64,000 nucleotides of DNA, from NCBI RefSeq assembly GCF_007993755.1, contig NZ_CP042467.1, forward strand, positions 5,356,001 through 5,420,000. The letters are read 5' to 3'. Below are positions 1 to 64,000 of this stretch, piece by piece. The position numbers were made by a program, and so were the translations under genes. Numbering within the stretch: position 1 is the first letter of the stretch; every line of letters begins with the position of its first letter. Below the pieces are notes generated by a model. The model had not been told where the DNA came from, did not search any database, and saw nothing but the letters and a program-made list of their open reading frames with translations. The DNA comes from Microvenator marinus (GTDB lineage: Bacteria; Myxococcota_A; Bradymonadia; Bradymonadales; Bradymonadaceae).

Positions 1-3000
1 GAAGCGGTTCACCAAGAGACGGGAGCCGTGGAGATGGCGCTGGCGGGCCTCAAGTTCCCTCCGACCGACCTCAAAGAGACCATTCCTCAGCAGCTCACGA
101 TTTTGAATGCTGCCCGTCAGGCATTGACTCAGACTGAAGTGGACCCCCTCAGAACCGGTGTTTTCCTCGGCACAGAGCCGGACAATGAGGTTTGCCGGTA
201 TGGCCTTAGGTGGAGGCTTCCACACTGGTGCAGACGAATGGGACTAGACCCGGCTGAGCATCAGTCTTGGATCGAACGCAATAAAGACTTGGTGGTGCCT
301 CGCCTGACTTCGGCTGGCGTTGTGGGCACCATGCCCAACATCCCTGCGAATCGCCTGAACAATCAGTTCGATTTAGGTGGGCAGTCGTTTACGGTCTTTG
401 GAGGACCGGCGTCGGGTCAGATTGCGCTTCATTTGGCAGCGCGTGCGATTGAGTCGGGAGAGCTAGATGCTGCGTTGGTCGGGGCCGTGGACATGTGCGC
501 GGACCAGGTCCACAGACGGGCTCAGACGGACTTGGAGCGTGGCCCCGGCGAGGGGCAGCTGGTTGAGGGAGCCGATGCGGCCGTGATGTTGGTCATCAAG
601 CGCGCAACAGATGCTCAGCGGGCAGGGGATACCATCTTGGGCCGCCTCAGTTTGAGTGGTCCGAGCTTTCCTCAGCTTGGTGCGAACCATGCTGCACAAG
701 GACTTAGGGATTTGGCTTTGGGTTATGCCCAGGGACTTAAAACACATTACCAACCGGAAGGCCCAACCTTGAGTTTTCCTGGACATAACCACGTGAAGAT
801 TGAGCCTCTGCCTGGTGGCATGGCTGCGAGACAAACCATGAGCGATATTCAAAAAATGGCGCCTGCGCCGAGCCTTCCTAAAACTGATTGGGTTGAACCC
901 GTGAACTCGGGCGTAAACGTGGGCTCTGTCCATGTCCCTGTAAACGCGGTCCCTGCCCCTGTGAACGCGGGCTCCGTCCGCGTTGAAACCAATGTTGTAC
1001 CGACTCAAAACTTGGAACTCTTGCGAAATAGCCTGTCAGAGATTGGGCAGATGCAGCAACGGTTCTTGGCAGAGCAGAGTGCGTTGTTTCAGCAGTTTAT
1101 GGCTGTTCAATCACAAGGTATGGCCCTGCTTCATGCGGCTCAGAACGGAGTCCAACACGCGCCAGTGTCGGTAAATGGTCCGACGATCAATGGTCCGTCT
1201 TTGAGTTTGCGTTCGGAATCACAACGCACAGAGAGCCCGCGTGTACACTCTATTCCGTCCTCGGCACCCCAAGAGCCTTTAACACCTCCTTCGGCACCTC
1301 AGGCGCCCAAGAACGGAGTGGGTCACGAATCGCAACGTGCGGAGAGCCCGACTATCCACTCCACTCCAGCACCGCAGGTAGTTTCGAAACCAAAACCGAT
1401 TTCGGTACCTCAGGCGCCGAAGAACGCTGTGGGTAAGGAGACGCAACGCGAAGAAAGCCCGCGTGTAGAGGTTCAAGCGTCGCACGGCATCAAGTTCGAC
1501 GAGTGGCGCGAGCCCATCGGGCCCACCTGGGGTTTTGAAGAGCTCAAGATTCACGCGTCTGGAAAGATCAGCGAAATCTACGGAGACATTTTCAAAGTTC
1601 AGGACGACTTCCACCGTCAGGTGCGCATGCCGGAGCCGCCGCTCCTGCTTGCTGACCGAGTCACCGGGATGGACGCTGAGCCTGGCTCCATGAAAACAGG
1701 TACCATCTGGACCGAGACCGACCTCAGACCCGACGCGTGGTACCTGCACGAAGGCCACGTCCCACCCGGCATCATGATCGAGTCGGGCCAAGCGGACTTG
1801 ATGCTCATCTCCTACCTTGGCGTAGACTTTACGAACAAGAGTGAGCGCATCTACCGACTACTCGGATGCGAACTGACCTACTTCGGTGGCATGCCCAAAG
1901 CCGGCGACACCATGGAGTACCAAATCGTGCTCGATGGTCACGCCAAACAAGGCGGTACTCGCCTCATGTTCTTCCATTACGACTGTCGCGTAGATGGCGA
2001 GGTTCGCCTCGCGGTCAGAAAGGGGCAGGCGGGATTCTTCACTGACGAAGAGCTTGCGAACTCCGAAGGGTGTTTGTGGAAGCCCGAGACCCAAGAGATC
2101 AAGGCTGACGCTACCGTTGATGCACCTTTCGCGATGTGTACTCGTGAGACTTTTGACGCGGACCAAATCCGCGCGTTTGCCGACGGCCGTCCTTGGGATT
2201 GTTTTGGAGAGGGCTTCGAAGTCTCGAAGACGCATACCCGAACGCCTCGGATCCAAAACGGAAAGATGCTCTTCCACGACAATATCGAGATCAAGATCCC
2301 GGGCCGGGATGCTCAAGCAGGGCCGTGGAATCGGGGCTATTTGAAGTCCACTTGGGAGGTAGATCCCGACCATTGGTTCTTCGACGGGCACTTCAAGAAC
2401 GACCCGTGTATGCCGGGCACCCTGATGTTTGACGGATGTCTTCAGGCGATGGCGTTCTACATGGCGGCGCAGGGCATCACCCTTGAGCGCGATGGCTGGC
2501 GCTTTGAGCTCGTCCCAGAGATTCCGTACCAACTCAGCTGCCGTGGCCAGGTGACCCCTCAGGCCAAAGTTCTTACCTATGAGATTTTCGTAGAAGAGTT
2601 TGTGGCAGGGCCAATCCCCACAATCTATGCGGATTTGCTCTGCACCGTTGATGGCCTAAAGGCCTTCCATGCCCGCCGGGTAGGACTGCAGCTCATCCCG
2701 AGTTGGCCGCTCGATGAGGGCAGTAAGCTCCTTGACGGCTACGTCGAGAAAGAAGGCGTTGCCACTGCCAACGGCTTCCCATTTGACTATCGCTCCATGC
2801 TCGCCTGTGCAAACGGCCGCCCGTCTGAGGCTTTCGGTCCGATTTACGACCGGTTTGACTCACACATACGCGTCGCGCGCCTTCCAAACCCGCCGTATCA
2901 CTTTGTGACTCGGGTTTCGCGACTTGAGGGCGAGATCGGCTCGATGCAGAAGGGAATGGAAGTGGATATCGAGTACGATATCCCGGCCGACGCCTGGTAT

Positions 3001-5952
3001 TTTGACGAGAATGGCTGCCGAAACATGCCGTTTGCGGTCTTGCTCGAGGCGGCGCTTCAGCCGTGTGGCTGGCTCGCTTCATATCTCGGCTGCGCGCTGA
3101 CCGTCGATCGCGAGCTCTTCTTCCGAAACCTCGATGGCACCGGTACTTTGCACGTGGACTTGCTTCCCGACGCCGGCACCATGGTTACCAAAGTCAAGAG
3201 CACGAATATCTCCAAGACCGGTCCGATGATCATCGTCGGTTTTGAGGTCGAGTGTTTGATTGGTGATACGCTGGTCTACGACTTGAAGACGGTCTTTGGA
3301 TTCTTCCCCGCGGAAGCTCTGCAAAACCAGATTGGACTTCCGACCACAGACGAGCAGCGCGCGTTGTTGAACGCCGAGCCGCTCAACGCCGTCAACCTTA
3401 AGGACCGTCCAAAAGGCTATTGGGAGAATGCACGACCTAAGCTCGCCGAGCCGATGTTGTTGATGATCGACCGTGTGGCCTATTTTGACCCGAAAGGCGG
3501 GCCGGCGGGACTTGGAGCGCTCCGCGCCGAGAAAGACGTAGACCCTGGCGAGTGGTTCTTTAAGGCTCACTTCTTCCAGGACCCGGTGCAACCTGGGTCA
3601 TTGGGGATCGAGGCGATGATCCAACTCCTTCAGTTCTACATGCTCGAAACTGGTATGGACGAAGGCATTGAGAATCCGCGTTTTGAGACCTTGAGTCACG
3701 CTCATGAGATGACTTGGAAGTACCGCGGACAGGTGATTCCGAAGAATAAGCTGATCCAGACCACCATCGAGATCACCGAGACCGGACGCGACGAAGACGG
3801 TGTTTATGCTGTGTGTAATGCCTCCCTATGGGTGGACAGCAAGCGCATCTATGAAGCCTTCAATATGGGCATGCGTATCGTGAGCGGGGGAGGGGGCGAA
3901 AGGCGCACTCTGACCCTGGATCCGGCTAAGGACACATGGCTCAACGACCATTGTCCGACCTACACGTTGCCCGCTCTTCCGATGATGAGCATGGTGGACT
4001 TGCTTGCACAGGGAGCATGCACGGCCGACCAGGTCACCCGCCTCGAAGACGTACGAATCAAGGGCTGGCTTGCCCTCGACGGTGCCAAAGAAGTCTGGAC
4101 CGAGCGAAGTGGCGAGCAGGTCAAACTCCTCGTTGCAGGGGCCGATGGGCCTCGTGAGGTGGCAAGTGCGCGCGTGATTACTGGCGAATTTACGGCACGT
4201 CCCGTACCGCTAAAGCCACTCAAGGGTGAGAAGATTAGTGGGCAAGAGGTCTATCAAAGTGGAAACCTCTTCCATGGCCCCGCGTTCCAGATCCTGCAGG
4301 ATATGGTGCGCACGGCTGAGGGAGCGACGTCTTGGTTGAGTGCTGCTGGGCCGGCCGATATGCAAGGTCGCGTTAATGGCTTGCTCCTTGACGGTGCGAC
4401 TCACTCAATTCCTCACGATAACCTCCAGATTTGGGGTGATAAATACGAGGCTGATAAAGTCGCGTATCCGGCCTTGATTCCGGAGATTAGGTTCTTTGGA
4501 CCCACGCCAACCTCGGGAACGATTCGTTGCGAAGTTCGTCCTGACGGCTTCATGGGCAGTCCGGATTTCCCGGCGTTCAAAGTCCAACTCATCGATGAAT
4601 CCGGCGTCTGGTGCCAAATGCGCCTGGTTGAGGCGTGTTTTCCAAAGGGAACTCTGGGCTCAGCAGATCCAGCTGACCGACAGCGCTTTTTGAGGGACCG
4701 CGAATACGTCGAGGGCGTCCGAATCTCTAGCGCTCAAGGCGAAGATACCTTTGTGACCGAGGCGGACATCAAAGCCGTGGATTGGTTTCCCGGCACGGTA
4801 GATGCCGTCTATGGTTTGAAAAACTCCAGCTCTGCTCTGACCAAAGTTCAACAAATCGGGATCAAAGAGCATATTGCTGCAGCGCACAAAATCCATCCTG
4901 GGGTGCTTCCCGATGCATTGCCACTAACCAAGTTCAAGCTCGAGGCGCGACAGTCCGGCTCCGAGGTCACGGTCAAAGGTGACCCTAACGGAAAGCTAGA
5001 TATCAAGAGCGTTCGGGAGTTCTGGACTCAGTGGTTTGACCGCGATCCTTGGCCTGTAGAGGACCTCTATTACGGGCTGATTGAGCGTTTTGTGCGCCGC
5101 ATCATCGTCACCGATCCAAAGGCATTAGAAGCCATCAAAGGCCAAAGTACGCTCTTCCTTGCGAACCATCAGATTGGTGTAGAGTCCTTGCTCTTTTCCG
5201 TCATCGCGTCGGGCCTCACGGAGGTTCCCACCGTGACTCTCGCAAAGATCGAGCACAAGTACACATGGCTTGGTAAACTCATCGACCTCTGCTTCCGTTA
5301 TCCTGAAGTAAGAGACCCCAAGGTCATCACGTTCTTCGATCGCGAAGACAAGGCGTCCTTGCCGGCGATCATCAACGAACTCGCCGTGGAGATGGCGGGC
5401 CCGGGGCGCTCGGTCATGGTGCATATCGAAGGCACACGTTCGCTAGAATGCAGGACACCTGTGCAAAAGATGAGTGGGGCGTTCATCGATATGGCGCTCG
5501 GCGTCAACGCGCCCATCGTTCCGGTGCGCTTTGTGGGCGGGTTACCCGTGGATCCTTTGGAAAAACGAATCGAATTCCCCATCGGAATGGGCAAACAAGA
5601 TATCTACTTCGGACGCCCGATCATGCCTGAGGAGCTTTCGAAGCTGCATTACGGCGCTCGAAAAGAGCTCGTGGTGTCGAGCATCAATGAGCTTGGGCCA
5701 CCCAATTCAATCGAAGAACCCATCACCGGTGATCCAGACTTTGCAGCGAAAGTGGACGCTTGGATGGACTCGCACCCCGGCGTCTTGCACGAACACGCGA
5801 CGCTTCGAGAAATGCTCGCCGAGCTCGCTCAGCCAGGCGAGGAAGTCGCCAGATTGCTCGCTGCCAAGTCGGCCGAAGACATCGACGCCTCTGCGCCAAA
5901 GGGCGCATGGCTAAGAGAGTTTGCGGAGCAGTTGATAGGCAAGAAGGCTTAA
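1..5952 (+). CDS. pfaC: PfaC-like PUFA synthase subunit, 5'-truncated by window edge
   Basis: Multidomain iterative lipid synthase. The first codon offered is GTG at 28, but the frame is open to base 1 and the first domain is headless, so the gene starts upstream; residues here count from that GTG. A ketosynthase-fold chain-length factor comes first (about 1-260), with the active-site Cys position reading Pro in FGGPASGQIALHLA (about 124-137). A Pro/Gln-rich linker follows (270-490). Four FabA-like hot-dog folds follow, marked near 569, 781 (WFFDGHF), 988 and 1174 (WFFKAHF), matching the known pseudoDH-DH tetradomain. Next is a PKS-type dehydratase with H1308 and D1455 and an FHGPAFQ motif near 1415. 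Last is a PlsC-like acyltransferase with NH at 1713-1714 and EGTRS at 1801. A C-terminal acylglycerolphosphate acyltransferase is a known trait of terrestrial myxobacterial Pfa3. Its NHx4D motif reads NHx4E here. Confidence 0.9.
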   Translation, partial: EAVHQETGAVEMALAGLKFPPTDLKETIPQQLTILNAARQALTQTEVDPLRTGVFLGTEPDNEVCRYGLRWRLPHWCRRMGLDPAEHQSWIERNKDLVVPRLTSAGVVGTMPNIPANRLNNQFDLGGQSFTVFGGPASGQIALHLAARAIESGELDAALVGAVDMCADQVHRRAQTDLERGPGEGQLVEGADAAVMLVIKRATDAQRAGDTILGRLSLSGPSFPQLGANHAAQGLRDLALGYAQGLKTHYQPEGPTLSFPGHNHVKIEPLPGGMAARQTMSDIQKMAPAPSLPKTDWVEPVNSGVNVGSVHVPVNAVPAPVNAGSVRVETNVVPTQNLELLRNSLSEIGQMQQRFLAEQSALFQQFMAVQSQGMALLHAAQNGVQHAPVSVNGPTINGPSLSLRSESQRTESPRVHSIPSSAPQEPLTPPSAPQAPKNGVGHESQRAESPTIHSTPAPQVVSKPKPISVPQAPKNAVGKETQREESPRVEVQASHGIKFDEWREPIGPTWGFEELKIHASGKISEIYGDIFKVQDDFHRQVRMPEPPLLLADRVTGMDAEPGSMKTGTIWTETDLRPDAWYLHEGHVPPGIMIESGQADLMLISYLGVDFTNKSERIYRLLGCELTYFGGMPKAGDTMEYQIVLDGHAKQGGTRLMFFHYDCRVDGEVRLAVRKGQAGFFTDEELANSEGCLWKPETQEIKADATVDAPFAMCTRETFDADQIRAFADGRPWDCFGEGFEVSKTHTRTPRIQNGKMLFHDNIEIKIPGRDAQAGPWNRGYLKSTWEVDPDHWFFDGHFKNDPCMPGTLMFDGCLQAMAFYMAAQGITLERDGWRFELVPEIPYQLSCRGQVTPQAKVLTYEIFVEEFVAGPIPTIYADLLCTVDGLKAFHARRVGLQLIPSWPLDEGSKLLDGYVEKEGVATANGFPFDYRSMLACANGRPSEAFGPIYDRFDSHIRVARLPNPPYHFVTRVSRLEGEIGSMQKGMEVDIEYDIPADAWYFDENGCRNMPFAVLLEAALQPCGWLASYLGCALTVDRELFFRNLDGTGTLHVDLLPDAGTMVTKVKSTNISKTGPMIIVGFEVECLIGDTLVYDLKTVFGFFPAEALQNQIGLPTTDEQRALLNAEPLNAVNLKDRPKGYWENARPKLAEPMLLMIDRVAYFDPKGGPAGLGALRAEKDVDPGEWFFKAHFFQDPVQPGSLGIEAMIQLLQFYMLETGMDEGIENPRFETLSHAHEMTWKYRGQVIPKNKLIQTTIEITETGRDEDGVYAVCNASLWVDSKRIYEAFNMGMRIVSGGGGERRTLTLDPAKDTWLNDHCPTYTLPALPMMSMVDLLAQGACTADQVTRLEDVRIKGWLALDGAKEVWTERSGEQVKLLVAGADGPREVASARVITGEFTARPVPLKPLKGEKISGQEVYQSGNLFHGPAFQILQDMVRTAEGATSWLSAAGPADMQGRVNGLLLDGATHSIPHDNLQIWGDKYEADKVAYPALIPEIRFFGPTPTSGTIRCEVRPDGFMGSPDFPAFKVQLIDESGVWCQMRLVEACFPKGTLGSADPADRQRFLRDREYVEGVRISSAQGEDTFVTEADIKAVDWFPGTVDAVYGLKNSSSALTKVQQIGIKEHIAAAHKIHPGVLPDALPLTKFKLEARQSGSEVTVKGDPNGKLDIKSVREFWTQWFDRDPWPVEDLYYGLIERFVRRIIVTDPKALEAIKGQSTLFLANHQIGVESLLFSVIASGLTEVPTVTLAKIEHKYTWLGKLIDLCFRYPEVRDPKVITFFDREDKASLPAIINELAVEMAGPGRSVMVHIEGTRSLECRTPVQKMSGAFIDMALGVNAPIVPVRFVGGLPVDPLEKRIEFPIGMGKQDIYFGRPIMPEELSKLHYGARKELVVSSINELGPPNSIEEPITGDPDFAAKVDAWMDSHPGVLHEHATLREMLAELAQPGEEVARLLAAKSAEDIDASAPKGAWLREFAEQLIGKKA
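917..935 (+). repeat. Palindromic element copy 1 (in-frame in PfaC linker)
   Basis: Arms ACGTGG and CCATGT (one G-U pair if transcribed) enclose the loop GCTCTGT. The copy lies in frame in the low-complexity linker of the PfaC-like protein, where it encodes part of VNVGSVHVPVN. The same loop recurs near 971, 13185, 14944, 15011 and 55330. Confidence 0.55.
964..984 (+). repeat. Palindromic element copy 2 (in-frame in PfaC linker)
   Basis: Perfect 7-bp arms AACGCGG and CCGCGTT enclose GCTCCGT, a one-base variant of the common loop. It encodes part of VNAGSVRVETN and follows copy 1 by 28 bases, giving the linker a VN-x-GSV-x-V repeat. Confidence 0.6.
1223..1247 (-). repeat. Degenerate palindromic element copy in PfaC linker
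   Basis: The 15-mer GAGCCCGCGTGTACA at 1233-1247 is identical to the one at 15014-15028, preceded by AACGC as in that copy. It encodes part of SQRTESPRVHS. Weaker versions occur around 1332-1352 (SQRAESPTIHS) and 1445-1470 (TQREESPRVEV), so the linker carries three diverged copies in this orientation. Confidence 0.4.
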
Positions 5953-8060
5953 GACTTCATGGAGAGTCCTATCCGGCCTCTTTTTGCGTCGATCGACGAA
6001 ATCTTCACATCCACAACCTGCCCGATACTCAAGACTTCATAAGGGTTCTTTACGAAGTGGTCGGCCATTTCACTGACGTGGACTAGCCCATCTTGTTTGA
6101 CGCCAATGTCCACAAAGGCGCCGAAATCAACCACGTTTCGGACGGTCCCTTTGAGGCGCATTCCTACGCGCAAATCATCCATACTCATGACATCGGAGCG
6201 CAGCTGCGGCGCGTCCAACTCCTGGCGCGGGTCGCGTCCTGGGCGAATCAGAGCCTCCATCACGTCTCGAAGGGTATGCGGGCCTACGCCGTGCTCGTCG
6301 GCCAACTTCACGACCACCGCGCGCGTTTCGGGGCTTGGGTCAGCGAGCGTCTTTTCCAGCGCTGCACTGGCAAACTCGAGCTTGAGCGCTTTCAGAACCG
6401 CTTTGGCAAAACCGTAGTTTTCGGGGTGAATTCCCGTCCAGTCGAGCGGCTCCTTTCCGTCGCGAATCCTCAAGAATCCGGCACATTGCTCGAAGGTCTT
6501 TGCGCCCAAACCTTTGACCTTTTTGAGGTCCGCACGACTCTTAAAAGGGCCGTTCTCGTTTCTGTGCGCCACTATCCTGGACGCGAGCACAGGGCCGATA
6601 CCCGCTACACGCGCCAGGAGCGATTCTGACGCAGAGTTCAGATCAACCCCGACGCTGTTGACCACGTCTTCGACTACCGCATCTAGAGAGTCCTGAAGGC
6701 GATTCTGATTCACGTCATGTTGATACATGCCGACCCCGATACTTTTGGGGTCTATCTTAACTAGCTCAGCTAAGGGGTCTTGAACGCGCCTCGCGATTGA
6801 GACGGCGCCGCGGATGCTCACATCGAGGTCGGGAAACTCTTCTCGGGCCACATCGGACGCCGAGTAAACGCTCGCGCCGGCCTCGTCCACCACCAGGTAC
6901 TGAACCCCGTTTGACACGGCCTTGGCCACTACTTCTTCGGTCTCACGACTACCGGTGCCATTCCCGATGGCGACGATATCGATTTGAAATCGCCGGATGA
7001 AGTCTTGAATCTCCTTCGGAGCATTGGCAGCGCGGCCATCATGGACGTAGATCTGACCGGTCCCCAGAAGTTTTCCGGTAGCGTCCACAGCGGCGAGCTT
7101 ACAACCGGTTCTCATGCCTGGGTCTACGCCAAGCACTCGTTTTCCAACCAGTGGAGGCTGAAGGAGCAAATTCTTCAAATTGACCCCGAACACACTAATC
7201 GCGTGCTCATCCGCGGCCTTCTCAACCTCACCTCTTAAATCGCGCTCAATTGTAGGGTGAATCAGCCGTTTGAAAGCGTCTGTCGCAGCCTCGTCCATGA
7301 TGCGTCGTGCGGGCCCTCGGGCGCGATTCACGTGCCGAGAGATCCACTCCACAAGTCTCTCTTCGTCCACCTCGAGCCCCGCGCTCAAGACTTTTTCCGC
7401 CTCCGCGCGCCGAATCGCGAGGACCTGATGCGGGCGGGTTCGTGAAATCGGCGAGGCGAACTCGTAGTACATTTCGTACTTTGGATCGGGGTCGGCCCCA
7501 CGGCGCTTTTTGGCTATCAGCCTGCCGTACTTTCGAGCGTTGGTGCGCGAGTAGTCACGGACATCGGCGTCGTCGGAGATTTCTTCGGCGATGATATCGC
7601 GCGCTCCCTCGATTACGGCTTGAGCGTCGGGGTAGTCATCACAGACATATTTGCTCGCGAGGCCTTGAAAGTCTCGGTCGGCCTTGATGGCGTTGGCGAC
7701 CGGCTCTAGGCCAGCCTCAATAGCCTTCTTGGCACGTGTGATGCGCCGAGGCTTGAAGGGCGCATAGAGGTCTTCGAGGCGTTCAATCGAGTCCGCGGAT
7801 GACAAGGACTTCTTGAGCTTGGGGTTCAGTTTCCCCTGATCATCGATCGACTTAAGGATATACGCGCGCCGGTCTTCGAGGGCCTTGAGTTCCCCGGAAA
7901 CTCTAGCAATATCTCGAATCTGAACCTCGTCTAATCCGCCGGTTGCTTCTTTGCGGTAGCGGGCGATAAACGGAACCGTGTTGCCGTCATCGAGCAGGCC
8001 AAGCGTGGCCTTGACGTTGCGTAGGTCCAACGAAAGTTCTCGAGCAATTCTATCTTCCAT
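5949..8060 (-). CDS. tex: Tex family RNA-binding transcription accessory protein
   Basis: Cytoplasmic nucleic-acid-binding protein of about 703 residues, close to the usual Tex length (about 770). The N-terminal Tex helical region starts MEDRIARELSLDLRNVKATL. It is followed by a YqgF/RNase H-like fold (RVLGVDPGMRTGCKLA), helix-hairpin-helix repeats (VAGIGPVLASRIVAHR, VKGLGAKTFEQCAGFLRI) and a C-terminal S1 domain (VRNVVDFGAFVDIGVKQDGL to GLSMKS). Of several in-frame starts, ATG 8060 is preferred because AGAGAG lies about 6 nt upstream; ATG 8066 directly abuts it. Its stop overlaps the stop of the convergent PfaC gene within TTAA (5949-5952). Transcribed divergently from the lipoprotein gene at 8121. 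Confidence 0.95.
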   Translation of the reverse strand: MEDRIARELSLDLRNVKATLGLLDDGNTVPFIARYRKEATGGLDEVQIRDIARVSGELKALEDRRAYILKSIDDQGKLNPKLKKSLSSADSIERLEDLYAPFKPRRITRAKKAIEAGLEPVANAIKADRDFQGLASKYVCDDYPDAQAVIEGARDIIAEEISDDADVRDYSRTNARKYGRLIAKKRRGADPDPKYEMYYEFASPISRTRPHQVLAIRRAEAEKVLSAGLEVDEERLVEWISRHVNRARGPARRIMDEAATDAFKRLIHPTIERDLRGEVEKAADEHAISVFGVNLKNLLLQPPLVGKRVLGVDPGMRTGCKLAAVDATGKLLGTGQIYVHDGRAANAPKEIQDFIRRFQIDIVAIGNGTGSRETEEVVAKAVSNGVQYLVVDEAGASVYSASDVAREEFPDLDVSIRGAVSIARRVQDPLAELVKIDPKSIGVGMYQHDVNQNRLQDSLDAVVEDVVNSVGVDLNSASESLLARVAGIGPVLASRIVAHRNENGPFKSRADLKKVKGLGAKTFEQCAGFLRIRDGKEPLDWTGIHPENYGFAKAVLKALKLEFASAALEKTLADPSPETRAVVVKLADEHGVGPHTLRDVMEALIRPGRDPRQELDAPQLRSDVMSMDDLRVGMRLKGTVRNVVDFGAFVDIGVKQDGLVHVSEMADHFVKNPYEVLSIGQVVDVKISSIDAKRGRIGLSMKS

Positions 8061-8120
8061 AATCATCTCTCTAGACAGGTACCAGGTTGTGCCTGAGTGC
8101 AAAGCATCTATACTCAGAGA

Positions 8121-8462
8121 ATGTATCGCAAAACAGCATTAACTTTCGCCATGGCTTTGACTTCAACGGCCATTTTCTCGTGCCAAACATCCGAGTCAGG
8201 AAAAGAGGCTCCCGTCAAACCGGGTTCGTTTCAGAAAGTGACTGGCATCGCCGAGGTCAAAGCCGGCAACTCTGAGGACGTCTTGGTCTTGCAAGACGTC
8301 AACACTCAGTCAGAGTACTGCCTCAAGAATGCCAATTTTGAAGTCGGGCAACGAGTGGAATATGAGGGTGAAGCCCGTGCCGTGCTCCCTTTTAAAAGCG
8401 AGCATTGTATGGAGTTGAAGGATGCAAAAGTCGAGGCGATGGCGGCGCCCGTGGGTGAATAA
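8121..8462 (+). CDS. Small predicted lipoprotein
   Basis: 113 residues, unrecognised. MYRKTALTFAMALTSTAIFS-C is a lipoprotein signal with lipobox AIFSC, so it is probably anchored in the outer membrane or periplasm. The mature part (TGIAEVKAGNSEDVLVLQDV, then two short Cys-containing strands) looks like a single small beta-rich, perhaps OB-like, domain with two cysteines that could pair. ATG 8121 is chosen over an upstream ATG at 8097 because the signal peptide then begins correctly. First gene of a compact trio (8121, 8455, 9123) joined by start/stop overlaps. Confidence 0.7.
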   Translation: MYRKTALTFAMALTSTAIFSCQTSESGKEAPVKPGSFQKVTGIAEVKAGNSEDVLVLQDVNTQSEYCLKNANFEVGQRVEYEGEARAVLPFKSEHCMELKDAKVEAMAAPVGE

Positions 8463-9126
8463 TCGCAGAGCCGTGCTGGCTTTGATCCTGCTGGCACCGG
8501 CGTGCGGCACCCAGTTGTGTCAGCCCGAGGAGCCGCCAACGTATTCGGAAATCACCTACTTGCACTACAAGCAGCCGAATCGAGATGCGTCATATCCATC
8601 GTTCAAAGTTTTGATGGCTTCCGAAGACGGTACGTATGTGGAAGACGATGAAATAGGGCTTCCGTATCCCCACACTCATCAGTGGGGAAAGGCTCTGAAA
8701 ATTTTGATTCAAAGCCGGTACAATGCGACTTGGCGCCACACGAGCCACTCGGTGGAAAAAGTAATCTGGGAAAAAGAAGTTTTGCAGGGACCTGTGAGGC
8801 TCCATGGTATCTCGGCTCCATATTTTGGAGCGGACAGGAGATCTTTCATCGACGAGAAGAGGCTCGATTGCGGGGCGCCGGAGGTCTGCGCACAACTCGA
8901 TGGAGCCATCCAAAATGGCAAGAAGTTCGACCTCATTTTCGAATTCGGAACATCGGCGGACGCGCCACTCCTAGTCGTCGGTATCGAGGAACCCACGTGT
9001 TACTCGAGCCTAGACTGCGGGATACGCGAAGAGTGTTGTCAGTTGGAGGGTAGGGAGGTTTGCGTCGAAGACTTAGCCTGCCCAGAAGGGCAAGGGTTCA
9101 GCTTTGGAAAGGTGGAGTCCCAATGA
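8455..9126 (+). CDS. Predicted lipoprotein with Cys-rich C-terminus
   Basis: About 223 residues, unrecognised. The suggested start is GTG 8455, which overlaps the previous stop (TAA 8460-8462) and places NNRRAVLALILLAPAC as a clean lipoprotein signal (lipobox APAC). ATG 8422 would add 11 Arg/Trp-rich residues overlapping the previous gene. The centre (about 30-180) is soluble alpha/beta. The C-terminus has clustered cysteines in CYSSLDCGIREECCQ and VCVEDLACPEG, consistent with a small disulfide-bonded knob. Overlaps the next gene at ATGA (9123-9126), so the three genes are probably translationally coupled. Confidence 0.75.
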   Translation: MNNRRAVLALILLAPACGTQLCQPEEPPTYSEITYLHYKQPNRDASYPSFKVLMASEDGTYVEDDEIGLPYPHTHQWGKALKILIQSRYNATWRHTSHSVEKVIWEKEVLQGPVRLHGISAPYFGADRRSFIDEKRLDCGAPEVCAQLDGAIQNGKKFDLIFEFGTSADAPLLVVGIEEPTCYSSLDCGIREECCQLEGREVCVEDLACPEGQGFSFGKVESQ

Positions 9127-9530
9127 GTGGCACGACTTGGATGGTTGTAGGGCTGGTAATTCATACGCTCTACTTTTGTGTGACCACCCTCTGGACTCGT
9201 GAGTTTTACCGGATTCAGGAGTCCAACAATCACATATTCGCTCATGTGTTGGTCGGCTCAGTACTAGCGTCGGTTGGGATCGCTCTTGCGAATCTAATGG
9301 GGCCAGAGTTCTGGTATGGTTCCACGTACCTCATGATGCCGTGGGTCTACCTCATCTTGTGCAAAACACTCTCGGCACTGACGAAACGCATCTACTCAAG
9401 ACCACTGATCTTTGCTGTCAAGAACAACATGATGGCGCCTGAAACCCGTGATGCCAAAGCGTGGGATTACGTAGTCTCATTCTTCCTCCTACTGACGCCT
9501 CTCGTGATTCCTCCGGCGATTTTCGAGTAA
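9123..9530 (+). CDS. Small polytopic membrane protein
   Basis: 135 residues starting MSGTTWMVVGLVIH at ATG 9123, which overlaps the preceding TGA (ATGA) and has GGTGGAG upstream. Three or four hydrophobic helices: about 5-25, 43-62, 68-85 and 112-133. No catalytic motif is visible and the family is not recognised. Co-transcribed with the two lipoproteins upstream, so a joint envelope role is plausible but unproven. Its stop lies 1 nt from the stop of the convergent gene at 9532. Confidence 0.75.
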   Translation: MSGTTWMVVGLVIHTLYFCVTTLWTREFYRIQESNNHIFAHVLVGSVLASVGIALANLMGPEFWYGSTYLMMPWVYLILCKTLSALTKRIYSRPLIFAVKNNMMAPETRDAKAWDYVVSFFLLLTPLVIPPAIFE

Positions 9531-9531
9531 C

Positions 9532-10212
9532 TCACTGGCCGGGTTGTTCTTCATTCTTAGACGTCCGTTTTAGCCAGAGTTCGCGCGTTTTTTCCGGGAG
9601 ACCGTCGTGGCCTTTTGGAGATTTTAGAACGGTCTCAACTCTGGCTCGGTGCATCGGTTTGACGGTCTTCAAAATCTCCTCTGCATCTGCGTCTTGACCA
9701 AAAAGAATGAGAACCAGGGCGCGATGGAGTTTGACGTTTCGGCGAAAACTCCCAAAACGTATCGGGCTTAGCTTCATGCTTTCTGACGCAGAATTGAAGA
9801 GCTCCATCGCTCGCTCTAACTCACCATTCCAAAGCATGGCGACACCTCGGTTCATTACGAAAATTGGGTGCATAGGGTGAGCAAGATAGTTCAGACAGAG
9901 CTCTTCGAAGCTAGCCGAGGCCTCCTCCAAATTTCCTGCTTCGAGCAAGGCCTCCGCAAGCCGATTCTGGCGCCTAGCGTGGCGTTGTCTCCAGTAGGCG
10001 TGCGCTGTAGAGGCGAGTGCAAAAACGAGAATACTCAACACGAGAACAAGCAGGCTCTGACTCAACCACCACGCGAGGCTCACGATCAGGATCAGCAGGC
10101 CAAGCGTAGCGATTTCGCTCGGGCGATAGCCCACCGGACGAAGCGGCTGGTAGTGCGGCTCTTGAGGCAGTCGTCGAGTCAGGCTTTCTTCGGGATGTGG
10201 TGCATTTGTCAT
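9532..10212 (-). CDS. Membrane-anchored TPR-like protein
   Basis: About 226 residues. The frame is open much further upstream, but that part is antisense to the NodB gene and unlikely to be coding. MTNAPHPEESL at 10212 is taken as the start; ATG 10236 (MLSASVDS) is an alternative, and neither has a clear Shine-Dalgarno. A cytoplasmic head is followed by one long or two short membrane helices (IATLGLLILIVSLAWWLSQS, then LLVLVLSILVFALASTAHAY). A soluble tail follows with TPR-like helical pairs (LAEALLEAGNLEEASASFEE; NRGVAMLWNGELERAMELF). TPRs usually scaffold protein complexes; the partner is unknown. Confidence 0.65.
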   Translation of the reverse strand: MTNAPHPEESLTRRLPQEPHYQPLRPVGYRPSEIATLGLLILIVSLAWWLSQSLLVLVLSILVFALASTAHAYWRQRHARRQNRLAEALLEAGNLEEASASFEELCLNYLAHPMHPIFVMNRGVAMLWNGELERAMELFNSASESMKLSPIRFGSFRRNVKLHRALVLILFGQDADAEEILKTVKPMHRARVETVLKSPKGHDGLPEKTRELWLKRTSKNEEQPGQ

Positions 10213-10377
10213 CGAATCGACACTAGCACTCAACATGCGCAGTAGAAAAGGCGTCTCAACACGCCTGAAACCTCCTGAAAACTCCTCGCTACTAGTTGAT
10301 CTTCCACGGCGATTTGCTAGTTTCGCCGGGCACTGGATGATATAGTTGTACGGTCGCGTGAACCGCCGGGAGAATAA

Positions 10378-11574
10378 ATGAAGAATTTGAATTGGATGTT
10401 TGCTGGATTCTTGGCCTTGAGTTTGAGCGCATGCGGCACCGATGCCCCTGACCCAGAGTTCCTGGAAGATAACGGGGAGCCCTATACCGAAGATGGCATC
10501 GAAGCGTGGGGAGAGGCCTTTGACGACCTCCAGTCGGGTAAGGCTGACACCAGCGGCTGCAATGGCGTTTACGTCCCGGATCCAGGTGGATTCGGTGGCA
10601 AAGTCTCTTTGACGTTCGACGACGGTCCTCACCCAACTTATACGAATATGGTTTTGGACACGCTCGCTCAACACGGCATCAAGGCGACCTTCTTCATCAA
10701 CGGCAAACGCGTCAACTCCCAAGCTGCTCGAGACGCGCTCAAGCGCATCGTGGACGAAGGACATATCCTCGCCAACCACTCCCACAACCACTCGAATCTT
10801 GGCACCATGGCGGACCTCGCCCGTGTTGAGGCTGAAGTTGATAATACCCACACCATCATTGAAGGTGCGGGTGTGACGCCCGAGTTCTTCCGGTTCCCGT
10901 TCGGTAGTTCAAACTGCTCAACCGCCGACTTGGTGCGCTCCTTTGGCTACAAGATTACGGGCTGGCACACTGACTCCGCTGACTGGTGCTTTGCGAGCGC
11001 CACCGGTGGCGTTGGCTATTGTGACGCTCGCACATTCAAACACGTTCCGGACGCGGTGCGGGACAATATGGGCGAGTTGGTGATGCAACAAGTCTACCGC
11101 AAGAACGGTGGAATTGTACTTTTCCATGACGTCAATCCTTATACCGCTGAGAGTCTCGATGGGATCATTCAGCAGATGAAAGCCTCTGAGATGACCTTCG
11201 TGAATCTCGACGACCTCAATACCTTCCCCCTCTTGAACGGCGAAGAACCAGCAGCACAGCCATGGGTTGGAAGTGAGTGCGAAGATAGCGATACGTGTTC
11301 GTTTGCCGAGAACGCCTCGTGCCTTAGCTACGACGAAGGCGGGTTCTGCGTGATGCCATGTGAAGGGTTCTGCTCCGACTTCCCGGGCCGAGCCGGTACG
11401 TTCTGCGTGTCGCTTGACGGCGGAGAAACTGGAAGTTGTGTGTCCAAGTCGGCTGCGCAAAACTCAAATTGTGCGGCACTTCCTGGCACGGTTGCAGTTG
11501 AGAAAGAGCGTTATGTTGGCACGTCGTCGGCGCCTCTTTCCACAGCAATTGTCTGCCTACCCGAAGGCCTCTAA
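10378..11574 (+). CDS. Polysaccharide deacetylase (NodB domain) lipoprotein
   Basis: 398 residues, predicted envelope carbohydrate esterase family 4 enzyme removing N-acetyl groups from a glycan. Lipobox LSAC puts the lipid on C19. All NodB motifs are present: TFDDGPHP (D81 base, D82 metal), HSHNH (H134 and H138 metal ligands), FRFPFG (R172), a Trp-containing DSADW motif and LFHDV. After about residue 300 there is a Cys-rich module (CEDSDTCSFAENASC, FCVMPCEGFC) of unknown role. Between lipobox and catalytic domain lies SGKADTSGC, echoed by QGKADGASC in the lipoprotein at 33249. GGGAG stands upstream of ATG 10378. Confidence 0.9.
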   Translation: MKNLNWMFAGFLALSLSACGTDAPDPEFLEDNGEPYTEDGIEAWGEAFDDLQSGKADTSGCNGVYVPDPGGFGGKVSLTFDDGPHPTYTNMVLDTLAQHGIKATFFINGKRVNSQAARDALKRIVDEGHILANHSHNHSNLGTMADLARVEAEVDNTHTIIEGAGVTPEFFRFPFGSSNCSTADLVRSFGYKITGWHTDSADWCFASATGGVGYCDARTFKHVPDAVRDNMGELVMQQVYRKNGGIVLFHDVNPYTAESLDGIIQQMKASEMTFVNLDDLNTFPLLNGEEPAAQPWVGSECEDSDTCSFAENASCLSYDEGGFCVMPCEGFCSDFPGRAGTFCVSLDGGETGSCVSKSAAQNSNCAALPGTVAVEKERYVGTSSAPLSTAIVCLPEGL

Positions 11575-11585
11575 GGCTTAGGCGG

Positions 11586-12206
11586 CTAGTCGTCGCTGTC
11601 TAGCTCCCAAAGCGGGACCATCAGAAATCCAACACTCATGGGGATTCGCAGGATCAGGCCGCCGCCGGCCCAAAAGTCCGCGGCTTGTCCCGGGTGAATA
11701 GCCGTGGACGCTTCCAAAAAGAAGCCGATACTCGCCTCGCCGTGGGAAACACCAAACGCACAACCTTCCGAAGAGCTACACTCGCCAAAAACTCCATCGG
11801 ACCAGTCGGCCCATTCAACAGTGCCTTGGACTGTGAACGCGGCGGCATGCGGACGTTCTTGACCGGAGAAGAGATAGTGCGCTTTGACGTTTGTGCCCCA
11901 GCGTGGACCATTTTCCACGGGCCAAAGTAGTCCGCCTTCTAGGTATGGACCGTGCCGCAACTCCCCACTCGTCACTGGGAAAACACTCCAGCCTGGGCCG
12001 ATGTCGAAACTCCTAAAATAGCCGTTTGGATTGAGCTGCAGCAGATGGATGCCCGCCCGCAGAGGGAATGTGGCAGCTATCCCTTCTGGGCCACCTTTTG
12101 CTGCGACACCGGCATCGACCTTGATGGGTGGGATGAGCAGCGGGACCGGAACACATCCAATCCAAAATGTGGCACCAAGGAGCAAAATCGCGCGTTTAAA
12201 AGACAT
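11586..12206 (-). CDS. Predicted outer-membrane lipoprotein, beta-rich
   Basis: About 206 residues from MSFKRAILLLGATFWIGC (lipobox WIGC; ATG 12206). Further upstream codons are in frame but precede the signal peptide. The mature protein alternates hydrophobic and polar residues and is rich in Gly and aromatics (LNPNGYFRSFDIGPGWSVFP; GPRWGTNVKAHYLFSG), as in small outer-membrane beta-barrels. The last strand ends in LMVPLWELDSDD. The family is not recognised. Convergent with the NodB gene (11-nt gap) and divergent from the flavoprotein at 12279. Confidence 0.65.
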   Translation of the reverse strand: MSFKRAILLLGATFWIGCVPVPLLIPPIKVDAGVAAKGGPEGIAATFPLRAGIHLLQLNPNGYFRSFDIGPGWSVFPVTSGELRHGPYLEGGLLWPVENGPRWGTNVKAHYLFSGQERPHAAAFTVQGTVEWADWSDGVFGECSSSEGCAFGVSHGEASIGFFLEASTAIHPGQAADFWAGGGLILRIPMSVGFLMVPLWELDSDD

Positions 12207-12278
12207 CTCAGTTTCCGTTGGGTTGACGCCTGATTCTGGACTATAAGTGAACCAAATCCAAATCAAGGAGCCTGAAAA

Positions 12279-13199
12279 ATGCTAGGTATTTATGAGAGAA
12301 AAAGACTTCCGTTAATCGCTGCTCCGATGTTCCTAGTCTCGGGCCTCGAGCTCGTGCGTGCGACCTGCAAAGAACAGGTGGTTGGGACCTTTCCCGCTCT
12401 GAATCAACGCACCACCGAGGGCTTTCAGGACTGGGTCCAAGAGCTCAATGAAACGCTTGGTCCCGAGGATTCGGCTTATGGCGTGAACTTGATCGTGCAT
12501 CGCTCGAACCCACGTCTCGAAGCAGATTTGGAAGTTTGTGTGGCAAATAAGGTTCCGCTGATCATCACGTCGCTTGGTGCGGTGCAGGAGGTCGTGGATG
12601 CCGTGCATTCCTATGGTGGACTGGTTTTTCACGACGTGACCACGCGCAGACACGCCGAGAAAGCTGCCGAGGCGGGCGTTGACGGGCTTATCCTGGTCAG
12701 CGGTGGAGCAGGGGGCCACGCCGGTTTCCTAAATCCGTTCGGGTTCTTCAACGAAGTCCGCGAGTTCTTCGACAAGACCGTTTTATTGGCGGGCTCGATC
12801 TCAACCGGCCGAGATATCGCAGCTGCGAAAGTTCTCGGTGCTGATTTTGCCTATGTGGGTACGCGATTTGTGGCCACTAAGGAGAGCAGTGCGCAGCCTG
12901 AATACAAGCAGATGGTTTGTGACGCGCGCACCGCCGATATTGTGCATACGCCGGCAGTTTCTGGGGTTCCAGCCAATTTCATGCGGCAAAGCCTCGAGGC
13001 CAATGGCTTTGACATGAAAGAGCTCACGAAGCCTGGGCATGTCAATTTCGGCGAAAAGCTTTCGATGAGTGAGGAGGCCAAGGCGTGGAAGACGATTTGG
13101 TCGGCCGGACATGGTGCCGCGGCGATTCACGACATCCCGAGCGTCAAAGACTTGGTAGCAAGAATGAAAGACGAGTACACGCGGGCTCTGTCCGCGTGA
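12279..13199 (+). CDS. Nitronate monooxygenase / 2-nitropropane dioxygenase-like flavoprotein
   Basis: 306-residue FMN TIM-barrel protein. LIAAPMFLVSG near the N-terminus and the flavin-binding GGAGGHAGF (around 146-154) are hallmarks of the NMO/FabK-like superfamily; later motifs are LLAGSISTGRDIAAAKVLGADFAYVGTRF in two adjoining blocks. Members oxidise nitronates or act as enoyl reductases (FabK, PfaD-related). Although a PUFA synthase gene lies 6 kb away, this protein is much shorter than PfaD, so PUFA enoyl reduction is only a possibility. AAGGAG precedes ATG 12279. Its last codons (TRALSA-stop) are formed by a palindromic element. Confidence 0.88.
   Translation: MLGIYERKRLPLIAAPMFLVSGLELVRATCKEQVVGTFPALNQRTTEGFQDWVQELNETLGPEDSAYGVNLIVHRSNPRLEADLEVCVANKVPLIITSLGAVQEVVDAVHSYGGLVFHDVTTRRHAEKAAEAGVDGLILVSGGAGGHAGFLNPFGFFNEVREFFDKTVLLAGSISTGRDIAAAKVLGADFAYVGTRFVATKESSAQPEYKQMVCDARTADIVHTPAVSGVPANFMRQSLEANGFDMKELTKPGHVNFGEKLSMSEEAKAWKTIWSAGHGAAAIHDIPSVKDLVARMKDEYTRALSA
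13175..13199 (+). repeat. Palindromic element copy at 3' end of flavoprotein gene
   Basis: Arms ACGCGG and CCGCGT enclose GCTCTGT, preceded by GTAC. The right arm runs into the TGA stop, so the element supplies the last codons of the gene. A related element lies 35 nt on, at the end of the opposing gene. Confidence 0.65.
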
Positions 13200-13227
13200 G
13201 ATGAACCTTGGGCGAGTTCTGCACCAT

Positions 13228-13635
13228 TCATCTGAGGAGGCGAGAGCGCTCCTCTACAGATACAGAAGCCAGGAAGCCGAGTCCCGCTGTGGCTGCATGT
13301 AGTGCAACGGTCGCGATTCCAAGACCGATAGAATAGCTGGCGGCAGCTTCCGGAGTCTTCAACACATGCGCGTAGCCATGCAGAAGCACAAAACCCGTAA
13401 CCAAAGCCGTGCTGATCATCATCGCGGTCCGGCGCGCCTCTACCAAACTCACGGCCTTAAAACTCGCACCGAACGCGATTAGGCCCGTGGCCAAGGTAGC
13501 CAGAAGGTGGTCCAAACCGGTGACTGGATGGGCTAGGCCGTCCAGAAATCCTGGAGCGTGATAGTGTCCAGCGTGAGCGAGAGCCGTGTTGGCAGCAAGG
13601 AGAATCGCAAATAGGGTCAGGGTTTTGAGCTTCAT
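13228..13635 (-). CDS. Short HupE/UreJ-family membrane protein
   Basis: 135 residues from MKLKTLTLFAILLAANTALA (AAGGAA upstream of ATG 13635). Signal-like first helix, then a His-rich HAGHYHAPGF segment and the family signature HPVTGLDHLLATLATGL. Later comes HGYAHV and a Gly/Ala-rich last helix. HupE/UreJ proteins are nickel/cobalt-permease-like accessory proteins, usually about 190-200 residues. Here the stretch between the two conserved His motifs is only about 50 residues, roughly two helices shorter than typical. No hydrogenase or urease genes are nearby. The C-terminus (VEERSRLLR) is encoded by a palindromic element. Confidence 0.75.
   Translation of the reverse strand: MKLKTLTLFAILLAANTALAHAGHYHAPGFLDGLAHPVTGLDHLLATLATGLIAFGASFKAVSLVEARRTAMMISTALVTGFVLLHGYAHVLKTPEAAASYSIGLGIATVALHAATAGLGFLASVSVEERSRLLR
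13234..13258 (-). repeat. Palindromic element relative at 3' end of hupE-like gene
   Basis: Read on the minus strand: TGTA flank, arms GAGGAG and CTCCTC around CGCTCTCGC, ending near the TGA stop. It matches the copy at 14933-14957 at 20 of 26 positions, including the TGTAGAGGAG block. Confidence 0.45.
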
Positions 13636-13870
13636 AACTTTCCTTATTAGGTTTCGCGCCTCTGTCTTCATTCGAGAAATTCGAAGCCCAGCCTTGTACA
13701 GCGAAGGCCTTCGGTTCGTAAAGTACTATGGACGGCTACTGCATTTTTAGGTTTCTTCAGGTGAATCGCGTGGTGAATTTGGGTACACATCCAATTTAAG
13801 CCAAAGCTGTTGCTTTTTCATTGGTATTTTGTTTTGGTGCCGCAGGTTTTCGAGCGGTTAGGAGTGTGCG

Positions 13871-14926
13871 ATGAATGTGTTCAAGTTGATTGTCTTGTCT
13901 GTGGCGCTTTTGGGTTTTGCCTGTGGAGATCCGCCAACCAAGAAGGCGGGAACCTCGTCGGCCGGCACCTTGAACCTGCCATGCTATCCAAACGATACCT
14001 GCAATCCTGGGCTCATTTGTACGGATGGGTTCTGCAGGTCTATGGACAATCCGAACAATCCCACAAACAATTCCAACAACTCGAATAACCCCACGAATAA
14101 TTTCAATAACCCAACCAACAACTTCAACAATCCGACCAATAATCAGTCGAACACCGGCAATCAAAATAACCTAACCAACCAGAACAATCCGACCAATAAT
14201 CAGAACAATCCAGTTATCATCTGCGGCGACTCCTTCGCGGAAGGGAACGAGGCTTGTGATACCAGCGATTTGCGCGGAAACACCTGCACAAGCGTGGGTT
14301 TTGCGGGTGGTGGAACATTGAGGTGTCAAGCCAACTGCGCCGGTTTCGATACCTCGAGTTGTTTCAGAAGTCTCTGTGGGAATGGTCGCCTAGATGGTGG
14401 CGAACTTTGCGACGGCACCGACCTCGGCGCCCAAAGCTGCACGTCCTTGGGCTACGACTCTGGGACACTAAGATGCACTACGAGTTGTGAGTTCGACGAA
14501 TCCCTTTGCCGCTCCAACCAATGTGGAGACGGGTTAGCACAGGGAGCGGAGCAGTGCGACGGAAACGACCTTCAAGGATTGAATTGCCAATCGTTTGGGT
14601 ATGACGACGGAAGCCTTTCCTGCGGTGGCACGTGCCAGGTGGACCTCGCGGGCTGCTTCAATAACAGCTCCTTTGCTTGTGGATTGCAGCAGCCAGAGGG
14701 CGGTACGTGTTCTGTCAACAACCCGAACTCGTGTGCGTGCATGGGTTGTTTGAGTCAATGTGAAGTTACGACAACTAGCTTCCCGCCCACGACTGAGTAC
14801 AGCGATTGTGTGTGTGCGGTATGCAATGGCAATGACGGGTGCAACACCTGCAACAACGACGGACAATGTGACCCCTTCTTCGAATCATGCTCCTGTGGTG
14901 ATTGTGTAGACCACCCGCTTTGTTAA
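13871..14926 (+). CDS. Cys-rich repeat lipoprotein with Asn/Thr-rich linker
   Basis: 351 residues, probably surface exposed. Lipobox GFAC after MNVFKLIVLSVALL; AGGAG upstream of ATG 13871. After a short Cys pair domain (CYPNDTCNPGLICTDGFC) comes a low-complexity stretch of NN-P-T units (about 58-115). Three tandem Cys repeats of about 47 residues follow, each opening CG-x2-x4-G-x-E-x-CD and carrying C-x-S-x-G-Y/F. These resemble the Cys-rich repeats frequent in myxobacterial surface proteins. A last Cys-dense segment ends CSCGDCVDHPLC. No enzymatic motif; adhesion or surface structure is an inference. Confidence 0.85.
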   Translation: MNVFKLIVLSVALLGFACGDPPTKKAGTSSAGTLNLPCYPNDTCNPGLICTDGFCRSMDNPNNPTNNSNNSNNPTNNFNNPTNNFNNPTNNQSNTGNQNNLTNQNNPTNNQNNPVIICGDSFAEGNEACDTSDLRGNTCTSVGFAGGGTLRCQANCAGFDTSSCFRSLCGNGRLDGGELCDGTDLGAQSCTSLGYDSGTLRCTTSCEFDESLCRSNQCGDGLAQGAEQCDGNDLQGLNCQSFGYDDGSLSCGGTCQVDLAGCFNNSSFACGLQQPEGGTCSVNNPNSCACMGCLSQCEVTTTSFPPTTEYSDCVCAVCNGNDGCNTCNNDGQCDPFFESCSCGDCVDHPLC

Positions 14927-14932
14927 GACTCG

Positions 14933-14957
14933 TGTAGAGGAGGGCTCTGTCGTCCTG
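14933..14957 (+). repeat. Palindromic element copy downstream of Cys-rich lipoprotein
   Basis: TGTAG flank, arms AGGAGG and CGTCCT (one mismatch) around the invariant GCTCTGT loop, 6 nt after the TAA stop at 14924-14926. Opposite orientation to the copy at 15005. Confidence 0.55.
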
Positions 14958-14980
14958 AGTATCAAGACCCCATGGATACT

Positions 14981-16330
14981 ATGAAAATCTGCAGAACTCA
15001 TCCAACGCGGACAGAGCCCGCGTGTACAATTCTGGCGCTCTGCTTGGTCCTAGTTAGTTGCTCATCAGATCCAGACCCTCCCGTCCAGGACATGGGCACC
15101 CAGGAAGACGTCTCAAGTTCCGTAGATTTTAGCACCCAAGACGATCTCAGCACCTCCGAGGATCTCGGCACCTCTGAAGATCTCAGCGACCTGGAAGACC
15201 TTCCAGACCCTGACCCAAGCGTACTCGACCAAACCCTGGATGCCCTGCGTCAAGATTTCGAAGCTGAGAGACTTCGAATCGCCAATGAAACCGAGTCCGG
15301 ATGGCCGTTGGCCACCGAACAAGGCTATCTCGTGGTGACAGACTCCACTGAGTTTACCCACATAGCGGGCGATTTTGATGGCTGGCAGGGGCAAGCACTC
15401 ACCCAAGATACGGGCTTTAGGTGGGCAGTCATCAGTGAAGGACGAGCCTACAAGTTCCTTAGGATTCAAGACGAGACCCAGAGCAATTGGGCTGCCGATA
15501 TCTGGTCACGCGCCTACGGATGGGACGAGAATGGTCCAATCAGCTATCTGCGCTCGAGCATCGCTTCAGAGGCTCATAGAGAGCGTTTCTTCCAAATCGG
15601 AACTCAGACTGTGAGCCGACGTACCGTCCGTGTCTGGGTGCCTTCTGGCGAGCCCACAGCGTTGATTTACGCACACGATGGCCAGAACCTCTTTGAACCC
15701 GATGCCATCAACGGTGGCTGGCGCCTCAATGAATCCGCGCCAGAAGGGCTGATGATCGTTGGGGTCGACAATACCCCCGAGCGCTTTCAAGACTATACGC
15801 ACACCACCGACAACGCGACCGGCTCCTCCGTTGGAGGTGGCGCCGACGCCTACCTGGCCATGATCAAGGACCAAGTCCGGCCATTGATTGCACAACACTA
15901 CGGCGAGCCAGCCAAAGTTGGAATGATGGGGTCTTCGTTGGGTGGCCTAGTCTCGCTTTACGCGGCCTTGACGCAAACCTCAGACTACGATTTCGTGGCG
16001 AGTCTTTCGGGCACCGCCGGCTGGGGAAGCATCGACGCTCAGAACCAAACGATCATCGACTTGTTTGAGGCGGCAGCAAAACCGGAAATCCGCATCTACA
16101 TCGACTCAGGAGGGTTTGGCGATTGCGCAGACTCCGACGGTGATGGCATCGAAGACGACGGAGATGGCACCGACAACTACTGTGAAAACAAACAGTTGGA
16201 AGCAGTCTTGTTGAATAAAGGATTTGTGGCCGGCGTAGACTTCTGGCACTGGCACGAGCCCGGCGCGCCTCATAACGAATCGGCCTGGGCGGACCGGGTG
16301 TTTCGGCCGCTGGCAGCTTTCTTAGAGTGA
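14981..16330 (+). CDS. Secreted esterase lipoprotein (esterase D / feruloyl esterase-like)
   Basis: About 449 residues (ATG 14972 three codons earlier is possible). Signal ends LVSC. Acidic DL/EDL repeats (about 35-75) lead to an E-set/CBM48-like region (FTHIAGDFDGWQG) and then an alpha/beta hydrolase of the enterochelin-esterase/YieL type. The nucleophile Ser is in MMGSSLGGLVSLYA, with AHDGQNLF near the strand that supports the oxyanion site; candidate acid and His lie in IYIDSGG and GAPHNESAW. A Ca-binding-like stretch of Asp/Gly (DSDGDGIEDDGDGTD) interrupts the C-terminal part. The signal-peptide coding region contains a palindromic element (15005-15028), which lengthens the n-region. Confidence 0.85.
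   Translation: MKICRTHPTRTEPACTILALCLVLVSCSSDPDPPVQDMGTQEDVSSSVDFSTQDDLSTSEDLGTSEDLSDLEDLPDPDPSVLDQTLDALRQDFEAERLRIANETESGWPLATEQGYLVVTDSTEFTHIAGDFDGWQGQALTQDTGFRWAVISEGRAYKFLRIQDETQSNWAADIWSRAYGWDENGPISYLRSSIASEAHRERFFQIGTQTVSRRTVRVWVPSGEPTALIYAHDGQNLFEPDAINGGWRLNESAPEGLMIVGVDNTPERFQDYTHTTDNATGSSVGGGADAYLAMIKDQVRPLIAQHYGEPAKVGMMGSSLGGLVSLYAALTQTSDYDFVASLSGTAGWGSIDAQNQTIIDLFEAAAKPEIRIYIDSGGFGDCADSDGDGIEDDGDGTDNYCENKQLEAVLLNKGFVAGVDFWHWHEPGAPHNESAWADRVFRPLAAFLE
15005..15028 (-). repeat. Palindromic element copy inside signal-peptide coding region
   Basis: Perfect arms ACGCGG and CCGCGT around ACAGAGC (the loop GCTCTGT on the minus strand), followed by GTACA. It is read in frame as TRTEPACT in the esterase signal peptide. 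Confidence 0.65.
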
Positions 16331-16332
16331 GG

Positions 16333-16953
16333 CTAGAGGCTTAGCAACACGAAGTCTGCCGGTTCGATCATCATCGACTCGTGAGCCGTCATGAGCGAGG
16401 TGCCCGCGTTTGAGGCGCGAACGCCCGCGATGACGTCCGAATGTGTGACGACACCAAAGCGTTTGTGGGCTTTGCAGTACTCCTGAAGAGCCCCGTTCAC
16501 GCGCTCCACACCATCTTTCATCGACTCGCCGTTCGGCGGCGTTCGGTCCTGGCCAGCCTTCCAATGCGTCACGCGCCAATCCCACGAGCCAATCTCGGGG
16601 TTTGGATCGTCGCCTCGAGACAACATATTGAATCGAGCATCCACAATCACATCGTTAAGCCCAAGGTCTTCAGCCAGCACCTTCGCGGTGTTTTGAGCAC
16701 GCCCAATTTCCGAGGAAATCAGGACTTCCAGCCCAAGCGATTTGAGCTCGTCCGAAAGGTCCTCGGCTTGTTGAACACCCTTTGGAGTCAGGGCATTTGC
16801 CTGCTCGTCAGTGAGTCCGTCGGTCTGTCCGACATTCGTGAAAGCTTCCGCGTGTCGGATGACCACTGCAGTGCAGGTCCGCGTTGGAGCTTCCTCAGGA
16901 GCCGACTGACATCCCAGGGTGCCCAAGGCCAAAGTGAAGAGTAGTTTTTTCAT
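16333..16953 (-). CDS. Histidine phosphatase superfamily lipoprotein
   Basis: 206 residues; lipobox TLGC, so extracytoplasmic. The phosphoglycerate mutase/SixA-type catalytic motif reads VVIRHAE (RHA rather than the usual RHG), with the second Arg in SSEIGRAQNTA, the acid region in PPNGESMKDGVERV, and the second His in GVVTHSDVIAGV. Likely a phosphomonoesterase; the substrate cannot be told. GAGGAG precedes ATG 16953. Convergent with the esterase (2-nt gap) and followed on the same strand by no close gene; the DEAD-box gene ends 14 nt upstream of it. Confidence 0.85.
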   Translation of the reverse strand: MKKLLFTLALGTLGCQSAPEEAPTRTCTAVVIRHAEAFTNVGQTDGLTDEQANALTPKGVQQAEDLSDELKSLGLEVLISSEIGRAQNTAKVLAEDLGLNDVIVDARFNMLSRGDDPNPEIGSWDWRVTHWKAGQDRTPPNGESMKDGVERVNGALQEYCKAHKRFGVVTHSDVIAGVRASNAGTSLMTAHESMMIEPADFVLLSL

Positions 16954-16967
16954 CTTTCAGGTCTCCT

Positions 16968-18689
16968 CTACTTCTTCTTGCCCTTCTTGGACTTGGTCAC
17001 AACCTTTTGGACGCCGCGTCCATCGTCGGGAACTACTGAAACATCGATGCCACGAAGGCTCACGGTGGAGTGTTCGTTGAGCATGATCTGCGCGAGCTCC
17101 GCGCTCATGCCCACCGTGGTCTTGCCACGACTGACCTGAACACGGCCGATATGGCCGCCGCTAACGCCCGTTTCATTGGCAATCGCGCCTACCACATCGC
17201 CGACTCGAATGCCCTGGTTGGAGCCAGCCGTCAAAATGAGTTGCACCTGATTCACGTCCGCAAAGCTTGGCGCATCACCGCCACGGCTCTGTTTTCCTTT
17301 CTTGCCCTTGGACTTTCGGTCATCGCGTGGGTTTGAGTCACGCATGGCGCGTACCGACTTCCGAACGTAGGTCGGCCGGTCTTTGGTCCGCTCCATGAAC
17401 AAGTCGATGCCACGCTCGCGGGCGAGCAGGGCGGTTGCAGCGGCGGCGAGGTGTTCGAGGTCCCAAACACCAGTGCCAATCAGATGCTCGATCCACTTCT
17501 CAGCGCGATTGAGCTCCTTGTCGCTCACCATACCCATGGCCTGCGCCAGAGTGTGCTGCTGCGCACTCGCGATTTCGAAATCCGACGGTACGTCGTACTC
17601 AGGAATCGCCGCGTCGAGGTCCTTCTCCATATAGCGCAACTTTCGTTGTTCAGCCGGAGACACGAACGTGATCGCCAAGCCTTCGCGACCCGCACGACCT
17701 GTGCGGCCGATGCGGTGCACGTAGGTTTCTGTATCTTGAGGTAAATCGTAGTTCACTACGAAGGTGATATGGTCGATATCAATCCCGCGCGCGGCCACGT
17801 CAGTCGCCACAACCACCTTGATCTGACGGTTTCTAAGCCTTCCCACCACGGCTTCGCGAGCAGACTGGCTCAAGTCTCCGTGTAGAGCTTCAGCCGAAAC
17901 ACCGGCATCGTTCAGATTCTCCGCCACATCGGCGCACGACGCGCGTGTTCGGGCGAAGACGAGCACGGCTTCATGAGGGGTTCCGCGCAAGATTCGCCGC
18001 AGGGCGTCCATCTTGCTCGAGTGCGGCACCATTACGTGACCCTGCTGGATATGGTGCGAGGTCAGGCCGCTATCTTCCACCTGTACGTTGACAGGATCTT
18101 TGAGGTGTTTCTTTGCCACGCGAGCGATCGGTGGTGGCAAAGTCGCCGAGAAGAGGGCAACCTGACGGGTCTCGGGCGTGGCGTCCATGATGCGCTCAAC
18201 ATCCTCGATGAAGCCCATGCGGAGCATCTCGTCGGCCTCGTCAAGCACGAGCATTTCGAGCTTGCTCAGGTCCAATGAACCCTTGTCCAAGTGGTCGATA
18301 ATACGGCCAGGGGTGCCGACTACAATCGGCACACCGCGTGCCAGACCCTTAAACTGCGGTTGGTATGCTGCACCACCGTAAATGGTCAGAACTTGCACGC
18401 GGGTCTTCGAGGCCATTTGCGTCAACGCATCTGATACCTGAATGGCGAGCTCGCGAGTCGGAACAAGTACGAGTGCGTGAACGCCTTTATTGACGTCGCG
18501 AACTTTGTGGATGAGGGGCAATCCAAACGCTGCGGTTTTTCCAGAGCCGGTTCGAGCACCGCCGATGACGTCTCTTCCCTCCATGATGGTTGGGATGGCT
18601 TCTTCCTGGATTGGAGTTGGGGTTTCAAACCCCATCAGGCGGGTCGCTTCTACAATTCTTGGGTCTAACCCAAAGTCTTCAAATTTCAT
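16968..18689 (-). CDS. deaD: DEAD-box ATP-dependent RNA helicase (DeaD/DbpA type)
   Basis: 573 residues. Two RecA-like domains with Q motif (TPIQEEAIP), Walker A (ARTGSGKTAA), Ia (PTRELAIQV), DEAD (VLDEADEML), SAT (LFSATLPP), and the domain-2 motifs (VLVFARTR, VATDVAARGIDI, HRIGRTGRAG). A basic linker (about 455-470, KSKGKKGKQ) leads to a DbpA-type RNA-binding domain (LILTAGSNQGIRVGDVVGAI, HIGRVQVSRGKTTVGM). The role is RNA unwinding in ribosome assembly or mRNA turnover, often cold-induced. The Lys-rich C-terminus ends KSKKGKKK. Divergent from the ThDP enzyme gene. Confidence 0.95.
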   Translation of the reverse strand: MKFEDFGLDPRIVEATRLMGFETPTPIQEEAIPTIMEGRDVIGGARTGSGKTAAFGLPLIHKVRDVNKGVHALVLVPTRELAIQVSDALTQMASKTRVQVLTIYGGAAYQPQFKGLARGVPIVVGTPGRIIDHLDKGSLDLSKLEMLVLDEADEMLRMGFIEDVERIMDATPETRQVALFSATLPPPIARVAKKHLKDPVNVQVEDSGLTSHHIQQGHVMVPHSSKMDALRRILRGTPHEAVLVFARTRASCADVAENLNDAGVSAEALHGDLSQSAREAVVGRLRNRQIKVVVATDVAARGIDIDHITFVVNYDLPQDTETYVHRIGRTGRAGREGLAITFVSPAEQRKLRYMEKDLDAAIPEYDVPSDFEIASAQQHTLAQAMGMVSDKELNRAEKWIEHLIGTGVWDLEHLAAAATALLARERGIDLFMERTKDRPTYVRKSVRAMRDSNPRDDRKSKGKKGKQSRGGDAPSFADVNQVQLILTAGSNQGIRVGDVVGAIANETGVSGGHIGRVQVSRGKTTVGMSAELAQIMLNEHSTVSLRGIDVSVVPDDGRGVQKVVTKSKKGKKK

Positions 18690-18828
18690 ATTCTCTCAGT
18701 TCTTAAAGCACTAGGCGCGTGCCGTATTTCATGCCAACGGCGTTTGGTCAATGATGATCCATCTTGACACTTGCCGCGGTTTAGACGACGCAGGAAACCT
18801 AACAGATTGTGTAGCGATAAGGAAAACG

Positions 18829-20589
18829 ATGAGTGAGCGACACGGCGGAGACATCATCGGGGCGCGGCTAGCAGCCCGCGGCATCAAGGCACTCTACACC
18901 CTTTGCGGCGGACATATCTCGCCCATTTTGGTCGGAGCCGAGAAACATGGCGTCCGGATCGTGGATGTGCGCGACGAAAAACACGCCGTCTTCGCTGCCG
19001 ATGCTACTGCGCGCATGACCGGCTTGCCTGGCGTGGCCGCAGTGACCGCGGGCCCGGGGCTCACGAACACCGTGACTGCCGTCAAAAATGCCGAGATGGC
19101 GCAGGTCCCACTCCTCATCCTCGGCGGGGCCACCGCCACCGTGCTCCGTGGTCGCGGCTCCCTCCAAGATATCGATCAGATTGCGCTCATGACGCCTGTG
19201 ACCAAATGGTCAACGCGCGTCACCACGGTCAAGGCACTCGGACCAACCATCGACAAAGCGCTCGAAGTCGCCATGGAAGGTGTTCCTGGGCCCGTCTTTG
19301 TAGAAGTCCCCGTGGACCTTCTCTACCCAAAAGAGGTGGTGCGTTCCTGGTATCTCAAGGAAGCCGGCCTCGACAACCCCAAGACCTTGCCAGAAAAGGG
19401 CCTCGAGCTCGCCGTCAAAGGCTATCTCGGCCGCCAGTTCCACCAGCCGCACGTCGAGGTCGACCTCGACCTTCCGCGCCCCGACATGAGCATGTTCGGC
19501 GATTCTTTTGAGGCACAGGTTGCAAAGGTCTCAAAGGCGCTGAGCGGCGCGAAGAAGCCCGTACTGGTGGTCGGAAGCCAAGCGCTCGTGAATATGCTTC
19601 CCGGACAAGCTGACGATTTGGCCAAAGCTATTGAGAGTCTGGGCATTCCAACGTTCCTCGGTGGCACCGCAAGGGGACTCCTCGGAAGATTTTCGCCGGT
19701 TCAATTCCGCCACAAGCGAAGCGCCGCGTTGAAGAAAGCTGACGTGGTCATCGTGGCTGGATTCCCCTTTGATTTCCGACTCGGGTACGGGCGAAGCATC
19801 AATAAGAAATGCACACTCGTCTCGGCAAACCTGAGCGCCGAGGATTTGAAGAAGAATCGACGGCCCGATATTGCGGTGCAACATCATCCCGGAGAGTTCC
19901 TCAACGCTCTTGCGCGCACCGCGAAGCCCGGTCAGTGGGATAGCTGGTTCGACGAGATTCGAAAGCGCGAGGACGAGCGCGACGCGCAGATTGTAGAGCA
20001 GGGCGCAGAGCCCACAAATGATGGACTCATCAACCCACTCGACTTCTTCCTCAAGATGGAAGAACAAATGGCCGATGATGCCGTGCTAGTGGTGGACGGT
20101 GGGGACTGGGTCGCGACTGCCGCGTATATCTTGAGGCCGCGCGCACCACTCTCATGGCTAGATCCAGGTGTTTTTGGCACGCTCGGTGTGGGTGGTGGAT
20201 TTGCGGTTGGGGCAGGTGTAGCCAAGCCAGGAAAGGAATGCTGGATCATCTGGGGCGATGGCTCGTCGGCTTATTCGTTGTCGGAGTTTGATACCTTTGC
20301 ACGTCATGGGTTGGCGCCGATCGCTGTGGTCGGAAACGACGCGAGTTGGGCCCAGATTGCCCGTGACCAGGTCGAGATTCTGGGAACACCACTTGGCACC
20401 GTGCTCGAGCGAACTGAGTACCACAAAGTTGCCGAGGGTTATGGCGGGGTGGGGCTCCTTCTCACCAAGCCTCAGGATATCGACAAAACCATCGCAAAAG
20501 CCAAGAAGTTGGCCGCGCAGGGAAAACCCGTGCTCATCAATGTCCATATCGGTGGCAGCGACTTCCGCAAGGGTTCCATCTCCATTTGA
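18829..20589 (+). CDS. ThDP-dependent enzyme, acetolactate synthase-like (ILVBL / 2-hydroxyacyl lyase type)
   Basis: 586 residues from [18 protein letters not shown] (AAGGAA upstream of ATG 18829; earlier ATGs in frame lack a Shine-Dalgarno). N-terminal PYR domain with the ThDP-activating Glu in [19 protein letters not shown] and [11 protein letters not shown]. Central domain has GKSQ-like VVGSQALVN. The PP domain holds the ThDP/Mg motif in [18 protein letters not shown] and [16 protein letters not shown]. The GDGxxxYSxxEFDTF-x-RH and VGND-x-x-W-x-QI pattern is closest to ILVBL/HACL-like enzymes rather than biosynthetic AHAS. A neighbouring malate synthase-like gene suggests glyoxylate or 2-hydroxyacyl chemistry, but the substrate is unknown. 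Confidence 0.88.
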
Positions 20590-20590
20590 A

Positions 20591-20604
20591 GCGCCTTCAG
20601 GCGC
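20591..20604 (+). promoter_or_regulatory. Intercistronic hairpin
   Basis: GCGCCTTCAGGCGC forms a compact stem in the 28-nt gap between the ThDP enzyme stop and the next ATG (20618). Without a T-run it is unlikely to be a terminator; it could tune mRNA stability or translation of the second gene. Confidence 0.4.
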
Positions 20605-20617
20605 AGAAAAAGCACCC

Positions 20618-22588
20618 ATGAAAATCGAATACTATTCCGATTATATCTCGCCAGATTTACTGACCCATCTGATTCAAAATTCGGAAGATGCGCCCGGGGT
20701 CGAGGGTCTTAAAGTCGCGTCCGGGCCTATCGGCGAGTTCCCGGATATCGAGACGCCTGAGGCGCATAAGTTCTTGATTGAGCTCTATTTGAGGACCCGC
20801 GACCACCTGAACAAGGTCTTGGTCCAGCGCGCGAAAGACCGAGCATTCATAGACCAAAAGACCTCCGAGTTTGTGGCGCATAACGCGGAGCTCGATTTCC
20901 ATTCACCGGCCTACAAGACCGTCATCGGTCTCAAGGACGATGAAGGCCGAATCGTGATTGGCCCGAATCCAGATTATCGCGGCGACGCAACCAAAACCGT
21001 GGATGTGCCTAGGTTTATGGAGGGCATTCAGGTGACCCTCTTTGGTCCTCCGGATACGGCAAAGCTCTCAATCAACGCGATGAACGCCATCCACCGTATC
21101 CCTAAGGCCGAGCCGAAGATCGTTAGCGACTTGGTTAACGAATCCGGAGAGGTTGCGCGTTGGGGGGCCGATAACGAGGACTCAAAGACGCCTATCATGC
21201 GTAATTTCTTGCACGCGTGCAGGAATCTCGTGGGCTGTTTTGATGGAACCCTGAGCTTCGACGACCCTGACCGAAACAAGTCGTATCGCCTTGAAAATGA
21301 GCGCCTCTCAAAGCCAATTAAGCGCTTTCCCGGGCTCGCCATTCCTGACGGAAACCATATTCTTGATGGAGAGCCTCTGCCGCTTCATCTCTTCGATTTT
21401 GGCATGCATATGTTCCACAATTGGGACAAGCCAGAGGCGTTGGTCTTCTACGTCCCAAAACTCGAAAACGAAGAGGAAGCGGCCTATATCCACCATCTGG
21501 TAAAATCCGCCGAAGAGCTCCTTCAAACGCGTCATCCCGAATACCAAATGGGGCAAGTGCGGCTATTCATCGTCTATGAGAATCCGCGCGCGATTTTTAG
21601 GATCCGAGAGATTGCCGACACCCTTCATCCCTACTTTCTAGGCGGCTCACTCGGCTGGCATGACTTCCTGGGTTCGACCGCGCGCGTCTTCAAGAATGAC
21701 CCGCGATATCGAATTCCGGTCAAGGCAGACCCGAATATCGTCATCAACCACATCAAAGAGTCGCATACTCTCCTGGTTGAGAAGTTGAGCCCGATTGGCG
21801 GCATCAAGATTGGAGGCATGTACGGCGTGCTCTTTGAGGACGGCAACCCAGCTTCGTACGAAGTCTCCATGGTCGGCTACATCAAGGACGTCATCACCCA
21901 ACTCAAACGCGGGTTGGATGGATTCTGGGTGGCTCACCCGGACTTTGTACGCACGGGAATCGCGTTGGTGATGGCTTACAGAGACCTTGCAGCAGGCGAC
22001 GAGACCACTCTGACCACACTCGTCAAAGAGCTCGTCCCCAGCGCCGTTGAGCACGAGCCCTTGCTCGAATTCATCTTTGGAACGGACGTACCTGGCCTGG
22101 ACAAATCTGACCCGCTCTACCCACGAGCCGTGCTCGCCGCCACACTCGAGAAGTCAGACGTGATTGCCAACGATGACCCTGAGGAAGTGCGCTACAACGT
22201 CTTCCAGGCCCTGCAATACTTGGCCGACTGGTTGAGCGGCAATGGTTGTGTGGCCCTTCCCGCCACCATGACCAACCGCGCTGGCCAGGCTATCACAGTC
22301 CGCGTCATGGACGACCTCGCCACGACCGAACGCTCACGTTGGGAGCTCTGGGCAGAGGTCGCTCATGGCCGTGTTTCAGTCCCAGAGTTTGACGCCATCC
22401 TCCAAGCTGAACTCGAGTTCATCCGTGCAGGAAAAGATGCGCCAGGTCACGAAATCGCCGTCAAATGGGAAGGGGAGGCCGCCAAATGGTATCCAAAGGC
22501 CGCTGAGATTCTGCGCCAATTGGTCGTGACAGATAGACCCGTAGAGTTCGCCACCGAACTCTTGCTTCCGTACACGGTCAACCGCTAG
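20618..22588 (+). CDS. Malate synthase superfamily protein
   Basis: 656 residues from MKIEYYSDYISPDLLTHLIQ (ATG 20618). The longer frame upstream is antisense/overlapping and not used. The core contains IFRIREIADTLHPYFLGGSLGWHDF (in two halves around residue 325-350) and DGFWVAHPDFVRTGIA (near 450), which correspond to the acetyl-CoA/glyoxylate barrel of malate synthases (consensus DGTWVAHP). The canonical catalytic Arg/Asp region is divergent, and the protein is longer than MS-A, shorter than MS-G. Likely a Claisen-type condensing enzyme using glyoxylate or another 2-oxoacid. In operon with the ThDP enzyme (28-nt gap with hairpin). Confidence 0.75.
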   Translation: MKIEYYSDYISPDLLTHLIQNSEDAPGVEGLKVASGPIGEFPDIETPEAHKFLIELYLRTRDHLNKVLVQRAKDRAFIDQKTSEFVAHNAELDFHSPAYKTVIGLKDDEGRIVIGPNPDYRGDATKTVDVPRFMEGIQVTLFGPPDTAKLSINAMNAIHRIPKAEPKIVSDLVNESGEVARWGADNEDSKTPIMRNFLHACRNLVGCFDGTLSFDDPDRNKSYRLENERLSKPIKRFPGLAIPDGNHILDGEPLPLHLFDFGMHMFHNWDKPEALVFYVPKLENEEEAAYIHHLVKSAEELLQTRHPEYQMGQVRLFIVYENPRAIFRIREIADTLHPYFLGGSLGWHDFLGSTARVFKNDPRYRIPVKADPNIVINHIKESHTLLVEKLSPIGGIKIGGMYGVLFEDGNPASYEVSMVGYIKDVITQLKRGLDGFWVAHPDFVRTGIALVMAYRDLAAGDETTLTTLVKELVPSAVEHEPLLEFIFGTDVPGLDKSDPLYPRAVLAATLEKSDVIANDDPEEVRYNVFQALQYLADWLSGNGCVALPATMTNRAGQAITVRVMDDLATTERSRWELWAEVAHGRVSVPEFDAILQAELEFIRAGKDAPGHEIAVKWEGEAAKWYPKAAEILRQLVVTDRPVEFATELLLPYTVNR

Positions 22589-22985
22589 CTAGCGGTACGT
22601 CACGCACGCTCTTTGCGTACGACAAGGAAGACCGACTTAGCCATGCGAGTGACCCACTTGGGGTCGTGACATTCTCGGAGCGAGACGCCCTTGGGTGCGT
22701 GATTCGTGAATACACACCCGATTGCATCGCCTCGCAGTGTAGTGATGACTCACGCGAGGTTCGCTATGAGTACGATCTGATGGGCCGAGTGACGACTCAA
22801 CATTACGGCTCAGAGAACAAACCCGGTATGCTTCACAGCATACGAGAAAAAGCAATCAAGAAACAGAACGGTGGTTGGGCAAAGGGTATGAAGTTTACAA
22901 TCACGGCGGCACTCGTGAATCGAAGTTGGCAACGATTTGCCTCACATCAAATATTTTAACAACAAGACCGACGGACATATTTTCT
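22589..22985. other. Region between malate synthase-like stop and candidate immunity gene
   Basis: Roughly 400 nt without an intact gene. It holds the RHS fragment up to about 22830 and then AT-richer sequence (from 22860) with a truncated YEVYNHGG frame of a possible lost toxin tip. Confidence 0.6.
22600..22830 (+). pseudogene. RHS/YD-repeat gene fragment
   Basis: Immediately after the malate synthase-like stop the + strand reads RTLFAYDKEDRLSHASDPLG, then VTFSERDALGCVIREY and VRYEYDLMGRVTTQHYG. These are typical YD/RHS repeat signatures (YDxxGRVT). There is no start codon context and no upstream RHS gene, and the similarity stops near 22830, so this is a decapitated remnant. It marks the left end of a recombined polymorphic-toxin locus that continues to about 27114. 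Confidence 0.7.
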
Positions 22986-23456
22986 ATGACAAACCAAATT
23001 GAGAGTTGGATCCAAAAGGCGAAACCTATCGAAGAGTGGCATAGCGATGATTTTGATGAGTGCCCCGAGTTCCCGATTTATATGCTCGCGCCGGAGGACG
23101 CCAAAATTGTTTGGGGTTCAGTTGTAGGCGAGGCTAAGAACATGTTTGTAGGATTTCCCGACGATCACTGGACGAATAAAAAAACTAAGCTCGGAACTCA
23201 TTCTATGGACGAAGAGGATTGTGATGTTGGCGAGCAGTTAGAGACACTTAGACTTGCTGTAGATTGGCAATTGGACACTTGGGTTCTTCTCTTGTTCGGC
23301 CGCGGAGTCGTCGCGGTGGGGCAACTTGAGTCTTTCTTACAGCGATGGATTGACATGATGGGATTTGAGATGTTTTTTCTAACGAACGCCAACGGAGATT
23401 GGAAAGAAGAACTCGTTTTTGTTGCCGGTCCCAATATCTTCAAATGCGAAACGTAA
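22986..23456 (+). CDS. Hypothetical protein, candidate orphan immunity protein
   Basis: 156 residues, unrecognised. MTNQIESWIQKAKPIEEW is acidic, soluble and rich in Trp and Asp/Glu, with no signal peptide or membrane span; these are common traits of polymorphic-toxin immunity proteins. It sits between an RHS fragment and a second RHS-Hint gene, the usual position of an immunity gene left behind by tip exchange. The bases around the start are visibly more AT-rich than the flanks. The frame is open upstream to about 22875 (YEVYNHGG), which could be residue of a lost toxin tip. Start chosen as first Met after that; Shine-Dalgarno weak. Confidence 0.6.
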   Translation: MTNQIESWIQKAKPIEEWHSDDFDECPEFPIYMLAPEDAKIVWGSVVGEAKNMFVGFPDDHWTNKKTKLGTHSMDEEDCDVGEQLETLRLAVDWQLDTWVLLLFGRGVVAVGQLESFLQRWIDMMGFEMFFLTNANGDWKEELVFVAGPNIFKCET

Positions 23457-23548
23457 GCGGTCGAAATGGTGGACGGCCGGGTGACGTGCTATCGCCTTCG
23501 CAGCGCCTAGCTCGAATATGACTCGCGGGCCGGTCGGCGCATGACGTA

Positions 23549-25327
23549 ATGTGTGGACAAAGGCAACGTTTGCCGAATTCAACGGGTTTGGCAAGCCCCT
23601 CAGTGTGGAAAGACGCCAGGCCCGAGGTCTTGCCGAGAGGTTTTTCGCGGGTATCACGACTTCCCACACTTGGTGCCGTATTTGAAGGCGCCCACGCCTC
23701 CCACGAGGTAATCAGCGCGTGCCGCGCACCTCGTGAGATTACTCAACCAAAAGATGACGTGGTTGCCCTTTTGGACGATGCGACGGGTACGCTAGAGCGC
23801 GTGGTGTACTACACGCCGGAGGGCTTGAGTACGCATTACGATGATTCCGGGCAGGTTTTATGCGACGAGGAAGCCAGCCTCTTGGTGACCTGCACCGAAC
23901 TCAACATGCCATTTGGCTTTAATGGGATGTGGCGCTCGAATACCACCGGTTTGAGTCATATGAGGAACCGCTGGTACTCGCCGCAGCTCGGCCAGTTCAT
24001 GAGCCACGACCCGCTGGAGTACATCGACTCGTACGACCTCTACGCGTTTGCCAAACTAGACCCGATCAACTTCTGGGATCCGTGGGGATTGAGTGGTGGG
24101 AGTCTGGTTCCTAACTACGCATCTGGCGGAAGCGTGATGGAGGGAACTTCAGGGTATCTGTCTGCGAGTCCAACCAACTTTGCGAGTTTTGACTCGGGGA
24201 TGTTTATCGACCACAGCGTGGGTAGCTCGAATAACTCACCTCCAGCTGCGAATTCAGGGACCAGTGCCCAACGACCGCAACCCTCACGCCCTGGGTCGAA
24301 TCGAAATCGCAAACGTAGCATTGCGCAAGGTCCCGGACTGCCGAGCAACGCACTTGCGTGTGGTGGGCGACTGCAACTTGAATGCAGCACATTTGTGAAC
24401 CAGGGAGGGGGTGGTCCTGACGATCCGTCTGTCTTCAATGATGAGAAGCAGGGCTTTGGATTTAGGGCCGTGAAGTTCTGGGCCGAACTTATCGTAGGCG
24501 AGTCGGTATCGGCGGTCGTCATGGCTCCTGCAGTACCTTTGCGTATTGCGGGAGGGGTAGGCAAGACAGCGGGTGGACTTTTGGCCAGAGCAGGTGGATG
24601 GATTTGCAAAAACGGGCGATGCCAAAAGCTCAACCCGGCAAAGCTCATGAAGCCTTGCTCGTTTACAGAAGACACGCCTGTGTTGATGTGTGACGGAAGC
24701 GTTAAGTCGATAGACGAGGTGGAGATAGGTGACTCAGTTTTGGCGCGGAGCAAGCTCACGGGCGAGATTGCATGCCGTGAGGTCATGAACCTATCGGAGC
24801 CTGCTGAGCGCTCCATCATCCTCGTCACCCTCGAGTCCATGGATGGAACGAGCGAAGTGATTGCCACCACCGAAAACCATCCGTTCTTTGTGGAAGGTCT
24901 TGGTTGGACGCGCGTGGATGACTTGGTGCCCGGCGACCTCGTGCCGAGCGCGACTAACGGCCTTCTCACGGTCAGCGCGCTTGAGTGGACGGATCGGATG
25001 GAAATCGTCTACAACTTCGGAGTCGACGAGTTCCACACGTACTTCGTAGGCGAGGTGGGCGCGTGGGTCCACAACTGCTTTTACAACAGCATAAAAGATG
25101 CACCCGCTTATCCGAAAGACTTCGTTAAGGGGAAGTTGACAAAACATAACGTGAAAGACAAGGAGCTATTGAACGACGTTCTTCGAAAAGAGGCGCCCGG
25201 AGAATGGAACAAAGTCTATCTAGATGGTAAATCTGGAGCCGAGTCGGTTTCAGTACATTACTTTCAACACGCCAAGACCGGGAAAGTCTTTAACGTGAAA
25301 GTTAAACCCGGGCACAGTAACAAATAG
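23549..25327 (+). CDS. RHS core-Hint-toxin C-terminal module (orphan polymorphic toxin)
   Basis: 592-residue frame; an in-frame stop at 23519-23521 limits it, and no trafficking or N-terminal export domain is present. RHS-associated core at 134-180 (GLSHMRNRWYSPQLGQFMSH, then LYAFAKLDPINFWDPWG). A Ser/Asn-rich stretch and a hydrophobic helix near 310-345 follow. Then comes a Hint domain from C370 (CSFTEDTPVLMCDGSVKSID), with ENHPFFV and terminal VHNC (C510), which predicts autocatalytic release. The last 82 residues (511-592) form a small basic domain ending HYFQHAKTGKVFNVKVKPGH, the probable toxin, of a family I cannot name. Followed after 6 nt by candidate immunity genes. No Shine-Dalgarno at ATG 23549. 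Confidence 0.8.
   Translation: MCGQRQRLPNSTGLASPSVWKDARPEVLPRGFSRVSRLPTLGAVFEGAHASHEVISACRAPREITQPKDDVVALLDDATGTLERVVYYTPEGLSTHYDDSGQVLCDEEASLLVTCTELNMPFGFNGMWRSNTTGLSHMRNRWYSPQLGQFMSHDPLEYIDSYDLYAFAKLDPINFWDPWGLSGGSLVPNYASGGSVMEGTSGYLSASPTNFASFDSGMFIDHSVGSSNNSPPAANSGTSAQRPQPSRPGSNRNRKRSIAQGPGLPSNALACGGRLQLECSTFVNQGGGGPDDPSVFNDEKQGFGFRAVKFWAELIVGESVSAVVMAPAVPLRIAGGVGKTAGGLLARAGGWICKNGRCQKLNPAKLMKPCSFTEDTPVLMCDGSVKSIDEVEIGDSVLARSKLTGEIACREVMNLSEPAERSIILVTLESMDGTSEVIATTENHPFFVEGLGWTRVDDLVPGDLVPSATNGLLTVSALEWTDRMEIVYNFGVDEFHTYFVGEVGAWVHNCFYNSIKDAPAYPKDFVKGKLTKHNVKDKELLNDVLRKEAPGEWNKVYLDGKSGAESVSVHYFQHAKTGKVFNVKVKPGHSNK
23551..23700 (+). pseudogene. Frameshifted RHS fragment
   Basis: In the frame of 23551 the sequence reads KATFAEFNGFGKPLSVER, which looks like an RHS beta-strand repeat (x-FNGFGKPL-x-V). 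The recognisable RHS sequence of the next gene lies in a different frame from about 23735. The RHS segment is therefore broken by at least one frameshift or junction. Confidence 0.5.
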
Positions 25328-25333
25328 AACTGG

Positions 25334-26074
25334 GTGAAAAACATGCCTCTCAACACGTTAGCGAAGTATTGGCTGATCGGAATGGCTGACATCTTTCCCA
25401 GAATCCCTGTTCATCCGGAGGACCTGCCGCCATTACAAATGCAAGACTCGGGAAAGAATTATCTCTTGGGAATGCCTCTTCAGCAAATCGCATCTTCGCA
25501 AGGCTACTCTTGGGACGCGGAACTCGAAGATTCATTTGTCCGAGCGCGAAATGAGTTTTTAGCGCGACTCGATAGTCACCTGAAGGGCCCACTCAATGTA
25601 TCGAAACCAAAGTTCGATTCAGATGCCGTCTCGCACTCACAGTTAGGCTCTTCCTCCCGCTTAGTGATTGGGGACGAATCCATGTGCCTTTCTTATCGTC
25701 CGTTCGGAAATGAAATCGAGGCACTGGGGGCGTCTTTGATAGCGACCACTTCAGTGGGAGTACTCTCTTCAATGGTGGAAGAAGCGATTACGCGAGAAGA
25801 AGCCAAAACACTGATTTTTCAACCAACCACTTCGACTCTGGTTGGCAAGTTGCCGTTTGGAGACGGATTGGTCTCAGGCTTAGAAGTACTTCAACACGCT
25901 CTCTTTCGGTTAGAGAAGGAAGTACCGACTAATAGCCAAGTCGTTTTTCACGTCGAGGAATACCTTGAGTCTGTGTCCCTCTTTTTCGAAAACTTGGAGG
26001 CAAACATGAAGTTTGATCCCCGATGGGCCATGTCAACACGGAGCGCGAGGTCCCTGTTGAGACACCACTTTTGA
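25334..26074 (+). CDS. Candidate immunity protein, paralogue 1
   Basis: 246 residues, unrecognised. Starts 6 nt after the toxin-module stop. Soluble or peripherally hydrophobic: a central Ala/Val-rich segment (ALGASLIATTSVGVLSSMVE) could be a buried helix. Clearly paralogous to the next gene: LAKYWLIGMADIFP versus LVRYWIIGMQELFP, YLLGMPL versus YLLRGPL, LSYRPFGNEIEALGASL versus VEFRPLARVIDVLAALL, KFDPRWAMSTRSAR versus DLDPRWALTTRVAK. Position directly after an RHS-Hint toxin is the evidence for an immunity role; there is no sequence-based function. Confidence 0.72.
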   Translation: MKNMPLNTLAKYWLIGMADIFPRIPVHPEDLPPLQMQDSGKNYLLGMPLQQIASSQGYSWDAELEDSFVRARNEFLARLDSHLKGPLNVSKPKFDSDAVSHSQLGSSSRLVIGDESMCLSYRPFGNEIEALGASLIATTSVGVLSSMVEEAITREEAKTLIFQPTTSTLVGKLPFGDGLVSGLEVLQHALFRLEKEVPTNSQVVFHVEEYLESVSLFFENLEANMKFDPRWAMSTRSARSLLRHHF

Positions 26075-26086
26075 GGATTATCCCAG

Positions 26087-26821
26087 ATGACGCATAACGC
26101 CCCTAACCCTTTGGTACGGTATTGGATTATTGGAATGCAGGAACTTTTTCCCGACGTCGAAATTGATCCTCGTCTCCTAGTCCGATACAAATTCGAAGGC
26201 TCCCAAGATCGCTACCTACTACGCGGGCCTCTTTTAGCCTTGGCGAATTCCGAAGCTCCAAGTTGGGAGGAGGGACTCGAAACGATGTTTTTTGCTGCGC
26301 GAGAAAGTGTTTTGTCAATCTGTGCCATTCTTACATCCGACCCAATGATACCTCCGACTCAACCAGGTTTCGAAGGCAATGCAACGGTTGTAACGGATGT
26401 TTACGGTGTTCGAGTAGATACTGGCGAAGACTCGGTGTTCGTCGAGTTTAGACCTCTTGCGCGTGTGATTGATGTTTTGGCAGCACTTCTAGTCGCGGTC
26501 GTGTCTTCAGGAGTTTTGGTTGCTTTGCGAAATGGAGATCTGACAATTGATGATGCGGAAGATTTGATCCTCCTCCCGGCTACTGCGGCACTGCTTGCTA
26601 GGCTTCCATTGGCCCCGGTCCTAGTGAAGGGAATTCACAATCTGATTAGTGAACTGGTATGTGCAAGTGTCAGGGGCGTGACGCAAGAGTACGTGGAGTC
26701 GCAAGTCGAGGCCTTCTTAGCCGACGTGACTTTGTTTTTGAAGAGCGTGGCGTCTTGTCTCGATCTTGATCCGCGGTGGGCGTTGACCACGCGCGTTGCG
26801 AAAGCGATCCTTGGACGTTGA
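26087..26821 (+). CDS. Candidate immunity protein, paralogue 2
   Basis: 244 residues from MTHNAPNPLVRYWIIGMQEL, 12 nt after paralogue 1. Collinear similarity with it runs over the whole length, including the closing LDPRWALTTRVAKAIL motif, so the pair arose by tandem duplication. Divergence is substantial (roughly a third identical by eye). That fits immunity paralogues protecting against different toxin variants better than it fits a recent copy. No signal peptide. A third small gene follows. Confidence 0.72.
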   Translation: MTHNAPNPLVRYWIIGMQELFPDVEIDPRLLVRYKFEGSQDRYLLRGPLLALANSEAPSWEEGLETMFFAARESVLSICAILTSDPMIPPTQPGFEGNATVVTDVYGVRVDTGEDSVFVEFRPLARVIDVLAALLVAVVSSGVLVALRNGDLTIDDAEDLILLPATAALLARLPLAPVLVKGIHNLISELVCASVRGVTQEYVESQVEAFLADVTLFLKSVASCLDLDPRWALTTRVAKAILGR

Positions 26822-26829
26822 CCACATCG

Positions 26830-27114
26830 ATGGACGGGAAATCCGAAGAGCTAATTCTATTGGTCAATTCTTTCGACCTTGACTCACGCGGGTGGGTTCT
26901 TTTGGATCACTGGAAGGCTGATACTGAGGCCTTCGGGATTGCTCACCAGCGTGAGCCAAGACACCTCGTCTATGTGGGAATCGTGGACGGTGGCTACTAT
27001 TTTGCGTGTGAGATACCGTCCGGTCCGAAGGCTACGGATTTTGTAGTTGTCGCGGAAGGTGAGGTTGATTCGAAGCAGCGATTGATTGGGATCATGGAAA
27101 GCCATCTTGGATAA
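26830..27114 (+). CDS. Small hypothetical protein, possible third immunity gene
   Basis: 94 residues from MDGKSEELILLVNSFDLDSR (ATG 26830, 8 nt after paralogue 2). Acidic single-domain alpha/beta protein with a VYVGIVDGGYYFACEI strand pair. No signal peptide and no known motif. The ORF begins earlier in frame (26776), but that overlaps paralogue 2. Same strand and tight spacing suggest co-transcription with the RHS module. Confidence 0.6.
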   Translation: MDGKSEELILLVNSFDLDSRGWVLLDHWKADTEAFGIAHQREPRHLVYVGIVDGGYYFACEIPSGPKATDFVVVAEGEVDSKQRLIGIMESHLG

Positions 27115-27453
27115 AGTTTTCACGCTCCGAAAGCAGAGGCGATCCGCTCAATAAAGCTCTTGATTTGACGGCAGCACTGTGATTTCGGCAGACGAGGCGC
27201 ATCGGGGTGGTTACTGCTCATGGCGCAAACAATTTACATCGGTCGGCGACGACTCATTTTTGGTTGCCGCCCCAAATAGTCGGATCACACGGATCTGGAG
27301 TGGTCCTGATTTTCTAGACACCGGTTTACAATGAAGGGGTCAACGTGTGGTATCCCACCAATTCGCCATCTCTTACGCGCGCCTAGAGAGTTGGAGAACA
27401 CCCACGTACAAGCCGCATCATCAAAATCGTGAACGCCAATCCGTGTTTTGCCC
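27115..27453. other. Gene-free region before the arsR-rhodanese operon
   Basis: About 340 nt without a supportable gene. A stretch near 27300-27340 (TTTTCTAGACACCGG) is reminiscent of IS3-type element ends, but I see no transposase or paired terminus. It forms the right boundary of the recombined RHS locus. Confidence 0.4.
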
Positions 27454-27479
27454 AATAATCAAATGATCATTTGACTATT
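27454..27479. promoter_or_regulatory. Palindromic operator for ArsR-family regulator
   Basis: Two 13-nt arms (AATAATCAAATGA and TCATTTGACTATT) match at 12 of 13 positions with no spacer, centred on TGATCA. It lies 49-74 nt upstream of the ATG of an ArsR-rhodanese regulator, the standard place for autoregulation by winged-helix repressors of this family. Confidence 0.65.
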
Positions 27480-27527
27480 GGTTTGATGTGCTCATACTTC
27501 AGTCCAAGGACGAAGGAGCACAATCAA

Positions 27528-28187
27528 ATGAACACCAGAGACTTTAAAAACGAGGCGTACCAACATCTGGCCGAGGTCGGAAAAGCCCTTTCGAGCCCTG
27601 CCAGATTAGAAATCTTGGAGCTCCTTGCGCAGGCGCCCCGAACTGTTGAGGTCCTTGCTACTGAAGTCGAGCAATCGCTCGCAAACACGTCACACCACCT
27701 CCAGGTGCTCAAGAGAGCTCGCCTTGTCAAAGGGACACGAGACGGTCTCTATATCACCTACGAGCTCACAGGCGTGGACGTGGCGCGGCTTGTGGGGCAA
27801 CTCGCAAGAGTAGGTGAGGGGCACCTGGCCGAATTGCAGAAGCTAAAACAAGACTTCTTCGACGGGCGCGACGGCCTCGAGTCAATCGACCTCGAAACAT
27901 TGCTTAAACGCCTCGAAGCAGAAGATATTGTGTTGGTCGACGTACGGCCGGAGTTTGAATATGCGGCAGGGCATTTGCCCGGTGCGCTTTCGATCCCTCT
28001 GAATCAGCTCGAAGAGCGGCTTTCAGAGATTCCCAAAACGCAGAAGGTCGTGGCGTACTGCCGAGGCCCGTATTGTGCGCTTTCAGCCGATGCGGCCCGA
28101 CGACTTCGCGAGCTCGGCTGGGATGCTCAGCGCACTGAAGTCTCATTCACCGACTATCAAGAGCATAAGGAAAGGGGAGAGCTATGA
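27528..28187 (+). CDS. ArsR-family regulator fused to rhodanese domain
   Basis: 219 residues from MNTRDFKNEAYQHLAEVGKA (AAGGAG about 10 nt before ATG 27528; the longer frame starts inside the operator). N-terminal winged helix (LSSPARLEILELLAQAPRTV, with LANTSHHLQVLKRARLV as recognition helix) and wing GTRDGLYITYEL. No classical metal-binding CxC in the recognition helix. C-terminal rhodanese (VLVDVRPEFEYAAGHLPGAL) with active-site loop YCRGPYC: C178 is the expected persulfide-forming residue and C183 a second thiol. This suggests sensing of reactive sulfur or oxyanions rather than a metal. Overlaps the next gene at ATGA. Confidence 0.9.
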   Translation: MNTRDFKNEAYQHLAEVGKALSSPARLEILELLAQAPRTVEVLATEVEQSLANTSHHLQVLKRARLVKGTRDGLYITYELTGVDVARLVGQLARVGEGHLAELQKLKQDFFDGRDGLESIDLETLLKRLEAEDIVLVDVRPEFEYAAGHLPGALSIPLNQLEERLSEIPKTQKVVAYCRGPYCALSADAARRLRELGWDAQRTEVSFTDYQEHKERGEL

Positions 28188-29719
28188 GTGAAGTGAAACT
28201 TGGTCTGAAAGAGAATTGGGCGCAATTCTCCTTGCTCGTATTGGTTAACGCGTTCGTTGGCGCCATGGTTGGGATGGAGCGGTCCATTCTGCCAGCTATC
28301 GCTGAAGACGAATTTGAGATGGTCGCTCGTACGGCCATTCTCTCATTCATCGTGGTCTTTGGCGTGACAAAGGCACTGACCAACTATTTCGCAGGACGAT
28401 TCTCAGACAAATTTGGGAGAAAGTCCGTGCTCATCGCGGGTTGGCTCGTGGCAGCACCGGTGCCCTTCCTCTTGATGTGGGCCCCGTCTTGGACGTGGAT
28501 CCTCATCGCCAACGTCTTCCTCGGCGTCTCACAGGGCTTGACCTGGTCCACCACCGTCATCATGAAGATCGACCTCGCCGGGCCCAAGAACCGCGGACTG
28601 GCCATGGGGCTGAACGAGTTCGCTGGCTACTTTGCCGTGGCCATCTCCGCGCTCGCGACTGGCTGGATTGCATCGGAAGTCGGCTTGCGGCCGCAGCCGT
28701 TCTATCTCGGAATAGGTTTCGTTTTGCTGGGTACCTTGCTCTCAATCTTCGCGGTCCGAGAAACTAAAGGACACGTAGCACACGAATCCAAACTCCATGG
28801 GGCCAACGCGGACGGGTCCGACGAACTCTCTGCCAAAGAAGTGATCATTCGCACGAGCTTTAAGGACAAAGACCTCTCAAGTGTGTCGCAGGCAGGTCTG
28901 GTGAACAACCTCAACGACGGCATGGCGTGGGGGCTCTTCCCGCTCGTGTTTGCCGCGGCGAGCATGTCGCTCGCTCAGATAGGAACGCTGGCTGCGATAT
29001 ATCCGGCCGTTTGGGGTCTGGGCCAACTCTTCACGGGCGCATGGTCGGATAAAGTAGGCCGCAAATGGCTTATCGTGGGTGGCATGTGGACCCAGGCCAT
29101 CGGCATCGTGGCAATCGGAGCGGGTAGCTCTTTCGCGGTGTTTGCGCTCGGAGGAGTCCTCCTCGGCCTCGGAACGGCGATGGTCTACCCAACTCTATTG
29201 GCTGCGATTGGGGACGTAGCTCACCCGAGTTGGCGAGCCTCCTCGGTTGGGGTCTACAGGCTCTGGCGAGACATGGGCTACGCCTTCGGAGCTATTCTTG
29301 CGGGCGTCGTTGCAGATGCCTTTGGCCTCTCTGCAGCAACCTACACTATCGCCGTCCTGACCTTCGCTTCGGGCGTGGTTGTCGCTTTGAGGATGCGCGA
29401 GACCCTGCGGAAGTCACTACCTGCTAAGACCTGCATCGAACCATCTGAACTAGATTCCGGCGCATTGGTGATCGATGTGCGTGACCCCGAGGAGTTTGAA
29501 TCCGGCCATATTGAAGGTGCGATCAACATTCCCGTGGACCAACTTCAGGAACGAATCATGGAGGTGCAATATCACGGTTTGGTGGTCACTGCGTGTGGAA
29601 AAGGTGGAGGAAGATCGGAACGTGCTGCGCAACTACTTCGAGATGCCGGATTCATAGATTCTAAGGCCCTCTGCGGGGGGACGAATGCATGGTTCGATTA
29701 TACTAAAGATTTAACTTAA
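28184..29719 (+). CDS. MFS transporter fused to C-terminal rhodanese domain
   Basis: 511 residues. Residues about 10-410 form a 12-helix major facilitator with motif-A-like GRFSDKFGRKSVLIAG after helix 2 and a second copy WSDKVGRKWLIVGG in the other half. An approximately 30-residue cytoplasmic loop between the halves is hydrophilic. From about 425 a rhodanese domain follows (VIDVRDPEEFESGHIEGAIN) with catalytic C471 in TACGKGGGRS. The fusion couples a permease to a cytoplasmic sulfur-transfer domain, so a sulfur-containing or thiol-reactive anion is a reasonable guess for the substrate. Start overlaps the regulator stop, implying coupling. Confidence 0.9.
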   Translation: MSEVKLGLKENWAQFSLLVLVNAFVGAMVGMERSILPAIAEDEFEMVARTAILSFIVVFGVTKALTNYFAGRFSDKFGRKSVLIAGWLVAAPVPFLLMWAPSWTWILIANVFLGVSQGLTWSTTVIMKIDLAGPKNRGLAMGLNEFAGYFAVAISALATGWIASEVGLRPQPFYLGIGFVLLGTLLSIFAVRETKGHVAHESKLHGANADGSDELSAKEVIIRTSFKDKDLSSVSQAGLVNNLNDGMAWGLFPLVFAAASMSLAQIGTLAAIYPAVWGLGQLFTGAWSDKVGRKWLIVGGMWTQAIGIVAIGAGSSFAVFALGGVLLGLGTAMVYPTLLAAIGDVAHPSWRASSVGVYRLWRDMGYAFGAILAGVVADAFGLSAATYTIAVLTFASGVVVALRMRETLRKSLPAKTCIEPSELDSGALVIDVRDPEEFESGHIEGAINIPVDQLQERIMEVQYHGLVVTACGKGGGRSERAAQLLRDAGFIDSKALCGGTNAWFDYTKDLT

Positions 29720-29732
29720 AAGGAGTCCAAGT

Positions 29733-30863
29733 ATGGACAAGAACGAAATTATCTACCTGGACTACAACGCCACGACTCCCGTCCATCCTGAGGTTGTGGA
29801 CGCAATGATTCCATACCTGCGTGACTTCTGGGGGAATCCTTCAAGCTCCCACGCCTATGGCATAAAGGCGGCCGAAGCGGTTGAATTGGCGCGAGCCCAG
29901 GTTGCCGAATCCATAGGTGCTCTACCAAGCGAGATCTACTTCACGTCCGGAGGCACCGAGTCCAATAACCTCGCGATCATGGGGGTTTGTGCAGCGCGAC
30001 CAGACCTTCAGTCGGTTGTGACATCAGATGTAGAACATCCGGCAACGGAAGAGCCGTGTCGGCTGCTCGAAAGGCGCGGTTACCAGATTACTCGGCTAGA
30101 GGTGGACCACTTCGGAAGGGCCATTGTACCGCCTGATCTGGACCTTTCTGACGTGGCGTTGATTACCATCATGCACTCGAACAACGAGACCGGGACTTTG
30201 CAGCCCGTGCGCGAGTTGGTTGAGCTTGCGACTCGCCATAAGGTGCCCGTACATACTGATGCCTCTCAGTCTCTGGGCAAGGTGCCGATTGACGTCAATC
30301 AACTCGGCGTGGACCTCCTCTCCATTGCAGGCCACAAACTCTATGCGCCCAAAGGCATAGGTGCTCTCTACGTTCGAACCGGGACCCCGATTGAGCCCTT
30401 TACGCGTGGGGCAGGACATGAGCGAGGACTGCGGCCAGGAACCGAGAACGTGGCTTCAATTGTGGGCCTTGGAAGGGCCGCAGAACTTGCGGTGCACGAA
30501 CTTAAAGCCAAGGCGGCAAGATTGACTGATCTTAGAGACAGACTTCATAGAAAACTGAAAGCCCAGATTCCGGGACTGGAACTCAACGGCCACCCTGACG
30601 ATCGACTCCCTAATACTTTGAGCATTCGTTTTCCAGGCGTAAGGGGGGCTGAGGTTCTGACTCGGGCGGATATAGCTGCTTCTACAGGAGCGGCTTGTCA
30701 TAAAGGCGAGGATAAAGCCTCAGCCGTAATCTTGAAGATGGGGGTTTCGATGGATGAGGCGCTGGGAACCGTGAGATTAACTCTAGGTCAGGGAACGACC
30801 GAAGAGATCGTGGACCAGGCAGCATGTAGAATTGTAGAGGCATGGGCCGCGATGAAGCGCTAA
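29733..30863 (+). CDS. Cysteine desulfurase (NifS/IscS-like, class V PLP enzyme)
   Basis: 376 residues; AAGGAG upstream of ATG 29733. Fold-type I PLP enzyme with YLDYNATTPVHPEV, FTSGGTESNN, HSNNETGTLQP, the PLP Lys in SIAGHKLYAPKG (K202), and RPGTENVASIVG. Catalytic Cys C322 in the loop ASTGAACHKGEDK, the short group I-like loop that forms a persulfide. It would supply persulfide sulfur to the two rhodanese domains encoded just upstream. No iscU, iscR or nif genes are nearby, so it is not a general Fe-S operon. The stop codon begins a 12-bp stem. Confidence 0.92.
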   Translation: MDKNEIIYLDYNATTPVHPEVVDAMIPYLRDFWGNPSSSHAYGIKAAEAVELARAQVAESIGALPSEIYFTSGGTESNNLAIMGVCAARPDLQSVVTSDVEHPATEEPCRLLERRGYQITRLEVDHFGRAIVPPDLDLSDVALITIMHSNNETGTLQPVRELVELATRHKVPVHTDASQSLGKVPIDVNQLGVDLLSIAGHKLYAPKGIGALYVRTGTPIEPFTRGAGHERGLRPGTENVASIVGLGRAAELAVHELKAKAARLTDLRDRLHRKLKAQIPGLELNGHPDDRLPNTLSIRFPGVRGAEVLTRADIAASTGAACHKGEDKASAVILKMGVSMDEALGTVRLTLGQGTTEEIVDQAACRIVEAWAAMKR

Positions 30864-30892
30864 TGCGGTACGAAACGTTGCGTACCGCATTA
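30861..30892 (+). terminator. Perfect 12-bp hairpin including the stop codon
   Basis: Arms TAATGCGGTACG and CGTACCGCATTA around an 8-nt loop; the TAA stop of the desulfurase is the first three bases. No T-run follows, so a classic intrinsic terminator is doubtful; it may stabilise the 3' end. Confidence 0.5.
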
Positions 30893-31017
30893 GAGGCTAC
30901 TTTGTGATGGCTTCCCGAAAGGCACCGTCAGATAGATAGGTTCACCGGGAACGCGTGTGTGATCTAGGTCATAGGCTCTAAAAGTCTGGTTGAGTTGTTA
31001 TTTTGGGGGGCGTACGT

Positions 31018-31042
31018 AGCTCAAGGAATTGCAAATTCTTGA
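31018..31042. promoter_or_regulatory. Inverted repeat upstream of FAAL gene
   Basis: CTCAAGGAATT and AATTCTTGAG face each other across GCA, with one bulged G, 12 nt before the preferred ATG (31054). It could be an operator or a leader hairpin affecting initiation. Confidence 0.35.
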
Positions 31043-31053
31043 GCGTGACCTGC

Positions 31054-32850
31054 ATGTTTTTATATCCTGATCGAAATGCCAACGGACCGACGATTGTAGA
31101 GGCCTTGGGAGCACTAAAAGACGAGCACTCTGAGGGGATTGTCTTCTACGCGGACGATTTGAGCCAAAAGCTCGTCAGTTTCGCTGAAATCTATGCTCGG
31201 GTGGTCGATTCCGCTCAAAACCTGCTGAACAAGGGGCTCAAACCGGGGGAAAGGGTCGGAATCGTCATTCCCAATCCCGAGGAGTTTGTCATCTCGTTTC
31301 TCGGGGTGCTTGCGGTACGTGCCGTACCAGTTCCGATGTACCCACCGTTTTCACTCGGGAAGCTCGACGCTTACATCCAAAACGCGGCCGCGATCCTTCA
31401 GAAATCGCGTGCGTCGTTGCTCGTCACGGATTCCAAGATGCAACGAGTTCTCTGGAGTCTCGTGGACCGTGTAGACTCATTGGAGCGAGTCATTGAGTAT
31501 CGAGATCTGGCGAAACCGTCGAGGACTGAGAACTTCGTGCTACCCGCAGTAGAACTCGATGAAATTGCATTCTTGCAATTTACATCAGGTTCCACATCCG
31601 CTCCCAAGGGTGTCGTAATCACGCACCGAGCCCTGCTCGCCAATATGGACGCGTTCATGAGGGCCTATGAAATAGGTCCCGGGGACAAGGCGCTGAGCTG
31701 GCTTCCACTCTTTCATGACCTTGGCCTAATCGGCTTTGTTTTGGCCACGTGCTGGTATGGTTTGCCGACGGTCATCATTCCGACAGCGCTCTTCGTGCGG
31801 CGTCCATCACTTTGGATGCAAGCGATGCACGACCATCAGGCCACGATTTCCTGTGCACCGAATTTTGCATTTGCGCTCGCAACGCGTCGCACACCAGCGG
31901 ATGTGCGCGACGGCCTCGATCTCAGTCGGGTTCGAATGCTCGGCTGCGGCGCTGAGCCAACCCATCCGGACACGATCGATTCCTTCCTCGCGAATTTTGA
32001 AGCGTGCGGGTTGAGGCCAGAGAGCATGGTTTCTGTGTATGGGCTCGCCGAGAACGTACTTGGAGTATCGTACTCACCGTTGCGCGAGCCGCTAAAGGTT
32101 GATTCTGTGGACCGCGATACCTATCTCAACGAGGGGAGGGCGCTTCCATCCATGGAGGCCGAATCGCTGCGCTATGTCAGCGTGGGCTTCACCTATGAGG
32201 GTTTTGAGATTCAGGTCATAGACGAAGAAGGTAGACCACTGGCCGACCGTTTGGTTGGCGAAGTGCTTGTCAAAGGGCCGAGCATTGCTGCCGGATACTT
32301 CGAAGACCCGCTTGCGTCTGCGGAGGCGTTTACGCCGGCAGGCTTAAGAACGGGGGACATGGGGTACCTGGTGGGCGGCGAGCTCTTTCTCACGGGCAGG
32401 AAGAAGGACACCATCATCATTAACGGTCGAAACTACGACCCCCAGTCCATCGAGTGGGTCGTGCAAGAGGTAGATGGGGTGCGAAAGGGCAATGTCGTGG
32501 CCTTCAGTGTATTGGCCGAAAACTCGGAAAGCTTGGTTGTGGTGGCGGAAACGCGGTCAAATTTAGATGAAGAGGAGTTGAAAAAGTCCGTGATTACCAA
32601 GGTAAGGCAAGAGATCGGCTTGAGCTTGGGCAATATCGTCTTCCTCGAAGCTGGTACGCTGCCGAAAACGTCGTCTGGAAAGCTCCAACGCTCCAGGACT
32701 AAGGACGCCTACCTCAAGTCCGAATTGGGCTCGGAGGGAAAGCGCACCCTTGGGGCCCAAGCAGATATCAATGTGCTCGCACGCCACTTGGCCGGGTCGG
32801 CGTATTCGCGAGTTAAGGCTGGCATGCGCCGGCGGGCAGGTGGGCAATGA
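31054..32850 (+). CDS. Fatty acyl-AMP ligase (FAAL)
   Basis: About 598 residues from MFLYPDRNANGP (upstream codons from 31003 are in frame but read through the leader repeat). Adenylate-forming superfamily: P-loop LQFTSGSTSAPKGVV, WLPLFHDLGLIGFV, YGLAENVLG, LRTGDMGYL, and hinge/C-terminal GRKKDTIIINGRNYDPQSIEW with Lys in PKTSSGKLQRSRT. The WLPLFHDLGLIG and NYDPQSIE features are typical of FAALs, which load acyl chains from AMP onto an acyl carrier protein instead of CoA. It overlaps an ACP gene at ATGA, which gives the acceptor. No PKS/NRPS lies within the window. Confidence 0.9.
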   Translation: MFLYPDRNANGPTIVEALGALKDEHSEGIVFYADDLSQKLVSFAEIYARVVDSAQNLLNKGLKPGERVGIVIPNPEEFVISFLGVLAVRAVPVPMYPPFSLGKLDAYIQNAAAILQKSRASLLVTDSKMQRVLWSLVDRVDSLERVIEYRDLAKPSRTENFVLPAVELDEIAFLQFTSGSTSAPKGVVITHRALLANMDAFMRAYEIGPGDKALSWLPLFHDLGLIGFVLATCWYGLPTVIIPTALFVRRPSLWMQAMHDHQATISCAPNFAFALATRRTPADVRDGLDLSRVRMLGCGAEPTHPDTIDSFLANFEACGLRPESMVSVYGLAENVLGVSYSPLREPLKVDSVDRDTYLNEGRALPSMEAESLRYVSVGFTYEGFEIQVIDEEGRPLADRLVGEVLVKGPSIAAGYFEDPLASAEAFTPAGLRTGDMGYLVGGELFLTGRKKDTIIINGRNYDPQSIEWVVQEVDGVRKGNVVAFSVLAENSESLVVVAETRSNLDEEELKKSVITKVRQEIGLSLGNIVFLEAGTLPKTSSGKLQRSRTKDAYLKSELGSEGKRTLGAQADINVLARHLAGSAYSRVKAGMRRRAGGQ

Positions 32851-33083
32851 ACGATGAAATCTATCGCGTGTTTAGTCGGGTGGCTCTTGACGTTGGTAAC
32901 CGCACGTTCTCGCCAGAAGAGCTCGAACAACCTCTTTCGGAGCTGAACATCGACTCCGTGGAGCTCATGGAAATGTTCGGCATGATGGAAGAAGAGCTCG
33001 GCCTTCTCTTGAGTGAAAGCGAGATTGCAGAGATTCAGACGCTAGAACAACTCCTTGCGGTCATGAGTCAAAAGACAACATGA
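32847..33083 (+). CDS. Acyl carrier protein
   Basis: 78 residues, acidic, four-helix ACP fold. The phosphopantetheine Ser is in LNIDSVELMEMFG. Starts inside the FAAL stop (ATGA), so stoichiometric co-translation is likely. Expected to receive the acyl chain from the FAAL and deliver it to an enzyme encoded elsewhere. Confidence 0.92.
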   Translation: MNDEIYRVFSRVALDVGNRTFSPEELEQPLSELNIDSVELMEMFGMMEEELGLLLSESEIAEIQTLEQLLAVMSQKTT

Positions 33084-33248
33084 TACTTGGCACGGTTTGC
33101 ATGGAAATTTCAGAAAGTTTCAGATATGCAGCCAAAAGCATTTTTGCCTGAAGATCTGAAACCAACTGAAACTTCCCACGCCGGTATTGTGCGGGGTAAG
33201 TCAAGTGGATACCTTTCCCTACATCTCGACACGAACCGGAGAGTTCCC

Positions 33249-34169
33249 ATGAAAAAACTTATCTTTATCTCGGCCATCTTTTCATCTTTTGCTTTAGGTT
33301 GTGGAGACGCGGAACCGGAAACCGAAAGTGTCACGCCTCAAGGAAAGGCAGATGGAGCGAGTTGCGACATCGGCTACTACGAGTTCGAAGGCCGTTGTCA
33401 GGACCCACTCGAAATCTGTACCGCCACGGGTGGACTCTTTGCCGACGCTGGATGCGCATGCCCCGATGACGGGAATTTCTACCTTTCGCTCGGCTGCACC
33501 ACGCCAAGCGAAGGTCAAGCTCTTTGTGAGACCGGAGTCGGCCAAGGTACCTGGTCGGAAATCGAAGGTTGGAGCGGTGAGCCCGGCGCACAGAAGTTCG
33601 ATTGCGAGTGCCCGGCTGAGACCGCGTTGGATGCGAACGATGGAATGTGCAAGGACTGGATCACACTTTGCCAAGATACAGGCGGAAGCGCACACGACTG
33701 GGGCTGCAACTGTGGGCCTGACCAAACTTTCTACATGTCCACAGGCGGGTGCACAGATAACTACGTAGCTGAAGCGATTTGTGAAAATAGCGGCGGCGGA
33801 TGGGAAGAAGTTCCAGGATATGACGTCACAACTCCAGGCTCGTCACACGAGTGTCAGTGTCCAGATATTCGGTTTGTAAGCGATTGGACGGGGCGTTGCG
33901 AGCTTCCTTCGGCGAGCGAGTGTGAGGCTACGGGAGGGACCGAGTACGATTGGGGTTGCTTCTGTGGAACGGATTCATACTTCATCACTGGCGAAGGTGG
34001 CTGCGTTGAAAGCAATACCGCACAGAATCTATGCGAGAACAGCGGCGGAGCTTGGACTGAGACGCCTAACTTCGAAGAAGCCAGCATGAACGGCCCTACC
34101 GAACGTCACTACTGTCTGTGTCAGAACTCCTACTACGAGGCGACCACCGGGACGTGTGAGACTTTCTGA
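33249..34169 (+). CDS. Lipoprotein with three Cys-rich ~70-residue repeats
   Basis: 306 residues from MKKLIFISAIFSSFALGC (lipobox ALGC; CGGAG upstream of ATG 33249). The longer frame from 33087 adds non-signal sequence and is rejected. A Glu/Thr-rich linker ends in QGKADGASC. Three tandem units follow, each opening C-x2-TGG and C-x-C and closing with a CECP/CQCP-like doublet (for example ECEATGGTEYDWGCFC). Aromatic residues and paired cysteines indicate small disulfide-bonded modules at the surface. No catalytic motif. Transcribed in the direction of an MbnP-family gene (91-nt gap). Confidence 0.85.
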   Translation: MKKLIFISAIFSSFALGCGDAEPETESVTPQGKADGASCDIGYYEFEGRCQDPLEICTATGGLFADAGCACPDDGNFYLSLGCTTPSEGQALCETGVGQGTWSEIEGWSGEPGAQKFDCECPAETALDANDGMCKDWITLCQDTGGSAHDWGCNCGPDQTFYMSTGGCTDNYVAEAICENSGGGWEEVPGYDVTTPGSSHECQCPDIRFVSDWTGRCELPSASECEATGGTEYDWGCFCGTDSYFITGEGGCVESNTAQNLCENSGGAWTETPNFEEASMNGPTERHYCLCQNSYYEATTGTCETF

Positions 34170-34259
34170 TAATCGCTCGTCTACTTGCGACAATTTGCCT
34201 CATGGATTCTTGTCAAGGACTTCGCTAAGACTCTCACGACCAGATCGGAGCGAGCGAAG

Positions 34260-35069
34260 ATGTCATTTCAGAAGTTATTAGCAGTCCTTACCGTTGGCCT
34301 AGTTGTGGGTTGTGGAGACGATGAGACCAACCCTAGCGCCAAAGCCTTAACCATTAGTTTCCAAAGTGTCGTGGGCGATGAAGACTTTGGGTGTGACCAA
34401 GTCTTCGAGAACATTGGCACGAACGCCTCTTCTCTTACCATCACCGACAACCGTCTCTACATCTCGAACATAAGGGTCGTTGATGACGCCGGTGTGGAGC
34501 ATCCCCTGGAGCTTGCACAAGACGGCGTCTGGCAGTTTGAAGACGTTGTCCTGCTCGATTTTGAGGACGGTACGGGGAATTGCACTAATGGCAACGAACC
34601 AACCAACCTTCAAGCGGTTGGAACCACCTCAGCCACCTCATACGCTGGTGTTGTTTTTGACCTCGGAATCCCGGAGTCGTTGAATCACTCGGATAGCGCT
34701 ATCATGCCGTCTCCGCTGAATCTCACATCCATGTGGTGGAGCTGGCAAGGTGGCTACAAGTTCGTTCGCCTAGAAGGATCTACTTCAGAGCTTGATGGGT
34801 GGCGTTTGCACCTCGGAAGTACCGCATGCACTGGCGATCCGGGCTCGGAGATTTCGTGCTCGAATAAGAACCGCCCCGAGGTCCGACTCGATGGACCGGT
34901 TGATACTGACCCCATCCTCTTCGATATCGCAGACCTGCTTAAATCCTCCGACCTGAGTCAGGATGCAGGTGGAGCCGTGGGATGTATGGCTGGATCCGAC
35001 GACCCAGAATGTGCACCACTTTTTGAGACGCTTGGTATCTCTGGAACCCAATCCGCTTTCAGATTCTAA
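34260..35069 (+). CDS. MbnP-family lipoprotein (metallo-mystery pair four-Cys protein)
   Basis: 269 residues; lipobox VVGC, ATG 34260 with GGAG about 10 nt upstream. The mature sequence carries the family landmarks in order: LYISNIRVVDDAGVEHPLEL, VVLLDFEDGTGNC, YAGVVFDLGIPESLNHSD, SPLNLTSMWWSWQGGYKFVR, HLGSTAC and a terminal C-x8-C before LFETLG. MbnP binds copper after its partner diheme peroxidase MbnH converts a Trp to kynurenine; the WWSWQGGY block supplies candidate Trps. No MbnH-like CxxCH protein is encoded anywhere in this window, so the pair is split or incomplete here. Confidence 0.88.
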   Translation: MSFQKLLAVLTVGLVVGCGDDETNPSAKALTISFQSVVGDEDFGCDQVFENIGTNASSLTITDNRLYISNIRVVDDAGVEHPLELAQDGVWQFEDVVLLDFEDGTGNCTNGNEPTNLQAVGTTSATSYAGVVFDLGIPESLNHSDSAIMPSPLNLTSMWWSWQGGYKFVRLEGSTSELDGWRLHLGSTACTGDPGSEISCSNKNRPEVRLDGPVDTDPILFDIADLLKSSDLSQDAGGAVGCMAGSDDPECAPLFETLGISGTQSAFRF

Positions 35070-35247
35070 AATGAAGCCCTAGAGCTTGGGGTGGAACCCG
35101 TTGCCGCTTTGGCGCGTAGGGATTGGGGCGGCGTACACCGTGGCCGGGTCCGCGCACACCCCGTACCGAATTTTTTCGGGTCTTGCACGTCAGTGGTGAC
35201 ACGAGGCATGTTTGGGCCTCGAATTTTTCAATTGGATGGAGATGAAG
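35070..35247. other. Gene-free gap after MbnP gene
   Basis: 178 nt with GC-rich direct runs (GGGATTGGGGCGG) and a poly-T block (GAATTTTTTCGGG). No gene, hairpin or promoter is convincing. Confidence 0.4.
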
Positions 35248-36018
35248 ATGAGAAGAGAAACTTTAGCGTTAACACTCTTGGTGGTTTTCGGAATGAGTGC
35301 CTGTGAATCCGATAAGGCGGTGAAGGTGGCAGATGAGGCTGAAACCGTCTCTGATAAGGTTGAAGACGCGCCTGCTCCGGCGGAAGAGGTAGCCAATGCT
35401 GAGGCTCAGGAAGAAGACGTAGTGGCCAATGAAGAAGCCAAGACGCCCGCAAAGGCATCGTCCGAGGTTGTTCGGAACGACGATGATACCGTGATCGACT
35501 GGAGTACCTTCCCGCTCAAAGGCGAGGTTTTACAGAAATTTGCCTGGACCGACTTCCAGGGGCAGAACGCAGTTGTGATGGTCAAGGAACTGCGCGGCAA
35601 GACCGGCGGAGCCATTCTGGTGACTCATGCACGTTTCAATGCGGATGGTTCCTGGACCAAGGTTCGTGACCTCAGGGAAGTGATTGAGTCCTGCGAGTTC
35701 GACCTGGTGCTCGACGGCTTTGTGGGTGAATGGTCGGTTTCTGACGTAGACGGAGACAGTATTGGAGAAGCCACATTTGCGTGGAACAGCGATTGTGTCT
35801 CCGATGTCAGTCCAACAACGTTCAAGCTCTTTATGCTCGAAGACGGCCAGAAGTACGCGTTGCGTGGCAACACGCTGGCGGAAGGACAAGGCGGGAAGTA
35901 CACGATGGGGCCTGAGTTCGCGACTGCACCCAAGAGTTTTGAAGCTCACGCCAAAAAAGCCTGGGAAGCCGCTCTCCCTCGAATTGAGGGGCTATTCGAC
36001 GAACTGCCCGACGAATAA
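35248..36018 (+). CDS. Predicted lipoprotein with Glu/Ala-rich linker
   Basis: 256 residues from MRRETLALTLLVVFGMSAC (GGAG 6 nt before ATG 35248; ATG 35242 is less well spaced). After the lipobox comes a 60-residue low-complexity acidic linker (AEEVANAEAQEEDVVANEEA), then a soluble beta-rich domain (WSTFPLKGEVLQKFAWTDFQ) containing VSDVDGDSIGEATFAW and two cysteines that may pair (ESCEFDL, NSDCVSD). The VDGDSIGEATF segment resembles the FG-GAP-like calcium loops in which DxDGDG recurs, but only one copy is seen. Unrecognised. Overlaps the serpin gene end by 27 nt. Confidence 0.75.
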   Translation: MRRETLALTLLVVFGMSACESDKAVKVADEAETVSDKVEDAPAPAEEVANAEAQEEDVVANEEAKTPAKASSEVVRNDDDTVIDWSTFPLKGEVLQKFAWTDFQGQNAVVMVKELRGKTGGAILVTHARFNADGSWTKVRDLREVIESCEFDLVLDGFVGEWSVSDVDGDSIGEATFAWNSDCVSDVSPTTFKLFMLEDGQKYALRGNTLAEGQGGKYTMGPEFATAPKSFEAHAKKAWEAALPRIEGLFDELPDE

Positions 36019-37182
36019 GATCGATTTCGTCGCGTCGTCGATGATGAAGTAGATGAAAGGCTTGTCGAAGTTGATGACTCGAGGCTCGACCGGCTCCGGC
36101 GCATTATTATCATAGCCAATCACAACAGTGGCGGCGGCGGCGGTCGTGCCGTCTTTATCGGCATTGATAACTACCTTGTGGACGTAGGTCTCCATGTACT
36201 CGCCGGTTATCGTGTCTGTGGTGTTATAGCCACCGTTTTCTCGCAGTGTATCGATCGCTTTGACGAGGTCGGGCTGGCTTTCAGTTTTGATGTTTGGAAT
36301 CGAGAGTCGAACGAGGCCCCTGGAACTCGTACTCAAGATGCTACGAAAACCCCTGAAGTTAAGCGATGAACGGAATGTCTCAAAGTCCTCGGGCATCACT
36401 GCGACCATCGAATACTCGCCGGTGTAGGGGATCCTAACCATCGTGTAGTCTTCGCCGACGTGGTGTTGGTACTCGGTTTCGTTTCCAAAGCCAGCGACGG
36501 ACTTCGTTCCTCTGCGGCCGCTGAAGTTGATGGAGCGCTCCACGTAGTCATGCACCCAATTCCCTACGAAGAAGATGGTGTTGGTGGTGACGGAGACCGT
36601 ATCTGGATTGATCAGGCCTGGGTCCAAAAAGTCCGTAAGAAGGCCGCGTGAGCGCTCTTCAATCCATGTGTTGATGACTTCGCGGGCGTACTCTGGGTCC
36701 CCTGCAAAGTCGAATGTGTGGACGTTATCGTACCCGTCGGGCCTCGCTTCGTCGGTGTATCGGCTCTTGTCCAGCCATTGGATATCGCGGGACTCGAAGA
36801 TCGACATGCGCTCTTCTGATTCGTCGCGCTCCATAAGCTTCACGCCGAGCGAGTTGAATGCCGTCTTGGTTGCGTCTGAGTCTGGGAGGTAGCCAAATAG
36901 GCCCTCGAACACGTCTTGCAAACGCTCGCCATTTTGGAACCAAGAGAATGTCCGAGAGACGCTGAAAGGGGAGAGAACAATGTTCTCGTTCAAAGGCATC
37001 TGGTTGTAGAGATTGATCGCGAAACCTGTGTTCCCTTCAACAAGTGCGTTGATGTCGGCGATTGGGGCTGCATCCTCCAACGCTCGTTCATGCAAGACTT
37101 CAAATCCTTCTTCCGGCATCCCGATGGGCGTCTCCCCACATCCGAAGCTCAGAGCTAAAACCAACATCAATAATTTCTTCAT
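35992..37182 (-). CDS. Lipoprotein serpin (serine protease inhibitor)
   Basis: 396 residues; lipobox SFGC makes it a membrane-tethered, extracytoplasmic serpin. Serpin landmarks: NIVLSPFSVSRTFSWFQNG, NTIFFVGNWVHDYV (breach/shutter strand), SMVAVMPEDFETF, VHKVVINADKDGTTAAAATV (hinge) and FDKPFIYFIIDDATKSILFVGQ. The hinge keeps small residues (G345-T-T-A-A-A-A-T352), as in inhibitory serpins. Counting from P15 places P1-P1' at N359-N360 (inference). That would point to a protease cutting after Asn, or to a loop of unusual length. Serpins are patchy in bacteria. Convergent with the acidic lipoprotein gene. Confidence 0.9.
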   Translation of the reverse strand: MKKLLMLVLALSFGCGETPIGMPEEGFEVLHERALEDAAPIADINALVEGNTGFAINLYNQMPLNENIVLSPFSVSRTFSWFQNGERLQDVFEGLFGYLPDSDATKTAFNSLGVKLMERDESEERMSIFESRDIQWLDKSRYTDEARPDGYDNVHTFDFAGDPEYAREVINTWIEERSRGLLTDFLDPGLINPDTVSVTTNTIFFVGNWVHDYVERSINFSGRRGTKSVAGFGNETEYQHHVGEDYTMVRIPYTGEYSMVAVMPEDFETFRSSLNFRGFRSILSTSSRGLVRLSIPNIKTESQPDLVKAIDTLRENGGYNTTDTITGEYMETYVHKVVINADKDGTTAAAATVVIGYDNNAPEPVEPRVINFDKPFIYFIIDDATKSILFVGQFVE

Positions 37183-37309
37183 TTCTTACATCCTGCAGGT
37201 ATTCGTTTTTGTTCGTCTGGATCGTTTGCAATCCGGGGGCCACCATCTCGGATTCCCGTAAGCCCGCGAAGTCTACTTCTTTTGGGCTAGCTGGCTAGTT
37301 TTGAGATTC

Positions 37310-37366
37310 AGAAAACTGAGACAAGGTACTGTCCCGATGGGGCTCCAATCTCAAATTTCTGAGATA
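37310..37366. promoter_or_regulatory. Pair of related inverted repeats upstream of MpaB-like gene
   Basis: ATCTCA and TGAGAT arms around AATTTC at 37348-37365. A related arrangement (GAGATTCAGAAAACTGAGA) lies near 37312-37330. Both contain TCAGAAA with a nearby GAGATT, so they may be duplicated operator sites in the 234-nt gap between divergent genes. Confidence 0.35.
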
Positions 37367-37416
37367 AATTTGACTTCCAGAGGCACCGAAGCGTTCAGCA
37401 AACGCATCTCTACGGC

Positions 37417-38586
37417 ATGAATATCGGGTACCCATCGAGGATGGTAAATCTAGAAGCCGCGCTCCAGAAGTTTCCGGAACTAACGCCGCGAATGGCCCAC
37501 TGGATTCGAGAAGCCGACCCCTTGGCCGACCAACTCATCGACGCGACGGCTGATTGGCGAGGAGGGCGGCTCTTTTGTGAGATGGACAAAGCCGTGCGCG
37601 ACCCTGATGCTGCGCCGCCGGAGTTTGGACCTCTCTTGGAACACACGTTCACCGTTCCTACGTGGGTCGACTTCGACCGAATTGCCAATGGCGGGGAGTT
37701 CTTCCTGAGCACGCATGTGGTGGGCGGCATCGTGTTGGGCGCGCGCTCCCTCATCATGGGCTACGCCGCGCCAGCTGGAAACAAGCCTCTCGTGTTGAGT
37801 GGTAGGCTCGAGGGTTCGGTCAATCGCAGGCTTGCTGAGACGTCCAGATTCGTGTTCGACGTGAACAAACCCGGAAGTCTCAGGCCCGGTGGTGCAGGTA
37901 TAAGCGCCGCACTCAAAGTCCGTCTGATCCACGCCAAAGTGCGTCAGATGATTCGGAATTACGGTGAGTGGCACGACGAGTGGGGCGCACCGATCAACCA
38001 ACACGACATGATGGCGACGATTCTCCTCTTTGGACTGGTTCTACTCGAAGGACTCGAACACCTGGGCCTCAAGCCGAGCTCCGAAGAAGCCGAAGACTAC
38101 ATCATGCTCTGGCGCTACGTAGGCTATCTGCTCGGTGTTGAGCCGGAACTCCTTCCTGCCACACGTCTTGAAGCCGAGCGATTGATGGCGTTTGTCGACC
38201 TGACTCAGGCTGCCCCCGACGAGGACGCCAGACGGCTCACAGCGGCCTTTTTGAACGCGAGTGCGGCCGAGGACGACAGAGCCACGCCTCCTCTTGCCCT
38301 GGGGCATACACTCGCCCGAGAGCTGCTTGGTGAGAAGATGGCCGATGCGCTTGGCATTCAGCGTTCGCGTTTGAGACATGTCATTCCGGTAGTGCGCGGT
38401 ACCGTTCGCCAACTCAACCACCTGCGCCTTCGTGATGTTGGGCGCAAGAGCGCGGTCGAGGCCGGGATTCGCTACTGGGAGTGGGTACTGCAGAACAACC
38501 CGGCAGGCCCTGTTGACCTCACGCTTCCGGAAACACTTCTGCGAAAATCGATTCCACGTGCGCCACTTCGACAACGGTCGATGTGA
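37417..38586 (+). CDS. MpaB/Lcp-like oxygenase (DUF2236 family)
   Basis: 389 residues, helix-rich. EVE-like landmarks of the MpaB/latex-clearing-protein family: EFFLSTHVVGGIVLGARSL, SRFVFDVNKPGSLRPG, RLIHAKVRQMIRNYGEWHDE, PINQHDMMATILLFGLVLLEGLE, and EDYIMLWRYVGYLLGVEPELLP. Members use heme b in oxidative chemistry, for example rubber cleavage; His in RLIHA or NQHD could serve the heme. No signal peptide, so it is probably cytoplasmic or peripheral. Starts at 37417 or 37441; no convincing Shine-Dalgarno for either. The substrate is unknown. Confidence 0.82.
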   Translation: MNIGYPSRMVNLEAALQKFPELTPRMAHWIREADPLADQLIDATADWRGGRLFCEMDKAVRDPDAAPPEFGPLLEHTFTVPTWVDFDRIANGGEFFLSTHVVGGIVLGARSLIMGYAAPAGNKPLVLSGRLEGSVNRRLAETSRFVFDVNKPGSLRPGGAGISAALKVRLIHAKVRQMIRNYGEWHDEWGAPINQHDMMATILLFGLVLLEGLEHLGLKPSSEEAEDYIMLWRYVGYLLGVEPELLPATRLEAERLMAFVDLTQAAPDEDARRLTAAFLNASAAEDDRATPPLALGHTLARELLGEKMADALGIQRSRLRHVIPVVRGTVRQLNHLRLRDVGRKSAVEAGIRYWEWVLQNNPAGPVDLTLPETLLRKSIPRAPLRQRSM

Positions 38587-38600
38587 GAAGTTATCATTTT

Positions 38601-38750
38601 TCGTGAAAAATCATCACAAATGGCCCATTCTCGTGAAAAGTCATCACAGATGGCCCATTCTCGTGAAAAATCATCACAAATGGCCCGTTCTCGTGAAAAG
38701 TCATCACAAATGGCTCGTTCTCGTGAAAAATGAACACATTCGGAGGGTCT
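38601..38750 (+). repeat. 30-bp tandem repeat array upstream of Hsp70 gene
   Basis: Four full copies and one partial copy of a 30-bp unit beginning TCGTGAAAAA and ending CATTC/CGTTC, contiguous with no spacers. Position 10 alternates A, G, A, G, A, so the array probably grew by duplicating 60-bp pairs. It lies in the 240-nt gap between the MpaB-like stop (38586) and the Hsp70 ATG (38827). TTTTTCGTGAAAAA at the left edge is itself a near-palindrome. A regulator-binding array is plausible; the unit is a multiple of 3 but no gene is supported there. Confidence 0.85.
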
Positions 38751-38826
38751 TGAACCAACTGGTCATCACCACTACAATCGGACGTCCTAAGACGATTTAA
38801 AGACCACGGCTATTTCGGGGCCCTAC

Positions 38827-40515
38827 ATGATTGTTGGAATTGACCTAGGTACGACTAATTCACTCATCGGCGTATTTGAAAAAGGTTCCACAACACTGAT
38901 TCCAAACGTTTTTGGACAGAATCTCACGCCCTCGGTGGTTGGTATTTCCGACGAAGGCGAAGTGTTGATTGGGGCTGCGGCTACAGACCGATTGGTTACC
39001 AACCCCCAGCTCACGGCTTCCGCGTTCAAACGGTCCATGGGAACTTCCCAAACGTTTAGACTAGGTTCACAAAAGTTTCGACCCGAGGAGCTTTCGGCTC
39101 TGGTGATAAAGTCATTGGTACGAGACGCCGAAATTTACCTCGGCAGACGAGTGACGGAGGCGGTAATTTCCGTGCCCGCCTATTTCAACGACACTCAACG
39201 AAATGCCACAAGGGCGGCCGCAGAAATCGCTGGTTTGAAGGTGGAACGCTTGATCAATGAACCCACCGCCGCGGCACTCGCCTACGGCTTACACGATGAC
39301 AAGAGGGAAAACACTTTCTTGGTGTTCGACGTGGGCGGAGGGACATTCGATGTTTCAGTAATTGAGCTCTTCGAAGGGGTTGTGGAAGTTCGAGCTTCTG
39401 CGGGAGACAACTACCTTGGAGGCGAAGACTTCTTGGATGTTTTGGAGGCGATTTGGCACGAGAAGACTAAGGTTGGTGAGTTGAGTTCAACGTTGAAGGC
39501 GCAGTTGAGGCAGGCTGCCGAACAAGCAAAGCGTTGTCTGAATCGTGACCAAGTGGTTAGTTTTGGGATTCAGAGGAATGATAGTTTCATACAGTGTTCG
39601 ATTTCTCCTTCGGAGTACGAAAGTAGAATCGCTCCACTGCTTATGCGACTAAGGCGCCCTGTCGAATTGGCACTTCGCGATGCGAGAATAGCGGTTGAAT
39701 CGCTAGACGAGGTTGTGCTTGTCGGTGGCGCAACGAGGATGACTTCCATTCAAAGATTGGTGGCAAAGATGTTTGGGAAGCTTCCTTTGCGCCACATTGA
39801 GCCTGACGAGGTCGTTGCAAGAGGAGCCGCGGTGCAGGCTGGACTGAAGATGCGATCCGAGGAACTCGACGACATCGTTCTAACCGACGTGTGCCCGTAC
39901 ACTTTGGGAATTGAGTCCTCCAGAGAACTTGCTCCGGGGGATTATGCCCACGGAATCATGAGTCCAATAATCGAGCGCAACACACTGATTCCTGCCTCAA
40001 GATTGCAGACATATTCGCCTATCCATGACAACCAAAGAGTACTGAGTATTGGAGTGTATCAGGGAGAGGCGCGTCAGGTTTCGAATAACATCAAGTTGGG
40101 AGAATTTGAGGTTCAGCTTCCCAGAGGAAATGTCGCTGAGGAAACCCTGGTCGATGTGAGGTTTACTTACGACGAGAATGGAATTCTAGAAGTCATTGCC
40201 ACCGTGAGAAACACCGGGGACGAGAAGAGGCTCGTCATTACTCGCAACTCAGGCCAAATGTCGAAGCGAGAAATCGAGGCTGCCTTGAAGTCGTTGGAAA
40301 AGCTTAAAATTCATCCCCGCGATCAAGATGAGAATATTGCGATGTTGAACCGAGCAAATCGGATTTACGAACAACGACTGGGCTACGAACGAGAACAGAT
40401 AGGGAAGCTGATTGACCAGTTCGAACTCATTCTTGAAGGGCAAGATCCTCACGAAATTCGTGAGTTTCGGCTTGAGCTTCAACATTGTCTTAATGCACTC
40501 GAGTTTAGAGAATGA
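38827..40515 (+). CDS. hscC: Hsp70-family chaperone, HscC-like
   Basis: 562 residues, shorter than DnaK (about 640) and close to HscC. Actin-fold ATPase: GIDLGTTNSLIGVFE (phosphate 1), AVISVPAYFNDTQRNATRAA, INEPTAAALAYGL (connect), VFDVGGGTFDVSVIELF (phosphate 2), LVGGATRMTSIQRLV (adenosine). The substrate-binding domain starts near 385 (VCPYTLGIESS, PIIERNTLIPAS). The lid is short, and the EEVD-type tail is absent. Overlaps the J-like gene at ATGA, the typical HscC plus dedicated J-protein arrangement. Start MIVGIDLGTTNS at 38827; Shine-Dalgarno weak. Confidence 0.92.
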   Translation: MIVGIDLGTTNSLIGVFEKGSTTLIPNVFGQNLTPSVVGISDEGEVLIGAAATDRLVTNPQLTASAFKRSMGTSQTFRLGSQKFRPEELSALVIKSLVRDAEIYLGRRVTEAVISVPAYFNDTQRNATRAAAEIAGLKVERLINEPTAAALAYGLHDDKRENTFLVFDVGGGTFDVSVIELFEGVVEVRASAGDNYLGGEDFLDVLEAIWHEKTKVGELSSTLKAQLRQAAEQAKRCLNRDQVVSFGIQRNDSFIQCSISPSEYESRIAPLLMRLRRPVELALRDARIAVESLDEVVLVGGATRMTSIQRLVAKMFGKLPLRHIEPDEVVARGAAVQAGLKMRSEELDDIVLTDVCPYTLGIESSRELAPGDYAHGIMSPIIERNTLIPASRLQTYSPIHDNQRVLSIGVYQGEARQVSNNIKLGEFEVQLPRGNVAEETLVDVRFTYDENGILEVIATVRNTGDEKRLVITRNSGQMSKREIEAALKSLEKLKIHPRDQDENIAMLNRANRIYEQRLGYEREQIGKLIDQFELILEGQDPHEIREFRLELQHCLNALEFRE

Positions 40516-41393
40516 AGAGTCCGTGGCAAATCCTTGACATCTCACCAACTCAAGACTCAAAAGAGGTTAAGAGAGCGTACGCGAAGCGTCTCAAAGAAGA
40601 TCGCGCATCAGAAGATGCTGACAAGTTTCAAGAGTTGAGATGGGCCTATGAGGCGGCACTTGAATGGTTCGAAACCCCTGAAATCTACGAATCTACCTCG
40701 GAGCCGCTCCAAGAACCCCAAAATGACTTTGAAGATCTGGCTGAGTCTATCTTGAGAGCAGAGAATCCTGTTGGTGCGTTTCGTGAAGCCGTAGTCTCAC
40801 CGGAGCTCATTCCTATAGACTTTGCAAGAATGCTTGAACTTGCTCTTGCCAAGAGTTTCGACGCGGGAAAGCCTAATCCCATGGAAGCACTGGGTATCTT
40901 CGCCGAGGTTGCGAGCTACTATCGGTGGGATGATGTGCAACACGACATACACGTGTGGAGTGAAATAGGTGAGGCCTCGATTTTGGCGACTGGTGCGTGG
41001 CGCTGCAAACAGACGCTTTCACAAGTCGCGGACGGAACTTTGAAGGAAAAACGCGTAATCAGAACGGCAGCAAAGGTTCTCACGGGGGCGTCCGGCCCGA
41101 ATCCAATTTCTCGCAAGGCAGTGATCAAATCCATACCCACACTACGGTCGCGGTTCGGTGATGGATGGGATTGGCTCCTCGTTCTGGACTGCAGCGACTA
41201 CGACTTCCGGGTCGAACTCATCCAAGAGCTGAAGTACAGGCGAAGTGAGCCGGCGTATTCGGCACTTGCTTGGGCAATAGGTATGGTTGTTGGTGCCTTC
41301 TTCTTCATGATTATAGGAAAGTTTGTCCGATACCTCTATTTAACTGCTAGGATTGAATGGCTTTACCGTAAGCCCTCGGTTACTGAGTCGTGA
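40512..41393 (+). CDS. J-like co-chaperone with C-terminal membrane helix
   Basis: 293 residues. N-terminal 55 residues look like a J domain of the DjlB/DjlC kind (SPWQILDISPTQDSKEVKRA, then YAKRLKEDRASEDADKFQEL). The HPD tripeptide needed to stimulate Hsp70 ATPase is absent; the loop reads EDRASED. The middle 150 residues are helical. Near the C-terminus is a membrane helix (WAIGMVVGAFFFMIIGKFVRYLYL), so the protein would tether the Hsp70 to the inner membrane with its J domain in the cytoplasm. E. coli HscC also works with membrane J proteins. Start within the Hsp70 stop (ATGA). Confidence 0.85.
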   Translation: MKSPWQILDISPTQDSKEVKRAYAKRLKEDRASEDADKFQELRWAYEAALEWFETPEIYESTSEPLQEPQNDFEDLAESILRAENPVGAFREAVVSPELIPIDFARMLELALAKSFDAGKPNPMEALGIFAEVASYYRWDDVQHDIHVWSEIGEASILATGAWRCKQTLSQVADGTLKEKRVIRTAAKVLTGASGPNPISRKAVIKSIPTLRSRFGDGWDWLLVLDCSDYDFRVELIQELKYRRSEPAYSALAWAIGMVVGAFFFMIIGKFVRYLYLTARIEWLYRKPSVTES

Positions 41394-41449
41394 CATCCGC
41401 GGTGTTTGGATGTTGATATGCAGATCCCACTAGCTCTTCAGAGGCGGCC

Positions 41450-42211
41450 ATGAGAACCACTAAACTCAAAGTTTCCAATCGAGTTGGTGTAGAGCTTTCC
41501 GCGGTGGTCGATGAGCCCGATGAGATTGCGGGTTGGGTGCTCTTTACGCATTGTTTTACCTGCTCGAAGGACCTCAAGAGTTTGAGGAGGATCGCTCATA
41601 CTCTGACTGAGGACGGCCTTGCGGTCGTTCGATTCGACTTCACGGGGCTAGGCGAGAGTGGTGGTCGATTTGAAGACACCACGTTTCAGACCAATATCGA
41701 GGATATTCTGGATATGGCTGAGTTTATGGACCGTGAGTTTGAAGCGCCCACACTAGGTATCGGCCATTCTTTAGGCGGAGCGGCCTTTGTGCATGCGGCG
41801 CCGAAAGTCCCTTCTTTGAGAGGCATCGTGACCATGGGCACGCCTTTTGACCCAGGTGAGGTCAAAAGGCATTTCTCCAGCGCCCTGCCCACCATTTCAA
41901 CCCAAGGCTCAGCTCAAGTTCAACTCGCCGGTCGCCCATTCATCATCACGCGGGAGTTCGTCGAATCGCTCGAAAACACGGAACTCTCTAATCCCTTGAG
42001 CAGGTTGACCGTGCCGATTCTCGTGATTCAGTCTTCCGACGATTCGTTGGTTGACCCCGCCAACGGCAAAAGGATCTTTGAGGCCAGCCATGAGCCTCGA
42101 GACCTCTTAGAACTCGAGGGTACCAATCACCTTATGACCAGTGGGAATGGGAGTATGGAAGCGGCATCGGCCATTGTGGAACGCTTTGAGGGTGTTTTGC
42201 ACCAATTGTAA
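41450..42211 (+). CDS. Alpha/beta hydrolase (OsmC-associated type, stand-alone)
   Basis: 253 residues. Hydrolase core with THCFTCSKDLKSLRRIAHTL, FDFTGLGESGG, nucleophile Ser in GIGHSLGGAAFVHA, acid in QSSDDSLVDPANG and His in EGTNHLMT. The HCFTCSKD motif is characteristic of hydrolases that are fused to OsmC in many bacteria; here the OsmC half is missing. Its cysteines may be redox-related, as OsmC proteins reduce organic hydroperoxides. Stop codon lies in a 13-bp hairpin; GAGGCGG precedes ATG 41450. Confidence 0.85.
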   Translation: MRTTKLKVSNRVGVELSAVVDEPDEIAGWVLFTHCFTCSKDLKSLRRIAHTLTEDGLAVVRFDFTGLGESGGRFEDTTFQTNIEDILDMAEFMDREFEAPTLGIGHSLGGAAFVHAAPKVPSLRGIVTMGTPFDPGEVKRHFSSALPTISTQGSAQVQLAGRPFIITREFVESLENTELSNPLSRLTVPILVIQSSDDSLVDPANGKRIFEASHEPRDLLELEGTNHLMTSGNGSMEAASAIVERFEGVLHQL

Positions 42212-42231
42212 GTTGGATTTACAATTGGTGC
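42199..42231. terminator. Perfect 13-bp hairpin spanning a stop codon
   Basis: Arms GCACCAATTGTAA and TTACAATTGGTGC around a 7-nt loop. The TAA of the hydrolase (42209-42211) is inside the left arm; the convergent vWA gene ends at 42238. No T-run on either side, so a bidirectional terminator is possible but unproven. Confidence 0.5.
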
Positions 42232-42237
42232 AGACCG

Positions 42238-43476
42238 TCAACTTGAACTTCGATTGAACAAGCCTCGCGAGCGCGCCTCGTAGAGCACGTGAGAATGCGA
42301 GGTTTTTCGCTCCACACTGCTCATCGAGCGGCCAAATCGTGAGGCATCCAGGATTAACTTCTCGTGAACGCGTCCAAGCCCCTCGGAGAGTGTTTCGGTA
42401 TATGCCTCAAGGCACTCCCTGGCGAGCTCGCGAATGGCGCGCCTTGCCTCGTCGTAGAGATGGAGCGAGTTCAAATGAGTGGCCTCCAGAATCACGAGGT
42501 TTCGCTTGGCCTTGTAGGAACGCACCAACACGTCTTCGTGGAGCAGCGGTGGCTCGGGTACTTCACTGACTCCCACAAAAGACACGTCGGCTTCTGAGAG
42601 CAATGCGTCTTCGCCGAAGACTTTGACAAAGAAGAGGTTCGAGTCATCGGGCGCAATCGCGTCTAGCTCAAACTCAAAGTAGAGCTTGAGCTCTTGTTTG
42701 CTTATCAAAGAGCCGAGATGCACATCGAGCGACTCCCGAGTGCGGTGCGATTTATAGCGCCCGAGGAACGAGATTTTCCCGTCATACCCTGGAGGTCCAA
42801 CAACCTGAACACGCGCATTCATCACGCTTGCCGCGAGGCACTCCTTGATTTCACTCTCCATGATTTCAGGAATTCGTGACTCGTCTGCAAAGAAGACGAA
42901 ATTCCCGCCACCTTCATGGGCCATGGTCTCAAGGACTTGCTCGTCAAACCCTTCGCCGATTCCGAACGTGGAGGTACGAACCCCTTTTTGAATGCCCTGG
43001 CGAGTCATGTCTGCGAGCTGGCTGGGCTCAACCATTCCGGCGTTGGTCAAGCCGTCCGAGAGCACGATGACGAGCTTTTGTTCGGCCTTTTCCACCAGCG
43101 TGTGAAAGCCCGACGACCAACCCGCGCTAATATTCGTGTTTCCTTGCGCTTCGATGGTCTGGATGAGCTTTTTGGCAAAACGCACATGCTCTTCGGTTGC
43201 TTTCAAGGACTCCATCAAGACGCTGGAACGATGATTGAAGACGGTGATCGAGAACCAATCGCATGGTCTCAAATGCGAAATGGCTTGTTTGAGGGCCTCA
43301 ATCGTTTGCTGGATCTTTCGGCCCCGCATCGATGACGACACGTCCACCACAAAAGCCACGCTCAGAGGAGGGGACTCCTTTTCTGATTTCGGGGCTACAA
43401 GTTTGAGCTCAGCAAAACGCCGGCACTTCCCACTCATAGCCACCCAGTTCCTGTCTACCTTCACTTGAATCTCCAT
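42238..43476 (-). CDS. von Willebrand factor A domain protein
   Basis: 412 residues, no signal peptide, probably cytoplasmic. vWA fold with intact MIDAS: D45-x-S47-x-S49 in FVVDVSSSMRGRK, the conserved Thr in GNTNISAGW, and the Asp in VIVLSDGLTNAG, so divalent-metal-dependent ligand binding is expected. C-terminal half (210-412) is beta-rich then helical (AIRELARECLEAYTETLSEG). GGAGG precedes ATG 43476. A TTGGCAC-N5-GTGCCGA dyad sits 58-76 nt upstream, shared with the divergent promoter region at 44587. vWA proteins often partner ATPases in assembly or defence; here the ATPase at 45690 is a candidate. Confidence 0.87.
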   Translation of the reverse strand: MEIQVKVDRNWVAMSGKCRRFAELKLVAPKSEKESPPLSVAFVVDVSSSMRGRKIQQTIEALKQAISHLRPCDWFSITVFNHRSSVLMESLKATEEHVRFAKKLIQTIEAQGNTNISAGWSSGFHTLVEKAEQKLVIVLSDGLTNAGMVEPSQLADMTRQGIQKGVRTSTFGIGEGFDEQVLETMAHEGGGNFVFFADESRIPEIMESEIKECLAASVMNARVQVVGPPGYDGKISFLGRYKSHRTRESLDVHLGSLISKQELKLYFEFELDAIAPDDSNLFFVKVFGEDALLSEADVSFVGVSEVPEPPLLHEDVLVRSYKAKRNLVILEATHLNSLHLYDEARRAIRELARECLEAYTETLSEGLGRVHEKLILDASRFGRSMSSVERKTSHSHVLYEARSRGLFNRSSS

Positions 43477-43533
43477 CTCGCCTCCTACCGGAACCCCTTA
43501 TGGGTTCACGCAAGATGGAGTATAGGCACCGGT

Positions 43534-43552
43534 TTGGCACGCTATGTGCCGA
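43534..43552. promoter_or_regulatory. TTGGCAC-N5-GTGCCGA dyad upstream of vWA gene
   Basis: Same 7-5-7 architecture as the site at 44588-44606, upstream of the vWA gene start (43476). On the + strand it also approximates a sigma-54 -24/-12 element (TGGCACG-N4-GTGC), with one mismatch in the -12 box and in the wrong direction for this gene. Confidence 0.5.
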
Positions 43553-43566
43553 CCCCCTACAAAGTT

Positions 43567-44541
43567 CTATTTTTTTAACCAGAGCGCTACGTCACCGGTT
43601 TGAGGCAGTCGTTTCCAGGTTCGAGAAGAGACGTCAACCGCGAAGCTCTCGAAGACTGGATTGTACACTCCAGCCATGGGGTTATGGTCCATGGGTTGAA
43701 ATCTCGAGGAGCGCACGAGGGCCTGAGTACCGTCTGGAGAAAATCCTACCATGCGTATTTCTTCGTCGCGTCCATCGGGGCCTTTGGTGCGCTCGGTGAG
43801 CTTGAGAGCCTTGGAGCCCGGCTTCCAAAGCCAAAGTTCGTGATTCTCAACAAATCCCAACGTTGTTCCGTCTTGGGTCCAAAGAGGGCTAACGTAAGAG
43901 CTCGAAAGCTTGTGTGCATCAATGCTTTTCATATCCGCTCCAACTACTTCGAGTTGGCTCTGAGGGCCTTCCCCGTGCACCACTGCGAAACGTTTGGTGG
44001 CCGCACTGTACGCCACGCGTTTGTAGGGTGGAGAAAACGGCAGTGTCAGGGGCAAAGCAGGCTCGTCATGCGCCTTGCTAAACGTTAACTCGTCGTCTCG
44101 CCAGAGCCACCACGACCCGTCACTCCCAAATCCAATGGAGCGCCCCGACCAATCTTGTAGGGTGGGCTTTTCCTCGAGAACAGGTGACTTCAAGCGTGTT
44201 GCGACTGAACCGCGAATCGTCCAACAAGCGCGCAAAATTCCCGGGTCAAATGCGATGCCACAATAGACAAAACTTCCATCATCCAAGGCGTAAAGCTGCT
44301 CTCCTCCCCAACCAGTGCCGCCGTTTGAGTCATTCAGGTTCAGATTCCAATCTATCTCCTTGGAGCCTGAATGCGAGATGCGGAATATGGCCTTGGAGGG
44401 AGACACACTCTTCAAAGTAATGATGCTCTCGTTCTTTGCGAGGGAGTACGGTTCTACTGGATGACTCTTATTGCATCCCCACAACGAGAAACTCGCCAAG
44501 AGCACCGGCCAACACGAAAACAAAATTGTGTGTTTCTTCAT
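43567..44541 (-). CDS. Beta-propeller-like (WD40/TolB-like) lipoprotein
   Basis: 324 residues from MKKHTILFSCWPVLLASFSL (lipobox LWGC; ATG 44541, two codons after an alternative start). The mature part is beta-rich with several repeats of the form W-x-DG/aromatic, such as VSPLWTQDGTTLGFVEN, HELWLWKP and VGFSPDGTQALVR, which are TolB/PD40-type propeller blades. Ends with a Trp-containing blade (TGDVALWLKK). Probably a periplasmic or surface interaction platform. Upstream region is shared with the divergent MPE-fold gene and contains the dyad at 44587. Confidence 0.75.
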   Translation of the reverse strand: MKKHTILFSCWPVLLASFSLWGCNKSHPVEPYSLAKNESIITLKSVSPSKAIFRISHSGSKEIDWNLNLNDSNGGTGWGGEQLYALDDGSFVYCGIAFDPGILRACWTIRGSVATRLKSPVLEEKPTLQDWSGRSIGFGSDGSWWLWRDDELTFSKAHDEPALPLTLPFSPPYKRVAYSAATKRFAVVHGEGPQSQLEVVGADMKSIDAHKLSSSYVSPLWTQDGTTLGFVENHELWLWKPGSKALKLTERTKGPDGRDEEIRMVGFSPDGTQALVRSSRFQPMDHNPMAGVYNPVFESFAVDVSSRTWKRLPQTGDVALWLKK

Positions 44542-44586
44542 CACCATACCTTAGCACACCCCGATAAATATCAGTGAAAAATTGAA

Positions 44587-44607
44587 CTTGGCACGTAGCG
44601 TGCCAAG
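44587..44607. promoter_or_regulatory. Perfect dyad between divergent genes
   Basis: CTTGGCACG and CGTGCCAAG flank TAG. It lies 43-63 nt before ATG 44650 on the + strand and 46-66 nt before ATG 44541 on the minus strand, so one site could control both genes. It also matches the sigma-54 pattern (TGGCACG-N4-GTGCC; GG and GC 12 bp apart) with one -12 mismatch. Confidence 0.6.
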
Positions 44608-44649
44608 GGCGTGCCTACTATCTGCTCGACCTAAAACCGAGGAGAAAGA

Positions 44650-45693
44650 ATGACCCTAAAGTTTTTGCACGTTTCTGGACTTTTTTTGGATTCCCCTTTC
44701 CAAGGATTGCCTTACCTGCCATTCGAGGCGGCCCCAAGCCTGAGGAATGCCAGCATTCAGTATCTGGACAAGCTCGTAAATCTGGCGATTTTTGAACACG
44801 TCGAGTTTGTGCTCATAGCCGGGAACATCACCAAAGGCGTGAATTTTGGCCTTCGAGGTGCCCACTTTTTTGTTGAGGCGCTAAAACGGCTCGATTCCGC
44901 AGGCATTCGCGCGGTTTTCCTTCCTGGGAAAGAGGAGGTGGAATCCGTGCATGGATTCTACTTTGGGCAACTGCCTCAGCTGGCGCACAAAATCCCCATG
45001 GGATCCACAGACGTATTTGCCTTTGAGACCGAAGACTCGAGGGTGGTCATTCACCCGTTATTTGACCCGGAATGCCGGCCTTCTCTGGTAGAAGGCGCAC
45101 TGAACATCGCGTTGGTGAGCCCCATCTATGGCGCAGATTTGAAGGGGCTAGAGTCGGCGTTTGATTACGTCGCGGGCCCAGATGTGCGCTCCAGAAGGCT
45201 TGGTTTTGACGAACCCGGGCCGCATGGGGCGGTGGTGGTCGAAGTCGATGATTCAAAATCTGTCCACGTTCGGCGTGAGGATATCGACGTGGTGGACTTT
45301 CGCGACGTTCACGTGTCGTGCTCGGATTTGGAGAGTCTGGATCAGCTCGTCTCAGTGGCCGGCACCAGGGTACCAAGAGAGAGCGGAAAACACGTCTACA
45401 TGCGACTTATCCTCGAAGGGCGAACTCGACTCGCGAATGAGTTTGAAGGCACCGCCATTCGAGACTTGATACAGGCTCTGAACAGCCAAACTGAGGATCC
45501 AGTCGTGCACTGGGTTGCGTGCAGGAACGAGATCAAGCCTCCTCTCGATGCCAAGGACTTGGAAGATCCATTGGCCCAGGCAATCTCACGCTGTGCCGAG
45601 CTATTTATCGAGGACCCCGGCCGTGCCTCAAAGGCTGCATATGTTGAACGCGCGAAAGAGCGACTTATCGGCCTTCTAAAGGAGGCAAAATGA
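44650..45693 (+). CDS. SbcD/YhaO-like metallophosphoesterase-fold protein lacking metal ligands
   Basis: 347 residues; GGAGAAAG upstream of ATG 44650. The fold of SbcD/Mre11/YhaO nucleases is recognisable, but the ligand motifs are changed. DLHLDSPF reads GLFLDSPF (D and H lost at G10, F12); LIAGD reads LIAGN (N59); GNHD reads GKEE (93-96); GLLHT reads ALVSP (S157); and ALGHIH reads VAGPDV (174-179). A manganese-dependent nuclease is therefore not expected. The C-terminal third is helical. Overlaps the SbcC-like gene at ATGA, so the two are co-translated. I judge it a pseudoenzyme partner, inferred from motif loss. Confidence 0.75.
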   Translation: MTLKFLHVSGLFLDSPFQGLPYLPFEAAPSLRNASIQYLDKLVNLAIFEHVEFVLIAGNITKGVNFGLRGAHFFVEALKRLDSAGIRAVFLPGKEEVESVHGFYFGQLPQLAHKIPMGSTDVFAFETEDSRVVIHPLFDPECRPSLVEGALNIALVSPIYGADLKGLESAFDYVAGPDVRSRRLGFDEPGPHGAVVVEVDDSKSVHVRREDIDVVDFRDVHVSCSDLESLDQLVSVAGTRVPRESGKHVYMRLILEGRTRLANEFEGTAIRDLIQALNSQTEDPVVHWVACRNEIKPPLDAKDLEDPLAQAISRCAELFIEDPGRASKAAYVERAKERLIGLLKEAK

Positions 45694-46802
45694 ACATCAA
45701 AAACATCAGAGTGAAGAGTTTTGGAGCGCTTCAGAATTTGGAGATGGAGGGTCTGAGCGCGGGTCTAAATGTAGTTGTCGGGGCCAATGGAGCAGGGAAG
45801 TCAACGCTAGTGGAGTGCATCAAGCGTGTCTGCTTTGGGTATCGTTGCTATTACATACCGCCCAAAGACGCCGTCCCTGACGCGACCATTGAGTTTGATT
45901 CGGGAGTCGATTGGGTCGGGCTCGAGACTTTTAAAAACGTCTACCTCAACGACCTGAAGTTTAGCGTGGAGAGCCAGCACACCGGAATCTTAGCCCCTGA
46001 GTTTATCAATCAAAGTGGTCAAATTCAGGCCACCTTTGAACGGCTGGCAAAAGCGAGTGCGTCCCTTAGTCGTCCGCGCGCGGAGAGCGTGATTGGATGC
46101 CTCGAGATGGAGCTGGAAAAGATAAGTCGACACATTGACCGTGCTGAAGCAGAGCTCAAGACTCTGCCCCAGCTCGAAACGAACGCCATCATGAGGGGTA
46201 TCGATGGGCCGAGGGTACCTTGGGAACTGGACGATACCATGCGCGCTTTGGCCGGAGTGGTAGAGCGCATCGCCGAGTCCGACGGAGACATGGTTGAACA
46301 CTTGGAGAAATTTGTTGCTCTAAGGGCAGACGCTGCTGCCCTTGAAGAGGAAATGAATGCGCTGGATTACGAAAAGATCGAACTCGATGCCAAGATTGAC
46401 CGAATCCGGCGCAGCTCTGACCTCGCCTACTTCAAGTTTGGTGAAGCGATTGTGGGTGCGGAATTGCAAGAGTACCGAGAGGAGTTGTTGGTGCTTGAGA
46501 CAGCAAGAGAGTTGCTGTCTTGCGCGTTGGATGCCGCGGACCACGGACCTTCGCAACACGATTGGATCTCGAGGTTGCTCTACCGTCTCGAAGTCGCTCG
46601 TGGCTACACCAGGCATGGAAAACATGGTGTGTTCGTGGTGGACTCACTTCTCGATCTTTTAGACGACCAGAACCTCGAAGTCGTCGTGGGTAGACTCTCT
46701 GACGCAGCAAAAGACCTCCAGATTATGGTGTTGACGAGCCAGTCGCGAACTCTGGAGGCCTTTCGGTCCGAACAAAATCTGAAGGTGTTTGAGCTTCCCT
46801 AG
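45690..46802 (+). CDS. Miniature SbcC/Rad50/YhaN-like ATPase
   Basis: 370 residues against about 950-1050 for YhaN/SbcC. N-terminal half-ATPase: NIKNIRVKSFGALQNLEMEG and Walker A GANGAGKST (31-39). A short coiled coil (about 125-260) replaces the usual long arms, and I see no CxxC zinc hook. The C-terminal half is reduced: instead of the LSxGT signature there is SQHDWISRLLYRLEVA. The Walker B position reads VFVVDSLLDLL (D318, no following Glu), then VLTSQSRTLEAF as H-loop-like region. ATP binding is plausible, hydrolysis doubtful. Co-translated with the metal-less MPE-fold protein. The stop overlaps the opposing stop in CTAG. Confidence 0.78.
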   Translation: MNIKNIRVKSFGALQNLEMEGLSAGLNVVVGANGAGKSTLVECIKRVCFGYRCYYIPPKDAVPDATIEFDSGVDWVGLETFKNVYLNDLKFSVESQHTGILAPEFINQSGQIQATFERLAKASASLSRPRAESVIGCLEMELEKISRHIDRAEAELKTLPQLETNAIMRGIDGPRVPWELDDTMRALAGVVERIAESDGDMVEHLEKFVALRADAAALEEEMNALDYEKIELDAKIDRIRRSSDLAYFKFGEAIVGAELQEYREELLVLETARELLSCALDAADHGPSQHDWISRLLYRLEVARGYTRHGKHGVFVVDSLLDLLDDQNLEVVVGRLSDAAKDLQIMVLTSQSRTLEAFRSEQNLKVFELP

Positions 46803-48481
46803 CTCAAGTACCAGGCGCGGCCGATTTCGGATCCGTCAATCTGGAACCCACTCGTGCCCATATACCCTTGCCCGGCGTTGAAGAGGGTGCCGGCACCGTT
46901 CTCTACCTTAATCAAGCAGCCAATCTCGGTCCCATATTGGGTTTTTGCTTTGACGGGCTGACCAATGAGTTGTGCGAGCGCCGCCTCGTTCGAGACTGGC
47001 TCCTTGATGGTGTAGTGGCTCTCGTCGTAGAGCGGCATGATGAGCTGGGTGTCTAGCCCCTGAAGGTAGTTTGCCCAATCTGGGTCCGGGTCGGCCACGC
47101 GCATACCTTCGAGAGGGTCTGTGGACGCAACGCGCGGAGGTCCGGCTGGGGTTTCGTTGTACGAGGCATAAGCGGACTTCTCAACAGGCACACCATTCTG
47201 AGTTGAAACGTCTTCCAAGATCGCGTGAACAGCCTGATTTTCCTCCAGAGAGACTTGGTCGTGCATCACGGCCAAAATCTTTGCGGGTTCGGGGACAACG
47301 TCAAGCCAACCAGGATTGGGAACAAAGAGCGCGTGATTCTTGCTGAACCCACGGCTTCTGAGCCGTTGGTAGCGCTCTTGAGGGCGGCCAAGCGTGGCGA
47401 TCACAAAGGCTAGGTAATCACGTGCAAGCATCGGATGTCCATCTGAAAGAGCGGCTGCATAATCATCCGTCAAGAGTACGGGCGGATCTGGGTAGCGCTC
47501 CGATTGAACCAGTCCGAGCAACCGGTAGGACGAGTCGTTGTTGGTTTGCTCGAAATCATCGATGTTTCTCAGCGCAGAGCGCAACGCAAACTCGTCCCAT
47601 CCTCCAAGGCAAGGCTGGGTGTGCTCTTTGGGTTGGCAGTAGTCCCAACCGAAAAGGTAGCCAGGTTGCTCAAAGAGTTCACTCAGACGCGGCACGTTGA
47701 TTCGACCACACGTGTTCATCTCGACTTGTGCGTGATAGTGGTCGATTGGGTCGTCGTGCTGGTCAAAGTAGCTCGTCACCCAGATGACCCGAATGCCATT
47801 GGCAGCGCGGAAGAAGTCGAGGAATCTGGGGTCCAATTCGTAGCCAATCTTCGCGTGAACCTCGTCGATTTCCTGTTGCGAAACCGGTTCTCCAATCTCT
47901 GCAACCCGCACCAGAGTGGAGTCACATGCCTCCAAAGCGGCCATCATGGCGTCGATTCTTTCTTTGAAATCCCACGGCCGTGATTCAACTGCGGCAGGCT
48001 GGCTTGGTGCAGCCTCTTGAGCTGGCTCGTCGTCTACGACGAGGATGGTTTCCTTAGCGGAAGCGTCCATAGGTGTGCCCTTCACGTCCGCCGTAACGGC
48101 AAACTCGATGAGCACTCTAGGGTCGATGACAGGAGCGTCGGCGTCGAGGTCGAGCCTTGCCATTGCGCCCGCTAGGTCAATTCCGCCCAACGCGAACGAA
48201 TGCTTGATAACCTCGCCAGCGCTAGCTTCTTTGCCCTCGATCTCGCCCTCAGCCACCACGACTGACCGCGGCATGCCTTCGTCTTCGAGGTGAGCGGTCA
48301 TGCGGTAGTTGTAGCTCAGAATTTCTACGTCGTTAGTGGTGTGGACTTCAAAGGTGCCCTTCAAAACACTCTGTGAGAGTTGGAAGTTCACACTCTTTGG
48401 CGCTCCGCCTTCGAGCTCGGTGATATGTACCGTGACCCCGTGACCACCCACAAAATTCTTAATTTTATCAAAAAATCCCAT
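46799..48481 (-). CDS. Spo0M-like plus SMI1/KNR4 (SUKH) domain protein
   Basis: About 560 residues from MGFFDKIKNFVGGHGVTVHI (AAGGAG about 8 nt before ATG 48481; ATG 48487 sits too close). Residues 1-150 resemble the arrestin-like Spo0M/sporulation-control fold. A Pro/Ala linker (Asp/Glu-Pro-Ala-rich, 150-170) leads to a SUKH/SMI1-KNR4 domain (ISQQEIDEVHAKIGYELDPR-type start, then FLDFFRAANGIRVIWVTSYF), typically an immunity or protein-interaction module. The C-terminal 100 residues are distinct (SNEAALAQLIGQPVKAKTQY). Domain pairing is unusual. No adjacent toxin gene. Confidence 0.78.
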   Translation of the reverse strand: MGFFDKIKNFVGGHGVTVHITELEGGAPKSVNFQLSQSVLKGTFEVHTTNDVEILSYNYRMTAHLEDEGMPRSVVVAEGEIEGKEASAGEVIKHSFALGGIDLAGAMARLDLDADAPVIDPRVLIEFAVTADVKGTPMDASAKETILVVDDEPAQEAAPSQPAAVESRPWDFKERIDAMMAALEACDSTLVRVAEIGEPVSQQEIDEVHAKIGYELDPRFLDFFRAANGIRVIWVTSYFDQHDDPIDHYHAQVEMNTCGRINVPRLSELFEQPGYLFGWDYCQPKEHTQPCLGGWDEFALRSALRNIDDFEQTNNDSSYRLLGLVQSERYPDPPVLLTDDYAAALSDGHPMLARDYLAFVIATLGRPQERYQRLRSRGFSKNHALFVPNPGWLDVVPEPAKILAVMHDQVSLEENQAVHAILEDVSTQNGVPVEKSAYASYNETPAGPPRVASTDPLEGMRVADPDPDWANYLQGLDTQLIMPLYDESHYTIKEPVSNEAALAQLIGQPVKAKTQYGTEIGCLIKVENGAGTLFNAGQGYMGTSGFQIDGSEIGRAWYLS

Positions 48482-48602
48482 CTTCATTGCTCCTTGTAAT
48501 ATGCGGGCTCAATGCCCTCCCTTTTTTCCGTGTTGGACAGAATTTGGGATATTGAGGAGAAATTAGGTACTGAAACTTTCTGAAAGTACGGAGGGCAGTA
48601 TC

Positions 48603-49346
48603 TTAGGATTCTGACGTCAATGCTTGGCGCCTCAAACCTCGGAAAACTCTTGCCATGAGCGGTACGGGGAGAAGCAATTGAATCACCGCGGTCGCGGTTA
48701 AGCCGTAGGCAAGTACGTCGGGTAGGTCGAAGACTCCAGTGATCGCGAAGGCAGCGATAATCACATTGGCGGTCACACAAAGTCCTAAACCCCAGACTTT
48801 CATGCGATAGAGGCCGTAGAGCGCAACACTCATGACTGCTGCGCTCGCAAGCATTGGTCCCACCTCCTCCATCATGGCTGAGTAAAAGACCAGCGCCCAG
48901 GTATCGGCGAGCCCGAGGAGGAGGGACGCGATGAGCGTAGTGCGAAAGGCGTTCGGGGAGAACACCTTGGAATCGGTTGCGAGCCCTCTCTTGCCAATCA
49001 CCGCTAGCGGCCAAACCACTACGCAGAGACCAAAGACGATCTCCCAAGTCATTTTGGCCGAGAGGTCCTTCATGAACATCGCGTTAATCAGGGCCAGAGT
49101 GCAAAATAGTGCGCCTTGAATCAGGATTGCGCGGCCGAAGATTTGGGCCGCCATGAAGCGAAGGCGCAGAACAAAAGGGGAGGCAACGACGGCGCCAAAA
49201 AACAAAAGCGCGAGTATATCCTCGGCACGCATCCTCATGCCCGTAAAGGCGTTGTCATACACCATATAGGCGATGCCCAGCAGGATGCTGGAAAATGCGG
49301 CGAGTGTTCGAGTCCACGAGATTGGGGATGTATTTGATGGGTTCAA
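48603..49346 (-). CDS. Polytopic membrane protein
   Basis: 247 residues starting at TTG 49346 with GGAG about 8 nt upstream. About seven hydrophobic segments (LAAFSSILLGIAYMVYD, ILALLFFGAVVASPFVL, AILIQGALFCTLALINAMF, WEIVFGLCVVVWPLAVI, TLIASLLLGLADTWALVFY, MLASAAVMSVALYGLYR, LCVTANVIIAAFAITGVF). No transporter signature and no charged pore residues stand out; not recognised. Lies between SUKH-like gene and the following minus-strand genes, with 100 nt or more on both sides. Confidence 0.75.
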   Translation of the reverse strand: MNPSNTSPISWTRTLAAFSSILLGIAYMVYDNAFTGMRMRAEDILALLFFGAVVASPFVLRLRFMAAQIFGRAILIQGALFCTLALINAMFMKDLSAKMTWEIVFGLCVVVWPLAVIGKRGLATDSKVFSPNAFRTTLIASLLLGLADTWALVFYSAMMEEVGPMLASAAVMSVALYGLYRMKVWGLGLCVTANVIIAAFAITGVFDLPDVLAYGLTATAVIQLLLPVPLMARVFRGLRRQALTSES

Positions 49347-49442
49347 AACTTAGCTCCATTGGCGTTCGTGACTCGATTATTCAACGAATGATAACACTTT
49401 TGGATCTAAGTAGCTCACGAAGAGCATCTATTCCCTGAGAGG

Positions 49443-50069
49443 CTACTTCGTTCCCAAGATGGAATGAATCTCCTCCCAGAAGGAGCTGAACTCGACGTCA
49501 GGATTCATTCGCTTGACCAAGGTTTCAGTCAAAGGCTTGTGCGCGTAAACGTGCGCCACATCTTTCAGAGCGAGCTCAGCTTCATAGTAGTCTTCCGCAA
49601 ACTTCACATAGGTCTTCGGATCGCCGTTCAAGATGTTTAGGAGTTCGGCCGACCCATCGTCAACCGGGCCTTCAACGCCACTCTTCCATTGACCTTCTTC
49701 AATCAAGTGCCAAATGCAAAATGTGGAGTTTTCGGTTTCGAACGCAGGTTCCAGGCGCAGGTTCTTCTCAAAGACCTCCGGAAACCCATCGAAGACCCAC
49801 GGCTTTGGGTTGCCAGGCTCAAAAGTAGATGACTCATGTGCAAGGCCCACGAGCGCCGCGCCTGCATCCGAGAACACCATGTTCCAATGGTCTCCACTTC
49901 CATTCCTCATAGACGCCATGCGCTCGCCTAGAGCCCACGTGGCGTCAAACGAGTAGTAGCGATACCACCACTCAGGTGACATGATGGCATCGAGGACCGC
50001 GAGTGCCTGGGTGAGCTGTTCGAGCTTGGCAGGTTCGGGAAGGTCGTCAAGGAAAGCTGAGTTGATCAT
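49443..50069 (-). CDS. Conserved-looking hypothetical protein (GERMASMRNGSGD motif)
   Basis: 208 residues, cytoplasmic, function unknown. The block WWYRYYSFDATWALGERMAS followed by MRNGSGD and a GLAHE element recurs, as far as I recall, in a widespread uncharacterised bacterial family; I know no activity for it. Strongly acidic with many aromatics. Start ATG 50069 lies 11 nt after the stop of the lipoprotein gene at 50081, so the two are probably one transcript. Confidence 0.75.
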   Translation of the reverse strand: MINSAFLDDLPEPAKLEQLTQALAVLDAIMSPEWWYRYYSFDATWALGERMASMRNGSGDHWNMVFSDAGAALVGLAHESSTFEPGNPKPWVFDGFPEVFEKNLRLEPAFETENSTFCIWHLIEEGQWKSGVEGPVDDGSAELLNILNGDPKTYVKFAEDYYEAELALKDVAHVYAHKPLTETLVKRMNPDVEFSSFWEEIHSILGTK

Positions 50070-50080
50070 GTGGGTCCCGC

Positions 50081-51118
50081 CTACTTTTTTCTAAAGATTT
50101 GCAAAGATCTAAAATGGGCGTCGGCGGCAGCACCGGACTCCTCATAGTGCATGCGAGGCCGCAGAATATAGTAATCCCCAGGCCTGACATGCATATGGTC
50201 TAGCTCAATGGTGTCTGCCATTTCCCCATAGTCGTGTGCGAAGGATGTCATGATCTGAGGCTTCCCAAGTCCCTCAAAAAATCGGGATAGTTTGGTGGGG
50301 CCTGTCCATGAGACGGTCATCACATCCGGGCGCGCCGCTTCGATCTTTCCAACGGCAAAGTCGTACGTGTGTTCTGCGGTCTTGAAGTCTTTCGCAGCCG
50401 AAGCAAGGTGAGTCTGAAGGTCTAGCGTCGGCTCTTTTTTCATGGCGTCCGAGACGCCGACGAGTACATTTTCGAGGGCAGCGCGTTCTTCGGTTGTGGC
50501 ATGAAACGTACCGCGTCCAATCGTGCGAGCGACCATCCACGGGCGCCCATGATGGCCTTGCTCAAAATACGCAAAATCCTTCCAGACTGACATCTGCCGC
50601 TCCGCGCCATCCGTTGCGTTGAAAATCATAGTTTTGGCGTCAGCTGGCGGAATGAGCTCCAAGTAGCCCGGTCCCGTAAGTTCGATGGCAACGACTTCAG
50701 GCTGATGAAGATTGGGTGGTCCATTGCCTCTTGGCTCCTCCCATGTTCCATCTTTATACGTCAAAGCCAGTTCAAACTCGCCTTCGGCCGTCTTATACGT
50801 CCAATATTGTGTTCTCAATCCACCGTGCGCAGGAAGTGTGCTCGGGATGGGGGCTTGAAGCCGTTTCAACAACGCCTGTGATTCGCCCCATGGCCCTGAA
50901 TCCAGGTCGACGATCCGCTGTGCGAACTGCGAAATCTCGTGGTCTGCCGGCAATGGGTTTTTGGGCACATCGGGCACAAAGGGCATAGGCTTGTCTTCTT
51001 GAGTCGAGACGGCGGCGACAGATGTAGCCGTGTTCCCGGACGTTTTCGGGGTGGTTTCCTTTGAACATCCGCTCGCGAGGATGACCAATGCGAAGCTAAT
51101 AGCGGTGGTTTTTTGCAT
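50081..51118 (-). CDS. Predicted lipoprotein
   Basis: 345 residues; signal ends in LASGC (lipobox). Ser/Thr/Pro-rich linker to about 60, then a soluble domain with DSGPWGESQALLKRLQAP, LELIPPADAKTMIFNATDG and a C-terminal EYD-rich stretch (DYYILRPRMHYEESGAAA). No motif I recognise. Likely an envelope protein. Upstream partner of the GERMASM-family gene (11-nt gap). Confidence 0.72.
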   Translation of the reverse strand: MQKTTAISFALVILASGCSKETTPKTSGNTATSVAAVSTQEDKPMPFVPDVPKNPLPADHEISQFAQRIVDLDSGPWGESQALLKRLQAPIPSTLPAHGGLRTQYWTYKTAEGEFELALTYKDGTWEEPRGNGPPNLHQPEVVAIELTGPGYLELIPPADAKTMIFNATDGAERQMSVWKDFAYFEQGHHGRPWMVARTIGRGTFHATTEERAALENVLVGVSDAMKKEPTLDLQTHLASAAKDFKTAEHTYDFAVGKIEAARPDVMTVSWTGPTKLSRFFEGLGKPQIMTSFAHDYGEMADTIELDHMHVRPGDYYILRPRMHYEESGAAADAHFRSLQIFRKK

Positions 51119-51227
51119 GCCCGAACTATACGGCCTGTCGACTCATGTTGGCAACTACTTCACCACGCCCTCAACGCGACCTGTCTTTTTCTGATAGCAT
51201 CGCAAGTTTGGAATTCATGCCGGTATA

Positions 51228-51584
51228 CTATTTTCCCTGGCTTGGCTGCTCTAGCATGAACTCGAAGACCGGCATGCCGTAGATGATTGGAAACCGCGCG
51301 GTTCGCCCAAGGGAACTCTCCAGATCGTCGCGGGTCAACATAGAATCGTGCACCAAAGCCTTTGGCCACTTTGGAAAATAGACACCCCCACCAAGAAGGG
51401 GTTCTCCCATCCACACAGAGCGATCGGACCTCATCACTTCGACGGTCTCTAGGTCATGGTCACTGGCATGGAGCAGCAGGTAACGATCGAAATCAAAACC
51501 GTCTACCAACAAAGCCAACCACAAAGAGAAACCCACAAGAAGAGCAAGGGGCTTCGAGCCAAACCAACGCCTTATCTCGAACAT
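51228..51584 (-). CDS. Small membrane-anchored SAF-like protein (second of pair)
   Basis: 118 residues. N-terminal membrane helix (PLALLVGFSLWLALLVDGFD), then a short extracytoplasmic domain whose C-terminal part (SMLTRDDLESSLGRTARFPI then GMPVFEFMLE) follows the SAF pattern (positive-loop, D-L, G-R-T/V, I-x-G-x-P). SAF domains in CpaB/FlgA-type proteins bind glycan or pilus components. The start overlaps the preceding SAF gene by 13 nt; GGAGG precedes ATG 51584. Confidence 0.65.
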   Translation of the reverse strand: MFEIRRWFGSKPLALLVGFSLWLALLVDGFDFDRYLLLHASDHDLETVEVMRSDRSVWMGEPLLGGGVYFPKWPKALVHDSMLTRDDLESSLGRTARFPIIYGMPVFEFMLEQPSQGK

Positions 51585-51913
51585 TTGCCCTCCTCCAAGT
51601 CTGTCGCAAGTAGAACAGCCCCGGCCTCAACGGACTCCGAAAAGACGGAACCGAAACAATTATGGAGTTGGTCGGCAAGCACCGCGTCATTAGGAAGGAA
51701 GCGAGGAGGCACATCTTTAAGCTGAATCAAGTCCTGCGTTAACACCGTCCCTGCCTCGACGGCTTGGCTAGTGAGCACGTACCTGACGGTCGGTCCACTG
51801 TGCCCTTGGTACCCACAACCCAGATTCTGGACATAAATGTACAAACCAATGGGCACCGCCCATACCACAGCGAGTTTCTGAATGAACCGCGCTCGGCGAC
51901 TTGAAAGAATCAT
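51572..51913 (-). CDS. Small membrane-anchored SAF-domain protein (first of pair)
   Basis: 113 residues from MILSSRRARFIQKLAVVWAV (AAGGAG 5 nt before ATG 51913; a GTG at 51919 lies inside that site). One membrane helix near 12-32, then SAF features: VRYVLTSQAVEAGTVLTQDL, ADQLHNCFGSVFSESVEAGA and LLATDLEEGKC. This matches the CpaB/antifreeze-type SAF pattern. CpaB works in Flp/tad pilus assembly, but no tad gene is near and the protein is far shorter than CpaB. Together with the overlapping 51228 gene it forms a tandem SAF pair. Confidence 0.7.
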   Translation of the reverse strand: MILSSRRARFIQKLAVVWAVPIGLYIYVQNLGCGYQGHSGPTVRYVLTSQAVEAGTVLTQDLIQLKDVPPRFLPNDAVLADQLHNCFGSVFSESVEAGAVLLATDLEEGKCSR

Positions 51914-52010
51914 CCTCACTCCTTTGGTGTCAGAGTATCAGTTTCGAAGTCGGCCCGCCATACCTTCCGCATCCGTAAACGTTCAGCGTTTGCAGGAAGT
52001 CAAAGTCTCG

Positions 52011-52601
52011 CTAAAATCCGTATGCTAGCCCTAGGCCTCCGGTTAGGCTCAGTGCGGGTCGCAGAGAACGAGCCACTTTCAGAACTTTCTCGGTCTGGAA
52101 GTAGAGAATCGCCGAAAATGCTCCGATTGGGATTTTCAGCAATATCCCCGCTCCGGCCGCAGGACTCTCTTCTAAGAAGATGTACGATGGCGAAAGGTTT
52201 AGCGTGACGATGGCTCCGCTGGACTTTAGAACGTCTGCGTAGATACCCATGGTCAGCCTTAGATGTGTGTCCAGTTGCGGGTTTAGGGACAATGCGAAGC
52301 TAGGTGAGTTTACCAGCGCGGCGTTGTAATCAACTCGCAGCAGACTTGTTCCCACATGGACTCCGAGGTCGCTCCAGGTGTTCAACCCGCGTCGATAGCT
52401 GAGGTCCAGCGTAGGTCTGAGTTGCTTAGAGTCTGGCTCAGAGTCGTCACTTCCCAGGAAGCTATAGTCGCCAGACGCGTAGCCGAGACCAGCCGAGACT
52501 CCCAGTTCATTGGTGCCTGAAGCGATGGGTGTGGCCGTGTGGTAGGTGCTCTGTGCGCACGCGGAGAGTGTAATTGCTAAAGCAATAAGAAATGATTTCA
52601 T
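52011..52601 (-). CDS. Predicted outer-membrane beta-barrel lipoprotein
   Basis: About 196 residues from MKSFLIALAITLSAC (lipobox LSAC; a TTG at 52610 with better-spaced GGAG is an alternative start). Mature protein alternates (GTNELGVSAGLGYASGDYSF, LDLSYRRGLNTWSDLGVHVG, SGAIVTLNLSPSYIFLEE) and ends in Phe (GLGLAYGF), the classic last-strand signal for outer-membrane barrel insertion. Eight to ten short strands are possible. Function unknown. Confidence 0.7.
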   Translation of the reverse strand: MKSFLIALAITLSACAQSTYHTATPIASGTNELGVSAGLGYASGDYSFLGSDDSEPDSKQLRPTLDLSYRRGLNTWSDLGVHVGTSLLRVDYNAALVNSPSFALSLNPQLDTHLRLTMGIYADVLKSSGAIVTLNLSPSYIFLEESPAAGAGILLKIPIGAFSAILYFQTEKVLKVARSLRPALSLTGGLGLAYGF

Positions 52602-52684
52602 GCGCTCCAATGACTAGCTCCTTTGACTTCTCAGGTCAATTCTGAGATCTAGCGCTCGGTCAAAACGCGAATGACGGAGTCATC

Positions 52685-53590
52685 ATGAAGAATGTAATGC
52701 TCATCACCGGTTGGATTCTTTGTCTCTCAGTGGGATGTGGAAGTGATCTCGTGAAGAAGGCCGGGGATACCCCGTCTCAGAACAACACGACGAATTCTAC
52801 GAACGGGTCTACCAATTCCAACAACCAAAACGGAGAAACCAATAATATCGTGGTGATTCCAGAGCCGGTTGAAGGGGAGGTGACCTTGCAGGTTCAGCGT
52901 GCCCAAGAGATTGACGGCGCGTCGTACGCTTTGGAAATCGCAATCAGCAATGGGTTGGATGAGAGTATCTCAATTGCCCCGAGCAACTTCCGTCTCGGCG
53001 TCGGTCCGCTGGAATTGACGAGCGTGGATGAAGAACGCTCAACCTGCTCGAGCGAAGCGCTCTTGACCTCACAAGGGAGCGTGGTCTGCACCCTTGTGTT
53101 TGATGAGGTTGAAGCCGAGCCCGATCGTTTGATTTACGCTGGCGTTGCGGAGCCGGTAGTAACCTCGTTTGTTGCTGAGCCGTGTGAGCGTTGTGGAGGC
53201 AATTCCTGCGTGGACCTTCAAACTAGCTGGCAGCATTGTGGGGAGTGCAATCGCTACGTGATCGAAACTGAAACATGCGAAAATGGTGAGATTGCGTGTA
53301 CTGAATCCTATCGACTCGAGGAAGGGTTCTGTGTGCCTAGAGACCCGGGCTATACGCTCCGATCACTTCCAATTCCCGGCAATCAGTCATGTCTCGATGT
53401 CTGTGGCAGTGGCTATTGCGAAGGCATCCTCGGCGACTTGTCCTGCGAAGACTCTTCGGCGTTTGGTGGCACCGAGCGTGAGTTCCCTGGCCTAGATTTT
53501 TGCCAGAGCACAGGCAACGAGGCGAACGAACTCATCCAAACTTTTGGCAGTTGCACCGCTGAAGCTGCATTCTGCGTTTGTTACGAGTAA
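52685..53590 (+). CDS. Cys-rich lipoprotein with Asn/Thr-rich linker
   Basis: 301 residues; SVGC lipobox, GGAG 5 nt before ATG 52685. Asn/Thr/Ser-rich linker at 32-62 of the kind seen in the 13871 lipoprotein, beta-rich domain to about 160, then a Cys-rich region ([34 protein letters not shown], closing [12 protein letters not shown]). No catalytic motif. Probably surface exposed. A VOC-family gene starts 20 nt downstream. Confidence 0.8.
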
Positions 53591-53610
53591 ACAACAGAGA
53601 GGAGAGGAAC

Positions 53611-53982
53611 ATGGAATTGGGAGCCTTTTCTATCAGCCTTGCGGTGAGTAATCTCGCTGCTTCGAAAGTGTTTTACGAGAAGTTTGGATTTGAGGTTGTC
53701 GGCGGAGATGCGTCTCAAAACTGGCTGATCATGCGAAATGGTGCCCATACGATCGGCCTCTTTCAGGGCATGTTCGAAGGTAATATCCTTACGTTTAACC
53801 CTGGTTGGGACGAGAATGCGCAGCCATTGGAAAGCTTCACAGATGTTCGAGAGTTGCAGCGTCAGTTGAGAGAGCAGGGGGTCGAGTTCGTCTCCGAAGC
53901 TGACGAGACGTCGTCGGGACCCGCGAGCTTTACCGTGCTTGACCCCGATGGGAATGCGATCCTTGTTGACCAGCATGTCTGA
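53611..53982 (+). CDS. VOC/glyoxalase superfamily protein
   Basis: 123 residues from [20 protein letters not shown] (GGAGAGG before ATG 53611). beta-alpha-beta-beta-beta modules: [20 protein letters not shown] and, in the second half, [20 protein letters not shown] and [18 protein letters not shown]. Typical of small dimeric VOC proteins (dioxygenase/antibiotic-resistance type). Metal-ligand positions (His/Glu) are only partly discernible. No biochemical context from neighbours. Confidence 0.85.
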
Positions 53983-53983
53983 T

Positions 53984-54820
53984 TCACGCGTTTCTCTTGC
54001 TCAAGCATGAATCCAGGAATCTAAGCGTGGCTGCTTCCGCATCCGGATGGTTCATGATCGTAGTGTGAATCTCGTTGACAGCCAGATGTTCTTCCATGGA
54101 ACCGAGCTTGGTTTCCGCCACCATCACAACCCCATCATCTTCGCCATCTAGTAGCGGGTTTAAGCCGCCCCCCTGGCGAGGCGCGCCGGCGATGACCATC
54201 ACAGGTACTCGAGGCTCAGGGTAGGGCACGCCTTCGGCAATCTGGACCCCGGAAGGGCCAACAACGGCACTGAAGAGCAATGGCATGCCTTCTTTGATCC
54301 TTCGGGCTAAGGCAGCACCCTGATTTGGCGGTGCGATCATAACAACACGGCCAGGGGTCAGATGCTTAGGCCAATCGGGACTTGAAAGCACTCCTCTTGC
54401 GACGATGCCGCCAAGCGAGTGAGTGACGAAGCTCACGCGCCGCGCTCCTTCCAGATTCTCCAGTACTTCCAAGACTTGGGAAACGTGCGCGTCGAGAGAG
54501 CGCCGGGTGCTCGGGTAGTCGAGTTGGATGGTGCAATGCCCGTCCTTTTGAAGCGCAAGACTTAGCTTGTTGAGCGACTTTCGGTCTCTGCCGAGTCCGT
54601 GGAGCAAAACGACCACATCCGCCGGAGTTTGCTCAACCTCTTGGGCCGCGAGTTGGCTTGTGCAGCTCTCGAAGGTCCCGAAGAGGTGTCTCCGATTGGC
54701 CGAATCCAGCAGTCGGCAATGCCCACTCACCACATTCTCCTGCACTCGCCAGCCTCCCTTGTAGCGCCGGTCAGCCCAAAATTGCGTTCCACCCAAGGTG
54801 GGGACTTTCAACGTAGTCAT
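53984..54820 (-). CDS. Lipase-like alpha/beta hydrolase
   Basis: 278 residues from MTTLKVPTLGGTQFW (GGAGG 6 nt before ATG 54820; further in-frame codons upstream are ignored). Core VVVLLHGLGRDRKSLNKL (oxyanion HG), nucleophile Ser in VTHSLGGIVARGV, and MIAPPNQGAALARRI. Acid and His candidates in LLDGEDDGVV and NEIHTTIMNHPD. Similar to PGAP1-like/LipA-type acyl hydrolases. No signal peptide. Convergent with VOC gene (1-nt gap). Confidence 0.85.
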   Translation of the reverse strand: MTTLKVPTLGGTQFWADRRYKGGWRVQENVVSGHCRLLDSANRRHLFGTFESCTSQLAAQEVEQTPADVVVLLHGLGRDRKSLNKLSLALQKDGHCTIQLDYPSTRRSLDAHVSQVLEVLENLEGARRVSFVTHSLGGIVARGVLSSPDWPKHLTPGRVVMIAPPNQGAALARRIKEGMPLLFSAVVGPSGVQIAEGVPYPEPRVPVMVIAGAPRQGGGLNPLLDGEDDGVVMVAETKLGSMEEHLAVNEIHTTIMNHPDAEAATLRFLDSCLSKRNA

Positions 54821-54833
54821 TCTATCCTCCGTC

Positions 54834-55151
54834 CTAATAGAGAGTCGAAGTTCCAATCAGGATCCCAATCGGCGTGATCCACGGCATGATCATCGGGACG
54901 ATGAAGTACTTCCATTGAGCCTCGATGGCCGTAAGCACAATAGACGTAAGTGTGGCTGCGATTCCCATCGGGACAACGCCGATGAGTGAGGGCATCGCGA
55001 AGACCATGTAGTGCTCAAATTCGTGGCCGCTGAAAGCTCCTTGTCCCATGCCGTATGTGATGGAGATGATCCCAACGATCGCGATGGAGACCACGCTGAA
55101 GAAGGCGACGAGACCGGTAAGTAGGGATTTTCCAAGTGTGTTGAGTATCAT
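54834..55151 (-). CDS. Small membrane protein
   Basis: About 105 residues from MILNTLGKSLLTGLVAFFSV (ATG 55151; earlier in-frame Mets to 55187). Three hydrophobic stretches (about 10-30, 45-65 with AMPSLIGVVPMGIAATLTSI, and 80-100). Not recognised. It directly precedes the lipase on the same strand (13-nt gap), so they may be one transcript. Confidence 0.65.
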   Translation of the reverse strand: MILNTLGKSLLTGLVAFFSVVSIAIVGIISITYGMGQGAFSGHEFEHYMVFAMPSLIGVVPMGIAATLTSIVLTAIEAQWKYFIVPMIMPWITPIGILIGTSTLY

Positions 55152-55318
55152 CTGCATTCTCCATGTTCGCATCATCAAAGTCTGCAAATAGACATACTCA
55201 ACATCCGTGCCATCTCTCCCGATGGCGTGCTTACTGGACTTCCGCGATGGGGTGTCTTTGACGTCCTCGGCTGCAACTTGGTTCGAGGACTAAAAATGAA
55301 CGATTGATGTGCGCTAGA

Positions 55319-55343
55319 TGTACAAGCGGGCTCTGTCCGCTTG
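55319..55343 (+). repeat. Palindromic element copy between minus-strand genes
   Basis: TGTACAAGCGG and CCGCTTG arms (7-bp perfect stem CAAGCGG/CCGCTTG) around GCTCTGT. The only intergenic copy far from the main cluster, showing that the element is dispersed. Confidence 0.65.
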
Positions 55344-55361
55344 GGACGGACGTCGCCCAAG

Positions 55362-55721
55362 TTACTTGAGGGCAGCCTGCAATTCACCACTCTCAGCCAG
55401 CGCCTTCAGATCTGAGGCTCCACCGATAAGTTGACCTTTCACGAAGACCATGGGGAAGGTCGGCCAGCCTGCCCAGATCTTCAGGGCTAGCCGCGGATAC
55501 CATTGGGAGGTGTACGAGCCGTACTCTAGATATTTGTAAGGGATTTGGAGCCCATCCAGAAGTTTTTTGGCCTGCTTAGGGTGTGGATTGAGAGCCATCC
55601 CGACAACCACCACATCGTTCTCAGCGACAGCCTTTGCTGCCTCCGAAACGATGTCTGAATGCCATGCCGACATTTTCTGGCGAACCACATCATGCTTTTT
55701 AGATTCTTCGAGCCGTTCCAT
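55362..55721 (-). CDS. Glutaredoxin-fold protein without active-site cysteine
   Basis: 119 residues from MERLEESKKHDVVRQKMSAW (GGAGGT upstream of ATG 55721). The thioredoxin-like fold of a monothiol glutaredoxin is clear: VVVVGMALNPHPKQAKKLLD, YKYLEYGSY, WPTFPMVFVKGQLIGGASDL. The cis-Pro (TFP) and glutathione-site GG are retained, but the CGFS/CPYC position reads NPHP, so there is no thiol. Redox activity is not possible through that site; a regulatory or binding role is more likely. Confidence 0.82.
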   Translation of the reverse strand: MERLEESKKHDVVRQKMSAWHSDIVSEAAKAVAENDVVVVGMALNPHPKQAKKLLDGLQIPYKYLEYGSYTSQWYPRLALKIWAGWPTFPMVFVKGQLIGGASDLKALAESGELQAALK

Positions 55722-55890
55722 TTTGACCTCCGTGTGTCTTCCACCCTGAGATGTTGCCCGAGACCCCAAGATTCTATTGTGTCGATTGGATTAGACTATT
55801 ACCTGTCCACGCGTATGCATTGGAGGTTAATCATTGATGCGCATGGCGTGTCGACCTAAACTCAGTGCTTCTCTTCGACGTGGAGTGTCA

Positions 55891-56430
55891 ATGAAGACCT
55901 TGTTCGCGGTTATCCTCAGCTCTCTTTTTGCCATGAATGCGACGGCGCAAGTCGCTGACCGGCACACTGCGGCCAAACTGCTGCCCCCCGGTGACTACCT
56001 CTGTGGTTTGGGCTCGTACAAACTGAGGGATTGCACGATCGAGAAAGCCGGGGATGGCGTCGAACTTATCATCCCAGATGGGATTGGCCACTCCATTGCG
56101 ATGCGCGCACAACTCCTGCCGTCGGACGATAAGAACCAACTCACACTCTTGGGTACCCTCACGAATCCTGCACGGCTCTGCACCACATGCCCCGAAGGCG
56201 CACCTGATTCGTCAGAATGCATTGGCACTCCCCAAGACCGTCTAGCCTGCACGTCTCAGCCTTTGGTGGCGCGCCTTAAGGTATCCAACGGCGTGGCACG
56301 GGGTCAGCTCATGTACTATATCCTTCGTCCTAGCTATGATTTCGGTGCTACAACAAAGTACATCGGCTATTTTAAGCTTGGAAATATGGAGACTCTGACG
56401 ATTAAACCTAAATCTAAGTCGGGTCGCTGA
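55891..56430 (+). CDS. Secreted protein of unknown function
   Basis: 179 residues from MKTLFAVILSSLFAMNATAQ (signal peptidase I type, cleavage near ATA-Q; GGAG before ATG 55891). Mature domain begins HTAAKLLPPGDYLCGLGSYK and includes CTTCPEGAPDSSEC, so probably two disulfides. No known motif. Followed at 22 nt by the DUF2237 gene. Confidence 0.7.
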   Translation: MKTLFAVILSSLFAMNATAQVADRHTAAKLLPPGDYLCGLGSYKLRDCTIEKAGDGVELIIPDGIGHSIAMRAQLLPSDDKNQLTLLGTLTNPARLCTTCPEGAPDSSECIGTPQDRLACTSQPLVARLKVSNGVARGQLMYYILRPSYDFGATTKYIGYFKLGNMETLTIKPKSKSGR

Positions 56431-56451
56431 TTGCACTGAAGGAGTGAGATT

Positions 56452-56823
56452 ATGGCGTTGAATGTATTGGGCGGTCCGTTGAAGGATTGTAGTCACGACC
56501 CAAAAACAGGGTTCTATCGAGATGGTTGCTGCAATACCGGCCCAGAAGATCGAGGGCTCCACATTATTTGCGTCCGAGTGACCGATGAGTTCTTGACGTT
56601 TTCCAAGGCGAGGGGAAACGACCTCAGCACGCCGCGTCCGGAGTTTAGCTTTCCGGGCCTCAAGGACGGCGACCAATGGTGCCTCTGCGGGTTGCGTTGG
56701 AAGGAGGCCCTGAACGCCGAAGTGGCGCCTCCGGTGCTTCTGGAGGCCACCCACGAGAAGATGTTGGAGATTGTGACCATGGAAGATTTGCTGGCTCATG
56801 CGCATGCCGATGTGTGGTGCTGA
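56452..56823 (+). CDS. DUF2237 family protein
   Basis: 123 residues matching the uncharacterised DUF2237/COG3651 family almost end to end: NVLGGPLKDCSHDPKTGFYR, DGCCNTGPEDRGLHIICVRV, DEFLTFSKARGNDLSTPRPE, and WCLCGLRW. Conserved Cys and His residues (GCCNTG, CLCGLRW) suggest metal binding, but the activity is unknown. Stop overlaps the leader of the next gene by 2-3 nt. Confidence 0.92.
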   Translation: MALNVLGGPLKDCSHDPKTGFYRDGCCNTGPEDRGLHIICVRVTDEFLTFSKARGNDLSTPRPEFSFPGLKDGDQWCLCGLRWKEALNAEVAPPVLLEATHEKMLEIVTMEDLLAHAHADVWC

Positions 56824-56825
56824 GG

Positions 56826-58649
56826 ATGGGCATCATGCGCCTTAGCTCTCTCGTCTTTTGGATTGCATTGCTCTGGGGGCTTCCGGCATTCGCAGAGGTT
56901 GAAGAAGTTCGAGTGAACAAGAATTTGCTTGAACGCATAGATTCGGCATCTAGCGTCACAGATTGGCAGATTATCCACGAAAAAGACGCGAGATTGGTTG
57001 GCCCGATTAAGTTTGGGGGATCCGACTACTACGCCAACGAAATCTGGTTGATTCGGTTTGATCCCGCTAGCGGTGTCATCCACGAACGAATTCCGATGCC
57101 CGCCCCAATTACCTCGTTGGAGGCGAATGCAGACGGCATTCAGATGGAGATTGAGGATGGAGAAAAACCGTTCAAAATGCTCTATCGTCCAGGTCAGATG
57201 GCGCCTCAGGAGGCATGGAATCATAAGAGCATTTCCGCACACGTTCGGGACGCAAGAGGCCTGCATCCGGCACTCGCCGCAAAACCAGGGCAGAAGCTAT
57301 CCGATGAAGAACATCGTGCCGCGATAGCCGCGATCGAAAGTCGCCAAGCCCAAGAACCAAACTCGCCATTCTACCCTTTCTTCATTGCCGAACAGCTTCT
57401 TCGGCTAGAAAGGTCGAACGAAGCGAATGACTATTTCCAAAAGGCTGTGAAACTCGACGGGAATCATTGGACGACCGACCTCCAATTGACGGGTCTGCTC
57501 GATGGTGTGCGCCAGCATGACTTGGCCGATACAGTTTTCGAACGAGCGCTGGTGAAAATTGAACGCCAGCATCCTGTAGTTCGGTCCTCCCTCTCCGTGC
57601 CCTACTACCTGACAATCTTGGGAGTGTGGAGTTTTACAGAAGTCGAGGCGTTTGTGAGGGATAGTGAGGTTGACTCGGTTCACCGCACCATGACGCGCAC
57701 TCTGACACTCTTTCCGCAGATAGAACGATCCGACGTGGTGTCTCAATCTTTAGCAACTTGGTTTGAAGAACATGGACGCGAGGATCTCGCGGAGATTTGG
57801 TGGGGACGGGTTGAAAGAGATTCGTCATGGGACCTAACATACGGGGCTGCTCGTCGCTTCGACCGCGTCTACGTCACGGGAATAGGAATGGGCCTTGCCC
57901 TCGTGTGGATGGCCTTTTTGATTGGCATGAGGTCCAGACAACCTAAATCCGGAGCCAGAATCTGGGTGCCGCGAGCACACGGGTTGGATCTTTTGGCGAT
58001 TTTTCTCTCGATCCTCTTGTCGGCATGGGCACTTTGGTACTCCAACGTTCAGGTCGAGATTCTCGGGTATCACACCGATTTCCCCTTTACGATGCAACAC
58101 CAATCTTGGGGTGCAGCACCTGTAATCGAACATTTAGAAGGTCTTGCGCCAACAGAGTCGCAACAAGGCCTCATGAATCACGCACGACAAATTCGAGACT
58201 CCTATGCGTCTGGGGAAGAATTGGTGACCCCAATGGCTCCCATGAGGGATTGGCGAATCGTTGTCGGTTCTAATGCGTGGGCGAGGGCGCATCATATCTT
58301 GTACGGGATACCCGGGTTGTTCTTCTTTCCAATTCTCTTCTTACACTTAGGGTGGGCTGTGCAAAGACGTTTTCCATCCGTTCAAGGATGGTTGAGTGTC
58401 ATGACTCCCGGCTCAGCCCGGTCGCTTAGGCTTGTTGGCCCATTTGTTCTGGGCCTCTTTATCGCTTCGATTCTGCATGTGGCGACACCGCTCGGAGAGC
58501 TACTCTCCTCGGATTTTTATCTGACGACGTTGCACCATTTTGGGCTAGGTTCACTTGAACCCACCTACGGTACTGACCGCCCATTTTGGATGGTTGTTGG
58601 CGTCGTCTCTCTGGTCGTCCACGCGGCGACTTTTCGAAAAGACACCTAA
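56826..58649 (+). CDS. Membrane protein with TPR-like periplasmic or cytosolic domain
   Basis: 607 residues (ATG 56826, or 56835). Signal/anchor MRLSSLVFWIALLWGLPAFA, a soluble region (20-240) with TPR-like helices (IAEQLLRLERSNEANDYFQK; DLADTVFERAL), then membrane helices near 395-415 (VTGIGMGLALVWMAFLIGM), 430-450, 505-530 (GIPGLFFFPILFLHLGW), 555-575 and the C-terminus. Not recognised. Together with the divergent pair at 58646/59776 it forms a cluster of three large membrane proteins. Stop overlaps the opposing stop. Confidence 0.72.
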   Translation: MGIMRLSSLVFWIALLWGLPAFAEVEEVRVNKNLLERIDSASSVTDWQIIHEKDARLVGPIKFGGSDYYANEIWLIRFDPASGVIHERIPMPAPITSLEANADGIQMEIEDGEKPFKMLYRPGQMAPQEAWNHKSISAHVRDARGLHPALAAKPGQKLSDEEHRAAIAAIESRQAQEPNSPFYPFFIAEQLLRLERSNEANDYFQKAVKLDGNHWTTDLQLTGLLDGVRQHDLADTVFERALVKIERQHPVVRSSLSVPYYLTILGVWSFTEVEAFVRDSEVDSVHRTMTRTLTLFPQIERSDVVSQSLATWFEEHGREDLAEIWWGRVERDSSWDLTYGAARRFDRVYVTGIGMGLALVWMAFLIGMRSRQPKSGARIWVPRAHGLDLLAIFLSILLSAWALWYSNVQVEILGYHTDFPFTMQHQSWGAAPVIEHLEGLAPTESQQGLMNHARQIRDSYASGEELVTPMAPMRDWRIVVGSNAWARAHHILYGIPGLFFFPILFLHLGWAVQRRFPSVQGWLSVMTPGSARSLRLVGPFVLGLFIASILHVATPLGELLSSDFYLTTLHHFGLGSLEPTYGTDRPFWMVVGVVSLVVHAATFRKDT

Positions 58650-59683
58650 TACAACTCGATGGAGACGGGATAGAGTTCACGGAGCGTTGAGAGCGAGTCG
58701 ATAAGTCCAACTAAACTCTGCATGGAGACCTGAGGATGAACTTTTATCGAATAGGCATCTGTCTCTGAAAGAATTTCGGCTACCTGGCTGAAATCCTTGG
58801 GTTCGTCGCATGCCTGCGAATAGCAGTCCGTTGACTGGCATTCCAAGATTTTGGTGGCTTCCATGTCTTTCGTCTGAATCTCAACACGATTCGGCAAGAG
58901 GGCTACAAGTGCGGGATCGTGAGATTCATCCTCGAGGGGCGAAGGAAGTCTAAAGACGCCATTTCCTTTTGGCGATGCAACGACCAATTCCATGACCATC
59001 CCGCTCTGACCAAGCATGTCTTGAAAGCCGTTGAAGCGGTCGAATTCCGTGCATTGATCGGCAGCAATTCCGACGCGAATCTCATAGCTTCCGTTCAAAA
59101 GTTTACGCTCCCGTTTGGCCCTTTCCATGGCCATCTCAAGAGCGGCATTCAGAGCATCAGAGTCCATGTCTGGAGTGTCTTCCTCAGTGAGCAGAGCATT
59201 GAAACGGTCGAACCCTACTTTTTCCTTTCCTATGATCATCATGAATTGGGGTTCTTCAACTCGTGGTGTTTTCGTAACTTCAGGCAGCTTAAACTCCCAC
59301 GGATTCAAGGGGTCAGCCTGTCGAAACTCTTCCTCGTAGTCGCCAGTAGCAATGTATATGCTGCCAGAGACCGCGAGAAGGCTTCCAAGTGCAATCACCC
59401 CCGAGTTCAAGAGACTTCCCCGCTGATAGACGCCCCAGAGCACCAGTACGCCAAACGCAAGCAAGGCCCCAGCCAGCAAAAAGAGGTTTAGCGACCCGAA
59501 CATCTCTTCCGAAAACTTCAGCAGCACTTTGGCCAATGAGACCAGTAGAGACGCCAACGACATGATCGTGATGGTGGCGTACATCCAAAGCGTTCGAGAC
59601 TCTTCGGTGTAGCGATTGCGCCTTCGGCTTCGTCTTTTGCGCCGAAAATTGTCGGACGATGTGATGTACTTCAGGATCGACAT
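58646..59683 (-). CDS. ExbD-like/membrane protein with extracytoplasmic C-domain
   Basis: 345 residues. A highly basic N-terminus (NFRRKRRSRRRNRYTEESR), then up to four membrane helices (WMYATITIMSLASLLVSLAK; LFLLAGALLAFGVLVLWGVY; IALGSLLAVSGSIYIATG). A C-terminal soluble domain about 200 residues long follows. Its end (AYSIKVHPQVSMQSLVGLID, LYPVSIELY) has the shape of ExbD/TolR periplasmic domains, but the helical part has too many spans for a true ExbD, so this is a tentative link. Starts divergently from 59776. Confidence 0.6.
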   Translation of the reverse strand: MSILKYITSSDNFRRKRRSRRRNRYTEESRTLWMYATITIMSLASLLVSLAKVLLKFSEEMFGSLNLFLLAGALLAFGVLVLWGVYQRGSLLNSGVIALGSLLAVSGSIYIATGDYEEEFRQADPLNPWEFKLPEVTKTPRVEEPQFMMIIGKEKVGFDRFNALLTEEDTPDMDSDALNAALEMAMERAKRERKLLNGSYEIRVGIAADQCTEFDRFNGFQDMLGQSGMVMELVVASPKGNGVFRLPSPLEDESHDPALVALLPNRVEIQTKDMEATKILECQSTDCYSQACDEPKDFSQVAEILSETDAYSIKVHPQVSMQSLVGLIDSLSTLRELYPVSIELY

Positions 59684-59775
59684 GATCGAATTCTTTTTTG
59701 GGTTTGTATGTTGGTAGCATAGGATCTGCTCTTGGCGTATACTCCAGCCACTTGTTTTGAGTTCTGGAGGAGCTA

Positions 59776-61230
59776 GTGTTGCATCTAATTGTTAATGGTG
59801 GGCCGTGGGCATTTATCATTCTCGGCCTCACCGGCCTTTCGTTGTTCTTCTCTCTGGCGGCTCTTGTCGTGTCAGTTTGGAAGGGCAAGATGCCACCGTT
59901 AATAGGCTGGGTGAGTTTCCCAGCTATGATTCTGCTTGTAGGGCATGTTGGTACGTGGGTGGCTTCAGGTAGTTTGGCCGGAGCGGAACATCAAAGGCAA
60001 TTCGCCGAGGTTACGGCTCACACTCTGAATCTTGAGCTCTTGACGACTCTCTGCGCATGGTTCTCTTGTTTTGCAGGGGCGACAGTCGTCTCGTTCTCAG
60101 GACTTGTTGGCAGCGTTTCCTCCAGCGCCGGACGCAAGCCCACACCTATCGCCGCCGTGCTCAGCTTCGTGTTGGGTGGGTTGGTGATAGGAGCCATTGG
60201 ACTCACTTCAATGGGGCTCGGCGGAACCGTGGTGATACTACTCAACGTGGTCTTGATTTGGGCAGTCGCGGTCTGTGTCGGGGTCAATCTGCTAAAGGAA
60301 GTTGAAGGTTCGCGCCATGCTCAGCGTCGCTTCCATGTGGCTGTCCTGGTCGGTTTCGGCATGTGTACGTTCGCCGTGTTTGCTCCCGTAATCAATCAGC
60401 TCGAAATGTTCGAAGCCCTTGAAAAGGCTTATGTTCATAAGCGTGTGGCGCTAATGGTCTTTGGTCTCGAGCTGGCGGAACTCGACCGGAACGTTGCGAT
60501 CAAAGGAGCTGCCGGAAGTCTACTTTTCGGTTTCCTGCCTGCGGTGCTCTACGTTCGTGAACTCTTCGAGCGACGAGCTGCGATTGATATTTTGAGCGCA
60601 GTTTTTGTGGCCCTGTTTGCAATGCTAGGAGTTCTTGGCTTGGATAGCCTTGCTGAGGCACGACACGAAGCTGCAGTTCCAAGCAATTCGCTGACATTGC
60701 GGCACGCGATTCCATCCGTTGGATTGGATGATCTTGAGCTTCCGGAAGAGATCCAGCCTCATCTTTTGAACCCTGCCGATTCCGGCGATTGCCTGATTAC
60801 CCATCGGGATGCGGAGTGGATCTTAGCGTCGTCATTTCCTTCACGGGACGCTTGCGCGGTGGGTTCGTGTCAGTCTGGTTCTCTCAAAGAATTGTGTCCC
60901 GAAATCGAGCAGCCACTGCTATTGATCCCGAGCTCCTTCTCGGTCGGAGAACTTGCTCGAGAAGAGTGGTTGGACGGGCGCAAAATCGTGTTGGGCTTGA
61001 ACCAACATTTGGAGGAGGAGCCTTCAAGCATCCCAAGTCGTTTTTTGCACTTCGTACCCAAGGCCTCAGGAATTGAAATGAGTTTTCGACGCGGAGAGCC
61101 AAGGTCCGAGACAGGCGTTGTCCCTGCTGAAGGCTCGACGATCAAGGAGCTTGTGGAAGCTTGCTTGATTTCTGCGAACAAGACACGGCCAGAAGCTCAG
61201 CCTTTGAGCTGTGAAGTTTGGCTGCCCTGA
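59776..61230 (+). CDS. Polytopic membrane protein, ExbB/MotA-like N-terminus with soluble C-domain
   Basis: 484 residues starting at GTG 59776 (GGAGG 5 nt upstream). Hydrophobic N-terminal 300 residues, with MLHLIVNGGPWAFIILGLTG reminiscent of the GGPxMxPI opening of ExbB/TolQ proteins. Helices continue near 45-65, 85-110, 125-175, 190-212 and 250-297. The last 180 residues are soluble and contain a Cys group (DSGDCLITHRDAEW, ACAVGSCQSGSLKELCPE), then a helix pair. Divergent from an ExbD-like gene, which supports an energy-transduction hypothesis. Confidence 0.65.
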   Translation: MLHLIVNGGPWAFIILGLTGLSLFFSLAALVVSVWKGKMPPLIGWVSFPAMILLVGHVGTWVASGSLAGAEHQRQFAEVTAHTLNLELLTTLCAWFSCFAGATVVSFSGLVGSVSSSAGRKPTPIAAVLSFVLGGLVIGAIGLTSMGLGGTVVILLNVVLIWAVAVCVGVNLLKEVEGSRHAQRRFHVAVLVGFGMCTFAVFAPVINQLEMFEALEKAYVHKRVALMVFGLELAELDRNVAIKGAAGSLLFGFLPAVLYVRELFERRAAIDILSAVFVALFAMLGVLGLDSLAEARHEAAVPSNSLTLRHAIPSVGLDDLELPEEIQPHLLNPADSGDCLITHRDAEWILASSFPSRDACAVGSCQSGSLKELCPEIEQPLLLIPSSFSVGELAREEWLDGRKIVLGLNQHLEEEPSSIPSRFLHFVPKASGIEMSFRRGEPRSETGVVPAEGSTIKELVEACLISANKTRPEAQPLSCEVWLP

Positions 61231-61318
61231 TTGCTCGACAGGTCGAGAAAGATGTTTCTTGACTCGCCGTTTGTGGCGAGCGAGTCATTACGTAAACCTA
61301 TGACTCGAGGGGACATTG

Positions 61319-62281
61319 ATGTCGATGTTTCTACGATTGGAAATTCTGCCACTCACCATTTCAAGACAATCCTGGGCTGAGCTCTGGGATACGACTTCAA
61401 AGGTTCTCAACGAGTGGAACCTGCGGTTGATTCGACTCGGCCATCGAGTCCTTGCAGACGTTGCTGTGTCTGTTCTGACGTCGCCCGATGACGGAGAGCC
61501 GGGCTACTGGGAAGTCATAGGTGATCAGAAGTCACTCCATTGTGCCGGTAGTTTTGGGATGTCCCGCGACCTAGTCCGCTATCAAAGGAGAGCGCGAAAC
61601 AAGGAGGAGCGGTTGTTTCCAAATGAGTCTTCAGGAAATGACCCATTTGTAGCGACGGTATTTGAGAATAACTACATGGGCAGACCATACGCCTTGTTTT
61701 TGATTGCCGTCGGTATGCTCGTTGAAGACGCCATGGGCGAAAATGCCGTGCTTTCTGGTGAGTTTGACTGGGATGATGTGCTGAAAGCCCAGACGCAATT
61801 GCGTCGAATTTTGGGTCGAGAGTTTGCTCCGCCCCACGTCACCTCCCATGAGTGGGTTAGACGCAGGGTCCAAGATCAAGAAGTTGAACATGTTCACGTT
61901 CCTCGTAAGTCCGCGGAGCACCAACTAAGCGATGAGCTCTATGAGAAATGGTTTGGGGGTAGGCCAGTTGATCGAGAGTTTTCTAAGGACCTAGTCGAAT
62001 ATGCAAGTCAAACAGCGAAGTTGGCCGAACAACTTGAGTGCGATCGAACACAACTGCTTCGATTGCTCGCGGAAAACCTGCTGAAAAATCAGTACATTGT
62101 ACGTGCGGAAACTCTTGACCAATCGATCCTGCGCTTGGACGAAGGAGAACTCCGGTGGTTGGTTTCCTTCACCCGTCAGCCGAGTGGGTGCATCAGCTTG
62201 AGAGGCCGAATCGAAGAGTTTATCGAGGACACCGAGGCTCGGCGCAGGTTGAAAGCTGCGTCAGTAGAACTTGGCAGCTGA
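61319..62281 (+). CDS. Hypothetical protein
   Basis: 320 residues from MSMFLRLEILPLTISRQSWA (ATG 61319; GAGGGG 6 nt upstream, a TTG at 61316 is possible). Soluble, no signal peptide. Mixed alpha/beta, with a helical C-terminus (YASQTAKLAEQLECDRTQLL; RLLAENLLKNQYIV) that could bind nucleic acid or a partner. Not recognised. Convergent with the next gene (8-nt gap). Confidence 0.7.
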   Translation: MSMFLRLEILPLTISRQSWAELWDTTSKVLNEWNLRLIRLGHRVLADVAVSVLTSPDDGEPGYWEVIGDQKSLHCAGSFGMSRDLVRYQRRARNKEERLFPNESSGNDPFVATVFENNYMGRPYALFLIAVGMLVEDAMGENAVLSGEFDWDDVLKAQTQLRRILGREFAPPHVTSHEWVRRRVQDQEVEHVHVPRKSAEHQLSDELYEKWFGGRPVDREFSKDLVEYASQTAKLAEQLECDRTQLLRLLAENLLKNQYIVRAETLDQSILRLDEGELRWLVSFTRQPSGCISLRGRIEEFIEDTEARRRLKAASVELGS

Positions 62282-62289
62282 GATACTTC

Positions 62290-63285
62290 TCAAATGAGTG
62301 ACAACGCCCGGTTGATGAGTTTTGTCCGTTCTCTATAGGTCAAAGATTCTTGAGGAGGCCCACGTTTCGCAGACTCATTAGCAACGGCTCCAATCTTCCA
62401 CATAGTTTCAGTGAACCATTCCAGTGGATTATTCGGCTTCTTGCTCAGGCGCTCTAAGACGCGGACTCTAACGACCTCTTGCTCCTGCTCAGCCTTCTTC
62501 CTGGGTATGAGAAGATTTGGCATTTCAGAGCCCGCCATTTGAAAGTGTTCGGCTGCCCCTGCAAGTACGATGTCCACGCGCCACTGAGGCCAAGCTCTTT
62601 GGATGTGTTTTAGGTGCCGCGCAAAGAACATGTTGGGTGTATGGATGACCATCGACTTGTTTGAAGGCTCGAAGAAGATGTACGCGTCTATCCACGCGAG
62701 ATCGACGTGGCTACTCACTTCAAGAACTTTTTCGAGTCGTGGGAAATTCTGAATATAGTCCAGTAGTCGTGGTCCGTTGGCGAGCAGGTTGAGACTAAAT
62801 TCATTCGTGCCGTAGTCGGTGCCCGCCGCGGTAATCAGAGTGTAGATTTGGCGGTCTGAGTGCCACGCGTCTGTGATGCCGTGCAGCGCACAAGGCTCTT
62901 CAGCTTCGGGCACCCAAAGGACATCTTCAGCCGCGTAACCCATGTGTACGGCTATGTCTTCCATCTTGCTGACACGCTGGACTTTCCACCCCCAAGATTT
63001 CCAAAGAGCACCCATCAACTCAAAGAAGTAGTCGGACTCGGCTTCGCTGAGATCACTGGAACGGTCGAGCACAAGGATTAGCTTTTCATCATGATCCAGA
63101 CCTACGCATCCTTCAGCCCATACATCGTCAAGCCACCAATCAACCTTCTCGTGTCCGCGGATATACTTTTCCACAAACTCCGGCCCCCAAAATATCTGGT
63201 CAGGGAGTTGTAGTGCGGACCAATGGCCGTAAAACAACTCTACGTTTCCCCGGTCCTTGATTGCAAAGCTACATCGATGCCCCAT
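62290..63285 (-). CDS. Hypothetical protein
   Basis: 331 residues from MGHRCSFAIKDRGNVELFYG (ATG 63285). Trp-rich alpha/beta protein without signal peptide or membrane helices. Repeated Trp motifs (FYGHWSALQLPDQIFW; VDWWLDDVWAEGC; GALWKSWGWKVQRV). The RGNVELFYGHW start resembles proteins often found in polymorphic-toxin neighbourhoods, but this is only an impression. No catalytic motif seen. Confidence 0.68.
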   Translation of the reverse strand: MGHRCSFAIKDRGNVELFYGHWSALQLPDQIFWGPEFVEKYIRGHEKVDWWLDDVWAEGCVGLDHDEKLILVLDRSSDLSEAESDYFFELMGALWKSWGWKVQRVSKMEDIAVHMGYAAEDVLWVPEAEEPCALHGITDAWHSDRQIYTLITAAGTDYGTNEFSLNLLANGPRLLDYIQNFPRLEKVLEVSSHVDLAWIDAYIFFEPSNKSMVIHTPNMFFARHLKHIQRAWPQWRVDIVLAGAAEHFQMAGSEMPNLLIPRKKAEQEQEVVRVRVLERLSKKPNNPLEWFTETMWKIGAVANESAKRGPPQESLTYRERTKLINRALSLI

Positions 63286-63306
63286 GCCTGAAAGAGTACT
63301 AAGTTA

Positions 63307-64000
63307 TCAGGGAAATTCCAGACAAACGCCCAGGTAGCGCACGCCGTTGGGGCCGATATCGTAGGAGTCGGTAGACGAGACGTAACCCGAATCTGACGAA
63401 GTCTCTCCCTTTCGATAGAGGATGTCGTAGACGCCAGGCATCAGGCGCTCCGCGTCTGTGCGGCGAAGGTTCGGGGTGTAGTACGAGTCCCAGTAGAAGC
63501 GTGAGAGTTGATGCCGCACACCTGTGTCACGCGAGACCGCGTAGACCATATGGCTCGTGGAGTCGCTGCCATCGTTCGATAGAGGTTGGTCGGCGAGCGT
63601 GATGTCGAATGTGATGGGAGTTTGGGGAATGTCGATGTCGATCATTTGCGACATACCCACCTGAACAACCACGTCGCGCGCCAGGTATCGCACGCCATTC
63701 GGCCCGATATCATAAGTGTCCGTGCTGCTTACAAAGCCAGAATCTGTGCTGGTTTCGCCCTTGCGGTAGAGGATGTCATAGGTGCCAGGCATCAGGCGGA
63801 GTGCGTCGGTGCGGCGAAGGTTCGGCGTGTAGTAGGAATCCCAATAAAATCTGGAAATTTGGTGTTTCACGCCCGTGTCTTTGGAGACGGCGTAGAGCAT
63901 GTGGCTTGTGGAATCGCTGCCGGCCGAGGGCAGTGGTTGGCCGTTCATCGTGATGTTGAGGGTGACCGGGCTTTGGTCGATGTTGATGTCGAGGGTTTGG
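63307..64000 (-). CDS. Tandem-repeat protein, 5' end beyond window
   Basis: At least 231 residues; the minus-strand frame stays open to 64000 (QTLDINIDQSPVTLNITMNG), so the start lies outside. Two copies of a 117-residue unit (351 bp apart at DNA level) with near-identical cores, such as RFYWDSYYTPNLRRTDA, GTYDILYRKGETS and DIGPNGVRYL. The second copy ends early at VRYLGVCLEFP. Beta-rich units with DSTSH and YDI motifs resemble carboxypeptidase-regulatory-like extracellular repeats; the number of upstream copies is unknown. Confidence 0.8.
   Translation of the reverse strand, partial: QTLDINIDQSPVTLNITMNGQPLPSAGSDSTSHMLYAVSKDTGVKHQISRFYWDSYYTPNLRRTDALRLMPGTYDILYRKGETSTDSGFVSSTDTYDIGPNGVRYLARDVVVQVGMSQMIDIDIPQTPITFDITLADQPLSNDGSDSTSHMVYAVSRDTGVRHQLSRFYWDSYYTPNLRRTDAERLMPGVYDILYRKGETSSDSGYVSSTDSYDIGPNGVRYLGVCLEFP

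Follow-up and report, generated by a model that had tools for sequence, protein, structure and literature searches.

A palindrome dispersed through the Microvenator marinus genome is also read in frame within an interdomain linker of its PfaC-type PUFA synthase subunit, and it is very probably a lineage-specific REP-like element that spread through the genome and persisted in frame where a protein tolerates the added residues. M. marinus V1718 is a marine predatory bacterium (PMC11509652). Its genome is a single contig of 5,847,748 bp, of which we analysed a stretch of 64,000 nt (positions 5356001-5420000, hereafter the window), with gene calls made from ORFs, codon scores and Pfam. The element would comprise a hairpin of ~24 nt and a tail of ~15 nt, often paired head to head, and after spreading across the genome it would have persisted mainly between genes and, in frame, at interdomain linkers, signal-peptide n-regions and C-terminal tails. 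Such mobility may have proceeded via a single-strand hairpin, with insertions that were probably selectively neutral, and the inserts are presumably translated.

Organization of the PfaC linker

The copies in the PfaC linker lie in two clusters, arranged as follows (window coordinates):

1..5952, + strand: PfaC-type PUFA synthase subunit with KS-like, three FabA-type DH and acyltransferase domains; the ORF begins before the window (full length 2394 aa)
805..1521, + strand: PfaC interdomain linker, approximately residues 269-507 of the ORF as translated from the window (aligned with the relative G004 and further relatives)
901..912, + strand: truncated 12-nt unit, VNSG (from sequence)
913..939, + strand: 27-nt unit with an element copy, VNVGSVHVP (copy core 912-935; model match 912-953)
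940..960, + strand: truncated 21-nt unit, VNAVPAP (from sequence)
961..987, + strand: 27-nt unit with an element copy, VNAGSVRVE (perfect stem; core match 960-983)
1009..1137, + strand: ancestral helix-like stretch beginning NLELLRNSLSEIGQMQQRFLAEQSALFQQFMAVQSQ, between the two clusters (alignable in relatives)
1171..1503, + strand: three 111-nt tandem units of 37 aa each, bearing the reverse-orientation copies (repeat and codon comparison)
1222..1247, - strand: reverse-orientation element copy, QRTESPRVH, with the tail-like TTGTGATTCC after it (pattern and model match)
1333..1358, - strand: degenerate copy in tandem unit 2, QRAESPTIH (8 mismatches, no model match)
1444..1469, - strand: copy in tandem unit 3, QREESPRVE (pattern and model match)

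The left cluster thus consists of four in-frame units of 12, 27, 21 and 27 nt, every length being divisible by three. In the copy at 913..939 the stem is ACGTGG/CCATGT, which is off-consensus on both sides with the pairing kept, and the tail of the degenerate copy, TTGCGATTC, resembles L007 and L025. A first-pass annotation of this DNA had described two palindrome copies and three reverse-orientation relatives encoding the repeated peptides VN-x-GSV and QR-x-ESPR-V. Both forward copies are present, and the peptides are read in frame as VNVGSV/VNAGSV and QRTESPRV/QRAESPTI/QREESPRV. The three reverse copies were also recovered, the middle one having drifted, but they belong to one 111-nt tandem duplication, and we discarded the idea of three independent reverse insertions. 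An identity of 15 nt (1233-1247) reported with an element at 15014 proved real and extends to 16 nt (AGAGCCCGCGTGTACA, 1232-1247), the partner being the element at 15005-15028.

When we compared the PfaC linkers of relatives, as the annotation had proposed, that of the closest relative was without the repeats, and the helix-like stretch between the clusters aligned with it. The simplest history for PfaC is therefore one of at least two separate insertions in opposite orientation, which would have landed one on each side of the ancestral helix-like segment and then each have been amplified by local tandem duplication in frame-keeping steps. The age and order of the pfaC copies are uncertain because the copies have diverged (2-8 mismatches).

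Genome-wide search for the palindrome

The consensus of the dispersed palindrome is TGTACA[C/A]GCGGGCTC[T/C]GTCCGC[G/T]T. It contains no stop codon in any of the six frames, and therefore a surviving insertion can lengthen a linker rather than kill the protein. The 24-mer with ≤3 mismatches matched 5 times in the window, as compared to 0 in 100 shuffles of the window, and 43 times in the whole genome, as compared to 0 for the reversed pattern. We then searched the genome with a covariance model built from 30 aligned copies, the pfaC copies being left out, and found at least 94 copies at E≤0.01, three of them in the PfaC linker. The model scored 150 candidates from a larger first look, so that the copy counts are lower bounds. 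At genome scale this pfaC-free model gave the linker copies E-values of 6e-7, 2.7e-4, 0.0097 and 2.1. These values are rough, as the calibration was shortened, and other genomes of the family were therefore used as a control. In 20 of them the same model returned one borderline match at E≤0.01, and these family-level relatives otherwise lack the palindrome. A scan of 84,980 species with the 19-nt core, from which the own genome was possibly left out, gave 14 hits, apparently scattered single matches. No Rfam family was found in the window.

Copies in other genes and proteins

Most copies are intergenic, and many copies lie at gene ends. Outside PfaC the window holds the following:

13174..13197, + strand: copy that makes up the C-terminal residues (EYTRALSA) of ORF 12279-13199, whose stop codon TGA begins at the element edge
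14933..14956, + strand: weakly matching left member of a head-to-head dimer, just past the stop of ORF 13871-14926
15005..15028, - strand: right member of this dimer, a consensus copy lying in frame within the signal-peptide n-region of a predicted lipoprotein (ORF 14972-16330)
55319..55342, + strand: intergenic copy with the stem variant AAGCGG/CCGCTT (pattern and model match)

Two repeats of the window are noted separately. Between ORFs at 38598-38747 there is a tandem repeat with the 30-nt unit TTCTCGTGAAAAATCATCACAAATGGCCCA, and a 263-nt direct repeat with 73% identity (63386-63999) runs up to the window end inside an open ORF.

Classifying all copies by their codons proved too weak for linkers and missed PfaC itself, and we therefore relied on ORF, Pfam and recoding evidence instead. 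The first-pass annotation had also suggested a search of other linkers in the proteome, and further flexible regions were indeed found to carry copies. The internal copies lie in unrelated proteins that all have Pfam domains. A PKS has in-frame copies at four sites in carrier-protein linkers. Single in-frame copies are present in the ACP1-ACP2 linker of PfaA, in a Ser/Thr kinase-PEGA linker, in the DnaX linker and, as a strong match, in the linker of a MenD-MenH fusion. We ruled out that the element had made the menD-menH fusion, since the relative G004 has the fusion without the element. The four paralogous PKS linkers show the hairpins to be separable modules. Linker 2 is without both hairpins and is shorter by 30 and 33 nt, with the intervening spacer still alignable, and it may represent either an empty site or a deletion.

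At protein N-termini, in-frame copies occur in signal-peptide n-regions of predicted lipoproteins, including the one at 15005 in the window; translation may bypass some of these, should the true start be farther downstream. C-terminal tail copies were found, for instance, in a dihydroorotate dehydrogenase, a DAO-family oxidoreductase and the ORF at 12279-13199. As a separate observation, L118:1-9042 is one ORF of >3014 aa in which a sorting-signal-like C-terminus, PGALLLLLICLQGLRPRRKK, runs into a lipoprotein-like signal, LIPCVVLAFMVGCGDD, and a weak element match lies at the join of the two.

Anatomy of the element and comparison with known palindromes

The stem consists of 7 pairs. In 105 aligned copies 98.1% of the cells were paired, and we counted 66 double changes, as compared to 16.6 in shuffled alignments and ≤10 in slid controls. 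The main stem classes are ACGCGG, ACGAGG, AAGCGG and AGGAGG, every class occurring with its own complement. Of 20 copy pairs lying <200 nt apart, 18 were head-to-head and none tail-to-tail. The head-to-head pairs have an overall length of 82-210 nt, the spacers between paired copies are unrelated in sequence from pair to pair, and the two ends of one pair can carry different stem classes.

The covarying stem and the head-to-head pairing are shared with the REP/REPIN elements of the GTAG and CGTC superfamilies (PMC3733652, PMC3116915), which likewise are short palindromes with a covarying stem, predominantly found as head-to-head dimers, mostly intergenic near gene ends, lineage-specific and sometimes in frame inside genes. 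The palindrome falls within the 20-40 nt, and its stem within the 5-13 bp, of GTAG-type REPs. GTAG-type REPs also have an unpaired terminal GTAG tag in most copies and an associated RAYT transposase gene, whereas in the 87 M. marinus copies read without indels the tag was mostly GTAC (34) or GTC(A/T) (GTCA 15, GTCT 13), followed by GTAA (10) and GTAG (4). A search of the genome for a RAYT/Y1 transposase gave no match to PF01797 and a best E of 0.58 for NF047646. As it departs from GTAG REPs in two defining features, the tag and the RAYT, the element is labelled REP-like and not a GTAG REP. A REPIN is an inverted REP doublet acting as a replicative unit. The M. marinus doublets are inverted, with spacers that are unrelated between copies, and the hosts here include PUFA and polyketide megasynthase linkers. 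REPtrons have been reported missing from some REP-bearing species, and intragenic REPs have been surveyed (PMC3733652).

The first-pass annotation had likened the element to the in-protein palindromes of Rickettsia. This holds as a likeness of kind, since both are palindromes that occur intergenically and also, in frame, within a number of unrelated protein genes, with open frames across the element. It does not hold as one of family, and the anatomy is of REP/REPIN type. Rickettsia RPEs are Rickettsia-specific and 105-146 bp long (PMC2229807), and judged from descriptions they are set apart by length and host from the M. marinus unit of ~24-42 nt in a myxococcotal lineage. In-protein palindromes are thus already known, from RPEs and from intragenic REPs, and the M. 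marinus element adds to them. It brings a free-living predatory lineage, as well as core and megasynthase enzymes, into their range, with >10 in-frame copies inside proteins of one genome. Protein-coding palindromic repeats reportedly occur in Wolbachia and Methanocaldococcus as well; likened by description only, they have palindromic repeats with coding potential in common with ours, in different organisms.

Origin of the copies in coding sequence

The repeats could be ordinary peptide repeats of a low-complexity linker that grew by local tandem duplication, their likeness to the palindrome being a coincidence of codons. Local tandem repeats are also seen in the PfaC and DnaX linkers of relatives, and in G010 (a third, Persicimonas-like genus) 7 of the 8 matches to the DnaX repeat fall in dnaX, which makes it essentially local and shows that purely local repeats do occur. 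We recoded the linker with synonymous codons, weighted by codon usage (2000 trials per site). The observed DNA match was reached by 0/2000 recodings at 1222, by 0.05% at 1444, by 0.2% at 960 and by 1.9% at 912. For the whole linker, 2 sites with ≤3 mismatches were observed, whereas 1000 recodings averaged 0.012 such sites and never had more than 1, and the changed codons between the 111-nt units comprised 21-27 non-synonymous and 3-5 synonymous ones. Because of the recoding and the mostly non-synonymous differences, the likeness to the palindrome is at the DNA level, beyond what the peptides require. Furthermore, the same DNA encodes different peptides in its two orientations, and the identical DNA family is present in unrelated proteins. 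Codon coincidence is thereby refuted for the copies at 960, 1222 and 1444; it still fits 1333 and other linker segments, and as a general account it is most improbable. In-frame invasion by a dispersed palindrome, as the first-pass annotation had proposed, is supported, and the outcome that it had set against this, conservation of amino acids with no DNA similarity, was not found at these three copies. It is also very unlikely that VHAGSVRV and RGQSPRV are protein motifs under selection, such as for docking or for the spacing of linkers. The linkers of megasynthases can be important for how domains are spaced, and VHAGSVRV recurs among the PfaA, PKS and MenD-MenH linkers, but different proteins use several reading frames of the element (VHAGSVRV, RGQSPRV, TRTEPAxT, HADRARVY and YTRALSA), the majority of copies are intergenic, the repeat units differ chiefly by non-synonymous changes and the motif is absent from relatives. 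We saw no sign of the peptide itself being conserved.

The many gene-end copies, the common arrangement of the pairs and the covarying stem would also suit transcription terminators, hairpins for RNA processing or palindromes that bind proteins at gene edges, with the coding copies as strays, and REPs elsewhere can act as RNA elements (PMC3733652). However, no T-run follows the consensus hairpin, copies deep inside ORFs would have to be silent, and a replicating family accounts better for the restriction to one lineage with more than one stem class, hence we consider this explanation improbable. We give similarly little credence to a MITE bounded by terminal inverted repeats that a DDE transposase would have mobilised, single copies then being decayed ends. 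The 18 head-to-head pairs and their overall lengths are what such an element might leave, but the pair interiors are unrelated at all 18, where a MITE would have a conserved interior, the paired ends sometimes differ in stem class, each end is a hairpin in itself, and no target-site duplication was evident by eye at the ends of the 18 listed pairs. Some observations count against the REP-like element that we favour: the genome search found no RAYT/Y1 transposase, which led us to reject RAYT-driven spread from within the M. marinus genome, and the pair spacers are unrelated, unlike those of a unit moving whole. Several large M. marinus proteins, among them an enzyme that makes fatty acids, look as if they carry pieces of selfish DNA in flexible stretches. 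As a warning for the interpretation of such genomes, read-through of repeat DNA can produce repeated peptides in linkers, extensions at N-termini and tails at C-termini.

An unrelated palindrome in the linkers of relatives

Three Lujinxingia-like genomes of one genus contain many copies of another palindrome, GACCnnnGGTC, that has no relation to the M. marinus element. It occurs in arrays between genes, at PfaC loci (L033, L035 and L042), where 8-15 copies lie mostly in the linker of the fetched loci, and in the DnaX linker (L204, L207 and L208; 13-29 copies), and it is absent from the MenD loci of these genomes. Read in opposite orientations it gives peptides of TLGH or TEGH type. The chances are about even that the linkers of PfaC and DnaX repeatedly act as sinks for the palindrome family that is active in a lineage, their length and sequence evolving largely by uptake of selfish DNA. 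A rule that all linker repeats of relatives are dispersed DNA families was ruled out by the local dnaX repeat of G010. That an unrelated palindrome in a sister genus makes parallel use of the linkers of PfaC and DnaX amounts to a natural experiment, from which one may learn how flexible linkers are assembled and whether palindrome DNA in a linker is just tolerated or put to use. Among the dnaX genes of relatives, the DnaX matches in L202 and L206 contain one in-frame TAA, which may mark a frameshift site or stem from an error in the assembly or from the way in which matches were joined.
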